Source: Phycisphaerales bacterium (GTDB taxonomy: Bacteria; Planctomycetota; Phycisphaerae; Phycisphaerales; UBA1924). Taken from it: DNA of 43,185 nucleotides. Below, in pieces: positions 1 to 43,185 of the stretch. Every line of letters begins with the position of its first letter. Positions within the stretch are counted from its first letter, which is position 1. Location of the stretch: positions 1 through 43,185 of the forward strand of contig JAEUJD010000192.1 of the NCBI GenBank assembly GCA_016793015.1, read 5' to 3'. The position numbers were made by a program, and so were the translations under genes. The notes under the pieces were generated by a model. That model did no database searches, was not told where the DNA came from, and saw only the letters and a program-made list of their open reading frames with translations.

Positions 1-2
1 CG

Positions 3-314
3 GTTCTCGCCGGCGTGGTCTGGTCGCTGTTGACGGCGTGGTTCATCGCAACGCTCATCATCTCCTCGAGCGGAAGTTTGTCGGCCGCTCGCGCACTCGG
101 CGACGCGTCGGGATGGATGGCGACCGCGGGCGGTCGCTACGGACTGTTGCCGTTGCCGGCCTTTGTCTTTGGTGCCGGAGGGGCGCTCGTCGCGCGTATC
201 GCCCTCACGGCTCTTCACTCCTGCAAGTTCGCCAACCCTCCGGAAGCAGCTCCGGCCTTTGACTCCGCGCCGGAAGAGCCGCTCAACAACCGGGTCAATC
301 CCCCGGCTCAATAG
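3..314 (+). CDS. C-terminal part of a membrane protein (5' end outside window)
   Basis: The reading frame is open from the window edge and ends at the TAG at 312-314. Codons before the first GTG at 15 still encode hydrophobic residues (VLAGV), so the true start lies upstream. Two hydrophobic stretches, one at the beginning and one around LLPLPAFVFGAGGALVARIA, suggest membrane segments, followed by a short polar tail. I do not recognise the family. The next gene begins 8 bp after the stop, so the two are probably co-transcribed. Confidence 0.55.
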   Translation, partial: VLAGVVWSLLTAWFIATLIISSSGSLSAARALGDASGWMATAGGRYGLLPLPAFVFGAGGALVARIALTALHSCKFANPPEAAPAFDSAPEEPLNNRVNPPAQ

Positions 315-322
315 GATTCGGC

Positions 323-1111
323 CTGGCACAGACCAACCCATCCCTTGAAGCACTGCTTTGCGAGCGCTGCGGCTACGACCTTTCAACTTTCACTTTCGAG
401 GCAGTCTGCCCCGAGTGCGCCATGCCTCTCGCGGCGTCGCTGCCTTCGACGCGTCCGGGAACGGCCTGGCAGCGGGCGTGGAACGGGCGCCTCGCCGGGC
501 TGCCGCTCGCCTGGCTCGTGGCAACCCTGCGCGGTCTGTTCACGCCCGGCAGTCAATTACGCCGCGCATCAATCGTCCCGGATGGTTCGCGAACGCTCCT
601 GACGATCAATCAATGGATCGCGGCAAGCCTGCTCACCTTTCAAAGCGCCTCCGCGTTCTATGCACCGTTCATCAGCCTTTGGCCCGTCGCGGTGCTCCCG
701 TCGCCTGCGGTGCTGCTCGGACCGACCTGGAGGCCGATCTTCATCGCATTGGTTTTTTTGATGTGGATTGCGCTGATCATGGTGCTGACACGCATCGAAC
801 GGGTCGGCATCCATTTCTATTCGCGCCGACGCTCGTGGCGGATCGATTCGGTGCTGTCGCTCGTCGGTACCGCCCACGCATCGGGTGCGTGGATCGCGGC
901 GGCGATTAGCTCCCGCTTGTTTCCGATTGCCCTCGAATCTCTCGCAAACGCGCTGCCGGGTGCAATCGCAGTTCATCTCGCGGCGGTGCGGCTGATTGCG
1001 GGGCCGCTCGGCTTCATTGTGGGCATGATCTGGTTCGAAATGGCAACGTATTTTGGTTTGCGCGCCTGCCGGTTCGGCAATCCGCCGGGTGTTCGCACGC
1101 CGGACGCATAA
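323..1111 (+). CDS. Zinc-ribbon membrane protein of planctomycete type, probable CTG start
   Basis: Hypothetical integral membrane protein of about 262 residues. The frame upstream of the first ATG (422) encodes a clear zinc ribbon, CERCGYDL followed 11 residues later by CPEC, a motif that commonly opens planctomycete membrane proteins, so the ATG at 422 would cut off half of it. The frame is closed by a TGA at 260 and has no ATG, GTG or TTG before 422. The CTG at 323 has an AGGA six bases upstream and is the best candidate start. After the ribbon there are several hydrophobic segments (for example IFIALVFLMWIALIMVL and IAVHLAAVRLIAGPLGFIVGMI), which look like a Yip1-type or similar multi-spanning body. 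Function unknown. Confidence 0.65.
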   Translation: MAQTNPSLEALLCERCGYDLSTFTFEAVCPECAMPLAASLPSTRPGTAWQRAWNGRLAGLPLAWLVATLRGLFTPGSQLRRASIVPDGSRTLLTINQWIAASLLTFQSASAFYAPFISLWPVAVLPSPAVLLGPTWRPIFIALVFLMWIALIMVLTRIERVGIHFYSRRRSWRIDSVLSLVGTAHASGAWIAAAISSRLFPIALESLANALPGAIAVHLAAVRLIAGPLGFIVGMIWFEMATYFGLRACRFGNPPGVRTPDA

Positions 1112-1176
1112 CATTGCCCGGACGGCCGAAGGGATTCGGCAAGGCGCGTCCGCCGAGCGGAATTTCCCGTGACTTC

Positions 1177-2802
1177 ATGGATGCTGTTGACTCCAATTTG
1201 ATTCGGGCTCCAAAAAGCGAGCCCCGTGTGACCCCGACGGTGCCGCTCGATGACCTGGGCACGCCCCAGCCGACGCCCGATCAGGTGGCGACCGGCGCGG
1301 ATGTTGATTCGACGCCCCGTGCGCGCTCCGCGGACACAAACGAGAAACCGCTTGATTCCGGCAAGCCCGCAGTCGACGAGCGCAGCATGGTGCACGTGCT
1401 GCGTCACAAGCACTTCCGCACGTTCTGGTTCGCGGCGTTCGGTTCGTTCGTCGGAAACTGGTTCGAGTTCATCGGGGCGCAGTGGATCGTCGCGGAAAAG
1501 ACCCGCGACACTACTTGGCTTGCCACGCTCGGCGCGGCGCAGTTGCTTCCCACGCTCTTCCTTGGGCTTCTGGGCGGCATCATCGCCGATCGCGTAAACC
1601 GCAAAAAGCTGCTCATGGTGACGCAGTTCGCGATGATGATCATCGCCCTCGGGTTCTTTGTCGTTGTTGGCTGGCACGTGCAGATCTCGCACGCAATCTG
1701 GGGCGACGACACGCACGCGAACAACTTCCTGCTCTATTCGTTCCTCGTGCTCGCCTCGCTGCAAGGGATCACGATCGCATTCAACAACCCCGCCTGGCAG
1801 GTCATGATCCCGAGGCTGGTGCCTCGCGATGAACTGGTTCGCGCGATCACGCTTCAGGGCATTTCGTTCAACACGGCGCGCGCGCTCGGGCCTGCCGCGG
1901 CCGGCGCTCTCCTGGCCTGGGCCGGGGGGGAATGGCTCTTCCTCGTGAACGCCGTCAGCTACATCGGCGTCATGATCGCGGTCACCACCACGCCCGATTC
2001 ACCAGCACCCGCACGCGACGGCAAGCTCAGCGACCTTTCGATGATCGTCTCCGACATCAAGCAGGCTTGCGCCTTCATGTTCAGGAACAAAGGCCCTCGT
2101 GCGGCCCTGTTGGCGCTCATGGTCTTCTCCGTCTTCGGCACGCCCGTCCTCCGCTTCCTGCCCTTGTTTGTCAGCCAGGTCTATCACCTGAAAGAAGAAA
2201 CGTTCGGTCTGCTCACAGGAATCATGGGCGTCGGCGCTGTCGTTGGCGGACTCGCCATGCGCTATATCCCGACGTGGTACCCCAAGCATCACTTCATCCC
2301 AATGTCCGTCTTCCTGGGCGGCGTCTCCATCCTCGCATTCTCGATCGCCACCAACGTCTGGCTCGCCGGCTTTTTCATGTTCTTCGTGGGCATCTTCTGG
2401 ATGTGGTCGTTCAACTCCGCGATGTCGGCGCTCCAGTTGCTCGTCGAGGATTCACTTCGTGGCCGCATCATGGCGGTCTGCAACATGATCTCGCTCGGCT
2501 TCATGCCCATCGGCCCCTACATCGCCAGTTTCGCCGGTGAATGGATCGGCGGAGTCGTCAAGACGCACGACCCTTCGCACTGGCACGACGGCTTTGGAAC
2601 GCAGGCAGGCATCGCCCTCACGGCGATTGTCCTCCTTGCTGCGGGCGTTGTCATGGTCATCTGGCGTACACCCGAAGTGGACGGTCTCAAGGCCGGCGAC
2701 CCGGGATACGACCGCGTACCCGGTTTCTTCCGTGGCCTGACCGCCTCGGCACACCGCCCGATCCCAGCCCCCACTCCCACAACCCCCAACACCCTCCGCT
2801 GA
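1177..2802 (+). CDS. MFS transporter (MFS_3 / EntS-like exporter)
   Basis: Major facilitator superfamily protein of about 541 residues in the inner membrane. It has a polar N-terminal tail of about 75 residues, then 10-12 hydrophobic helices. The segment after the first helix pair, GLLGGIIADRVNRKKLL, is the MFS motif A (GxxADRxxRKK) between TM2 and TM3. Phrases such as FNNPAWQVMIPRLVPRDELVRAITL and FNTARALGPAAAGALL are typical of the MFS_3 family that includes enterobactin exporter EntS. The substrate cannot be read from sequence. The frame is open from a TTG at 1114, but the ATG at 1177 is the more likely start because the preceding residues are low-complexity. The acetyltransferase gene starts 12 bp downstream. 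Confidence 0.85.
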   Translation: MDAVDSNLIRAPKSEPRVTPTVPLDDLGTPQPTPDQVATGADVDSTPRARSADTNEKPLDSGKPAVDERSMVHVLRHKHFRTFWFAAFGSFVGNWFEFIGAQWIVAEKTRDTTWLATLGAAQLLPTLFLGLLGGIIADRVNRKKLLMVTQFAMMIIALGFFVVVGWHVQISHAIWGDDTHANNFLLYSFLVLASLQGITIAFNNPAWQVMIPRLVPRDELVRAITLQGISFNTARALGPAAAGALLAWAGGEWLFLVNAVSYIGVMIAVTTTPDSPAPARDGKLSDLSMIVSDIKQACAFMFRNKGPRAALLALMVFSVFGTPVLRFLPLFVSQVYHLKEETFGLLTGIMGVGAVVGGLAMRYIPTWYPKHHFIPMSVFLGGVSILAFSIATNVWLAGFFMFFVGIFWMWSFNSAMSALQLLVEDSLRGRIMAVCNMISLGFMPIGPYIASFAGEWIGGVVKTHDPSHWHDGFGTQAGIALTAIVLLAAGVVMVIWRTPEVDGLKAGDPGYDRVPGFFRGLTASAHRPIPAPTPTTPNTLR

Positions 2803-2814
2803 CGGATCAACCAC

Positions 2815-3345
2815 ATGCTCATCCGAGGCGTGAAAGACTCCGACTTTGAAGCGATCGCTTCGCTCACCAACTACTTCATCCGTGAAACCGTGATCCACTT
2901 CGGAACGGTCGAGATAACAGCGGAGGAAATGCGCGAGCAGTGGAAGCCGACCCGCGATCGGTACCCGTTCCTCGTCTGCGATATCGATGGCCGATTCGCC
3001 GGATACTGCAAGGCCTACACCTGGCGTTCGCGCGAGGCGTATCAGTGGACCCCAGAGTGCGGGGTCTACGTCGAGGATTGGGCACGGCGCAGAGGTGTTG
3101 CACGTGCGCTCTACACAAACCTCTTCGAGGTCCTGGCCTCGCACGGCTTCCACTCCGTCGTCGCCGGGATCGCACTTCCAAATGAGGCGAGCGTAAAACT
3201 TCACGAAAGCCTCGGCTTCGTCGCCGCGGGAGTTGTGCGCGACGCGGGCTGGAAATGCGGCCGATGGAACGATGTCGGTTTCTGGCAGCGATTACTTCAA
3301 CCCGGAAATCAGGCTCCCCAGCCGCTGCGCTCGACCCCCACCTGA
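2815..3345 (+). CDS. GNAT-family N-acetyltransferase, phosphinothricin acetyltransferase-like
   Basis: Cytoplasmic acetyl-CoA-dependent N-acetyltransferase of 176 residues, the usual length for the Pat/MnaT subgroup. The N-terminus IRGVKDSDFEAIASLTNYF..T matches the PAT pattern. Motif A, with the acetyl-CoA pyrophosphate loop, is seen at about residues 83-99 (VYVEDWARRRGVARALY, an RRGVA version of Q/RxxGxG/A). Motif B follows as LHESLGFVAAGVVRDAGWK, and FWQRLL closes the domain. Homologues acetylate methionine sulfone, phosphinothricin or similar amino-acid amines; the substrate here is unknown. It starts 12 bp after the MFS gene, which suggests one operon. Confidence 0.85.
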   Translation: MLIRGVKDSDFEAIASLTNYFIRETVIHFGTVEITAEEMREQWKPTRDRYPFLVCDIDGRFAGYCKAYTWRSREAYQWTPECGVYVEDWARRRGVARALYTNLFEVLASHGFHSVVAGIALPNEASVKLHESLGFVAAGVVRDAGWKCGRWNDVGFWQRLLQPGNQAPQPLRSTPT

Positions 3346-3427
3346 TGCCTTGATGCCTCCTGCCTCGTGCCTTCTTTTCCTTCACACCCTCCGATCTTTC
3401 CCCTCTCCCCAACGTAAAGTTCCAGAC

Positions 3428-4744
3428 ATGCAACCCCGCCATCCCACCCGTCAGGTGACCATCGGTGACTCCCGCGTCGGCTACATCAAGATCGGTGGCG
3501 GCCTTCCGGATCGCGCCGGCAACCCCACCACTATCGCTCCGGTCAGCGTCCAGACCATGACTTCCGGCTACACGTACGACATCGATAAGTGCGTCGCCGA
3601 GATTCAGAAACTCTCGAGCGCTGGCGCCGACATCGTCCGCGTTGCCGTGCCGGAAAAGAAGGACACCGACGCCCTCAAGGAAATCATCCCGCGGGTCAAC
3701 GTCCCGATCGTGGCCGACGTTCACTTCCACTTCCAGCGCGCGCTCGAAGCCGTTGAAGCCGGCATCCACAAGATCCGCCTCAATCCCGGCAACATCACCG
3801 ACCGCTCGCAAGTGATCGACGTCATCCAGGCCTGCAAAGCCAGGAAGATCCCGATCCGCGTTGGCGTGAACGAAGGCTCGATCATCGAGCGCAAGGACAA
3901 GCAGAAGCGCCAGAAGGAACTCGGTGCCGTCTTCGGCGAGCACAAGCACGGCTACCTGCTCGCGATCATGATCGCCAAACTCGAAGAATACCTCGACATC
4001 TTCTACGAGCAGGACTTCCACGACATCGTCATCAGCGCGAAGTCGATGGATGCCTCGCTCGTCATCGACGCCTACACCGAAATCTCCAAACGCTTCGATC
4101 ACCCGCTGCACCTGGGCGTCACGCATGCCGGGCCCAAAGAAACCGGCACCATCCGCTCCGTCGTCGCCCTCGGCGGCATGCTCATCAACGGCATCGGCGA
4201 CACCATCCGCATCTCCTACGCCAACGACCCGATCTACGAAGTGCAGGACGGGCTTGAACTCCTCTACTGCCTCGGCCTCCGCGAGCGCATCGGAGTCGAT
4301 CTCATCGCCTGTCCCACCTGCGGCCGCATCCAGGTCGATCTCTTCACGCTCATTCAGGATGTCCGCAAAGCCCTCGCGGCAAAGGTCACCGTCCCGATGA
4401 AGGTCGCCGTCATGGGCTGCATCGTGAACGGACCGGGCGAAGCCGAAGGGGCCGATGTCGCGGTCTTCGCGGGAGACCGGCGGGGCATCATCTACGTGCA
4501 GGGTGAAAAAGTTGCGAACGTACCTGAAGAGGAAATCCTGGGGCGCTTGCTGAAAGAGTGCCTGGGCTTCCAGGAACTCGTACAGCGGGGCAAGGCGAAA
4601 CTGGGCGACAAGAAGGTCTCAATCGTGCCGCCGGATCCGATGGGCGAACTGGGAAGCGGGTGGGAGAAGATGGCCGCGGAAAAGATCCACGGCAAGCCCC
4701 AAACTCAGTCGCAACCGGCGAAACTGACGGTTAGTCGTTCCTAA
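3428..4744 (+). CDS. ispG: 4-hydroxy-3-methylbut-2-enyl-diphosphate synthase (IspG/GcpE)
   Basis: Penultimate enzyme of the MEP isoprenoid pathway: it reductively converts MEcPP to HMBPP using a [4Fe-4S] cluster. The 438-residue protein has the N-terminal TIM-barrel signatures VSVQTMTSGYT, ADIVRVAVP, IVADVHFH and KIRLNPGNI. The cluster ligands are in the C-terminal domain: Cys295 and Cys298 (CPTC) and Cys331 (MGCIVNGPGEA). This is the compact two-domain form without the extra central domain of plant enzymes. The frame stays open upstream to 3233, but the ATG at 3428 gives the conventional start and avoids overlapping the acetyltransferase. The hydrolase gene begins 9 bp after its stop. Confidence 0.95.
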   Translation: MQPRHPTRQVTIGDSRVGYIKIGGGLPDRAGNPTTIAPVSVQTMTSGYTYDIDKCVAEIQKLSSAGADIVRVAVPEKKDTDALKEIIPRVNVPIVADVHFHFQRALEAVEAGIHKIRLNPGNITDRSQVIDVIQACKARKIPIRVGVNEGSIIERKDKQKRQKELGAVFGEHKHGYLLAIMIAKLEEYLDIFYEQDFHDIVISAKSMDASLVIDAYTEISKRFDHPLHLGVTHAGPKETGTIRSVVALGGMLINGIGDTIRISYANDPIYEVQDGLELLYCLGLRERIGVDLIACPTCGRIQVDLFTLIQDVRKALAAKVTVPMKVAVMGCIVNGPGEAEGADVAVFAGDRRGIIYVQGEKVANVPEEEILGRLLKECLGFQELVQRGKAKLGDKKVSIVPPDPMGELGSGWEKMAAEKIHGKPQTQSQPAKLTVSRS

Positions 4745-4753
4745 CAAGTTGGC

Positions 4754-5644
4754 GTGAGACAAGCACCCTTTACCGCGTCCATTCGATTTCACCCGGTTGA
4801 GTCAGTTTCGGAATCGATGACAGGTCCATTTCAAAAGCTCCGACTCGCGGCGTGCCACATTCTCGGCCGCCCGATCGCGTGGCCATGTCGCTTCACGTTC
4901 GGCCCGGAGAATCCCGCGTTCAATCACGCGAGCGAGGCGCTGAAGGCCAAGGCCCTTGAACTCTCGGCAAATCCCAGGCCGCTCGCGCGTCCTGTGCTCG
5001 TCTTCAGCGGATATCGCGTCCCCGGCATCTTCGGCGGACAACTCGCGACCAACCTTGCCCGATTGACGAGCGGACGAACGGAAGATTTTCGCATGTTCGC
5101 GTATCCGTTCGATGGCGATATTGAGCCGCTGGTGAACCGGCTGGCCAGACAGGTCGGTCGCGAGTTCGGACTAGATGCGTCGGACGATTCCACCAATGCC
5201 GTGGATGTTGTCGGCATCAGCATGGGGGGAATCATCGGCCGCCTTGCCGCGGCACGCGCTCGAACGCGGCCCCCCGGCGTCCCCCGCATCAATATCCGCA
5301 ATCTGTTCACGATCGCCACGCCCCATCGCGGCGCGCGCCTTGCGCTCAAGATTCACATCGATCGCGCCGCGACCGACATGCAGCCGAATTCGCCGTTCCT
5401 CGCGAAGCTTGATGACTACGCCAAGAGCGACGACTACACGCTCATCCCCTACGCAACGCTGAACGACATCACCGTCGGTGCGACCAACTGCAGCCCGCAC
5501 GGCGCACACCCAATCTGGGTTCGGGGCACGCGCCGCTTCGCGCACACGACCATCACCATGCACCCCGCGATCGCGCTCGATATCGCGCTGCGTCTGCGGG
5601 GAGAATCGCCTCTCGGTTCTCCATCACAAATCCCGCAGCACTAG
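4754..5644 (+). CDS. Alpha/beta-hydrolase (lipase/esterase-like)
   Basis: Predicted serine hydrolase of 296 residues. The nucleophile elbow VVGISMGGIIGRLAA places Ser156 in GxSxG. PVLVFSGYRVPG resembles the oxyanion-hole strand-loop of triacylglycerol lipases, and IATPHRGA is the common strand after the elbow in lipase_2/PGAP1-like folds. A late His (HTTITMHP) could complete the triad. The GTG at 4754, 9 bp after ispG, is the longest start; an in-frame ATG at 4817 is the alternative. No signal peptide is evident. Substrate unknown. Its stop TAG abuts the stop of the convergent gene with no bases between. Confidence 0.75.
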   Translation: MRQAPFTASIRFHPVESVSESMTGPFQKLRLAACHILGRPIAWPCRFTFGPENPAFNHASEALKAKALELSANPRPLARPVLVFSGYRVPGIFGGQLATNLARLTSGRTEDFRMFAYPFDGDIEPLVNRLARQVGREFGLDASDDSTNAVDVVGISMGGIIGRLAAARARTRPPGVPRINIRNLFTIATPHRGARLALKIHIDRAATDMQPNSPFLAKLDDYAKSDDYTLIPYATLNDITVGATNCSPHGAHPIWVRGTRRFAHTTITMHPAIALDIALRLRGESPLGSPSQIPQH

Positions 5645-6082
5645 TCATCCCGCGAGCCGCTGCCTCAGCCGGTGCAGGGATTCCTTGTTCACCGCCGTGC
5701 CCGCCCGCGCTGCCGCCCGCTCAAAGACCGACGGGCAGAGGATCATGGTGACCGGCGTGATCGCCTCTTCGCCGCTCGCCAGCTGCTTCAGCAATCGCTG
5801 GTCCGCTGCCGTCAGTTTCAGGCCGCGGCACATGGTCACAAACACCGCGGATGAACGAACCGATCTCGCGGATCTCGAACTCGTCCAGCGCCAGACAACG
5901 GCTGCCACCAGCGCGGTGCCGATCGCAACCGAAACCCACAGCAGCAGCGTCACGAAGTCAAAGCCCGCATCGGGCGGAAGGGAGGCGCCCGGGAGTCCGA
6001 CCAGTGTCGGCGGCGCGTTCTGGGCTCGGGCGCACGAAGCGAAGCAGAGCAGGCAAGCGATTGTGCGCTTCGTGCCCTTCAT
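5645..6082 (-). CDS. Small membrane protein, function unknown
   Basis: The ATG at 6082 overlaps the TGA of the HEAT-repeat gene by four bases (ATGA), so the two are translationally coupled. The 145-residue product has an N-terminal hydrophobic signal (TIACLLCFASCARA), a short extracytoplasmic stretch with PPTLVGLPGASLPPDAG, one transmembrane segment (VTLLLWVSVAIGTALVAAVVW), then a basic cytoplasmic tail ending in a helical region with a leucine-rich LKLTAADQRLLKQLA. I recognise no family. The coupling suggests it works with, or anchors, the HEAT-repeat protein. Confidence 0.65.
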   Translation of the reverse strand: MKGTKRTIACLLCFASCARAQNAPPTLVGLPGASLPPDAGFDFVTLLLWVSVAIGTALVAAVVWRWTSSRSARSVRSSAVFVTMCRGLKLTAADQRLLKQLASGEEAITPVTMILCPSVFERAAARAGTAVNKESLHRLRQRLAG

Positions 6083-8265
6083 GCGGCGCTCCCGACCGAA
6101 GCGGGCATGGTGCCGCCCCGCACAGATTCTTCCCCCGCGCGAGCGAGCGCCAGTCTGCACCGCACGCGTACACGCGGTTCCATGTCGGTGAGCGCGAGTG
6201 TGCGCAATCGCGACACCATGGCCGGCCAGAGCTTGAGCTCGCGGAGCGATCGCCCGCGCACGCCCGGCAGCGTGCGGTCCGCGACCCACGCGCCCGCCAG
6301 CCGGTGCAGCGGGCGCGAGTCTTCCAGCATCTTCAGCAGTTGCTCGCCGACGATGTTCCCGTGCGCATCGGTGCCCCCGCGCACGCCCAGCAAATCAAGC
6401 CCGCGCACCGCCGATCCACGCACGCGATGCCACGAATCTTCCTTGAATTCAAGCAGCGTGGAGGTCAATTCCCCGGCGTTCGCGTCCACTCCGTCGCGTG
6501 CGCGGATCACCAGCGCATCGAGCGCATTGGCCCGCACCCGCTGATCGGAAGACGCCGACGATTCCCGCAGCAGTTTCAGCGGCTCGGCACCGGGGAAATC
6601 GCGGAGCGCCGCGACCGCCGTCGCGAGGCCGCGCGCGGGCCGCGTAGACGAACCCGGCTCGCGCAGCAACCGGCGGATCTCCGCAAGCACCGGATCACGG
6701 AGCTCGATGACCACGCCCAGTTTTCTTGCAAGCTGCAGCGCAAACGAGCGGGCATCTTCGCTCTCGGCGAGCATCGCACGCAGTCGCTCGATTACCCACG
6801 CGCGGTCGGCTTCGAGAGCACGCTTGAACGCGATACGCGCTCCTGCGCCGAGCATCGTTTCACGCACGCCCGTATCGCACAGCAGTTCCAGATCCGACGA
6901 CGCCAGCCTGCGCACCTGGTCGTGAGGCGAACGCAGCAGCACACGGAGGCGCTTGCGTTCCTCTTCGACCCGCTCCGACCCCGGCGAGCGTGCCGCATCC
7001 GGAATCGCGCCGAGCGAACGCCGAAGCGATGAAGAACGCGCGATGTCCGCATCGGCATCGAAGCAGAAGTCCCCGAGCATGCGGCTCGAGCACGCGATCG
7101 ATGCCGCGAGGCGCGCGATCGGTGCGGGATCACTCAGCAAAGTCTCGCAAACCGCGTCACGCGCCGCCGGAGCGATCCCGATGGACCGCGCCAGCGATGC
7201 GACGCCCACTCGGGCATCCGTCGAAAGCCTTTCGGTAATCTCCGGCACCGGCAGAAGCCCGGCCTTGGCGACCTGCTTCGCGCCCCGTTCGGCCTGCTTC
7301 AGCTTCACCAATCTCGACGGATTCAGCATCAGGTGCCACGATGAGAGCAACGCCTCATGCTCATCCAGCGTGCGGGCGGCCAGCACCCGATCTGCCGCGG
7401 CACCCGAAATCGCCGTCGTCCCCAGCCACTGCCAGGCCCGGAGCCTTGAAAGCGGCGAGGAATCACGCCGGAGCAGGCCCCGTAAAAACGAGTGCGAAGA
7501 CTGCTCCCGATCGTTCACCCACCGAGCCAGCGGCCCGTGCCCCCGCACAACCGGCGGATCGAGGAGTAAAAGGGCACCCCAAAGCACCCCCTCGCGTCGA
7601 TGAACAGCCATCGTGCGAATCGCCGAAGCGATGTGCCCGCACACCTTGTCTTTGTCTTCAGATCCCCATTGGGCGCGCACACGGGCCGCTTCCTCATATT
7701 CCGCAACGCTCGCGTGGTCGGACCAGGCCGCGAGGCTCGGGTCGCTGGCGACAAGCGCGAGGAAGCAAAGCGCGCCCTGCGCAGCCGTCGCAACCTGATC
7801 ATCCTGATCGCCCAGCAGTTCGCAGGCGATCGCGCCCAGGCTCGCATCGCCTGCGCCGCGCGCGAGTTCGGCAACCGAGCGCCGCGTCTTCGCGCTCTCA
7901 TCGGTTGCCAGTGTTCCGATCACAGAACTCCAGCGTCCTTTGCCGGTAACGGAGGCGATTGCTCTCACTTCGGCCGGCAAAACAGCCCAATTTCGAACGA
8001 GCGCGCTCAATCCTTTGGCCGGATTCGAGCGCCTCTCGCCGTGCACCAGTTCAAAAAGTCGTTGAATCGATCGCGCCAAAAACGAACCGCTCGGAGAATT
8101 CTCCGAATAGTCCGCTGCGCATTCGACAAGTGCGAGACCGAGATGCAGTGCCTCCGAAGGGGATGCAACCGGAAGTGCGTCGGACAACAACTCGACCTTC
8201 GTAGAGACAGACAGCCGCTGGAGTTGCGCAAGCGAACGAGGAATTTGTCCGGAGGGGCTTGACAC
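6079..8265 (-). CDS. HEAT-repeat protein
   Basis: A 728-residue, almost wholly alpha-helical protein from a GTG start at 8265. Repeated pairs of helices with the pattern DxxxxVRxxAxxxL are visible throughout, for example SPHDQVRRLASSDLELL, SSDQRVRANALDALVIR, DSWHRVRGSAVRGLDLL and MEPRVRVRCRLALARAG, which is typical of HEAT/PBS-lyase type solenoids. Such proteins act as scaffolds; no enzymatic motif is visible. There is no convincing signal peptide. It is the first gene of a two-gene unit with the coupled membrane protein. Confidence 0.7.
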   Translation of the reverse strand: MSSPSGQIPRSLAQLQRLSVSTKVELLSDALPVASPSEALHLGLALVECAADYSENSPSGSFLARSIQRLFELVHGERRSNPAKGLSALVRNWAVLPAEVRAIASVTGKGRWSSVIGTLATDESAKTRRSVAELARGAGDASLGAIACELLGDQDDQVATAAQGALCFLALVASDPSLAAWSDHASVAEYEEAARVRAQWGSEDKDKVCGHIASAIRTMAVHRREGVLWGALLLLDPPVVRGHGPLARWVNDREQSSHSFLRGLLRRDSSPLSRLRAWQWLGTTAISGAAADRVLAARTLDEHEALLSSWHLMLNPSRLVKLKQAERGAKQVAKAGLLPVPEITERLSTDARVGVASLARSIGIAPAARDAVCETLLSDPAPIARLAASIACSSRMLGDFCFDADADIARSSSLRRSLGAIPDAARSPGSERVEEERKRLRVLLRSPHDQVRRLASSDLELLCDTGVRETMLGAGARIAFKRALEADRAWVIERLRAMLAESEDARSFALQLARKLGVVIELRDPVLAEIRRLLREPGSSTRPARGLATAVAALRDFPGAEPLKLLRESSASSDQRVRANALDALVIRARDGVDANAGELTSTLLEFKEDSWHRVRGSAVRGLDLLGVRGGTDAHGNIVGEQLLKMLEDSRPLHRLAGAWVADRTLPGVRGRSLRELKLWPAMVSRLRTLALTDMEPRVRVRCRLALARAGEESVRGGTMPASVGSAA

Positions 8266-8429
8266 TGCCTTTATGCTTTACTCAGTTGCGGGTTTCGTTC
8301 GGACTTTGGCGCGGGAATCATCTAGATCTAGTATCGGCTGGGAGGCAGCCGCCAGATGTAGGAAGGAAAGCCTTGGCACGGCACATACTCTTCACTGTCT
8401 CTTAACGATTCACCCCTTGATACCTGTTG

Positions 8430-8530
8430 GTACCAAAGATCGGCCGACTCGTGCCTTTTTCGTGCAAGACCCAAATGGGCGATTGATAGAAATCCGGGAT
8501 TCGACACCATGGGGACCCCAGCACAGATGA
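8430..8530 (+). pseudogene. Possible remnant of a VOC (glyoxalase/dioxygenase fold) protein
   Basis: The frame at 8430-8530 reads RAFFVQDPNGRLIEIRDSTPWG, close to the last beta strands of VOC-fold proteins (F.xDPxGxxIEI, where the Glu is a metal ligand). The open frame before it (from 8273) does not look like the rest of a VOC domain, and it runs into the start of the next gene. The surrounding 8280-8480 looks less GC-rich than its neighbours. I read it as a decayed fragment, but a chance match or a short real gene remains possible. Confidence 0.3.
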
Positions 8531-9069
8531 ACTTTCAACCCAAGCTTCACGGGCTTCAGGCGTTCCAAACCACGATTTACGGGCGGGCGCTCCACCCCGA
8601 ACTCTTCCAACTGAAGGATCGGAATGTGCTCAAGCACGCCGGTCTCGAATTGGAAGCGTGGCTGATGCCGGGGGGGCACCTGCTCCGTCTCCAGTCCGGC
8701 ACGAGTTGCCTTTGCGAATTGCTGCTTGATCAGGAAAAAGCGGCGCCCGAGGGCGGCAAGGTGCATTCGTTCCTGTGTGCCGCGGAGCACGACTACGAAC
8801 GCTCATTCGATGCCGCCGGCGTGCACTACATCCACAGCATTCAGACCGAAACGCTGTCGGAAACGCTGTTCGACGCGACCCTGGAGGAAATGCGTCTCCA
8901 CGCCAAAGAAATGAAATCGCTGATCTACGAGTGGACGGACGGGACCGGCCGCTGCCTCAGCGCCGTCGACATGCAACGCCACGCCCGCGAACTGCACGCC
9001 CAGAGTTACCACCTCATTGCGTCCGGCGGCGTCATCGTCCGAACGCAAACCATCTTCGAAGCCCTCTGA
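8509..9069 (+). CDS. DUF2617-type protein, function unknown
   Basis: A 186-residue cytoplasmic protein that resembles DUF2617, a family known mainly from planctomycetes. Recognisable features are the N-terminal LHGLQAFQTTIYGRALHPELF, the central LMPGGHLLRL, CELLLDQE and the conserved EHDYERSFDAAGVHYIHSIQTETLSE. There is no signal peptide or transmembrane segment. The ATG at 8527 is an equally plausible start. No partner is evident; a 352-bp gap separates it from ileS. Confidence 0.65.
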   Translation: MGTPAQMNFQPKLHGLQAFQTTIYGRALHPELFQLKDRNVLKHAGLELEAWLMPGGHLLRLQSGTSCLCELLLDQEKAAPEGGKVHSFLCAAEHDYERSFDAAGVHYIHSIQTETLSETLFDATLEEMRLHAKEMKSLIYEWTDGTGRCLSAVDMQRHARELHAQSYHLIASGGVIVRTQTIFEAL

Positions 9070-9101
9070 CCTCCACCCTGACCCCCACCCTGACCCCCAC
9101 C
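9066..9101 (+). repeat. Three tandem 12-bp repeats
   Basis: CTGACCTCCACC is followed by two copies of CTGACCCCCACC, beginning at the stop codon of the DUF2617-type gene. The rest of the 352-bp gap to ileS (9102-9421) shows no gene. It also shows no T-box features such as a specifier hairpin and terminator. Confidence 0.75.
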
Positions 9102-9421
9102 CGGCCTCGGCCCCGACTTCCCGTCTTACCGGCCGGAACCGCGAGGCTTTCACGTCGGCGGTTGCCTTTGCGCCCGCAGGGTTCAAGAATCCTGCCGTGA
9201 ACAGCCCGAAGCGCCAGATTTTGGCTCGAATTACCCGGCCCCGTTGAGGGCCGCGGTGTGCGTTCGCGGAGGCCGTCTGGCCAATCGGTGAACGCGGGCA
9301 AAGTCCCAATCACGCTGCACGCTCTCCCGGGGCTTCCTGAGCCTTCGAGTTTGTGCGTCCCACTACAGTCTGCCCCTCGGATTGAAACAGTTCCAAAGCC
9401 CGTTCGGGCCTGAGAGATTCC

Positions 9422-12400
9422 ATGAATTCAGCATCTGCCGCCAATTCCCCCTCGCCGACCCCTTCGGACGCTGCCGCGAAGCCAGCGAAAGCGGATTCCG
9501 GCGAGAAGAGCCGGTACCGCGCGACTCTGAACCTGCCTCAGACCGCCTTCCCGATGAAGGCGAATCTGGTGCAGAATGAACCTGCAACCCTGAAGCGCTG
9601 GGAGAAAATCAAGCTGTACGACAAGGTGCGGGCGAGCCGCACCGGCAAGCCGAAGTACAACTTTCACGACGGCCCCCCGTACGCGAACGGTTCGATCCAC
9701 CTCGGGCACCTGATGAACAAGGTGCTGAAGGACCTGGTCGTGCGCTCCCGAACCATGCAGGGCTTCGATTGCCCGTACGTGCCGGGCTGGGATTGCCACG
9801 GGCTGCCGATCGAGCACAAGGTCATGACGGAGCTGGTGGAGTCGAAGAAGATCGACAAGTTGCTGACGCTGACGGACGATCAGCGGCGGATCGCGGTCCG
9901 GCGCGAATGCCAGAAGCACGCTGAGAAGTATCACAAGCTGCACACGCAGCAGATGACGAGGCTTCTCACGCTCGCCGACTACGAACATCCGTACATGACG
10001 ATGAAGCCCGAGTACGAGGCGGGCGTACTGGAAGTGCTCGCGGACTTGCTGGAACACGGGTTGGTGTATCGCGCGCTCAAGCCGGTGCACTGGTCGATCG
10101 CGAACGAAACGGCGCTCGCGGAAGCGGAACTGGAATACATGGACCGGGAAGACCTCTCGGTGTACGTCGATTTCGAGGCGGCCGATCCGGAAGCGGTGTA
10201 CGACGCGTTCAGCTTACCTCCCCACGATCCGGAAGATCAGGAAACGGCGAAGGCTGAACCGGGCAAGCGGCCCGGTCAGCGCCCGAGTTTCACGATCTGG
10301 ACGACGACTCCCTGGACGCTTCCGGCGAACCTCGCGATCGCGGTGAACCCCGATTTCGAGTACGCGCTGGTCTTTGTGGATGGCAACGTGACAGTGATGG
10401 CCAAAGACCTCGTCGAAAAGGTGACGAAGGCCGCCAAGAGCGAAGAAGTGACCATTCTGGCGACGACGCCCGGCACGAAGCTCGTCGGGCTTCGGTACCG
10501 GCATCCGTTTGTTGATCTCGCGAAGCAGGAAGGCGTCGCCTCCGCGGTGTTTGACCTCCGCGGCGCGAAGCGCGATGCGGTTTTCTCGCTGATGGGCGCC
10601 GACTACGTGACGCTCGAAGACGGCACGGGCCTTGTCCACACCGCGCCGGGCCACGGTGCCGAAGACTTCCAGACCGGCCAGCGCGAGGGCCTGCCGGTCT
10701 ATTGCCCCGTAACGCACAACGGAAAGTACGACCCGACTGTGCCCCACTGGCTGCAAGGCCAATCCATCTGGGATGCTAACCAGAAGATCGCCGATCACCT
10801 TCGCGACAGCGGCCATCTCTTCTACAGCCACAAGTTCACGCACAGTTATCCGCACGACTGGCGCAGCAAGACTCCCGTCATCTTCCGCTGCACCGAGCAG
10901 TGGTTCATCGGCGTGGAGCGCAAGTTCGAAGCATCCGGCGGCGCGCCCGCGAAAACGCTCCGTCAGTCTTCGCTTGATGCAACCGCCACCGGCGTCGCGT
11001 TCGTCCCCGAATGGGGCCGCAACCGCATGCGGGGCATGCTCGAATCGCGCCCGGATTGGTGCATCAGCCGCCAGCGTGCGTGGGGGCTGGGCATCCCGAG
11101 CTTTATCACGCCCGAAGGCAAGAGCATCATGACCGCGGCGATCACCCGCGCGGTCGCTGCAATCGTGCGCACCAAGGGATCGGATGTCTGGTTCCAGATG
11201 ACCCCCGAAGAACTGCTCGCCAGCTACGACGAGGCCAAGGATGCGGAATTGCCCGCGGACTTGCGCTCGGCGATGTCGGTATCGAATCGCAAATCGCTCA
11301 AAAAGGGCAACGACATCCTCGATGTCTGGTTTGAGTCGGGCTCGTCGTGGAACTCCGTTCTCCGCCAGCGTGGCCTCGGCTATCCGGCCGACCTTTACCT
11401 CGAAGGCTCCGATCAGCACCGAGGCTGGTTCCAGGTCTCGCTGCTCACAGGTCTTGGCGTCACCGGCGAGCCCCCGTTCAAGACCGTGCTTACTCACGGC
11501 TTCATGGTGGACAAGGACGGTCGCAAGCTCAGCAAAAGCAGCGGCGACACCGTCGAGAACCTCTTTGAAGAGTTCGGCGTCGATGTCCTCCGCTGGTGGG
11601 TCAGTTCGCTCGCCTACGAGAACGACGTCAAGGTAGACAAGGAATACTTCGGCTCGGCCGGCGAGAGCTACCGCAAGGTCCGCAACACGCTCCGCTTCCT
11701 CCTCAGCAATCTCAGCGATTACGCGCACAATCCTGATGCGATCAAGACCATCAAGCCTGCATCGGTCAACGCATGGGTGCTCTCGGAGTTTGACAAGCTC
11801 TCCAAAGAAGTGAACGAGGCATACCAGGCCTTCGACTTCCGGGGCGCGCACCTCAAGCTCTTCGACTTCTGCAACGACACGCTCTCATCGCTCTATCTCG
11901 CGATGGTGAAGGATCGTCTCTACTGCGATGCCAAGGACGCCCCGCGTCGGCGCGAAACGCAGGCGACGATCTACACGCTCACCGATGGCCTCTGCCGCCT
12001 GCTGGCCCCGATCCTCTGCCACACGGCCGACGAAGCCTTCCGCGCCCTTCGCGGGGCGAAGACGGACGAGGTCAGCGTCCACCTCGAAGCCAACTTGCCC
12101 CCGCTCAGCGTCCAATCGCACGAGCATTGGTACAAGGCGCTCCAGGCCCGCAGTGCCGCGACGCTGGCAATGGAAAAAGCCAAGGCCGAACTGGGCGTCG
12201 AAAACCCGCTCGACATGGGCGTGACACTACCGGACAGAGACGGGGCGCTCGGCGCGTTCGATGCATCCGACCTTGCCGACATGCTCGGCGTCAGCCGCGT
12301 GAAACTCGACAAAGCCGCTACCGCCCCCACCGTTCAGGACCTGCGCAGTGAACCGCGCTGCGAGCGATCGTGGAAACGAGACGGCACCGTCAAGCAGCGC

Positions 12401-12454
12401 TCGGACGGGGGAATGCTCTCCGACCGCGATGCCGCGGCAGTCGGCGTTCAGTAA
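9422..12454 (+). CDS. ileS: Isoleucine--tRNA ligase
   Basis: Class I aminoacyl-tRNA synthetase of 1010 residues that charges tRNA-Ile. The catalytic HIGH motif is HLGH at residues 93-96, after the conserved FHDGPPYANGSI, and the KMSKS motif is KLSKS at about 702-706. Conserved elements include GWDCHGLPIE, TTTPWTLPANLA of the editing domain, DVWFESGSSW and SDQHRGWFQ. The C-terminal zinc-ribbon region is recognisable (EPRCERSWKRDG...LSDRDAAAVG) but keeps only one of the usual four cysteines. The N-terminus has an Ala/Pro/Ser-rich extension of about 30 residues before the usual start. The preceding gap shows no T-box-like leader. Confidence 0.95.
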   Translation: MNSASAANSPSPTPSDAAAKPAKADSGEKSRYRATLNLPQTAFPMKANLVQNEPATLKRWEKIKLYDKVRASRTGKPKYNFHDGPPYANGSIHLGHLMNKVLKDLVVRSRTMQGFDCPYVPGWDCHGLPIEHKVMTELVESKKIDKLLTLTDDQRRIAVRRECQKHAEKYHKLHTQQMTRLLTLADYEHPYMTMKPEYEAGVLEVLADLLEHGLVYRALKPVHWSIANETALAEAELEYMDREDLSVYVDFEAADPEAVYDAFSLPPHDPEDQETAKAEPGKRPGQRPSFTIWTTTPWTLPANLAIAVNPDFEYALVFVDGNVTVMAKDLVEKVTKAAKSEEVTILATTPGTKLVGLRYRHPFVDLAKQEGVASAVFDLRGAKRDAVFSLMGADYVTLEDGTGLVHTAPGHGAEDFQTGQREGLPVYCPVTHNGKYDPTVPHWLQGQSIWDANQKIADHLRDSGHLFYSHKFTHSYPHDWRSKTPVIFRCTEQWFIGVERKFEASGGAPAKTLRQSSLDATATGVAFVPEWGRNRMRGMLESRPDWCISRQRAWGLGIPSFITPEGKSIMTAAITRAVAAIVRTKGSDVWFQMTPEELLASYDEAKDAELPADLRSAMSVSNRKSLKKGNDILDVWFESGSSWNSVLRQRGLGYPADLYLEGSDQHRGWFQVSLLTGLGVTGEPPFKTVLTHGFMVDKDGRKLSKSSGDTVENLFEEFGVDVLRWWVSSLAYENDVKVDKEYFGSAGESYRKVRNTLRFLLSNLSDYAHNPDAIKTIKPASVNAWVLSEFDKLSKEVNEAYQAFDFRGAHLKLFDFCNDTLSSLYLAMVKDRLYCDAKDAPRRRETQATIYTLTDGLCRLLAPILCHTADEAFRALRGAKTDEVSVHLEANLPPLSVQSHEHWYKALQARSAATLAMEKAKAELGVENPLDMGVTLPDRDGALGAFDASDLADMLGVSRVKLDKAATAPTVQDLRSEPRCERSWKRDGTVKQRSDGGMLSDRDAAAVGVQ

Positions 12455-12474
12455 CCCGGGCTCTTTGGGCGAAC

Positions 12475-12687
12475 TCAGGCTCCCGACAGTCCCTTGCGGG
12501 GCGTCGGTCCGGCCTTGCCCGAGGTCTGGCCTTTCACCTGGTTGCCGGTGCCCTTGGGGCCGCCCTTGTCCCATGGTGCGGGCTGCTTCAGAGCATCGGT
12601 CATCTCGATGATCTGGGGCCGGCCGGGGGGTGTCGGTTTCTTCTTTGGAACGGGGTTCTGGGCGGGGTCTTGGTTGGGCGTACTCAT
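12475..12687 (-). CDS. Small hypothetical protein
   Basis: A 70-residue ORF, rich in Pro, Gly, Lys and Gln, reading MSTPNQDPAQNPVPKKKP and containing RPQIIEMTDALKQPAPWDKGG. The composition is unlike a typical antisense shadow, which in this DNA is Arg/Ala-rich, and it lies in its own gap between ileS and the kinase gene. It is probably disordered. No family is recognised, and no strong ribosome binding site is seen. Confidence 0.45.
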   Translation of the reverse strand: MSTPNQDPAQNPVPKKKPTPPGRPQIIEMTDALKQPAPWDKGGPKGTGNQVKGQTSGKAGPTPRKGLSGA

Positions 12688-12809
12688 GCCCGACTCTATG
12701 ACGCCTGCTGGAAGCCGGGTTTGTTACCCCGGTGTGCGTCGGAATTGTCGCCCCCAATCAACTGTCGCAAAAACGCAACAGCCCCTTGAGTGGCGCTCCG
12801 GGCCATCCG

Positions 12810-13748
12810 ATGTTGCGTTTCATGAACACGCCCGGCAAGATTCCCCCCTTTCACGATCAACCCAATGGAGGGGGAAACCCCACGGACGATCGGCACTCGG
12901 GCGATCCCTCCCATGGCACGGGCATCCCGAGAAGCGTCACGCGGCCCGACAGCGCCTCCAATCAAGTGGATCGTCTTTCGGTCCTCGTTCACGAGCTCGA
13001 CAATTTGCTCGACGGCTCGCTCCGCTGTGTCAGCCTCGCGGCACGCACTCTCGACGGCTCAATCGGAACGGTCGGGCTAATCGAGATCGAATCGGTCCGC
13101 AAGCAACTTGAAACAGCGTCAAAGGCCCTTGAACGCATGGCGGGCATGGTGCATGCCGCGATGCAGGGGCGGGCCATCCCCATCGGCACGGTGCTGGACG
13201 GCAACACGCCCGCGATCACGCTCGCCGAAGCGATCGAGCACGCGGCAGACGTGATGAGGCATGCCGCGACCACGCACCAAACCACAATCGAACTGCACAT
13301 CGACGAGGCTGTCGGCATGAATCCTTCCGGCCCGATTTATCCGGCGATCCTGAACGCGCTCAAGAACGCGCTCGAATCGATCGAGGCGGCGGGCGGCCGG
13401 GGGACGGTTTCGGTGCATTGCCGAGCCGAGTGCGGACCAAAGTCTCGAACCAAGGCCGCGACGCAGTGGGCGTGCATCGAGATTCTTGATGATGGCGCGG
13501 GCATGCCCCGGGGCGTCACTTCATCGCGATTGTTTGATGCGGGATTCTCGACCAAGTCAGAAGGGCGAGGGATCGGGCTTGCGCTCAGCCGCAGTTTGCT
13601 CGAACGCATGGGCGGACACGCGGAGATCTCACCTCGCGACGATCGGTCGGATCAGCGTCGTCCGGGCGCGGCGCTCACGCTGCGGTTCCCCGTGACGGTC
13701 TCGGACCGGGAAACGGCGCGCGAGAACAACAATCGCAAGCGGGCGTAG
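12810..13748 (+). CDS. Soluble NtrB-like histidine kinase
   Basis: Cytoplasmic sensor kinase of about 312 residues without transmembrane segments. The phosphoacceptor is His61 in LVHELDNLLDGSL (HExxN form). The HATPase domain shows the N box (ALKNALESIE, about 183-192), G1 (DDGAGMP), F box (FDAGFSTK) and G2 (GRGIGLALS). No PAS, GAF or other sensor domain is recognisable; the first 50 residues are Pro/Gly-rich and probably disordered. The input is therefore unknown. The response regulator starts 11 bp after its stop. The start may be 12810 or the ATG at 12822. Confidence 0.8.
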   Translation: MLRFMNTPGKIPPFHDQPNGGGNPTDDRHSGDPSHGTGIPRSVTRPDSASNQVDRLSVLVHELDNLLDGSLRCVSLAARTLDGSIGTVGLIEIESVRKQLETASKALERMAGMVHAAMQGRAIPIGTVLDGNTPAITLAEAIEHAADVMRHAATTHQTTIELHIDEAVGMNPSGPIYPAILNALKNALESIEAAGGRGTVSVHCRAECGPKSRTKAATQWACIEILDDGAGMPRGVTSSRLFDAGFSTKSEGRGIGLALSRSLLERMGGHAEISPRDDRSDQRRPGAALTLRFPVTVSDRETARENNNRKRA

Positions 13749-13759
13749 ATGCGGCTCAA

Positions 13760-15262
13760 ATGAACACACCCATGACAAACCCCCCGCCATCTCCGCTCCT
13801 CAATTCGGCCCCTGCCGTGACCGCCACAGCGGAGCCGGCAGCAGAGAAGCCCCGCATTCTGATCGTGGACGATGATTCGATCGTTGCGGAATCGCTCGCG
13901 GATTTTCTGGCCCGAGACGGCTTTGAGCCCGCGACGTGCCTCTCGGCCCAAGAAGCGCTCGTCACGCTCGAGAAGAGTGAAGAGGGAGACTCACGGCCGT
14001 TCTCGCTTGCATTGCTCGATGTCTCGCTCCCAGGCATGGGCGGGATGGATCTCTTGCGCGAGATCGTCAAGAAGCGATTCAGCGCCGTTTGCATCATGCT
14101 GACGGGATATGGCACGATCGAATCGGCGGTTGAGGCGCTGCGCATCGGCGCGAGCGATTACCTGATCAAGCCCGTGGTGGATTCGGAACTCCGCATCAGC
14201 ATCCAGCGGGCGCTGCGTCAGCGGGCGCTGCTGCAGGAAAACCGCACGCTCCGCAAGCAGCTCGATCGCAGACACGGCCTGGAAACGATCGTCGGTGCGG
14301 ATCACCGGATGCGGAAGATCTACGAACTGATCGAGGCCGTTGCACCGAGTCGCACCACCGTGCTGATGACCGGCGAATCGGGAACGGGTAAGAGCCTGAT
14401 TGCCCACGCGATTCACAAGGCAAGCCCGCGCTCCGCACGAGCCTTTGTCGAACTCTCCTGCGGCAGCATCCCCGAAACGCTGCTCGAAAGCGAACTGTTC
14501 GGCCATGTGAAAGGCGCTTTTACAGGCGCCCACGCCGACAAGATCGGTCGGTTCCAGGCGGCGGACGGCGGCACGCTCTTCCTCGACGAAATCAACAGCG
14601 CGAGCCCGGGCATGCAGCTCAAACTCTTGCGCGTGCTCCAGGAACGCAAGTTCGAACCCGTCGGCTCGACGAAGACGATCGAGGTCGACGCCCGCGTCAT
14701 TCTCGCAAGCAACCAGCCGCTCGAGCAGCTTGTTTCGGACGGCCGGTTCCGCCAGGATCTGTACTACCGAATCAACGTCGTCAAGATCGAGTTGCCCCCG
14801 CTCCGCGATCGCGTGAGCGACATCCCTCAGCTGGCCGAGCACTTTCTGCGGAAGCACGCGGCGGAACTGGGGAAGCAAGTTGTCGGCTTTTCACCCGAAG
14901 CGATCGCGGCGATCCAGCGGTATTCTTTCCCGGGCAACGTGCGGGAACTTGCGAACGTGGTCGAGCGGGCGGCCGTTCTGTGTCGCCGCGCCACGATCGC
15001 GCTCGATGATTTGCCATCCAACGTCACCGGGCAAGAAGCAGCCAAGCCTCTCGCTATGGCAGGCGCGGCGGATGAGCCGTGGACACCGATGACGCTGGAA
15101 GAAGCGCTCAAAGAACCGGAGCGCCAGATTCTGCAGCGCGCGCTCAAAGCCAACAACTGGAATCGCCAGAAGACAGCGGAGCAACTTGGCGTCAACCGGA
15201 CAACACTCTACAAGCGACTCAAAATGCTCGGCTTACAGCCCGAGGACGAGCGGGCGGCGTAG
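13760..15262 (+). CDS. NtrC-family sigma-54-dependent response regulator
   Basis: Transcription activator of 500 residues with the full three-domain layout. The receiver spans about 31-150, with acidic pocket DDD (37-39), phosphoacceptor Asp87 and conserved Lys137. The AAA+ domain has Walker A GESGTGKS (205-212), the sigma-54 contact loop GAFTGA (252-257) and Walker B GGTLFLDE. The C-terminal Fis-type helix-turn-helix is NWNRQKTAEQLGVNRTTLYKRL. It should activate RpoN-dependent promoters when phosphorylated by the kinase encoded 11 bp upstream. About 30 Ala/Pro-rich residues precede the receiver. Target genes cannot be read from this window. Confidence 0.9.
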   Translation: MNTPMTNPPPSPLLNSAPAVTATAEPAAEKPRILIVDDDSIVAESLADFLARDGFEPATCLSAQEALVTLEKSEEGDSRPFSLALLDVSLPGMGGMDLLREIVKKRFSAVCIMLTGYGTIESAVEALRIGASDYLIKPVVDSELRISIQRALRQRALLQENRTLRKQLDRRHGLETIVGADHRMRKIYELIEAVAPSRTTVLMTGESGTGKSLIAHAIHKASPRSARAFVELSCGSIPETLLESELFGHVKGAFTGAHADKIGRFQAADGGTLFLDEINSASPGMQLKLLRVLQERKFEPVGSTKTIEVDARVILASNQPLEQLVSDGRFRQDLYYRINVVKIELPPLRDRVSDIPQLAEHFLRKHAAELGKQVVGFSPEAIAAIQRYSFPGNVRELANVVERAAVLCRRATIALDDLPSNVTGQEAAKPLAMAGAADEPWTPMTLEEALKEPERQILQRALKANNWNRQKTAEQLGVNRTTLYKRLKMLGLQPEDERAA

Positions 15263-15349
15263 ACGGATGCCCGATGCCCAATGTCGCATCGGATGTTGGA
15301 CGTATTGTGACCGACCGGTGTCACGGAAGTAGTCCGTAACAGGGTCCAC

Positions 15350-15793
15350 TCAATCGAATCCACTTCGGCGGTTTTTCTTGATCTCGCCTCGACGCTTCTT
15401 GCCTTCGATTCGCCGTTCTTTTGAACCCCGGCTCGGCTTCGTCGCGCGGCGGACCTTCGGGCGCTTCATACACACAATGAGAAGTTCTCGCAGTTTCGCA
15501 AAGCACGCGTCGCGGTTGCGCCCCTGCGACCGCTCCTGGTCGCTGTCGATGAGCAGATCGCCCGACGGCGTCACCAGATGCGGCGCGGCGTGCGCCAGCC
15601 TCTGAATCGCCTCAGCATGAATCGGAAGATCGCGGAGGGCGATGCGGAGCTGGCACCGCGTGGCCCGCTTGTTGACGTTCTGGCCGCCCGGACCGGAACT
15701 GCTGGTGAATGAGAGTTCGACAAGTCCGGGCTCGACGTAAACGCCGGGCGCAAGTTGTAAACCACCGGGCGGAGATGTGTCCTGCGGGCCCAT
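15350..15793 (-). CDS. arfB: Alternative ribosome-rescue factor ArfB (peptidyl-tRNA hydrolase)
   Basis: A 147-residue class-I-release-factor-like protein that frees ribosomes stalled on non-stop mRNA by hydrolysing peptidyl-tRNA. The catalytic GGQ is at residues 36-38 in SSGPGGQNVNKRATRCQL, and the family's basic C-terminal tail, which enters the empty mRNA channel, is present (KKRRGEIKKNRR). Length and layout match E. coli YaeJ. It is convergent with the NtrC-like gene; the 87-bp gap contains a weak inverted repeat GTGAC/GTCAC. Confidence 0.9.
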   Translation of the reverse strand: MGPQDTSPPGGLQLAPGVYVEPGLVELSFTSSSGPGGQNVNKRATRCQLRIALRDLPIHAEAIQRLAHAAPHLVTPSGDLLIDSDQERSQGRNRDACFAKLRELLIVCMKRPKVRRATKPSRGSKERRIEGKKRRGEIKKNRRSGFD

Positions 15794-15821
15794 GTCTGTT
15801 GCAAACAGTATCGCGGCGTCT

Positions 15822-17570
15822 TCAGCGATATCGCCAGCTCTTGAGATCGGCTCCGGCGGGCGCTGATTGCTCCATCCGTCTCACCATCGCCTCCACATAC
15901 AACTGGTGATAGCGCAATCGGCTGATCCCGTTCGGATTGGCATGGTCGCCGTTCCAGCAGTGCTCGGCATTGCAGCCGTAGTCGACGAGTCCCTCGTAAG
16001 GCGGATTGGTCGTCTTGAGGAAGTCTTCCATGAGAACGACTGCGTTGTTCAGGAAGTAGTTGTCCATCGTGCCGCAGTAGATGTGGATCTTCCCCCGGAG
16101 TTTGGGCGCCAGCGTCTGCCAGTCGCGCTCGAGAATGTGGCGGAGGTCGTAGTTTTCTTTCCAGAACGTCGCCACCTTTGGGTCGATCACGCCGGTGCGC
16201 TTATCCCAGATGCGGGCCGGGTAGCCGTCGGGGCCGACAGGGCTGTACACCGCTTCCCAGATGTCCCACTGATCGCCGGAACGGCTGTGCGTTCCGAGAA
16301 CGAGTTCGCGCCGGTTGGTTTCTTCCAAGCTCGAAGTTGCGATGCCATTGCCGTCGCGTGTCGCAGGACGAGGAACGCGCGCCCAAGGTCCTTGCGCGAA
16401 GTAAGCGTTCGCATCCTTGTAGATATTCACCGCGCCGTACGCGCGGAAGTCGATCGGATCGGGGCATGCCGCGAAGCAACCGTTGAATTGCTCGGGGTAG
16501 AACATCTGCACCGCGAGCGCTTCCCAGCCGCCCATGCTGCCCCCGTAGGTGAATCGCGCCCAGCCCGCGCCGATGCAGCGGAATTGCTTCTCGATCGCCG
16601 GGAGAAGTTCGGTCATGATCGCATCGCCGTACGGCCCGAGATTGGCCGAGTTCACTGCGTAGGAATCGTCGTAGAACGGATTGGCGTGCTGGATCTTGAT
16701 GATGACAAAGCGCGGGAAATCAGGGCCCGTCCAATCCACAAAGAACTGATGCGACAACTGCTGCTGGATGCGGTTGTACCCCTCCATCTTGAACCGCTCG
16801 CTGTACGCAGGCTTGAGATTCGGATCCGGCGGCTCTTCGCGGAACTCACCAAAGGTGGCCTCGAAGTGCCCGTGATTGATCACGAGCGGGTAACGTGCCT
16901 CGGGATGTTCATCGAACCCCTTCGGAAGCAAGACGACCGCCCCAAGCTCCATCGGGCGGCCCCAGAAATCCGACAGCAACTTGCTCCGCATGCGGATGTG
17001 CTTGATGTACTTGGTGTCTTTCGGAACCGCGATCGGCGGGATTTCCTTGTCGAGCAGAATACGGATCGGCGCAGACGACGCCGGGTCGATGTGCACTTTC
17101 ACCGGCGTGCTGTACAGGTTCCCCGGCGCGACGTTCCAGTGCTGCCCCTCGCCCCGGTCCATCGGGAGCTTGATGGTGTGGCCGTCCGACCGCTTGAACG
17201 TCTCGTACTTGTGCAGCAAGGCCTGAACGAAGTAATCCCCGGCCGGAATGGATGTGAGGCTCTCCCTCGGAAACCCCAGCACATCGCCCTCGATGACCAC
17301 CGGCTTCGACGGCACGAAGCCGTCGGTATCAATGCCGAAAATCTGCTGCGACTTCACCCCCTCCGAAATCTGAAACCGAGGCTCCTGATCGGCAGAAGTC
17401 GAGATCATCAGCAGAACGCGCCCATCCAGCGGCACCGCGCCGAACTGCTCCGCCATCGCAACCTCGAATCGAGGCGATGCCCCGAACGCGGTCGCCGAAA
17501 AAGCAATCAGCCCGGTACACGCCACGGAGATAGCAATTGAAAACAGTCGCACGGTGAGGCTCCTGCGCAA
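15822..17570 (-). CDS. Secreted esterase-like alpha/beta hydrolase
   Basis: A 582-residue exported protein. The N-terminus (MRRSLTVRLFSIAISVACTG...AFGA) is a signal peptide. The C-terminal half is a PHB-depolymerase/esterase-D type alpha/beta hydrolase: LPKGFDEHPEARYPLVINHGH contains the first strand and loop, and YGGSMGGWEALAVQMFYPE is the nucleophile elbow (GxSxG, Ser near residue 343). FNGCFAACPDPIDFRAYG follows. IHIYCGTMDNYFLNNAV probably holds the acid, and ehCWNGDH near the C-terminus is a plausible catalytic His. Substrate unknown; these enzymes act on esters in the periplasm or outside the cell. Confidence 0.75.
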   Translation of the reverse strand: MRRSLTVRLFSIAISVACTGLIAFSATAFGASPRFEVAMAEQFGAVPLDGRVLLMISTSADQEPRFQISEGVKSQQIFGIDTDGFVPSKPVVIEGDVLGFPRESLTSIPAGDYFVQALLHKYETFKRSDGHTIKLPMDRGEGQHWNVAPGNLYSTPVKVHIDPASSAPIRILLDKEIPPIAVPKDTKYIKHIRMRSKLLSDFWGRPMELGAVVLLPKGFDEHPEARYPLVINHGHFEATFGEFREEPPDPNLKPAYSERFKMEGYNRIQQQLSHQFFVDWTGPDFPRFVIIKIQHANPFYDDSYAVNSANLGPYGDAIMTELLPAIEKQFRCIGAGWARFTYGGSMGGWEALAVQMFYPEQFNGCFAACPDPIDFRAYGAVNIYKDANAYFAQGPWARVPRPATRDGNGIATSSLEETNRRELVLGTHSRSGDQWDIWEAVYSPVGPDGYPARIWDKRTGVIDPKVATFWKENYDLRHILERDWQTLAPKLRGKIHIYCGTMDNYFLNNAVVLMEDFLKTTNPPYEGLVDYGCNAEHCWNGDHANPNGISRLRYHQLYVEAMVRRMEQSAPAGADLKSWRYR

Positions 17571-17626
17571 AGACGAAGCCTCAGGCTACCGCGCCCCGAA
17601 CTCGCGTGTCGGGCCACTTCCTGCTA

Positions 17627-18682
17627 TCAGACCGTCCGCCGCTTGGCATCCAGGCTCTTCTGCGAGGGACGCCGGACGTTTTTGATGATCCCCATCAATT
17701 CCATCGTGCGGATCACGATGTAGTTGATGTCCACTTTCCACCAGGCCAGCCCGTGGCGTGCCGAGGTCGGGAACGCGTGGTGCGCGTTGTGCCAGCCCTC
17801 ACCAAACGCCAGAATCCCGAAGATCGGGTTGTCGCGGCTGTGGTCGCTCGTGCGGAACGGGCGAGTCCCCCAAAGGTGGCAGACGGAGTTAATGCACCAG
17901 GTGATGTGATGCACCACCAGCGTGCGAACCGGGCCGCCCCAGAGGAAGCCCAGGAACACGCCGGTCCAGGTCCCGGTGAGAAGCCCGCCGAGGGCCGCGG
18001 GAATCACCATTCCCAAGCCAACCCACCACCAGTACGTACGGCTGACAAAGTTGGTCACCGGGTCCGCCAGCAAATCCGGAACATACCGCTCGAGCTCGGT
18101 CGGGGAATTGTGAAAAAGCCAGCCAACGTGGGCGTAGTAGAAGCTGTAGAGAACGCCCGAAACGCCTTCGGAATGCTCGGGATGGTGCGCGTGAGGCGAG
18201 TGCGGGTCGCCGGGAGCGTCGGAGTGCTGGTGATGTTTGCGGTGCTCTGCGACCCACGTCGTGAGCGCACCCTCCACCGCCATCGACCCGAGCGCCGCCC
18301 AAAAGAACCGGACATACGGGCCGGCGGTGAACGACTTATGCGTGAAAAGCCGGTGGAACCCGGTCCCGATGCCGATGCCGGTCGAGACGTACATGCCGAC
18401 CATGATCGCGATGTAGGTCCCGTGGAACGGCACCTGCCACATGGCGGCAATCACAATCGCCAGGGCGACAAACGGGAAAACAACCGTGATCAGCGTGATC
18501 AGCCGGATACGGGGCGGGCAGCCGCCCTTTAACTCGTGAGCGTCGTGGCCCGAAGCGTGGTCGTGATGATCGAGACCGTCATCCTGGCCGTGCGCCATGG
18601 CGCCTTTGGGCTCGGACGCAAGCACAGACGCCGGAAGATCGATGACGGCCGAACCACTGTTGCTCGAAGAACCAAAGCCCAT
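17627..18682 (-). CDS. Acyl-CoA/acyl-lipid fatty-acid desaturase
   Basis: Membrane di-iron desaturase of 351 residues, probably a delta-9 type that introduces double bonds into membrane fatty acids. The three histidine boxes are HRLFTH (110-115), HRKHH (147-151) and HNAHH (298-302), with four hydrophobic segments around them. The N-terminal 50 residues include a His/Asp-rich patch (HGQDDGLDHHDHASGHDAH) absent from most relatives. The ATG at 18682 is preferred to upstream starts because the longer N-terminus looks untranslated. It is monocistronic, with tRNA-Tyr upstream on the same strand. Confidence 0.9.
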   Translation of the reverse strand: MGFGSSSNSGSAVIDLPASVLASEPKGAMAHGQDDGLDHHDHASGHDAHELKGGCPPRIRLITLITVVFPFVALAIVIAAMWQVPFHGTYIAIMVGMYVSTGIGIGTGFHRLFTHKSFTAGPYVRFFWAALGSMAVEGALTTWVAEHRKHHQHSDAPGDPHSPHAHHPEHSEGVSGVLYSFYYAHVGWLFHNSPTELERYVPDLLADPVTNFVSRTYWWWVGLGMVIPAALGGLLTGTWTGVFLGFLWGGPVRTLVVHHITWCINSVCHLWGTRPFRTSDHSRDNPIFGILAFGEGWHNAHHAFPTSARHGLAWWKVDINYIVIRTMELMGIIKNVRRPSQKSLDAKRRTV

Positions 18683-18804
18683 GAAGCCTCCCGGCGGATG
18701 CCGGTTCACTCGATGGAACAGGTCGCTCCGATTGCGGCGGCAGTGTAGGAGTTCGAGTATCCGCCGCGCAACATTCCCATCGGCAAAGGCCTTCCGGGTT
18801 CCGC

Positions 18805-18837
18805 CAAAAAGCAAACGCCCGCGATTGCTCGCGGGCG
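18805..18837 (-). terminator. Rho-independent terminator after tRNA-Tyr
   Basis: The inverted repeat CGCCCGCG/CGCGGGCG (18816-18837) with a six-base loop is followed on the minus strand by TTTGCTTTTT. It lies just downstream of the tRNA-Tyr 3' end. Confidence 0.75.
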
Positions 18838-18844
18838 CTGCGAA

Positions 18845-18927
18845 TGGGCGAGGAGGGACTCGAACCCCCGTAGGCTTTCGCCAACAGATTTACAGTCTGC
18901 CCCGTTTGACCGCTCCGGCACTCGCCC
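18845..18927 (-). tRNA. tRNA-Tyr (anticodon GTA)
   Basis: An 83-nt tRNA with acceptor stem GGGCGAG/CTCGCCC and discriminator A. The anticodon stem-loop CAGACTGTAAATCTG gives GTA, and the T-loop is GGTTCGAGTCC. It has the long variable arm expected for bacterial tRNA-Tyr. CCA is not encoded. Confidence 0.95.
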
Positions 18928-19029
18928 GGGGGAAGGGGAGAAGGTTAGGTCGCGGACGGGCGATCGGCAAACGCTTCGGGCGACCTTTTGACGTCCGGAA
19001 AAGCACCGGGCTGGCTTTTCGGCACCGTT

Positions 19030-19050
19030 CAAAAAACGGCCAAAGGGCCG
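19030..19050 (-). terminator. Rho-independent terminator after tRNA-Thr
   Basis: The hairpin CGGCC-CTTT-GGCCG (19037-19050) is followed on the minus strand by six T residues, directly downstream of tRNA-Thr. Confidence 0.8.
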
Positions 19051-19059
19051 GTGCCATAA

Positions 19060-19133
19060 AGCCGCTGACAGGAGTTGAACCTGCGACCCGCGCTTTACAA
19101 AAGCGCTGCTCTACCGGGCTGAGCTACAGCGGC
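19060..19133 (-). tRNA. tRNA-Thr (anticodon TGT)
   Basis: A 74-nt tRNA with acceptor GCCGCTG/CAGCGGC and D-arm GTAGCTCAGCCCGGTAGAGC. The anticodon stem GCGCT/AGCGC has loop TTTGTAA, giving TGT. The T-arm GCAGGTTCAACTCCTGT has an A where most tRNAs have G after TTC. CCA is not encoded. Confidence 0.93.
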
Positions 19134-19189
19134 ACAACACGAAAATAGTACGCGTCGTGGGAGGTCCATTCGAAGCTTTCTCGCCCACG

Positions 19190-19218
19190 AAAAAACCCAG
19201 GGGCTCGGAGCCCCTGGG
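19190..19218 (-). terminator. Rho-independent terminator of the tricorn-like protease gene
   Basis: A perfect 10-bp stem CCCAGGGGCT/AGCCCCTGGG with a three-base loop (19196-19218) is followed on the minus strand by six T residues. It sits 35 bp after the protease stop codon. Confidence 0.9.
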
Positions 19219-19252
19219 CTTCGGATTCTCGATCAGCTTCGCTGAGACTCAA

Positions 19253-22200
19253 TCACCGCTCGTTGGGCGGGATTCCCATGCCGTCGCGCTTGGGGCTGGG
19301 CGGACGCTTGGGGGTCACGTACGCCTTGGTCTCCAGTTCCTTGAGCAGTTCGGAGATCGCCACATCGAGCTGCGGGTCGCCCTCGCCGTTCACCATCTTG
19401 GCCGGGTCGTCCATCACTTCGATGTCCGGGTCGGTTCCGTGGCCTTCGATCGACCACTTGCCCTGTGCCGGGTTCTGCGGGTCGCGCTCGTAGTAGCCAA
19501 AGCTCGGGGCCGTCACGCCGCCGCCGTCGATCAGCGGGCGGTAGCCCTCGATGCCCACCAGCCCACCCCATGTGCGCCGGCCAATGACCTTGCCCAAGCC
19601 CATCCGCTTGAAATACCCGGGGAATGCATCGCCGCCCGAACCGGCAAGCCCGTTGGCGAGCATGACCTTGGGTCCGAAGTGCGCATCCGGCGGCCACGCC
19701 CAGTCCTTGCCATCCTTGCGGGCCCAGTAGTTGATATTGGGCCGGTTGAGCAGCTCGATAAAGCGGGTCGGAATCTGGCCGCCACCGTTCCAGCGTTCGT
19801 CGATGATGAGCCCATCCATCGCCCGCTGCCCGGTGAACTGGCGGACCAGATCGCTCTGGCCATCCTGCCCGGTGTTCGGCACATAGATGTATCCGATGCG
19901 ACCCTTCGACTTCTCGAAGACATACTGCCGGTTCTTCTCGATCCACGCTCGGTACCGCAGCGCCACATCGTTCCCGATCGGCTTGACGAGCACATCGCGT
20001 GTCCCATCATCCATCGAGGCCGTCTTGCCGAGTGTGAGCGTGACCGTCTTGTCGGCCAGCCCCTGGAACGCGGCCCAGATGTCCTTGGTCGTATCGATCG
20101 GCACGCCGTTCACCGCGAGAATGAAGTCGCCTTCCTTCGCATCGATGCCCGGCTGATTCAGTGGCGAACGAGCATCGGTATCCCAGATGCCGCCGTTGTA
20201 GATCTTGACGATCTTAAAAGCGGTCCCCCTGTCGGTCTTCTCGAGCGCGAAATCGGCGCCGAGCAGGCCGACATTCGACTGCAACGGGGTTTCGTACGAC
20301 ACCGGCGCGTTGTATGCGTGGCCGATGTTCAACTCGCTCACCATCTCGCCGATGATGTAGTTGATGTCCTCGCGGCTGACGGCATCGTCCACCATCTTGC
20401 TGTAGTGCTCGTGCACCTTGGCCCAGTCGACGCCGTGCATCGTCGGTTCGTAGAAGTAATCGCGCTCGTAGCGGTACACATCTTTCAGCACCTGCTTCCA
20501 TTCATTCCGCAGGTTGACCGAGACGTTCATGCCGCTGGTGGGCACGTTGGTCGAATTCGCGCCGCCCGCCGCGGCATCCATGACGCTCAGCGTCGGCCCG
20601 CGCCGGACCAGCATCTTTTTGCCATCGGCCGAAAGCTGGAAGCCGTTGGCAGCCGTCACCGCCTTCTCTTCCTTCTTTTCGTCCTTGATGTCGAAGATCT
20701 TGACGCCCTGTGAGCCCTCGCCCGTGCCTCCCCGCACATACATGAGCTTGTCGTCGTTGTTGACGCGGAGGTTATAGAAGCGGCCGGGCGCGACCGGCAG
20801 TCGCATCGCGCGTGCCTCCATGTCGGCCAGCTCGATCTTGACTTCCTTCGCGTCGTCCTTCTTGGCCTCGTCTTTCTTGCCGTCCGACTTGGCATCGCCC
20901 TTGGAATCGCCCGAGGCAGACCGCGTGGCAACAAAGGTGCCGGACATCGGGCCCATGCTCCAGGTTCCTTCGAACGAACCGTTGGCGATCTTCCCGACGA
21001 TCGTGCCCGCGCCGCCGGGGGTCGCGATCGTGAGATTGAGTTCGCCCGTGGCCTTGTCAAACTTGCCCGACTGGACCGGGATCGCGCCCATCGGCCCGGA
21101 CATCGAGCCCGTTACGCTTCCGTCCGCGGCCATCTTGAGATTCATCGAGAGCGGAATGCCGCCCGGCGGCACCGGCGACCCTTCGGGGCCCTTGGCCGTG
21201 CCGGACCACGAACCAGAGACGCCGTCGTCGGCGCTTGCAGCGGCATCGGGCTTCTTCTCGCCGTTCTCTTTTTTCTCTTCCTTCTTTTCGTCCTTCTTGT
21301 CTGCCTTCGGGGTTTCTTCCTTGTAAGTCTCTTCGTCGCTGGTGACGAGCCAGGGGCTCTTCACGTCCTTGCGCAGCGGCAGTACGTGCAGCACGCCCGT
21401 GTTGGTGTAGATCCAACTGGTTTCGTTGGGAACTTCGCTGTACTCGGGGCCGGTGATGTTTCGGGCGGAGGTGAAGTAGAGGAAGTCGCCCTTGCGATCA
21501 AAGGCGGGGTCTCCGCTGTCGAACATCGGGTTGGTAACGCGGGTTTTCTCGCCGGTCTTGACGTTGTAGAGCCAGACACTCTGGTTGGGGATGTTCTCGT
21601 CGGCACGGTCGTAGGCGATCCAGTGCGAATCGCTGCTGAACGAGACGTTGGGCGCGCCGCCGGCCCACGGATCGCGATCGATGACGACGAGGCGACCGTT
21701 CTCAACTTCAAGCAAGTAGAGCTTGCCGGTCTGCTCGTAGAAAGTGATGAATTTGGAATCGGGCGACCAGTGGATCGAGCTGCGCTGGCCTTCGCCGAGC
21801 GACGTCAGCTTGCGGGGCTTGGCGGCATCGGCCTTCTTTGCTTCTTCCTTCTTGGCGTTGTCAGACTTGGCTTCGTCTTTGGCCGGCTCATCCGCCTTGC
21901 CATCCGATGGGGCGTCCGCCTTCTTGTCGTCCTTCTTCTCGTCTTTTTTGTCGTCCTTCTTTTCGGGTGCTTTCGCATCGGACGGACGAATCCAGATCTC
22001 GTACTCGCCCGACTCGTCGGTGATGTACGCCAACCAGCGCCCGTCCGGAGACCACTCGGCCTCGCGCTCGTTGATCGCTTCGGTTCGGGTCAGGTTGCGA
22101 ACGACGCCGTCCTTTGCCGGCGCGGTCCAGATATCACCCCGCCCGATCACGGCGACCCGCTTGCCCGTTGGCGAGATCGACCCGTCCGTCAGGTTTTTCG

Positions 22201-23170
22201 CCGCATCGAACGTTCGGGGGCGGATGCTCGGCCGATCGCCGGGGATGGTCACGCTGATCGCGCGCGTTTTGCCCGTGCCCAGATCGAGCACCTGCAAACC
22301 GCTGCCGAGCTGGAAAATGATCTCGCCCTTGCCCGTCGGGCCCGGCCCGATCGAAGGAAACCGGACATCGTCGTCGGCAAACTTGGTGATCTGCGCGCGA
22401 TTGCCCGAGGCGATGTCGTACGACCAGACATTGAGACGGTGCTCCGGTCCCTGATCCGTCGTGTAGTAAACGATTTCGCCATTCCCCGCGGGATTGAACA
22501 TCGGGAACGTGTCGGTGCCTTCCCAGTCCGTGATGAGCTTGGACGAATTGTCTTTCAGGTTGAAGAGCCAGATGTCGGTCGCCATGCCGCCCCGGTAGCG
22601 CTTCCACGTGCGGAAGTCGGTCGTGTGCGGGATATAGGCGATCTGCGAGCCGTCGGGGCTCACCGAGGCGAACGTGCCGTAGGGCATCGGGAACTGCGTC
22701 GGCATTCCGCCTTGCGGAGAAACGCGGTAGAGCTTGCTCTGCCGCCCCATGCCGGTGATGTTGCCGGTGTAGAAGACGATCTCGTTCTGGTTCGTCCAGC
22801 CGACCGGCGTCGGCGCACTGGCAAAGTTGGTGATGCGTGTTGAATTGCCGCCGGCGACGGGGATGGTGTAGAGACTCTGCACGCCGTCGTAGTTCGCGCT
22901 GAAGACGATCTGCGAGCCGTCGGGGCTGAATCGCGGGAACACTTCGTTTCCGGCGGGTGTGGAGAGCGGCGTTGCCGCCCCACCGTCGCGCGGGGCGGTC
23001 CAGACGTCGTTCGCATAGACAAAGGCGATGCGATCCTTGCTGATCGCGGGGTAGCGCATCATCACGCCGCTGGGCGTGACATCGGCGTGGACGGATGTCG
23101 CGATGCCGGCGCAGGCCGCGAGCATCCCGATCGTGCGAAGTGCGACGGTTCGATAGGCGGGCAAATTCAA
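19253..23170 (-). CDS. Tricorn-like S41 protease with TolB/WD40-type propeller and PDZ domain
   Basis: Exported serine protease of 1305 residues. The TTG start at 23170 has GGAGG eight bases upstream, and residues 1-29 are a signal peptide (IGMLAACAGIATSVHA). Residues about 35-640 form beta-propeller blades with repeated FSPDGSQIVFSA, VSPDGSQIAYIP and WSPDGRWLAYIT motifs, as in the tricorn protease. After core and PDZ regions (PDZ about 965-1045), the S41 domain contains GRIGYIYVPNTG, IIDERWNGGG and the nucleophile Ser near residue 1177 in NGLAGSGGDAF. Two Lys/Asp/Glu-rich linkers (about 400-455 and 620-650) and a small beta-rich segment (about 650-745, GSWSGTAKGPEG... to FEGTWSMGPMSGTF) are inserted. 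Tricorn-type enzymes degrade peptides, here presumably in the periplasm. The gene is monocistronic with a strong terminator. Confidence 0.9.
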   Translation of the reverse strand: MNLPAYRTVALRTIGMLAACAGIATSVHADVTPSGVMMRYPAISKDRIAFVYANDVWTAPRDGGAATPLSTPAGNEVFPRFSPDGSQIVFSANYDGVQSLYTIPVAGGNSTRITNFASAPTPVGWTNQNEIVFYTGNITGMGRQSKLYRVSPQGGMPTQFPMPYGTFASVSPDGSQIAYIPHTTDFRTWKRYRGGMATDIWLFNLKDNSSKLITDWEGTDTFPMFNPAGNGEIVYYTTDQGPEHRLNVWSYDIASGNRAQITKFADDDVRFPSIGPGPTGKGEIIFQLGSGLQVLDLGTGKTRAISVTIPGDRPSIRPRTFDAAKNLTDGSISPTGKRVAVIGRGDIWTAPAKDGVVRNLTRTEAINEREAEWSPDGRWLAYITDESGEYEIWIRPSDAKAPEKKDDKKDEKKDDKKADAPSDGKADEPAKDEAKSDNAKKEEAKKADAAKPRKLTSLGEGQRSSIHWSPDSKFITFYEQTGKLYLLEVENGRLVVIDRDPWAGGAPNVSFSSDSHWIAYDRADENIPNQSVWLYNVKTGEKTRVTNPMFDSGDPAFDRKGDFLYFTSARNITGPEYSEVPNETSWIYTNTGVLHVLPLRKDVKSPWLVTSDEETYKEETPKADKKDEKKEEKKENGEKKPDAAASADDGVSGSWSGTAKGPEGSPVPPGGIPLSMNLKMAADGSVTGSMSGPMGAIPVQSGKFDKATGELNLTIATPGGAGTIVGKIANGSFEGTWSMGPMSGTFVATRSASGDSKGDAKSDGKKDEAKKDDAKEVKIELADMEARAMRLPVAPGRFYNLRVNNDDKLMYVRGGTGEGSQGVKIFDIKDEKKEEKAVTAANGFQLSADGKKMLVRRGPTLSVMDAAAGGANSTNVPTSGMNVSVNLRNEWKQVLKDVYRYERDYFYEPTMHGVDWAKVHEHYSKMVDDAVSREDINYIIGEMVSELNIGHAYNAPVSYETPLQSNVGLLGADFALEKTDRGTAFKIVKIYNGGIWDTDARSPLNQPGIDAKEGDFILAVNGVPIDTTKDIWAAFQGLADKTVTLTLGKTASMDDGTRDVLVKPIGNDVALRYRAWIEKNRQYVFEKSKGRIGYIYVPNTGQDGQSDLVRQFTGQRAMDGLIIDERWNGGGQIPTRFIELLNRPNINYWARKDGKDWAWPPDAHFGPKVMLANGLAGSGGDAFPGYFKRMGLGKVIGRRTWGGLVGIEGYRPLIDGGGVTAPSFGYYERDPQNPAQGKWSIEGHGTDPDIEVMDDPAKMVNGEGDPQLDVAISELLKELETKAYVTPKRPPSPKRDGMGIPPNER

Positions 23171-23401
23171 GAGACTGACCTCCGGAGTTGGATTCGATTC
23201 ACCAAACGGACGCGGAGTCTAATTGGAAACTCCCGCGCCGTTCTTGCGGCGGCACGTCTTCCGTGCTTTCTTTCTACCGATGAGGTGCGCGAGGGTCGCG
23301 TTTCCTCCCAAAACCGAAAAAATCGCCCCCCCCGCCCGACCAATCCCTTGCCGGATCGGGCTCGTTCCCCCACTCATGGACCGGGGTGAGCCAACCTCCA
23401 A

Positions 23402-23430
23402 AACGAACACGACCCCGGCAATGCCGGGGC
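23402..23430 (-). terminator. Possible terminator after tRNA-Val
   Basis: CCCCGGC-AAT-GCCGGGG forms a strong hairpin immediately downstream of tRNA-Val on the minus strand. The following tract (TCGTGTTCGTTTT) is only moderately T-rich, so efficiency is uncertain. Confidence 0.5.
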
Positions 23431-23440
23431 CGCTCGAAAA

Positions 23441-23514
23441 TGAGCGATACTGGGCTCGAACCAGTGACCTCATCCGTGTCATGGATGCGCGCTAGCCAAC
23501 TGCGCCAATCGCCC
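23441..23514 (-). tRNA. tRNA-Val (anticodon GAC)
   Basis: A 74-nt tRNA with acceptor GGGCGAT/ATCGCTC (one G-U pair) and discriminator A. The anticodon stem CATCC/GGATG has loop ATGACAC, giving GAC. The T-arm is ACTGGTTCGAGCCCAGT. CCA is not encoded. Confidence 0.93.
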
Positions 23515-23589
23515 GATCAGTCGAGCTGGATAATAGGCACCACTCAACCGTTCGTGCGGGTGAAGCCGCCGCCCGTCACCAAAGGGGTC

Positions 23590-24348
23590 TCACGATCGAA
23601 CCGCCGCCCGAACTCTCCGGCCACCTGGGCCGCGCATCGCGAAAACCGCCCCCATGGCGAGCAGCGCAAGGCTACCCGGTGCCGGGGTATCAGCTTGGAA
23701 CTGTGGCTCACTCAAGTCGGTTCCGTATTGAAACCAGACGTCCGAGAGATTCGCGAGGTCGAAGTCGCCCGGAAGGCCTGAGAGGGTGAACACCGCAGAA
23801 TTTTTGATGAACGCGTTGCCGAGTATGCCGCCATTTCCGGTCAGCGGATTGTCTCCAGCAGTGACCAGGCCATACTGCACACCGTCGGGACTCGGCGGCC
23901 CCTGAAGATTCAGGCCGGGGAAGGTGTCACCCGCTCCAAACAGCCCAAGGCCGGATGAACTGATGCCATAACCGGTGCCGTGCGGGCCGGAAACCGTGTT
24001 GTACGACCACTCTCCGCCTATACCGTCGGGGGGCGGATTCGTGGGAGTGCCGGGGAGAGTTCCAGAAAGAGACGAACCGGCGGCGACGACCGCACTCACT
24101 CGCCCAAGCGTGAGCGCCGCACCGGCGCGATTAAAAAACACGCCCGTGAGAACGTCGGTCGGAACCAGCACATCGGCCGTTCCGGTGTTCGTGAGCGTCA
24201 CAATGAGATTCGAACCGGAAACCGCGAATGTGGCCGATGCGCCGAGTCCGCCCGACGTGAACGAGAATGTGACGTCGGCAAACGCAGCGCCTCCGCACAA
24301 GAGACTTGCCGCGACTGAGAATGAAGTCATTTTTCGGCAGCAAAGCAT
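23590..24348 (-). CDS. Secreted protein with PEP-CTERM-like sorting tail (1)
   Basis: A 252-residue exported protein. The ATG at 24348 is chosen because AAGGGG lies seven bases upstream, as in the related gene starting at 27358. The signal peptide is MTSFSVAASLLCGGAAFA. The body is Gly/Ser/Thr-rich and beta-like: after ADVTFSFTSGGLGASATFAVSG come stretches such as NLIVTLTNTGTADVLVP, resembling single-domain surface proteins. The C-terminus TPAPGSLALLAMGAVFAMRGPGGRR has a Pro motif, a hydrophobic stretch and an Arg-rich end, which is the three-part sorting signal recognised by exosortase-like enzymes. No exosortase gene lies in the window. A copy of the cluster repeat lies in its upstream region, and two copies carry a sigma-54-like motif. 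Confidence 0.75.
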   Translation of the reverse strand: MLCCRKMTSFSVAASLLCGGAAFADVTFSFTSGGLGASATFAVSGSNLIVTLTNTGTADVLVPTDVLTGVFFNRAGAALTLGRVSAVVAAGSSLSGTLPGTPTNPPPDGIGGEWSYNTVSGPHGTGYGISSSGLGLFGAGDTFPGLNLQGPPSPDGVQYGLVTAGDNPLTGNGGILGNAFIKNSAVFTLSGLPGDFDLANLSDVWFQYGTDLSEPQFQADTPAPGSLALLAMGAVFAMRGPGGRRVRAAVRS

Positions 24349-24435
24349 GGTGAATCCCCTTTTGAAATACCCCGGAACGCTCGAAAGCGGGCCAACGCCC
24401 GTCCCCAAGCACAGTTCACGCCCCGTGAACACTTC

Positions 24436-24451
24436 TGCAAACCCCGCGCCG
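24436..24451 (-). promoter_or_regulatory. Possible sigma-54 (-24/-12) motif upstream of PEP-CTERM-like gene 1
   Basis: On the minus strand CGGCGC-N5-TTGCA matches the TGGCAC-N5-TTGCW consensus at 9 of 11 positions, with the essential GG-N10-GC spacing. It would start transcription about 77 nt before the ATG at 24348. It lies inside repeat copy 1, so it may be a by-product of the repeat. Confidence 0.35.
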
Positions 24452-24561
24452 AAACTTTCGCTCCGGCCGGAGCTCCTCTCGCTCGTGATCCTGCAAGCGA
24501 GGAGAATCGCTCACCCCAAAGGCAATGAGCAAGAGGATGTCTGTCCAGAACCACCGACGGA
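24436..24561 (-). repeat. Cluster repeat, copy 1
   Basis: One of three copies of a roughly 125-bp element found only between the PEP-CTERM-like genes. On the minus strand it can form a stem CTCCTCGCT/AGCGAGAGGAG with a two-base bulge. Next is a fully paired hairpin GCCGGAGC-GAAA-GTTTCGGC with a GNRA tetraloop, and the element ends in GCGGGGTTTGCA. It begins just after the stop codon of the 24565 gene. Confidence 0.75.
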
Positions 24562-24564
24562 GAA

Positions 24565-25359
24565 TCAGTTGCGACGCCTGCGACCGGCAACCAGTCCGCC
24601 CACGCCGAGCAACGCGAGCGCACCGGGAGCGGGGATCGGCTCGAAATTGAACGTGGTGTCATCGCCGTCGAAGCCGATCTTGAACATGTCGGCCGCACCA
24701 TCGAACGAGCCGGTCCAGCCGGAACCGATCCCGATTTCGTAGCCGAGTACGACGGCGTTGGGGCCCACAACGTTCGAGGTCACGCCCCCGCCGTCCACCA
24801 CCGTGTCGCCCGAAAGCCAGTCGCTCAGCGAGCGGTTGTAGATCTCAACGGTCTGTCCCCCGCCGATCGTCTTGAATGCGCGCTGCCAGAAATTGCCGCC
24901 CATGAGGTTGTGCGTATTCCACTGATTCGGCGTCACGGTGTTCACGCCGTTGTACACCGGTTCCCAAATCAGATAGGAATACCGGTCCGTCGCCTGGCCG
25001 TTGTCAACAAGCAGCCGAACGGCGGGTGCCAGGTGTCCGGCGGCCGAGCTGCTCGAATTGCGGTAGAGATCGATGCTGAGCGACGTCATCGTGCTCAAGA
25101 GGTTCAAGCCGATGTTGGCACGCACGAAGTCGGCCTTGTAACTGGGAGAATCGCTGCTCCCGCTGAATTGCAGGCTTCCGGTGCCGTTGTTCGCGTAGGT
25201 GTTCGTGATGGAAGCTGAGCCATCGCCGCGCAGATTCTGGGCCGACCAGCCAAGTGGATTGGAAGGAGTCACCACAACGGTGGCGCCGGAAGCAGCGATG
25301 CCGCCGCCGATGGAGAGAACAACAAAGCCGAGCGAGAAGGAATTCGAACGCATGGACAT
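24565..25359 (-). CDS. Secreted protein with PEP-CTERM-like sorting tail (2)
   Basis: A 264-residue exported protein. The N-terminus MSMRSNSFSLGFVVLSIGGG...ASGA is a signal peptide. The body, which includes SLQFSGSSDSPSYKADFVR, NSSSSAAGHLAPAVRLLVDN and DRYSYLIWEPVYNG, reads as a beta-sandwich of the kind seen in PEP-CTERM proteins with a carbohydrate-binding-like fold. The C-terminus IPAPGALALLGVGGLVAGRRRRN is a textbook planctomycete PEP-CTERM-like tail. The ATG at 25359 is preferred over the ATG at 25353; AAGGGC lies upstream. Function unknown, presumably a surface or matrix component. Confidence 0.8.
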   Translation of the reverse strand: MSMRSNSFSLGFVVLSIGGGIAASGATVVVTPSNPLGWSAQNLRGDGSASITNTYANNGTGSLQFSGSSDSPSYKADFVRANIGLNLLSTMTSLSIDLYRNSSSSAAGHLAPAVRLLVDNGQATDRYSYLIWEPVYNGVNTVTPNQWNTHNLMGGNFWQRAFKTIGGGQTVEIYNRSLSDWLSGDTVVDGGGVTSNVVGPNAVVLGYEIGIGSGWTGSFDGAADMFKIGFDGDDTTFNFEPIPAPGALALLGVGGLVAGRRRRN

Positions 25360-25430
25360 ATTCCAAGTTGCCCTTGAGCAGGAAACGCAGCGGCACGGGC
25401 GAAATCGACTGCGTTCGGCCCGGAATGAGC

Positions 25431-25618
25431 CGAGAGGAATCCCGCACCACGCGGTCATGCGTGGAAGTAGCCTGTTGCGGGTTTATGAATCCGGCAAACC
25501 CCGCGCCGATGCTTTCGCGCCGGCCGGAGCTCCTCTCGCTCGTGATCTTGCAAGCGAGGAGAATCGCTCACCCCAGAGGCAATGAGCAAGAGGAAGACTG
25601 TCTAGAACCACCGACGGA
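25431..25618 (-). repeat. Cluster repeat, copy 2 (longest)
   Basis: On the minus strand it has the same order as copy 1: stem CTCCTCGCT/AGCGAGAGGAG, tetraloop hairpin GCCGGCGC-GAAA-GCATCGGC (one mismatch), then GCGGGGTTTGCC. It adds a third hairpin CCACGC-N6-GCGTGG, shared with copy 3. The last 17 or so residues of the gene ending at 25568 are encoded inside this repeat. Confidence 0.75.
25493..25508 (-). promoter_or_regulatory. Possible sigma-54 (-24/-12) motif upstream of PEP-CTERM-like gene 2
   Basis: The minus strand reads CGGCGC-N5-TTGCC with GG-N10-GC spacing, matching 8 of 11 consensus positions. It lies within repeat copy 2, about 130 bp before the ATG at 25359. Confidence 0.3.
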
Positions 25619-26074
25619 AGTTCCGCTGCGACTCCGTCGTCGCCTCGCTGCGGCGCACCCTGCCACGACAAGAACTGCGAGAGTCGAAGTCGAAGGAACC
25701 TGGTCGCCGCCCGGATCGAGCGGAAACGGGCGATCGGTGTGCGCAGGTGTCCCCGCTGCGGTCAGTCCGAATCCGCTGATGCGATTTCCGAAAGCCGGGT
25801 CATTGAATCGAGGGCCGATCATCGCATCGCCCGGCAATGAGATGAACCGCACCGGTGGAACCCCGATGGCGAGCGCCCGCGGGCCCGCAAACTCCGGCCC
25901 ACTCCAAAGCCCCGCGATGCGTTCGGAATCGGCGAACCCGACTTCGGCCGCGGCACTCGAACCTGCCTCGGTCCTGGAGCCGGGATTCTCCAAAACAGGA
26001 CTGGAAGCAAAGTTGTGCACACCTCCCGATGCCGAACCCGCCAGCCCGACCATCCATACCAATGTTGGAATCAT
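25568..26074 (-). CDS. Secreted protein with degenerate PEP-CTERM-like tail (3)
   Basis: A 168-residue exported protein from the ATG at 26074, where AAGGA directly adjoins the start. The signal peptide is MIPTLVWMVGLAGSASGG. The body (residues 20-130) has no recognisable domain; it reads GVHNFASSPVLENPGS, then IAGLWSGPEFAGPRALAIG. The tail VPSTSTLAVLVVAGCAAARRRR has the hydrophobic and Arg-rich parts of a sorting signal but lacks the usual Pro-x-Pro. Another 20 or so Ser/Gly-rich residues follow the arginines because the frame runs into repeat copy 2. This suggests the repeat changed the 3' end of the gene. Confidence 0.55.
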   Translation of the reverse strand: MIPTLVWMVGLAGSASGGVHNFASSPVLENPGSRTEAGSSAAAEVGFADSERIAGLWSGPEFAGPRALAIGVPPVRFISLPGDAMIGPRFNDPAFGNRISGFGLTAAGTPAHTDRPFPLDPGGDQVPSTSTLAVLVVAGCAAARRRRSRSGTSVGGSRQSSSCSLPLG

Positions 26075-26482
26075 TCCTTGAATCACGATGCACCCGCACT
26101 TTCGCTTTGCCGCCCCTGCGTCGATCCACCACACCCGCACAAACCGATCAGTCGAGCAACCATTCCCCAAGCACGTGCCAGCAGTGACGCGCCCCGGGAA
26201 ACGCAGCAAACGAATCAACAACGACAGCGACGACGGAACGAGCGATGAACATGGTCCGGCCTCCTGCGTGTCGGCTGTGATCTCGAGTTCGCACCCCGCC
26301 GACGGTTGTGCGCCCGACCCGCTTCTCCGGGACGACTTTCAGAAACCCCGGACGGCGCTTTCGAGCCGTCCGGAGCGTGGTTCGCTGCTCAAGATGGAGC
26401 AAACGAAGGTCGTGGCAGCGGGTGTGACTCCATCCAGACTGAACAAGCACCCGGAGGCGAAGATCGCACGCATGGACCCGAG

Positions 26483-26606
26483 CAGAATCCCGCGCCGAGC
26501 GGTTATGCGCGGAGCGAGCGACAAGCGAGCGGGAACTCGGGCAAACCCGGGCCGAGGCTTTCGCATCGGCCGGAGCTCTCCTCGCTCGTCGATTGGTGAG
26601 CGAGGG
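26483..26606 (-). repeat. Cluster repeat, copy 3
   Basis: Most diverged copy. On the minus strand it has a perfect 8-bp stem CCTCGCTC/GAGCGAGG, the tetraloop hairpin GGCCGATGC-GAAA-GCCTCGGCC (one mismatch at the same place as in copy 2), CGGGTTTGCC, and the third hairpin as CCGAGC-N6-GCGCGG. The surrounding gap, 26075-26659, contains no convincing gene. Confidence 0.65.
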
Positions 26607-26659
26607 AATCGGAACACTCAATGCCGCTTGTGCGGTTGAGCGAGGAGATGAATCAGGAT

Positions 26660-27358
26660 TCAGCGACGGCGGCGAGCAAGGACCAATCCGCCCAGGCCGC
26701 AGAGCGCGAGGCTGCCGGGGGTAGGAACGAGCTGATCCTGAGGACCGCCTTGCACGTCGCCGGTCAGGGCATAGACGCCGCCGTAGGACGGCAGCAAGCC
26801 CAAGTTGCCGAGCCAGGTGTTCGCCGTCGAACGAGCGCTGGCCGCATCAGCGTTGCCAAGGGTCACGACGAAGTTGCCTGTGTTCACGTCGAGCGTGCCG
26901 CTGTTCTCGAAGACGATCTCCCAGACCGCGAGCTGGAACGCGCCAAAGTCGACGTTCCCGGACAACCCGCCCCGATAGGCGCCCCAGAGTTTGCCAAGCA
27001 TCGCCGCCTTGGTCGCGCCCATCGGATAGTTCACGCCGTTGCCTGAGGGCGTGGGCGCCTGATCCAGGGAAGTCTGGCTGAAGCCGTAGTTGCCGCCATT
27101 CGAGACGTGTTTCTTGAGATCGATGCAGAAGGTCACGTACGTGCTGGCAAGGTACGGATCGGTCGCCGTGCCGCCCGTGCGGGTCCAGTTGAAACCGCCC
27201 GCATCCGATCCCTGATTGATGCCGTTGTCGGTATCAACGATGTGAACGGCGACGCCGGGTGTCACACCCGTGAACGTTGCATTCACGTAAGCGGCAGAAG
27301 CGCCGCTGGCCAAACCGGCGAGAACGATCGAGGACAGAGCAATGCGAGAGAGAGACAT
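26660..27358 (-). CDS. Secreted PEP-CTERM-like protein (4) with possible thioester-domain motifs
   Basis: A 232-residue exported protein. The ATG at 27358 has AAGGGG six bases upstream, and the signal peptide is MSLSRIALSSIVLAGLASGASA. The body contains YVTFCIDLKKHV and, about 90 residues on, FGAFQLAVWEIVFE. This Cys and Gln pair in [YFL]C-hydrophobic-D and hydrophobic-Q-x-A-hydrophobic-W contexts resembles Cys-Gln thioester domains of bacterial adhesins. The C-terminus VPTPGSLALCGLGGLVLARRRR is a PEP-CTERM-like sorting tail. The leader region holds a 60-bp tandem array. Probably an adhesin or matrix protein; the thioester reading is inference. Confidence 0.75.
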   Translation of the reverse strand: MSLSRIALSSIVLAGLASGASAAYVNATFTGVTPGVAVHIVDTDNGINQGSDAGGFNWTRTGGTATDPYLASTYVTFCIDLKKHVSNGGNYGFSQTSLDQAPTPSGNGVNYPMGATKAAMLGKLWGAYRGGLSGNVDFGAFQLAVWEIVFENSGTLDVNTGNFVVTLGNADAASARSTANTWLGNLGLLPSYGGVYALTGDVQGGPQDQLVPTPGSLALCGLGGLVLARRRR

Positions 27359-27457
27359 ACGAATCCCCTTACCAAGCGGCAATCACGAACGCACACAATC
27401 CCGCGCTGCCGCCGACGGAAATGCGTGGGGCTACTTACTTTGAAGCCCGCATGAGGA

Positions 27458-27760
27458 ATCCTGCCGGGCGCGTTTCCGCTGCCCGACGAGGGAGGAGAGA
27501 GAGTCTGGCTTTTTCAATCCCGTCGATGCACCGCCGTGCACCGACGAGCGGAGAAGAGAGAGTCCTTGGCTTTTCAATCCCGCCGAGCGCGTTTCCACTG
27601 CCCGACGAGCGGAGGAGAGAGAGTCTGGCTTTTTCAATCCCGCCGATGCACCGCCGTGCACCGACGAGCGGAGAAGAGAGAGTCCTTGGCTTTCCAATCC
27701 CGCCGGGCGCGTTTCCACTGCCCGACGAGCGGAGGAGAGAGAGTCTGGCTTTTCAATCCC
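27458..27760. repeat. Five tandem 60-bp units in alternating A-B-A-B-A order
   Basis: Units repeat exactly every 60 bp: the CAATCC landmarks fall at 27515, 27575, 27635, 27695 and 27754. Two unit types alternate, one containing GCGCGTTTCCACTGCCC and one containing ATGCACCGCCGTGCACC. Both share GACGAGCGGAG(A/G)AGAGAGAGTC and CTTTTCAATCCCGCCG, so the higher-order period is 120 bp. Because 60 is a multiple of three, frames stay open on both strands. It lies 100-400 bp upstream of the gene starting at 27358. Confidence 0.9.
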
Positions 27761-27826
27761 GCGGGTCGCGTTGCCGCGACCAGGCGAGCAGGTGGACACC
27801 ATCAAGAACCCGGCACGATCGCAATC

Positions 27827-28054
27827 TCAGACCGCGTTCCGCAGCGTGCTTGTGACCCCCACACGCCCAGATGCGAACCGGCTTCGCGCCGGCTCGGCGC
27901 GATCTGACGAGAGTGGTGCAACCAATCCGCGCCGTGCGCGCGATTCAATCACCCGCGTCACCTGGGCCCGCATGTTCGCGTTGGAGCGGACGGCGAGCCA
28001 GAGGAGCTGTTCGCCGCTGAACTCGTTGAGCATGGACATCGTGTCGGAACGCAT
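27827..28054 (-). CDS. Small protein of unknown function
   Basis: A 75-residue ORF from the ATG at 28054, with GAGGAG eight bases upstream (a strong ribosome binding site). It reads MRSDTMSMLNEFSGEQLLWL, then LAVRSNANMRAQVTRVIESRAR, an amphipathic helical half, followed by a polar basic tail. No family is recognised. It lies 56 bp after the 28111 gene on the same strand, so it is probably the second gene of the operon behind the sigma-54 promoter at 28740. Confidence 0.55.
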   Translation of the reverse strand: MRSDTMSMLNEFSGEQLLWLAVRSNANMRAQVTRVIESRARRGLVAPLSSDRAEPARSRFASGRVGVTSTLRNAV

Positions 28055-28110
28055 GATGAAACTCCTCAAGAAGATGAACTCGTGACAAGTCGCGGCAGCC
28101 GCCGCGACGT

Positions 28111-28728
28111 CTAGGCGGAGACGGATCGCAAACGAAAAGGCGGGATCTCGATACCAATCGGACGGATCTGCTCGGGCTTCGGCTCGCAGGTTTTCGAGGC
28201 TGTTCGGTCCTCGACGCGGACGCACGCTTCAAACGCGAGCGTGTCGGGCGATTCGGCATTTCTCGCCTCGGTATGGAATCTCATGGAAGCGGATTCACCC
28301 GCGCCGTGCAGTGCGGGACCCTGATGTCCTGGGGGCAACTCCCGCGCGATCAGCGCTGTCAGAGCCGACCGGACTTCCGGGCAATCGCGGAGCATCAGAA
28401 CGCCCCGGCGGAGCACGGCCTCGTTCGGCTCGACCGAGGAATCGTGCAGCACGACGATCCGGCGGAGCGAGGCGAGGGAAGATGCGATGTTCAGCAGCGG
28501 GACCAGCGAAGGCGCGATCCCCGCATTCATCACCGTAAGGATGCACGAGGACTTTGATCGAACGATGCTGCGAACCGAGTCGATCGCAGCGTCCGTCCCC
28601 CGCATCACCAGCACAACCGCATCGCCTCCCAGAATCTCGCGGAGGTTCTTTTCTTCGGTTGGCTGTCCCGGCGCTTCGATCAGCAGGCCGGCCCAGGTGC
28701 GATTCGTGTTTGACTCACGGACGTTCAT
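28111..28728 (-). CDS. Unknown protein, first gene behind a sigma-54 promoter
   Basis: A 205-residue cytoplasmic protein from the ATG at 28728. The N-terminal 130 residues alternate hydrophobic strands and helices (TWAGLLIEA, GDAVVLVMRG, SSCILTVMNAG, LRRIVVLHDSS, GVLMLRDCP). That is a Rossmann- or receiver-like pattern, but no phosphoacceptor or nucleotide motif is clear. The C-terminal 70 residues are polar. I do not recognise the family. A consensus sigma-54 promoter ends 12 bp before the ATG, so the transcript would be nearly leaderless or the real start may lie further in. Confidence 0.6.
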   Translation of the reverse strand: MNVRESNTNRTWAGLLIEAPGQPTEEKNLREILGGDAVVLVMRGTDAAIDSVRSIVRSKSSCILTVMNAGIAPSLVPLLNIASSLASLRRIVVLHDSSVEPNEAVLRRGVLMLRDCPEVRSALTALIARELPPGHQGPALHGAGESASMRFHTEARNAESPDTLAFEACVRVEDRTASKTCEPKPEQIRPIGIEIPPFRLRSVSA

Positions 28729-28739
28729 ACCGATGCATT

Positions 28740-28755
28740 TGCAACACCGGTGCCA
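28740..28755 (-). promoter_or_regulatory. Sigma-54 promoter (perfect -24/-12 consensus)
   Basis: The minus strand reads TGGCAC-CGGTG-TTGCA, an exact match to TGGCAC-N5-TTGCW with GG-N10-GC spacing. Predicted transcription start is about 28729, at the edge of the ATG at 28728. A sigma-54 activator gene and a set of palindromes lie directly upstream. Confidence 0.8.
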
Positions 28756-28817
28756 AACGCGCGCACGAATCGAATCGCCTTGGATTCGCTGCCATGGCGT
28801 GCCCAGCGTGCGCGGGT

Positions 28818-28868
28818 GTGACGACTTGTCACGGATGTCGCGCGACACCTGTGACACCACTGTCACAG
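28818..28868. promoter_or_regulatory. Three adjacent palindromes, candidate activator-binding sites
   Basis: GTGAC-N5-GTCAC (28818-28832), TGTCGCGCGACA (28836-28847) and CTGTGAC-N6-GTCACAG (28849-28868) lie side by side with centres about 17 bp apart. Their half-sites (GTGAC, or GCGAC in the middle one) are related. They sit 65-125 bp upstream of the sigma-54 promoter, the usual place for upstream activating sequences of NtrC-family proteins. Confidence 0.7.
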
Positions 28869-28885
28869 GCACCAACGCTCACGCA

Positions 28886-28932
28886 CAAAAATAAAACGAT
28901 CGCCGGCGCGTGCTTGATGCTCGCGCCGGCGA
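28886..28932 (-). terminator. Rho-independent terminator of the sigma-54 activator gene
   Basis: An 11-bp stem TCGCCGGCGCG/CGCGCCGGCGA (28900-28932) is followed on the minus strand by TCGTTTTATTTTTG. It lies 30 bp after the stop at 28962, so the activator gene and the operon downstream are separate transcripts. Confidence 0.85.
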
Positions 28933-28961
28933 CCTCCAGAGAAGGCGTGTTGACAGACCGG

Positions 28962-29918
28962 CTACGACACTTGCTGGGCGTGCTCGTGCAGCTCAAGGCG
29001 ATCCATCATGCGATAGAGCTGGCGCCGATCGATCCCCAGCCGCCGTGCCGCGGCAGACCGGTTGCCCCCCGATACCGAAAGGGCGAATTTCACGGCTTCG
29101 GCCGTCGAGCGCTCCAGCAGCGAACGCTCGCCCCGCGACGTGTCGGCGCCATCCAGCCCCAGGTGCTCGGGCTCGATGAAATCGCCCGGGCAAAGCACTG
29201 CGGCCCGCTCGATGCAGGTTGCCAACTGACGCACGTTGCCCGGCCAGGGGCAGAGCAGCATCGCGTCGAGCGCCCGCGACGAGAACTTGCGTTGCACGCC
29301 CAGTGTTGATGCAAAGTCCTCGAGCAGGGAATTGGCGATCAGGGGAATATCCTCCGCACACTCGCGTAGCGCGGGCGTCGTGATTCGGATGACATCGAGC
29401 CGGTAGAGCAAGTCGAGACGAAAACGGCCCTCACGCGTCATCGCCTGCAGATTGCGGTGCGTCGCCGCGACCACGCGAATGTTCACGGGTATCGGCTTGG
29501 TGCTCCCCACCGGCGTGACGGTGCGCTCCTGAAGCAGGCGCAGCATCTTGGCCTGTTCGGGAGGGGGCAATTCCCCCAGTTCGTCCAGAAACACCGTGCC
29601 CCCGTCCGCCGCCCGGATCAGCCCCTGCGTGCTGGCAATGGCCCCCGAGAATGCGCCCTTCTCGTGGCCAAAGAGCAGAGATTCAAACAGCGTTTCGGTG
29701 AGCACGGTGCAATCGACCGTGACAAACGGCCCGGCGGCACGCGGGCTGAACTCGTGGATCGCACGGGCGACCAGTTCTTTGCCTGTCCCGCTCTCACCGT
29801 GGATGAGCACCGTGGACGGAAATGCCGCGGCGGTCTGCACCGTCTCGCGAATGCGAGCAAGTGCCGCCGAACGGCCAACCAACCGGCGAAATGCCGGTGC
29901 CTCGAATTGATTGGACAT
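28962..29918 (-). CDS. Receiver-less sigma-54-dependent transcriptional activator
   Basis: A bacterial enhancer-binding protein of 318 residues with only the AAA+ and DNA-binding domains. Walker A is GESGTGKE (41-48), the sigma-54 contact loop is GAFSGA (88-93, Ser replacing the usual Thr), Walker B is GGTVFLDE (106-113), and the arginine-finger region and PWPGNVRQL are present. The C-terminal Fis-type helix-turn-helix is GGNRSAAARRLGIDRRQLYRMM. The ATG at 29918 is chosen because AGAAGGGG lies nine bases upstream. With no receiver or sensory domain it may be controlled by expression level or by a partner protein, as PspF is. Promoter, palindromes and operon next to it suggest local targets. 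Confidence 0.9.
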   Translation of the reverse strand: MSNQFEAPAFRRLVGRSAALARIRETVQTAAAFPSTVLIHGESGTGKELVARAIHEFSPRAAGPFVTVDCTVLTETLFESLLFGHEKGAFSGAIASTQGLIRAADGGTVFLDELGELPPPEQAKMLRLLQERTVTPVGSTKPIPVNIRVVAATHRNLQAMTREGRFRLDLLYRLDVIRITTPALRECAEDIPLIANSLLEDFASTLGVQRKFSSRALDAMLLCPWPGNVRQLATCIERAAVLCPGDFIEPEHLGLDGADTSRGERSLLERSTAEAVKFALSVSGGNRSAAARRLGIDRRQLYRMMDRLELHEHAQQVS

Positions 29919-30018
29919 CTCCCACAACCCCTTCTGTACCAGTCGCTGCGTCGCGCGCGGCCCAACACCCGCGCAACGAGCACTGAAAAACCCCACAAAG
30001 AATCTACCGCAAAACAAC

Positions 30019-30110
30019 GGACGCGTGGTGCGCCGCGTGACGATTATTTGGAATTTTTGTTCGTTTTATTGCACATCACCGTTTTTGCAATTCGATCGGC
30101 GAAAATAGGG
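30019..30110 (-). promoter_or_regulatory. AT-rich upstream region of the sigma-54 activator gene
   Basis: The stretch 30040-30110 is markedly AT-rich for this genome and contains ATTGCAAAAAC and GTGCAATAAAAC on the minus strand. It very likely holds the promoter of the 29918 gene, though I cannot assign one specific -35/-10 pair. Positions 30111-30262 show nothing further. Confidence 0.45.
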
Positions 30111-30262
30111 TGACCGCCCCATGTGCGCATCAACTCAGGTTCAATTCGGCCCCGGATCGCGGACGGCAGCATGTCCGCGGGATCAATGCGGTTTCGACGA
30201 TGCAATTTGTTGTGAATACCCAAATTAGACCAAGGGGTTCAAAACGTCGAAGAGGCTGCGGC

Positions 30263-31162
30263 TCAGCTCTGAGGCGTTGCAATCACCACGCGCCGCTTCA
30301 TATCCGAAACCCATGTGCCGCCGGGCCGCTCGATGGTCACGGCGAAGAGCGCCGGCGTGCCGACATGGATGCGGGGTGAAATCTCGACGATCAACTCATC
30401 GCCGATCCGTTGGGCACGGACTTCGCCCTGCCAGCCGGTGGTTTGGCCGGAAGAATTGAAGATGCCGCCGCTCACACGCTGCTCAAGGCCGCGCTCATCC
30501 ACGATCCATAACTGATACTGCTCTTTCGATGCGTCGTTCAAGGGCAGGCCCCGGAAGGTCATGTACCCCTTCTGGCCGTCTTCACTCCACACAACATCAC
30601 CCTTCACGCCCGCGATCTCGGGCTTGTCCCAATCGCCCCAGACAAGTCGCTTCGCATCTGGCGCCTTGGCGATGGCATCCCGCAGGGACACAATCGAGGC
30701 CTGCGCCGGGCTGGAATTCTGACGGTTGGCAAAGATCTGGATCCACCCGATCGCGGCAAACGCCAGGCACGCTGCCGCCGCCATCCACCCGAGCCATGCG
30801 CTGCTGATACGACGGGGGCGCGGAACGCCCGAGTCTGACTCGACGATCCGGAGCGCCGGGGTGCCCATCACGTTGCGGCTGTTCTCCATCTCGCGTGCGA
30901 ACACCTCTGCCGCCTGAGCGGCGCGGGTGTAGACCGACGCGGGCGCACGCTCGGCCGGATCGGCGAGCGCGAGCATCGCGGCCCCAGCGGCAAGATCGAA
31001 CGAATCATCTACCTCGATCCCCGCCCGCTCCAGAAGCGATGCGAGCTTCGCGCGGTCGGCATCTTCGAGGCCGAAAAGGGCCTGATCGGCGAGCAGATCA
31101 TTCAGGAGATGAAGATCCTCGGGCGGCAGCGGCGGCAAGTTGGACCGGGAGTGTGAATTCAA
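30263..31162 (-). CDS. RskA-like anti-sigma factor
   Basis: A 299-residue membrane-anchored regulator. The N-terminal cytoplasmic part (about 1-120) should bind the sigma factor, a single transmembrane helix follows (AWLGWMAAAACLAFAAIGWI, about 122-145), and the extracytoplasmic RskA domain includes RLVWGDWDKPEIAGVKGDVVW, GLPLNDASKEQYQLWIVDE and the closing FAVTIERPGG. The start TTG (31160-31162) overlaps the sigma-factor stop as TTGA, so the two are translationally coupled. It should hold the ECF factor inactive until an envelope signal triggers its proteolysis. Confidence 0.85.
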   Translation of the reverse strand: MNSHSRSNLPPLPPEDLHLLNDLLADQALFGLEDADRAKLASLLERAGIEVDDSFDLAAGAAMLALADPAERAPASVYTRAAQAAEVFAREMENSRNVMGTPALRIVESDSGVPRPRRISSAWLGWMAAAACLAFAAIGWIQIFANRQNSSPAQASIVSLRDAIAKAPDAKRLVWGDWDKPEIAGVKGDVVWSEDGQKGYMTFRGLPLNDASKEQYQLWIVDERGLEQRVSGGIFNSSGQTTGWQGEVRAQRIGDELIVEISPRIHVGTPALFAVTIERPGGTWVSDMKRRVVIATPQS

Positions 31163-31737
31163 GATTTCACCCCCTGTTCACCGGACTTTGTGGCGCTGAG
31201 CATCTCGCGGATTCGCATGAGGCCGCGTCGGGCGTGGGTCTTGACGGTGCCCAGAGGCAGGCCGGTCGCCGTGGCGATCTTCTCGTGGGAAAGCCCTTGA
31301 AGGAGGGAGAGGCGGAGCACGCGTTGCTGTTCGGAACTGAGATCTTCGATGGCGCGAGCCGCGATCCTGGCCTCTTCTCCGAGTTCGGGGCGAGCGGTGT
31401 CGGTGCGAATCGGCGTCGACTCATCGAGCGGGGCGCGGTCGCGTTGGCGTGACATCCGCCGACGCCGATCGATCAGCCGGCGCCGCGCGATCATGGCGAT
31501 GAATGCGGTTTCCGACGCGATGTTTGGATCAAAACGAAACGCGTTCCGCCAGATCTCAACGAAGATCTCCTGTACGGCGTCCTCGGCATCGGCCCCGTTC
31601 AGCGCCATGCGTCGAGTCAGCGACCAGACAAGCCCGGCGTAGCGATCGATGCACGCTTGCACAGCAGCTTTGTCGCCCGAGGCGATGCGTTGGAGAATCG
31701 GTTGATCCAAAAGACTGACGCACTCCCGAATCGTCAC
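31159..31737 (-). CDS. ECF RNA polymerase sigma factor (SigK-like)
   Basis: A group 4 sigma factor of about 192 residues. Region 2 contains DAVQEIFVEIWRNAFRFDP and FIAMIARRRLIDRRRR. Region 4 contains LSSEQQRVLRLSLLQGLSHEKIATATGLPLGTVKTHARRGLMRIREML. The GTG at 31737 starts just before region 2; the ATG at 31809, with GGAG upstream, would add an Arg/Pro-rich stretch that looks untranslated. It is coupled to the anti-sigma gene. Likely targets are the operon itself and the fasciclin gene upstream. Confidence 0.88.
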   Translation of the reverse strand: MTIRECVSLLDQPILQRIASGDKAAVQACIDRYAGLVWSLTRRMALNGADAEDAVQEIFVEIWRNAFRFDPNIASETAFIAMIARRRLIDRRRRMSRQRDRAPLDESTPIRTDTARPELGEEARIAARAIEDLSSEQQRVLRLSLLQGLSHEKIATATGLPLGTVKTHARRGLMRIREMLSATKSGEQGVKS

Positions 31738-31986
31738 CCCGGCGTGCCTTGCAGGGCCGGCGCGGCGACAGGGACGATCATACCGGATCGGGCGGTCGCG
31801 GCTCGTCATTTTGCTCCACGACCATCCTGGCCCCACCACTCGGAAGCCGCTCTGTCGGGGCGGGATGAGACTTGCACGGGCGGACATGGGATCCTCGCAC
31901 AAAGAACGGGCATGTTGGCATGTATTCGCCGGAAATGGCTCCGCGGATGTGCCGGGCTCGAGGCCGGAAAACCAAGCATGCTCGCC

Positions 31987-32022
31987 GAAAAGCAGCGTTC
32001 GCCCTCGCGGGCGAAACGCTGC
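31987..32022 (-). terminator. Rho-independent terminator of the fasciclin gene
   Basis: A long stem GCAGCGTTTCGCCC pairing with GGGCGAACGCTGC (31992-32022, one bulge) is followed on the minus strand by TTTT. It lies 35 bp after the fasciclin stop. The rest of 31738-31986 shows no gene and should hold the sigma-factor promoter. Confidence 0.75.
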
Positions 32023-32056
32023 GACCTGGGTCAATCCCGCTTTCGCGGCATGGCGG

Positions 32057-33052
32057 TTACTTCGGCATGAGCACGGTGTCGATCACGTGGATAACGCCGT
32101 TCGACGCGTCAACGTCGGGCTTGATCACCTTTGCGCCGTTAATCATGACATTGCCGTTCTTGGATGTCACGTGAACATTCTCGCCCTGGGCGGTCTTGGC
32201 GGCACCTGCCTTCACGGCCTGGTCGCTGAACACGCGTCCCTTGACGACGTGGTACTTCAGGATCTCGGCGAGCTTGGCCTTGTTCTCGGGCAGCAGAAGA
32301 CTCTCGAGCGTTGCCGGATCGACCTTGGCAAAGGCCTCGTCGGTCGGCGCAAAGACCGTGAACGGCCCTCCGCCGTTCAGGGGCTCGACCCAGTCGGCCG
32401 CCTTCAGTAATTTACAGAGCGTCTGAAAGCTGCCCGCCTGCATCGCGACTTCGACCACGGTCTGTTCGCTCGGTATGAGGACAGTATCGATCGCGTGGAT
32501 CACGCCGTTGCTCGCGAGCACGTCGGCCATGATCACGGTCGCCTTGTCGACGCGGACGGTTCCGTTCTTCGCAACCAGATCAAGCCGCTGCCCGTTCGCG
32601 GTCGGTGCCGCCATCGTGCGTGCGTCCTCGGAGAGGACTCTGGCGGGCACAACGTGATAGGTCAGGATCGCCCGGAGCCTGGCCTTGTTCTCCGGCTTCA
32701 GCAGCTCGGCCAGCGTTGCCGAACCGAGCTTGTCGAACGCTTCGTCGGTGGGCGCGAAGACTGTGAACGGCCCCTTGCCTTCGAGTTCCTCAACAAGATC
32801 CGCCGCTTCGAGCGCCGCGCAAAGTGTCTTGAACTTCCCCGCGCCGATGGCGGTTTCCACGATGTTGCCGGTGACCTGCGCCCCAGCCGGGGTGCCGCCT
32901 GCGCGATGCGTCGTTTTGATGATTGTCGCCCGCTTCTCACCCAAACTCCCGTCCGCTTTCGCGGAGCAGCCGTCGGCGCGGGCGGCAACCCCGCCGCACA
33001 AGCCGCCGCACGAGAGGACCATCGTGAACGCCGAAACAAGAGCCGTTTTCAT
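32057..33052 (-). CDS. Secreted protein with two fasciclin (FAS1) domains
   Basis: A 331-residue exported protein from the ATG at 33052, with GGAG nine bases upstream and signal peptide MKTALVSAFTMVLSCGGLCG. Two FAS1 domains follow, about 60-190 and 195-331. Each has the H1 motif GPFTVFAPTDEAF and the H2-side YHVV plus SNGVIH(A/V)IDTVL(I/M)P. FAS1 proteins mediate adhesion and matrix contacts. Its gene lies upstream of an ECF sigma factor and RskA-like anti-sigma factor on the same strand but has its own terminator, so it is a likely regulon member rather than an operon member. Confidence 0.9.
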   Translation of the reverse strand: MKTALVSAFTMVLSCGGLCGGVAARADGCSAKADGSLGEKRATIIKTTHRAGGTPAGAQVTGNIVETAIGAGKFKTLCAALEAADLVEELEGKGPFTVFAPTDEAFDKLGSATLAELLKPENKARLRAILTYHVVPARVLSEDARTMAAPTANGQRLDLVAKNGTVRVDKATVIMADVLASNGVIHAIDTVLIPSEQTVVEVAMQAGSFQTLCKLLKAADWVEPLNGGGPFTVFAPTDEAFAKVDPATLESLLLPENKAKLAEILKYHVVKGRVFSDQAVKAGAAKTAQGENVHVTSKNGNVMINGAKVIKPDVDASNGVIHVIDTVLMPK

Positions 33053-33200
33053 GGAAAGGATCTCCGCGGCGCGCAGTGCGACCTCGCGGCACCGCGCCGC
33101 GTGGGTCTCGCGCCAGGTTTTGTGCTTTCCCGCGTCGCCGATGGGCTGCGGGCCACACGCATGGTTCCGCTCGACACCGGTGCGCGGATTCACGCGGCGT

Positions 33201-33237
33201 CGAAAAAGAAGCGGCCCGTCCGGGATGGACGGGCCGC
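33201..33237 (-). terminator. Rho-independent terminator of the OmpA-like gene
   Basis: An 11-bp stem GCGGCCCGTCC/GGACGGGCCGC (33211-33237) is followed on the minus strand by TTCTTTTTC. It lies 45 bp after the stop at 33282. Confidence 0.88.
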
Positions 33238-33281
33238 GAAAAATCAGATGTTTTCTGAATCCAATCGGGCAGCGGCCTTCA

Positions 33282-33947
33282 TCAGCGGTTGAGAATGATG
33301 ATCTCGACGCGACGGCTCTCGGCCTTGCTCTTCTTCAGGTTCTGTGCGCCGCGGCCGTACGCGCTCAAGCGCGACGAGCTGACGCCCTTCGACTGGAGAT
33401 AGTTCTCAACCGAGCGGGCACGTGCTTCCGAGAGCGCTTCGTTCGAGCCCCACTTGCTCTTCTTGATCGGATCGCTGTCGGTGTAGCCGTCGACGCGAAC
33501 GCTGAATCGGGAGTACTTGTTGCTCTTGAGCTCGGCAGCAACCTTGTCGAGCGTCTTCTTTGCGGTCTGCTTCAGATCGGCCGAGCCCGAGCCGAAGAGC
33601 ACGTCGCCCGCGACGGTGAGGCGCTCGCCCTCGGCCGTGCTGTCGCGACGGATGTTGGGATCGCTGAAGTTGCTGGCACCACCGCCGCCGCCGCCGGCCA
33701 TGTCGGTCGCCGGAGCGACCTGCTGGGCTTGGGGCTGCTGCTGACTGCGCTGGAGTTCGGCGATCGTCGCATCACGCTCACGCAGCGACTGCTCGAGCTG
33801 CGCGTTCTTCGTGCGCAGTTCGTTCGACTCGTTGGCCGCGTCTTCCTGCGCCTGCTTGTTGTTTGAGCAGCCGCCCACGCCCAGCCCGAGGGCCAGTGCG
33901 CCGGCCAGAACGCCCATCGACAATGCCCGCTTCCAAGTTCCTTCCAT
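33282..33947 (-). CDS. OmpA-family (Pal-like) lipoprotein
   Basis: A 221-residue envelope protein. The lipobox LGVGGC places the lipidated Cys at residue 27. A coiled-coil segment follows (ESNELRTKNAQLEQSLRERD, then IAELQRSQ), then a Gly-rich linker and a C-terminal OmpA peptidoglycan-binding domain with VRVDGYTDSDPIKKSKWGSN, LSEARARSVENYL and AESRRVEIII. It probably ties the outer membrane to the cell wall. It is monocistronic, with its own terminator. The 240-bp upstream gap (33948-34187) shows no other gene. Confidence 0.9.
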   Translation of the reverse strand: MEGTWKRALSMGVLAGALALGLGVGGCSNNKQAQEDAANESNELRTKNAQLEQSLRERDATIAELQRSQQQPQAQQVAPATDMAGGGGGGASNFSDPNIRRDSTAEGERLTVAGDVLFGSGSADLKQTAKKTLDKVAAELKSNKYSRFSVRVDGYTDSDPIKKSKWGSNEALSEARARSVENYLQSKGVSSSRLSAYGRGAQNLKKSKAESRRVEIIILNR

Positions 33948-34187
33948 ATCCGTTCCTCCGTGATCCGTGTCTGTGCTTCACAACCGATGAATCGACGCGA
34001 CCGGCGACGAACGCCGGGCCGCCGCTCTTTACGCTGGCGCCCACTGCGACAGCGTCCCTCGTTGATGGGGCGCAAGATTATCGGAGTTCTCGCACGTTTT
34101 CCCGCACTTTCAGCGGTTTGGCAGCACTTTCTGCCCGCGCCGATGCAAATCGACTCCGGCACCGAACCTGGGTGGACAACCTGTCGT

Positions 34188-35519
34188 TTATGGCAGCTGC
34201 ACCGGTATCCGGAGCAGCTTGGTCAAACCGAGTTCAACCAGTGGCCTCAGAAGCACAACCAGCACCGAAGCGACGGCAAGGTGAGGCCCATACGGCAATT
34301 GTCGACGCAAACCGCCGAAGACCGCCCCGAGCAAAGCCCACGCGACACCGACAAAGGCCGCGAGAAAGAAGGCGATCACTGCATCGATCCAACCAAGGCA
34401 GGCCCCCACTGCCGCCATCAGGTGAACATCTCCAAGTCCCATCGCTTCCTTCCCGAAAGCGAGCGAACCGAAGATCCGGATGAACCAGGCCACCCCGCCA
34501 CCGACCAAGTAGCCGAGAAGCACGCCCGTGAGGGCTGCGAGCCAGAGGGGAACGGGGAAATGCGTCACAAAGCTGCCGGTGATGGGGTCGAAAGACCAGC
34601 CGGCTGTCATCGCGATGAGGCGATCGGTCGCCCAACCACCGATGATCGCACCCAGCGCAGGGGGCGCGAGGAAAGCAAGCTCCTTGACCATCTCCCGCCT
34701 CGCGTGCGGGTAACGCAGCCAGAGCTCCTGCTGGTCGGGGGGCTGCTCGCCTTCGGGCGGAACGGTCGCTGTGGTCTGCTTCTCCCACTCCTCGTAATCG
34801 GCAAAGCTGCGGGTAATGAGGCCGGATGCCAGCAGGATCAGCGAAACCGAGAGCCCAATCGCGCCCCCGACCCCGAATCCAACCCAGTACCAGCCATTCG
34901 GACCGGGTGTCGGAATCACCCAGTCCCACCCGGGGGCGGAGCGCCAGAGGTGACCGGCTTTCAATTGAACCGACAGGGCGGTCAATGGGTGAATGACCAC
35001 CGCCGCCAGCGCCGGGACCCACGTGAGCACCAGCGGAATCGTGAACGTCTTGGCGTCTACCAGCGTCATGGCGACGAGGCAGCCGAGCAAAACAAGAAAA
35101 AGCAGAAAAATCGGCCAGGTCTGTCCGAGGGGTGAAACGAAACCGGTCCCCGGTCCGGCCCACGGGGGTGCGATTTCCCCGATCGGCACGCCCAGCGGAC
35201 GCGCGTCCGCCGGAACGAGATACCAGAGGAAATAGAAGCCCGCGAAAAGGACGGCAACCGTGAACTCGACGATCGGATACTCCGCCGAGATACGCGACCG
35301 ACAGAATCGGCAGCGGCCGCCCAGGAAAATCCATCCGAAGATCGGGATGTTCTCGCGCCACGTCAGACGCGTCTCGCACGAGGGGCACCGGCTCGGGGGC
35401 GTGACCACACTCAGGCCCAGTGGCAGGCGGTAGACCAGCACGTTGATAAGCGAACCCGCGCTCGCGCCGAGCGCGAAAAACCAGATCACCTGCGCAACGG
35501 TGAACGACGCGATCATCAT
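34188..35519 (-). CDS. pilD: Prepilin peptidase (A24, PilD/GspO-like)
   Basis: Inner-membrane aspartyl protease of 443 residues that cleaves and methylates type IV pilin-like leader peptides. The N-terminal domain carries the zinc-binding cysteine pairs CPSC (45, 48) and CRFC (70, 73), which flank NIPIFGWIFLGGRC. The catalytic aspartates are D155 (LVDAKTFTIP) and the one in GLGDVHLMAAVGACLGW at about residue 361. There are at least eight hydrophobic segments. At 443 residues it is much longer than E. coli PilD-type enzymes (about 290) because of a central insertion with an extra hydrophobic segment. No pilin genes are seen nearby. Confidence 0.9.
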   Translation of the reverse strand: MMIASFTVAQVIWFFALGASAGSLINVLVYRLPLGLSVVTPPSRCPSCETRLTWRENIPIFGWIFLGGRCRFCRSRISAEYPIVEFTVAVLFAGFYFLWYLVPADARPLGVPIGEIAPPWAGPGTGFVSPLGQTWPIFLLFLVLLGCLVAMTLVDAKTFTIPLVLTWVPALAAVVIHPLTALSVQLKAGHLWRSAPGWDWVIPTPGPNGWYWVGFGVGGAIGLSVSLILLASGLITRSFADYEEWEKQTTATVPPEGEQPPDQQELWLRYPHARREMVKELAFLAPPALGAIIGGWATDRLIAMTAGWSFDPITGSFVTHFPVPLWLAALTGVLLGYLVGGGVAWFIRIFGSLAFGKEAMGLGDVHLMAAVGACLGWIDAVIAFFLAAFVGVAWALLGAVFGGLRRQLPYGPHLAVASVLVVLLRPLVELGLTKLLRIPVQLP

Positions 35520-35599
35520 GTCCGGAATCGTCGGCAGGGCGGAATCTCCTCCCGCGTTCTATCGGGCGGGAAGGGGCACGGGGTCGAATGGACTGCGAA

Positions 35600-35848
35600 T
35601 TACTCCGACTCGTTTCGGCCGGCCGGCTTGAGGTCTTTGGTCAGCATCTCGATCCGCTGCTCGGCGTTTGCCAGCACCTCGCGGCAGCGCTTGATCAGCC
35701 GCACCCCCCGCTCGTATTCGGTCAAGGATTTTTCAAGGCCGATCTCGCCCGCTTCGATCGATTCGATGACCGACTCGACCTGCGCGAGGGCGTCCTCGAA
35801 CGAAAGTTCCGCGTCGGCTTTTTCGGAATGGTCGGGACGCTTTGCCAT
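35600..35848 (-). CDS. xseB: Exonuclease VII small subunit
   Basis: An 82-residue protein with the family's helical pattern LSFEDALAQVESVIESIEAG, then EIGLEKSLTEYERGVRLIKRCREVL. Multiple XseB chains bind one XseA to make the single-strand-specific exonuclease. It starts 24 bp after the xseA stop, so the two form an operon. Confidence 0.93.
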   Translation of the reverse strand: MAKRPDHSEKADAELSFEDALAQVESVIESIEAGEIGLEKSLTEYERGVRLIKRCREVLANAEQRIEMLTKDLKPAGRNESE

Positions 35849-35872
35849 GCGGCAGATTATGCCCGATCCGCC

Positions 35873-37285
35873 TCAAAAAAGCCCGGGTTGCCCCGCATCA
35901 TCCCGGCGTCTGGCCGACTTTCGAACGGGCGAGGCCCCGCCGACGGTACTCTCGATGACGCCGTCGGAGACACGGCTGCGCAGTCGCTCCCCGGCACGAA
36001 CGTCTGCGATCTTTCGTACCAGCGTGCCCTTGGCGTCGAGCGTAATCGAGAACCCGCGCTCGAGCACACGAACCGGGGCGACGGCCGTGAGGTGCTTTTC
36101 GGCGGATTCGGCACGCGCCGCACGAATCTGCATCGCCCCACGAAGCGACTCGGCCAATCGCGCGCCCGTGCCCGCAAGGTCGACATCGATCCCGGACTCC
36201 ATCGCGCGTTGCAGGCGATGCGATGCCGCTTCGAGCCGTGCGATCATGCGAGCGTGCACCGCTTGCGGTCGCAGACGTTCGAGCCGGAGTTCGAGGTCCG
36301 TCGTCTTTCGCTGAGCCGCCCGCGTGCGGGCGAGCGCACCGGCGCTCAGCTTGTGCGCGTGAACGCTTGTGTTCCTCTCGGCGATCTGTGCGACACGCGA
36401 AAAAGAGCTACTCAGCCGGCGAAGCAGAGAATCGGTCTGTCGCACCAGCTCGACTTTGTCAGGAATGAGCCGCATCGCCGCCTGGGTCGGTGTGGCGCAG
36501 CGTTCGTCCGCGACAAGCTCGGCGATCGTGGTGTCGGTCTCGTGTCCGATCGCGGCAACGAGGGGAATCTCGCTCCGGAAGATCGCGTCCGCGACAACGC
36601 GTTCATTGAAGCACCACAGATCTTCCTTGCTGCCGCCTCCCCGGGTCAGAATCGCGGCGTCGATCCCGAGGCGCGCATGGTCCTTGGAGAGCAGATCGAT
36701 CGCGCGCGCGATGATCGGCGCGGCGCCCTGCCCCTGCACGGGGACGTCGATCACGACAAGCCCCACACCGGGGCAGCGCCGGTCGCGGGTGTTGATGACA
36801 TCCTGCAGTGCCGCGGCGGACCGGCTCGTGAGCACCGCGATCTTCCTGGGGAAGCGGGGCAGCGGCTTTTTGCGACCGTGTTCAAAGTAGCCCGCGGACT
36901 TCAAAGCTTCGCTCAGTTCGCGGAACGCACGGTCGAGCGGGCCTTCGCCCACCCGCTCGAGCGAATCGAGAATGAACGAGACCTTTCCCCCCTTGGCATA
37001 GAACTCGACGCGGCCCTTCACGATCACCTGCTCGCCGTCGCGCAAGGGCGGGTTCACCCGGCGCGCGGCAGAGGCAAACATGACGCAGTTGACAACGGCG
37101 CCCTCATCCTTCAGGTCGAAATACCAATGCGTCCGGTCGCGAAAACCGCTGACCTCGCCGACGACGCGGACGGCGGTGGCGATGCCCTTGCGGAGCGCTC
37201 CGTCGATTTCCCCCGCGAGGTGCGTCACCGTCCACGGCGCATCGCCCGCTTGAGGCGGTGCGACGGCGCGCCTGGGCGCCGCCAT
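35873..37285 (-). CDS. xseA: Exonuclease VII large subunit
   Basis: Catalytic subunit of exonuclease VII, about 470 residues. The N-terminal OB-fold contains VRVVGEVSGFRDRTHWYFDLKDE and VNCVMFA. The catalytic domain has the hallmark KIAVLTSRSAAALQDVINT, AAILTRGGGSKEDLWCFNE and VAAIGHETDTTIAELVADERCATPTQAA. The C-terminal coiled-coil that binds XseB follows, ending in LERGFSITLDAKG. A TTG at 37318 is an alternative start that adds 11 residues. Confidence 0.95.
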   Translation of the reverse strand: MAAPRRAVAPPQAGDAPWTVTHLAGEIDGALRKGIATAVRVVGEVSGFRDRTHWYFDLKDEGAVVNCVMFASAARRVNPPLRDGEQVIVKGRVEFYAKGGKVSFILDSLERVGEGPLDRAFRELSEALKSAGYFEHGRKKPLPRFPRKIAVLTSRSAAALQDVINTRDRRCPGVGLVVIDVPVQGQGAAPIIARAIDLLSKDHARLGIDAAILTRGGGSKEDLWCFNERVVADAIFRSEIPLVAAIGHETDTTIAELVADERCATPTQAAMRLIPDKVELVRQTDSLLRRLSSSFSRVAQIAERNTSVHAHKLSAGALARTRAAQRKTTDLELRLERLRPQAVHARMIARLEAASHRLQRAMESGIDVDLAGTGARLAESLRGAMQIRAARAESAEKHLTAVAPVRVLERGFSITLDAKGTLVRKIADVRAGERLRSRVSDGVIESTVGGASPVRKSARRRDDAGQPGLF

Positions 37286-37411
37286 CTTGCCGGGATCGAA
37301 TGGAAGCCGCTCGGTCAACGCGACGAGTGTACTCGCCTGCGATGCCGAGCGGTCCCACTCGTCTCCTTGCCGGCAGAACCGGCGCGGGCGGAACGTAAGT
37401 GCTTCCGGGCG

Positions 37412-38275
37412 CTAGCGAACTGCGACTTTCTTCGCCTGGGCATCGCTCGCCTCCTGGGGTGCATTGGGCGACTTGGACGCAGAACCCGCGAGCTTCGCGC
37501 CATCTCCGTTCGCGCGGGCCAGTGCCCGCGCGAGCGCGCCCTTCTCGAACGTCGGTGGGACCGAGATGCGTGCATTGCCCTTGGCGATCTCCTTCGCGAT
37601 CGCGCTGATCTCGCGATCGTGGGGAGTGGACGGCGCGGGCTGCACGGCCCGGACCTGCATCTTCTGCTTGAAGCGGGGCTGATCGGCCGGGCGCTCGATG
37701 ACGGTCACGGGCTTGATCTGGCCGCTGCCAGCGATGGCCTGATCCTCGGGATAGCCGTACCCGGTGAACGTGCGCACGCTGTAGGTGTATCCGCGCTCGC
37801 GGAGCCACGCCTGGCGGCCCGCCTCGAGCTCGGCCCAGATGTACTGGTTGGTCATGCCGTACTCGCGGATCCAATCCTGCGTTGCCGCGTTCAGCTGATC
37901 CATCGGCATCTCGGCCGGATCGATCCGCTGCCAGGGCGAGATCGACGCGATGAAGCCGGAAGAAAGACGCACATAGCAGACGCTGTCGTCACTCTCGGGC
38001 GCGCCGTACTCGTTCTGGCCGGGGCTGAACGCCGAGCGCGTCGCGAGCGGGTATTCGCCACCGACCTGGGTGAACGCTGTCCACTCTTTGCCACCAAAGC
38101 CGGGGCGGCGCACATCGTCCACGCCCAGCGGGAACGGATTGGGCGACGCGAGGAACGGGCTGCTGGTGTCGGGGCAGATTGCGGACGGGCTGGGGTTGAT
38201 ATCGAGCGTGGGCTGGTAAGGCACGGGCTGAGCGCCCATACCGGCGGAAAGTGCAATGGCGGCGGCGGTAAGCAT
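37412..38275 (-). CDS. Secreted protein of unknown function
   Basis: A 287-residue protein from the ATG at 38275, with GGAG nine bases upstream. The short hydrophobic N-terminus (MLTAAAIALSAGMGA) looks like a signal peptide lacking a basic n-region. The body includes YVRLSSGFIASISPWQRIDP, YIWAELEAGRQAWLRERGYTY and a Pro/Gln-rich middle. It has about two cysteines (AICPD and VCYV). The C-terminal 90 residues are Ala/Lys-rich and charged. No family is recognised. Confidence 0.6.
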   Translation of the reverse strand: MLTAAAIALSAGMGAQPVPYQPTLDINPSPSAICPDTSSPFLASPNPFPLGVDDVRRPGFGGKEWTAFTQVGGEYPLATRSAFSPGQNEYGAPESDDSVCYVRLSSGFIASISPWQRIDPAEMPMDQLNAATQDWIREYGMTNQYIWAELEAGRQAWLRERGYTYSVRTFTGYGYPEDQAIAGSGQIKPVTVIERPADQPRFKQKMQVRAVQPAPSTPHDREISAIAKEIAKGNARISVPPTFEKGALARALARANGDGAKLAGSASKSPNAPQEASDAQAKKVAVR

Positions 38276-38441
38276 GGTTCACGTCTCCAGTTGTCGGGTC
38301 TGCGCAGCCTGCGTCGACCCACACCTCAAGCATGGCCCAGATTGAGCGATCGGCCACAGAACCCGCGCGGGCGTCACATCTTCACACCGCGCAGTCGGCA
38401 CGAACGGCGCAGGCGGAACGCACTATCGGACGGTCAACAGA

Positions 38442-39554
38442 TTACGGGACGACCGACCGCGCCGGCCGCTCCTGACGCAGCCACGAATAGGCTTCGAGCA
38501 CCGACCGCACATGGTCGCTCGCGCGCCGGTGCTTGGCGACAAATTCGCGAGCCGATTCGCCGATTCGTCTCGCGCCCGCGCTCTCGTCGAGCAGCGCACC
38601 GAGTGCCGCCGCCCAGCCCTCCCGCGTGGCGGGTTTGACGAGCCTCGCCGTCACGTTATCGCGCAGGTAATCGCAGTACTTGTCCTCGGCGCTCAGCACG
38701 ATCATCGAGTGCGCCATCGCGTCGAGCACGATGGTGCGCTGTTCGCCGTTGCCCTCGCAGAGCAGCAGCACATCGCCCTGCACGAGCAGGTCGCGTCGCG
38801 ATTCGATCTCTTCGATCAGCGACAGATTCGCGAGGATCCCCCGCTGCATCGCCAGCGCGTACAGATCGGCCCGGCGTGCGGCGAGCGCATCGGCGAAGAT
38901 CAGAATGTCGGGATGGGCCCGCACGCAGTTCGCGACGCCCTCGAGGGCCGCCCGCATCGCGCGCGGATCGTTGCCCGCGCCGATCAGCATCACCGTGGGC
39001 GCCCGACCCGGCGCGAGCTTCGGAGCGGGCGGATCGCCCGCGTGGACGCCCCACACCGCCAAGCGCGTCGCAACCCCGCCCCCACGCTGACGCAAGCTGC
39101 GTTCGATTTCGGGATCGGGCGCGATGAACAGCACGTCCTTCGGCGCTGCGGACGCGATCGTTCCAGTGCGATCGATCAGGCCCGCGCGCCAGACTTCGAG
39201 CGCGAGCCCGGCTCCGCACGCCTCGGCGAGCGCCGCGCCGAACGGCCAGAGCGAGCCACCAAAGACATGCACGATATCGACCGGTGAATCGTCGGCGCCG
39301 CTGTCCACTTCCTCGAGACGCTGGGCAAGCCGCCGGGCACGAAGCCCGGTGGTGAACGGCAGCCCTCCCGATGGGAAGGTGAGCGTCGCGGTGAAAACCC
39401 CGCTGGTCTGGCTGCCGGCAGCAGGCGTGGCTCCCTCTTCGGGCAGGGCCTGAAGAACTCGCACGCCCTCGTCGGCGAGACCGATCTCGAGCCTGCTCAG
39501 CAGGTCTCGCTCACGCGACGCGAACAACCGATCTGCTACGACAACCACTCGCAC
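38442..39554 (-). CDS. Glycosyltransferase, GT4/GT-B-like
   Basis: A 370-residue cytoplasmic protein with a GT-B two-domain appearance. The N-terminal Rossmann half starts MRVVVVADRLFASRERDLLS and has DIVHVFGGSLWPFGAALAEA. The C-terminal half starts at PTVMLIGAGNDPRAM and includes GDVLLLCEGNGEQRTIVLDAMAHSMIVLSAE, the region where GT4 enzymes bind the nucleotide sugar (usually EGFGxxxLEAMA). Substrate unknown. It starts 27 bp downstream of oppD with a GTG codon, so it may share that transcript. Confidence 0.65.
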   Translation of the reverse strand: MRVVVVADRLFASRERDLLSRLEIGLADEGVRVLQALPEEGATPAAGSQTSGVFTATLTFPSGGLPFTTGLRARRLAQRLEEVDSGADDSPVDIVHVFGGSLWPFGAALAEACGAGLALEVWRAGLIDRTGTIASAAPKDVLFIAPDPEIERSLRQRGGGVATRLAVWGVHAGDPPAPKLAPGRAPTVMLIGAGNDPRAMRAALEGVANCVRAHPDILIFADALAARRADLYALAMQRGILANLSLIEEIESRRDLLVQGDVLLLCEGNGEQRTIVLDAMAHSMIVLSAEDKYCDYLRDNVTARLVKPATREGWAAALGALLDESAGARRIGESAREFVAKHRRASDHVRSVLEAYSWLRQERPARSVVP

Positions 39555-39581
39555 GGGTGATTCTAAGGCCCCGTCCGATCG

Positions 39582-40691
39582 TCACACTTTCGCGTCGGCG
39601 GGCACTGGGTCCTCGTTCGGGCTCTTCGCCCGCACGCGCCGGTAGGCGAGGTCGGGAGGCCTGCTCGACTCCGATGCATCATCGCTCGGCCAGCCCCCGA
39701 TCCAGTGATCGGGCTCGACTTCCACGAGCCCGCAGCCGCGCGAAGACTCCGCCGGCGCAGCCCGACCCGGAAACCACGGGAAAACCCGGCCCGACGGCCG
39801 GAGCCCCCCACGAATCGGCACAGGGGCAAACTCCGCCTCGTTCTCGACGACTTCGCGCACGGTCACCAGCCGATCGCGCCGCTCGCCCAGTCTCGGAATA
39901 CTCGCGAGCAGCCCGCGCGTGTACGGGTGAAGCGGACGCGCAAACAGCTCTTCCACTGTTGCGTACTCGACCACCCGTCCGGCGAACATCACGCACACAA
40001 CATCCGCGTTCTCGGCAACGACCCCCATGTCGTGGGTGATCAACAGCACGCTCATCGATCGCGTGTCCTTGAGGCTTCGCAGCAACTCGAGTATCTGCGC
40101 CTGAATCGTGACATCGAGCGCCGTTGTCGGCTCGTCGGCGATGAGCAGCGAGGGTCGGCACGAGAGCGCCATCGCGATCATCACGCGCTGACGCATCCCG
40201 CCGGAAAACTGGTGCGGATACTGCGAAAGCCGGCTCTCCGGTTCGCGTATGCCCACACCCCTCATCGCCTCGATCGCGATCTCCCTCGCCCTTGCTGTCC
40301 CGGCACTCTGATGGAGTCGCACCGCTTCGATGATCTGTTCGCCCACCGTAAACACCGGGTTCAGGCTGCTCATCGGCTCCTGAAAGATCATCGCGATCTC
40401 GCCCCCCCGCACCTTGCGCATCGACTTGATATCGAGCGAAACCAGATCAATCGGTCCCGTGCGCGATGCAAAGTGCGCCTTGCCGCCTTCCACACGAGAC
40501 GACGGAATCAGCCTCAGCATCGTCATCGCCGTCACCGATTTTCCGCTCCCCGATTCGCCCACGATCGCGACCGTCTGCTTCGGATAGATCGTGAACGAAA
40601 CCCCGTCCGCGGCACGAAACCGCTCCGCCCCCGGCGTGCGCGGCGCAAAGCTCACCGCCAGATCGCGAACCGCCAGGACAGGCGTGCTCAT
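39582..40691 (-). CDS. oppD: Oligopeptide/dipeptide ABC transporter ATP-binding protein
   Basis: Nucleotide-binding subunit of 369 residues in the OppD/DppD family. Walker A is GESGSGKS (45-52), the Q-loop is [15 protein letters not shown], the signature is FSGGMRQRV (162-170), Walker B is [13 protein letters not shown] (181-193) and the H-loop is LLITHDMG. The C-terminal OppD-specific region is present with HPYTRGLL. The ATG overlaps the oppC stop as ATGA, so the two are translationally coupled. The oppA, oppB and oppF partners are not in the window. Confidence 0.92.
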
Positions 40692-41836
40692 CGCTTCTCC
40701 CTTTTGGGGTCGAGCGCTTCCCGCAGCCCTTCACCCACAAAGTTCAAGGCAAGCAACGTCAGCCCGAGCAGCAGACACGGAAACAGCAGCAGCCACCAGT
40801 TCGACTGGTACGGGTTCAACTCCGGCAACCCTTCTGCCGCGAGATTGCCCCAGCTCGGCAAGGGGGGCTTCACGCCGATACCAAGGAAGCTCAGAAAACT
40901 CTCCTGCAGGATCGCCTGGGGCACTGTCAGCGTCGCATAGACGATGATCGGCCCAACCAGATTCGGCAAGAGGTGCACGATCAGAATCCGCCGGCGCGAA
41001 GCTCCGATCGCGCGGGCCGCCTCAACAAAGGGCTGGTTCTTCAAACTCATCACCTGACCACGGATCACCCGGGCCATCGTGAGCCAACTGAAACCGCCGA
41101 TGGCAATCAGCAGCACAAGCAGGTCCAGCATCGTCCGCCCCGCCTGCGCGATCTCGCGCGGCGGCACGATCTTCAGCGCCTCGGTTTCCAGCAATCGCGT
41201 CTGGACAGCATCCGCCGCGAGCACACGGAGCACGGCAGCCCTGTCCGCCGGCAGCCCCTTTGATGCAAGCTCTTCCGCGACGTGCCGATCGATCCACGCG
41301 GCCCGCGCGCCCTCGCGGCTCACATACTCCCCCACCACGGCGTCCGCCGCGATCGCGAGCAAAACGACGAGCAGCACATACGGCAGGCCGTACAGCACAT
41401 CCACGACCCGCATCAGCAACGCATCGATCCGCCCGCCCGCGTAGCCGCTGATCGCGCCGTAAATCGTTCCGATGACCACCGACAGCATCGCCGCGGCAAT
41501 CCCGATCGTCAGTGAAACGCCGCCGCCCGCGAGCACGCGAATGAAGAGGCTGCGTCCGAGGGCATCGGATCCGAGCAGAAAACGGGGCGCCGCAGCGCCG
41601 GCGTCACCGCCGGGCGAACGCTGTGCATCCGGTGCCCAGAACGGAGGCAGCCGGGCATCATTGATGGAACCTTCGTTGTATCGGGGCACCATTGCGCCGT
41701 CGTCCGGAGTGGACCCGAGCGTCCACGGCAACGTCAGCACGCACGCCCCGATCATCAGCGCGAGAAATCCCGCGCCGATCAAGCCGGCAAGCGAGCGGGT
41801 GGGCGGGTTGTCGCGCCGGGACGCGAGGCGGAGCAT
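40688..41836 (-). CDS. oppC: Oligopeptide/dipeptide ABC transporter permease
   Basis: Membrane subunit of 382 residues in the OppC/DppC family. [26 protein letters not shown] is the family's N-terminal signature, and the cytoplasmic coupling loop is the EAA motif [22 protein letters not shown]. It contains an extra stretch of about 75 mostly polar residues between the third and fourth membrane segments, predicted to face the periplasm. An upstream GTG at 41887 is an alternative start but encodes Ser/Cys-rich residues. It is coupled to oppD. Confidence 0.88.
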
Positions 41837-41899
41837 GGAGCAGCACGATAGCGAATCAGATGTGTCCGGTGACGATCCGAATCGCACACATGTGCGAAG

Positions 41900-42679
41900 C
41901 TACTCGTCCGGGTCGTCGAGCTTGTACGGGTCGACGGCGGAATCCGCGTCGTCGAAGGGATCGATCTCGTCCGCCTCGGTGTCGTCGTCCGATTCGTCGC
42001 CTTCGGCCCGCGGGCCGAAGGGGAACGGCGCTTTGGGCAGCAGGCGGTCGCGGTCGTACTTCGGCTTTTCCGAAGGAGGCATCGAGTCGCCCGGATATTG
42101 ATCGGCCCAGCGGTCGCGGTCTTCCTGCTTCGCGTAGTACCGGAGCCAGATGAGCGTGTCCTCTTCGTTGCCCGAGCCGATCGGGTCGATGAACTGCACC
42201 CAGCCGGGGTTCTTGGGCCGCTTGCCGGCGGGCTTGACAGGCTTTGCGAGCACCGGGCCCGTTTCTCGCAGCGAATCGGTCCAGAGGTGGTCGTACAACT
42301 CGCGATCGCTCAGGTGATCGGTGTGGGTGACGAAGGTGTTGCGCTCCGCCAGCGTGTTGATCACCTGCCAGAGCTTGCGATTGAGCTCCACCTCGCCGAG
42401 TTCCTCCGCCGGGGGCAGTTGCACCCCCTCGGTCTCGAGCGCCTCGAAGGGGCTGGAGATCGGCGCGGTCTCGTACTCGATCATGCTCGCCAGAAATGCC
42501 TCTTCGATATCGGGTGGGATGTCCGCCGCCTTCTCGAACGAGGTCAGCCCAAGCTCCCGGGCTTGCTCGTTCAGCTCGTTGATGCGGATTTCCTGATCGA
42601 TATCACGCGGACGCGCAGCCCCCTCGCCCGATGGCTCATGTTCCGGACCGTGCTCATCGGGGCTGGGTGGGCGGTTCAT
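41900..42679 (-). CDS. Acidic hypothetical protein
   Basis: A 259-residue, strongly acidic cytoplasmic protein from the ATG at 42679, with GGGAG ten bases upstream. It includes RINELNEQARELGLTSFEKA, ELNRKLWQVINTLAERNTF and LSDRELYDHLWTDSLRE, all helical. It ends in a Pro-rich then Asp/Glu-rich tail (DDTEADEIDPFDDADSAVD). I recognise no family; planctomycetes have similar short conserved proteins of unknown role. A tRNA-Pro lies just upstream on the same strand. Confidence 0.75.
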   Translation of the reverse strand: MNRPPSPDEHGPEHEPSGEGAARPRDIDQEIRINELNEQARELGLTSFEKAADIPPDIEEAFLASMIEYETAPISSPFEALETEGVQLPPAEELGEVELNRKLWQVINTLAERNTFVTHTDHLSDRELYDHLWTDSLRETGPVLAKPVKPAGKRPKNPGWVQFIDPIGSGNEEDTLIWLRYYAKQEDRDRWADQYPGDSMPPSEKPKYDRDRLLPKAPFPFGPRAEGDESDDDTEADEIDPFDDADSAVDPYKLDDPDE

Positions 42680-42723
42680 CGTGACTTGCTCCCTCGGGTG
42701 CCGGCCGAGCGAATCCGCGAAAT

Positions 42724-42797
42724 CAGGGTGACAGGATTCGAACCTGCGACATCGTGGACCCAAACCACGTGCTCTACCAAGCTGAGCTACACCCTGA
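42724..42797 (-). tRNA. tRNA-Pro (anticodon TGG)
   Basis: A 74-nt tRNA with acceptor CAGGGTG/CACCCTG and discriminator A. The anticodon stem-loop CGTGGTTTGGGTCCACG gives TGG, and the T-arm is GCAGGTTCGAATCCTGT. CCA is not encoded. Confidence 0.95.
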
Positions 42798-42897
42798 AAG
42801 TGTCGGCAACTGTAGCGGACAGGCCGGTGCAACGGAGGCGATCCGGAACGACCGATTGGGGAGAGATCCGCAGCCAATCGCGTGCGGTTAGCTCCAC

Positions 42898-42931
42898 AAA
42901 AAGGAAAGCGCCGGCCAGAGGCGCCGGCGCG
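42898..42931 (-). terminator. Rho-independent terminator of the partial gene at the right edge
   Basis: GCGCCGGC pairs with GCCGGCGC (42909-42931) and is followed on the minus strand by TTTCCTTTTTG, 54 bp after the stop at 42985. Confidence 0.8.
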
Positions 42932-42984
42932 GAGGGGTCTTGGTTTGTCGGCCCGGCAGCAGGCACGCCGGCTCGCCATGCAAA

Positions 42985-43185
42985 TCAGAGAGGTAGTTCC
43001 ACAAACGCCAGCACACGGGGCTTCTGGCCGACCTTCGTCACGTTCGAGCGATCGATGATCATGAGGAAGCGGCGTTCGATGCTGGGGGCCATGGGCTGTG
43101 TGTTCGGAAGCCCTTCAACGTCCGACCGCTGATAGCCCCGGGCGATGAACCAGACGGCGTACGTGTCGCTGCGGACGGTCACGCT
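42985..43185 (-). CDS. C-terminal part of a hypothetical protein (5' end outside window)
   Basis: The frame is open to the window edge and ends at 42985. The last 65 residues, with RSDTYAVWFIARGYQ, MAPSIERRFLMIIDRSN and PRVLAFVELPL, look like a beta-rich C-terminal domain seen at the end of large planctomycete envelope or pilin-like proteins. The family is not certain. Confidence 0.5.
   Translation of the reverse strand, partial: SVTVRSDTYAVWFIARGYQRSDVEGLPNTQPMAPSIERRFLMIIDRSNVTKVGQKPRVLAFVELPL

Follow-up and report, generated by a model that had tools for sequence, protein, structure and literature searches.

On the minus strand of a planctomycete genome, a receiver-less sigma-54 activator, the palindromic enhancer beside it, a sigma-54 promoter and the gene pair X205-P75 very probably constitute a dedicated sigma-54 control unit with a single target. 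The unit lies in a window, meaning the whole 43,185-nt stretch of DNA that was analysed, from contig JAEUJD010000192.1 of a Phycisphaerales bacterium (genome G000, a 3.86-Mb assembly in 228 contigs). It was compared across genomes of one family, largely metagenome-assembled, and the genome-wide scans were pattern-based. All parts of the unit belong to known kinds. From the activator gene downward, the features are as follows.

28962..29918, minus strand: receiver-less sigma-54 activator (bEBP), 318 aa, with AAA+, AAA lid and Fis-type HTH
28886..28934, minus strand: intrinsic terminator after the activator gene, with a 13-bp GC stem, a long loop and a U-rich tail
28818..28868, minus strand: putative enhancer (UAS), three dyads of TGTCRC half-sites, judged by conserved register and half-site statistics
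28740..28755, minus strand: -24/-12 promoter TGGCAC-CGGTG-TTGCA, its conserved bases identical in 10 intact loci
28728..28730, minus strand: predicted transcription start, at the usual sigma-54 spacing, 12 nt after the -12 C
28111..28728, minus strand: X205, target gene 1, 205 aa, residues 12-130 predicted to be (beta-alpha)5 and receiver-like
27827..28054, minus strand: P75, target gene 2, 75 aa, with Shine-Dalgarno GAGGAG and conserved core LLWxAxxSNxxMR
27457..27762, minus strand: tandem hairpin array, units of ~60 nt, separating P75 from the first PEP-CTERM gene
26660..27382, minus strand: first PEP-CTERM-type gene downstream, 240 aa, a candidate operon member that PEP-CTERM models match weakly

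The initial annotation had taken the gene at 28962-29918 for a receiver-less sigma-54 activator, and a domain search agrees, finding a Sigma54_activat domain (E 1.5e-63) and a Fis HTH (HTH_8, E 1.9e-9) with no receiver and nothing N-terminal to the AAA+ domain. The Walker motifs and GAFTGA-type loop of a bEBP are present. The loop reads GAFSGA here, GAFSGA or GSFSGA in close orthologs and GAFTGA in a more distant clade, and the departure of the close orthologs from GAFTGA is a point that would count against a dedicated sigma-54 unit. The genome contains one rpoN match (Sigma54_DBD, E 6.9e-60). The closest solved structures to the activator are ZraR (E 1.8e-75), NifA and FleQ; it shares with NtrC, ZraR and FleQ an AAA+ domain followed by a Fis HTH, but lacks their N-terminal domain, the receiver-like protein here being encoded separately as the putative target. 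Two narrower identities were tried and rejected: as PrsR the protein scores 304.7 bits against a TIGR02915 cut-off of 502.6, with a match that starts at profile position 133 and no receiver, and as PspF it scores 219.9 bits against the curated TIGR02974 cut-off of 443.55.

Orthologs of the activator are 87 (G007), 79 (G005), 73 (G004), 70 (G002), 68 (G188) and 66 per cent (G337) identical to it, and the activators of the more distant G250 and G078 about 45 per cent. Ten activator sequences form one group in the tree (support 89/61) with two strong clades inside it (100/99 each), and this group nests in a receiver-less clade (100/100). The activator of G243, a further candidate ortholog, is a paralog in the tree, with motif, promoter and X all absent nearby; within 1.5 kb downstream of other receiver-less activators of the order (G100, G057, G045 and others) there is neither a half-site cluster nor an X-type layout with a consensus promoter. 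Alignment revealed nothing clearly conserved upstream of the activator gene. At its other end stands the terminator that had been attributed to it, a 13-bp GC hairpin followed by GUUUUAUUUUU (z -2.3), which a simple terminator scan missed because the loop exceeds 8 nt. The terminator separates the activator gene from the enhancer, and hairpins occupy the same position in G007, G005 and G004.

The promoter TGGCACCGGTGTTGCA at 28755-28740 has, as first read, zero mismatches to the sigma-54 consensus, with GG at -24, GC at -12 and the TGGCAC-N5-TTGC pattern. Allowing one mismatch, 3.2 such -24/-12 matches are expected by chance in the window, so a lone match is unremarkable in a window of this size and not significant by itself; its significance comes instead from conservation. 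G007, G005 and G004 of the same genus have the promoter in the matching position, as do G337 and G188 of other genera and the more distant G250, G078, G157 and G029, and it is intact in all ten intact loci found (seven genera). Alignment of the interval between the activator stop codon and X205 leaves two conserved islands, the dyads and TTGGCAC-N5-TTGCAAT. We predict that transcription from 28740-28755 is sigma-54 dependent.

The three dyads read, down the minus strand, TGTGACA-GTGG-TGTCACA, TGTCGC-GCGACA and GTGAC-AAGTC-GTCAC, with the central one centred about -112 from the predicted start. Palindromes beside the promoter had been noticed by eye, and counting gives them statistical weight: the enhancer of G000 contains five half-sites against 0.69 expected, a number reached in 0 of 300 dinucleotide shuffles. 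None of 300 shuffles reached the observed count in G004, G337, G078 and G029 either, one did in G157 and three in G250, and by the exact-half-site count the excess is weaker in G007 (12/300) and G005 (22/300). The register between enhancer and promoter is held within 1 bp in five genomes (G000, G007, G005, G004 and G337). A pattern search of 163 genomes of the family, with at most three mismatches, places the enhancer core TGTCACNNNTGTCGCGCGACANNNGTGAC at one site each in six (G000, G002, G004, G005, G007 and G337), in every case beside the orthologous activator and never in a genome without it; the reversed-pattern control is almost empty. The initial annotation had named conservation of the palindromes in related genomes as a check, and the core is conserved in these six. 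A chance assembly of dyads and promoter in a GC-rich genome might be entertained on the ground that one -24/-12 match is not rare in a window this size, yet its probability is negligible in view of conservation in 10 loci of seven genera, uniqueness across the 163 genomes and the near-empty reversed-pattern controls.

Two relatives are informative about the pairing of activator and enhancer. At the G002 locus (L039, G002:C1) the activator is frameshifted inside the HTH and the enhancer is intact; promoter, X205 and P75 are absent from this relict, and a tRNA-like sequence lies nearby. The unit appears to be decaying jointly there, although the frameshift could be a sequencing error. In G188, activator, promoter and X205 are all present but the enhancer motif is not (zero half-sites in the count, no convincing dyad set in a de novo search), and the recognition helix of the Fis HTH reads IGRAQLYR as opposed to IDRRQLYR in the activator of G000. 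The uniqueness of the core, its co-occurrence with the activator, the decay in G002 and the helix change in G188 make the activator-enhancer pairing well supported, and argue that in the genome the activator would bind its adjacent enhancer and hardly anything else of the kind. The outer dyads carry TGTGA and TCACA arms, and one might therefore suppose that they are bound by another regulator of the CRP/FNR type (TGTGA...TCACA) next to a true sigma-54 promoter, with the activator acting elsewhere. This is very unlikely, as the arms are spaced 7-8 bp apart against 6 bp for CRP, the most conserved dyad is TGTCGC-GCGACA, a global regulator would not be expected to have a single-copy site confined to genomes with the activator, and loss of the motif in G188 coincides with the change of recognition helix.

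Within the genus the unit belongs to a syntenic block (ompA-fasciclin-ECF sigma-anti-sigma-activator-X205-P75), in a comparison where G004 ends at contig edges and G002 is without X205 and P75. The ECF sigma factor and RskA-type anti-sigma factor genes upstream of the activator (30263-32034 of the window, minus strand) are syntenic in G002, G004, G005 and G007. Orthologs of X205 are found in G007, G005 and G004 of the same genus, and X205 is also present in G188 and G337. The distant clade was reached by two routes, G250 and G078 through a TTGGCAC-N5-TTGCA survey of the 163 genomes combined with reading of the downstream sequence, and G157 and G029 through an activator profile search. Its activators are receiver-less with the recognition helix I/VSRRHLYR, and its gene order runs from activator through TGTGACA/TGTCGC half-sites and TGGCAC-N5-TTGCA to an X-like ORF of 139-153 aa, usually a P75-like ORF, and PEP-CTERM genes. 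The P75-like ORF comes next in three of the four (G250, G078 and G157), with no obvious P75 in G029. Activator, enhancer, promoter, X and usually P75 thus show, across the genomes compared, the pattern of a unit inherited and lost together at the head of PEP-CTERM clusters. Conserved order, together with core uniqueness, the G002 decay and the G188 helix, supports the self-contained control unit of the initial annotation, and the membership of the 205- and 75-residue genes is supported by conservation of their order and sequence in relatives.

A sigma-54 transcript normally has its first nucleotide about 12 nt beyond the C in the -12 GC. By this spacing +1 is the T at 28729, the nearest purine downstream is the A that opens the X205 start codon (28728), and the promoter would leave no room for a leader, a point that the initial annotation missed. 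The predicted start falls 1-6 nt before the start codon in all ten loci, with the X start codon at +2 in G000, G007, G005, G250 and G337 (GTG in G337), +3 in G004, +4 in G029, +5 in G078, +6 in G188 (or alternatively +3, with a GTG there) and +7 in G157. Since +1 is a pyrimidine in nine of the ten, the first purine is often the start codon's own. No conserved Shine-Dalgarno precedes the X start codon in the ten loci, nor any plausible one in the six close loci, where only a GAGG occurs in the promoter spacer of two, upstream of the predicted transcription start; an in-frame alternative start before the conserved Trp-12 is likewise missing in G000, G005, G004 and G188. P75, in contrast, has its own Shine-Dalgarno, and two other consensus sigma-54 promoters of G000, serving an Hsp20-type gene (C137) and a glutamate-dehydrogenase-type gene (C142), have normal leaders with Shine-Dalgarno sequences. 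With the start codon at +2 to +7 and no conserved Shine-Dalgarno a leaderless mRNA is to be expected, and, taking the predicted start as a guide, we consider it likely that the X205 message is leaderless or nearly so.

In G000 and several relatives the X205 frame stays open even upstream of the promoter, which would suit translation from a longer mRNA, made from another promoter or by read-through from the activator gene, with the sigma-54 element as a minor or alternative start. However, a stop closes the frame 20 codons before the start codon in G005 and 18 codons before it in G004, activator and enhancer are separated by a strong terminator, no sigma-70-type site was found in 26500-30400, and the six close loci show no plausible Shine-Dalgarno ahead of the X start, all of which make the longer mRNA unlikely.

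The unit resembles the leaderless mRNAs of mycobacteria, Deinococcus-Thermus, Sinorhizobium and Bradyrhizobium in having a promoter placed for a start at the start codon, but the cases described there have -10-type promoters (PMC12340547; PMC4842269). Leaderless mRNAs and sigma-54 promoters have been reported within the same transcriptomes, and the literature searched contains neither a conserved sigma-54 leaderless case nor a statement that a sigma-54 promoter makes leaderless mRNA. A survey that included a single planctomycete genome placed Planctomycetes among the phyla with likely leaderless and/or S1-dependent initiation (PMC5397173). If the predicted start is true, this would be a conserved sigma-54 promoter making leaderless mRNA, and would tie a stringent, activator-dependent promoter to Shine-Dalgarno-free translation.

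Other apparent cases were inspected as well. HsdR-type genes (G212/G276) more likely use a downstream start with a Shine-Dalgarno, and apparent starts 10-12 nt after TTGCA in G307, G332, G226, G022, G137 and G297 have no long ORF or have a better start downstream. A gene that we take from its sequence to be DUF2130-type has, in three genera (L074/L192 at G001:C6:830, L179 in G228 and L180 in G212), a consensus sigma-54 promoter whose TTGCA precedes the start codon by 12 nt, and is a candidate second leaderless sigma-54 transcript.

The product of the first target gene had been called unrecognised, and as regards family membership it remains so: searches of X205 against Pfam, NCBIfam and PDB profiles gave no significant match, Response_reg (PF00072) is matched by none of six X orthologs, and hhalign against receivers gives a probability of 6.6%, no significant sequence link. 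Structure prediction departs from that description. AlphaFold models of six X orthologs, with pLDDT mostly 80-95 over residues 12-130 and a disordered tail beyond residue 130, have the (beta-alpha)5 CheY fold, and the order E-H-E-H-E-H-E-H-E-H is predicted in both X clades. The best Foldseek match of X205 is TadZ (4lda, E 5.7e-5, 18% identity); Spo0F is matched with Z 10.1 and 10.6, NarL and KdpE are also at or near the top, and cobalamin-binding and other Rossmann-like folds score close behind the receivers. No invariant phospho-acceptor Asp follows strand 3: the alignment position there is N, N, G, D, D and D in the six close orthologs. Receiver identity by sequence homology is thus rejected, with the fold alone in agreement, and X205 is predicted to be a stand-alone pseudo-receiver by fold only. 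Atypical receivers of the TadZ/CpaE kind share the CheY-like fold and carry a further ATPase domain, whereas X consists of one domain plus a disordered tail and is likened to them by fold. Profile comparison shows no homology between the two X clades either (hhalign probability 0.3%), and they are equated by position, size and predicted fold.

These parts suggest a mechanism. The activator would bind the adjacent dyads some 95-140 bp upstream of the start site and drive E-sigma54 transcription from 28740-28755; the transcript would begin at or within about 6 nt of the X205 start codon, leaderless in practice, and continue into P75, which would be translated from its own ribosome-binding site. 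X205 could then act in trans on the receiver-less activator or its partner, as the missing regulatory domain, and so feed back on the unit at the head of a PEP-CTERM surface-protein cluster. There is reason to see a candidate regulator in X, because a sigma-54 promoter is silent without its activator and a domain-less activator needs a partner. For this step feedback in trans is rated the most likely reading, but it is a tentative one; the unit would probably be self-limiting.

A precedent is offered by PspF, which has no N-terminal domain and is held in check in trans by PspA, a product of its target operon (PMC6003685). As in Enterobacteria, a receiver-less sigma-54 activator here sits beside its own putative target operon, and the feedback is proposed by analogy only. 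Unlike PspA, a coiled coil, the target product is a predicted pseudo-receiver, and the target gene lies downstream on the same strand with an apparently leaderless transcript.

As the main alternative, X205 may spare the activator and belong, with P75 and the hairpin arrays, to a downstream layer (antitermination, for example) that controls the PEP-CTERM genes. Several genera do have hairpin arrays in the interval from P75 to the first PEP-CTERM gene, and the fold matches of the distant X clade include Rv1626 and EutV, the receivers of RNA-binding ANTAR proteins; on the other hand, no ANTAR domain was found in X or P75 and the array hairpins have no clear U-tracts, and we regard such a layer as less likely. 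A more elaborate form, in which X205 and the small helical P75 would be a split ANTAR-like regulator acting at the RNA level on the hairpin arrays from a leaderless sigma-54 cassette, is a quite improbable one. Were it true, the cassette would couple enhancer-controlled transcription, Shine-Dalgarno-free translation and hairpin-array control.

The hairpin units have a strong stem, CTCGYYGG...CCGGCGGGATT / AGCGGGTTT, and linkers CTCTCTCT. Similar units occur at L190 (5115-5260), L191, L203, L006 and L007, and their stems vary between units yet remain complementary in several genera. The same hairpin search found almost none at the loci of PEP-CTERM paralogs elsewhere in the genus, and in Rfam the arrays are unmatched, the one above-threshold hit across the locus being a tRNA at 23441-23514. 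Other strongly structured, GC-rich intergenic stretches on the minus strand (about 24400-24580, 25440-25700 and 26222-26660) precede the window's other PEP-CTERM genes and are partly repeats of one another.

The first PEP-CTERM-type gene has orthologs in the same place in G007 and G005. Further on, 24565-25458 matches PEP-CTERM models below threshold (TIGR02595, 15.3 against 16 bits; MYXO-CTERM, 18.8 against 20), and 23590-24432 (minus strand) encodes a surface protein of the exosortase-dependent XDD4 family (217.6 bits; cut-off 40). PEP-CTERM-type ORFs with VPAPG-hydrophobic-RRRR tails follow the unit within 0.5-4 kb in all nine loci with downstream DNA. The PEP-CTERM link had been an inference from a single sequence; synteny in nine of nine loci now supports it, and we infer that the unit controls PEP-CTERM genes. 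These genes may share its transcript, although hairpin arrays lie in between.

Most of what is known about the regulation of PEP-CTERM surface proteins comes from Proteobacteria, where PrsK-PrsR also joins sigma-54 and an enhancer-binding protein at PEP-CTERM loci (PMC1569441; PMC9850573). In that system the sigma-54 motif belongs to the PEP-CTERM genes themselves, on average 71 nt ahead of their start codons, and the paper defining it stated that motifs and regulators beyond this system were yet to be discovered (PMC1569441). PrsR, however, has a receiver and a kinase partner, whereas the present activator has no receiver, its enhancer motif is single-copy and its first target is a predicted pseudo-receiver gene that would be virtually leaderless. 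The combination of single-copy enhancer, predicted leaderless sigma-54 transcript, separate putative pseudo-receiver and planctomycete PEP-CTERM cluster was not found in the literature searched. The unit is a candidate PEP-CTERM regulator for planctomycetes with a testable predicted binding site. It also offers a compact pair of one activator and one site, and a second pair of activator and separate receiver-like protein, and such pairs would be useful in studies of what controls enhancer-binding proteins that lack a regulatory domain.

At 12732-15262 (plus strand) the window encodes a histidine kinase and a receiver-bearing NtrC-family response regulator, a second sigma-54 system whose regulator has AtoC, NtrC and PrsR as best NCBIfam matches, none over its cut-off. 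At L034/L075 (G000:C142:4493-5605) another sigma-54 activator gene lies ahead of the consensus sigma-54 promoter of a glutamate-dehydrogenase-type gene with a normal Shine-Dalgarno leader.
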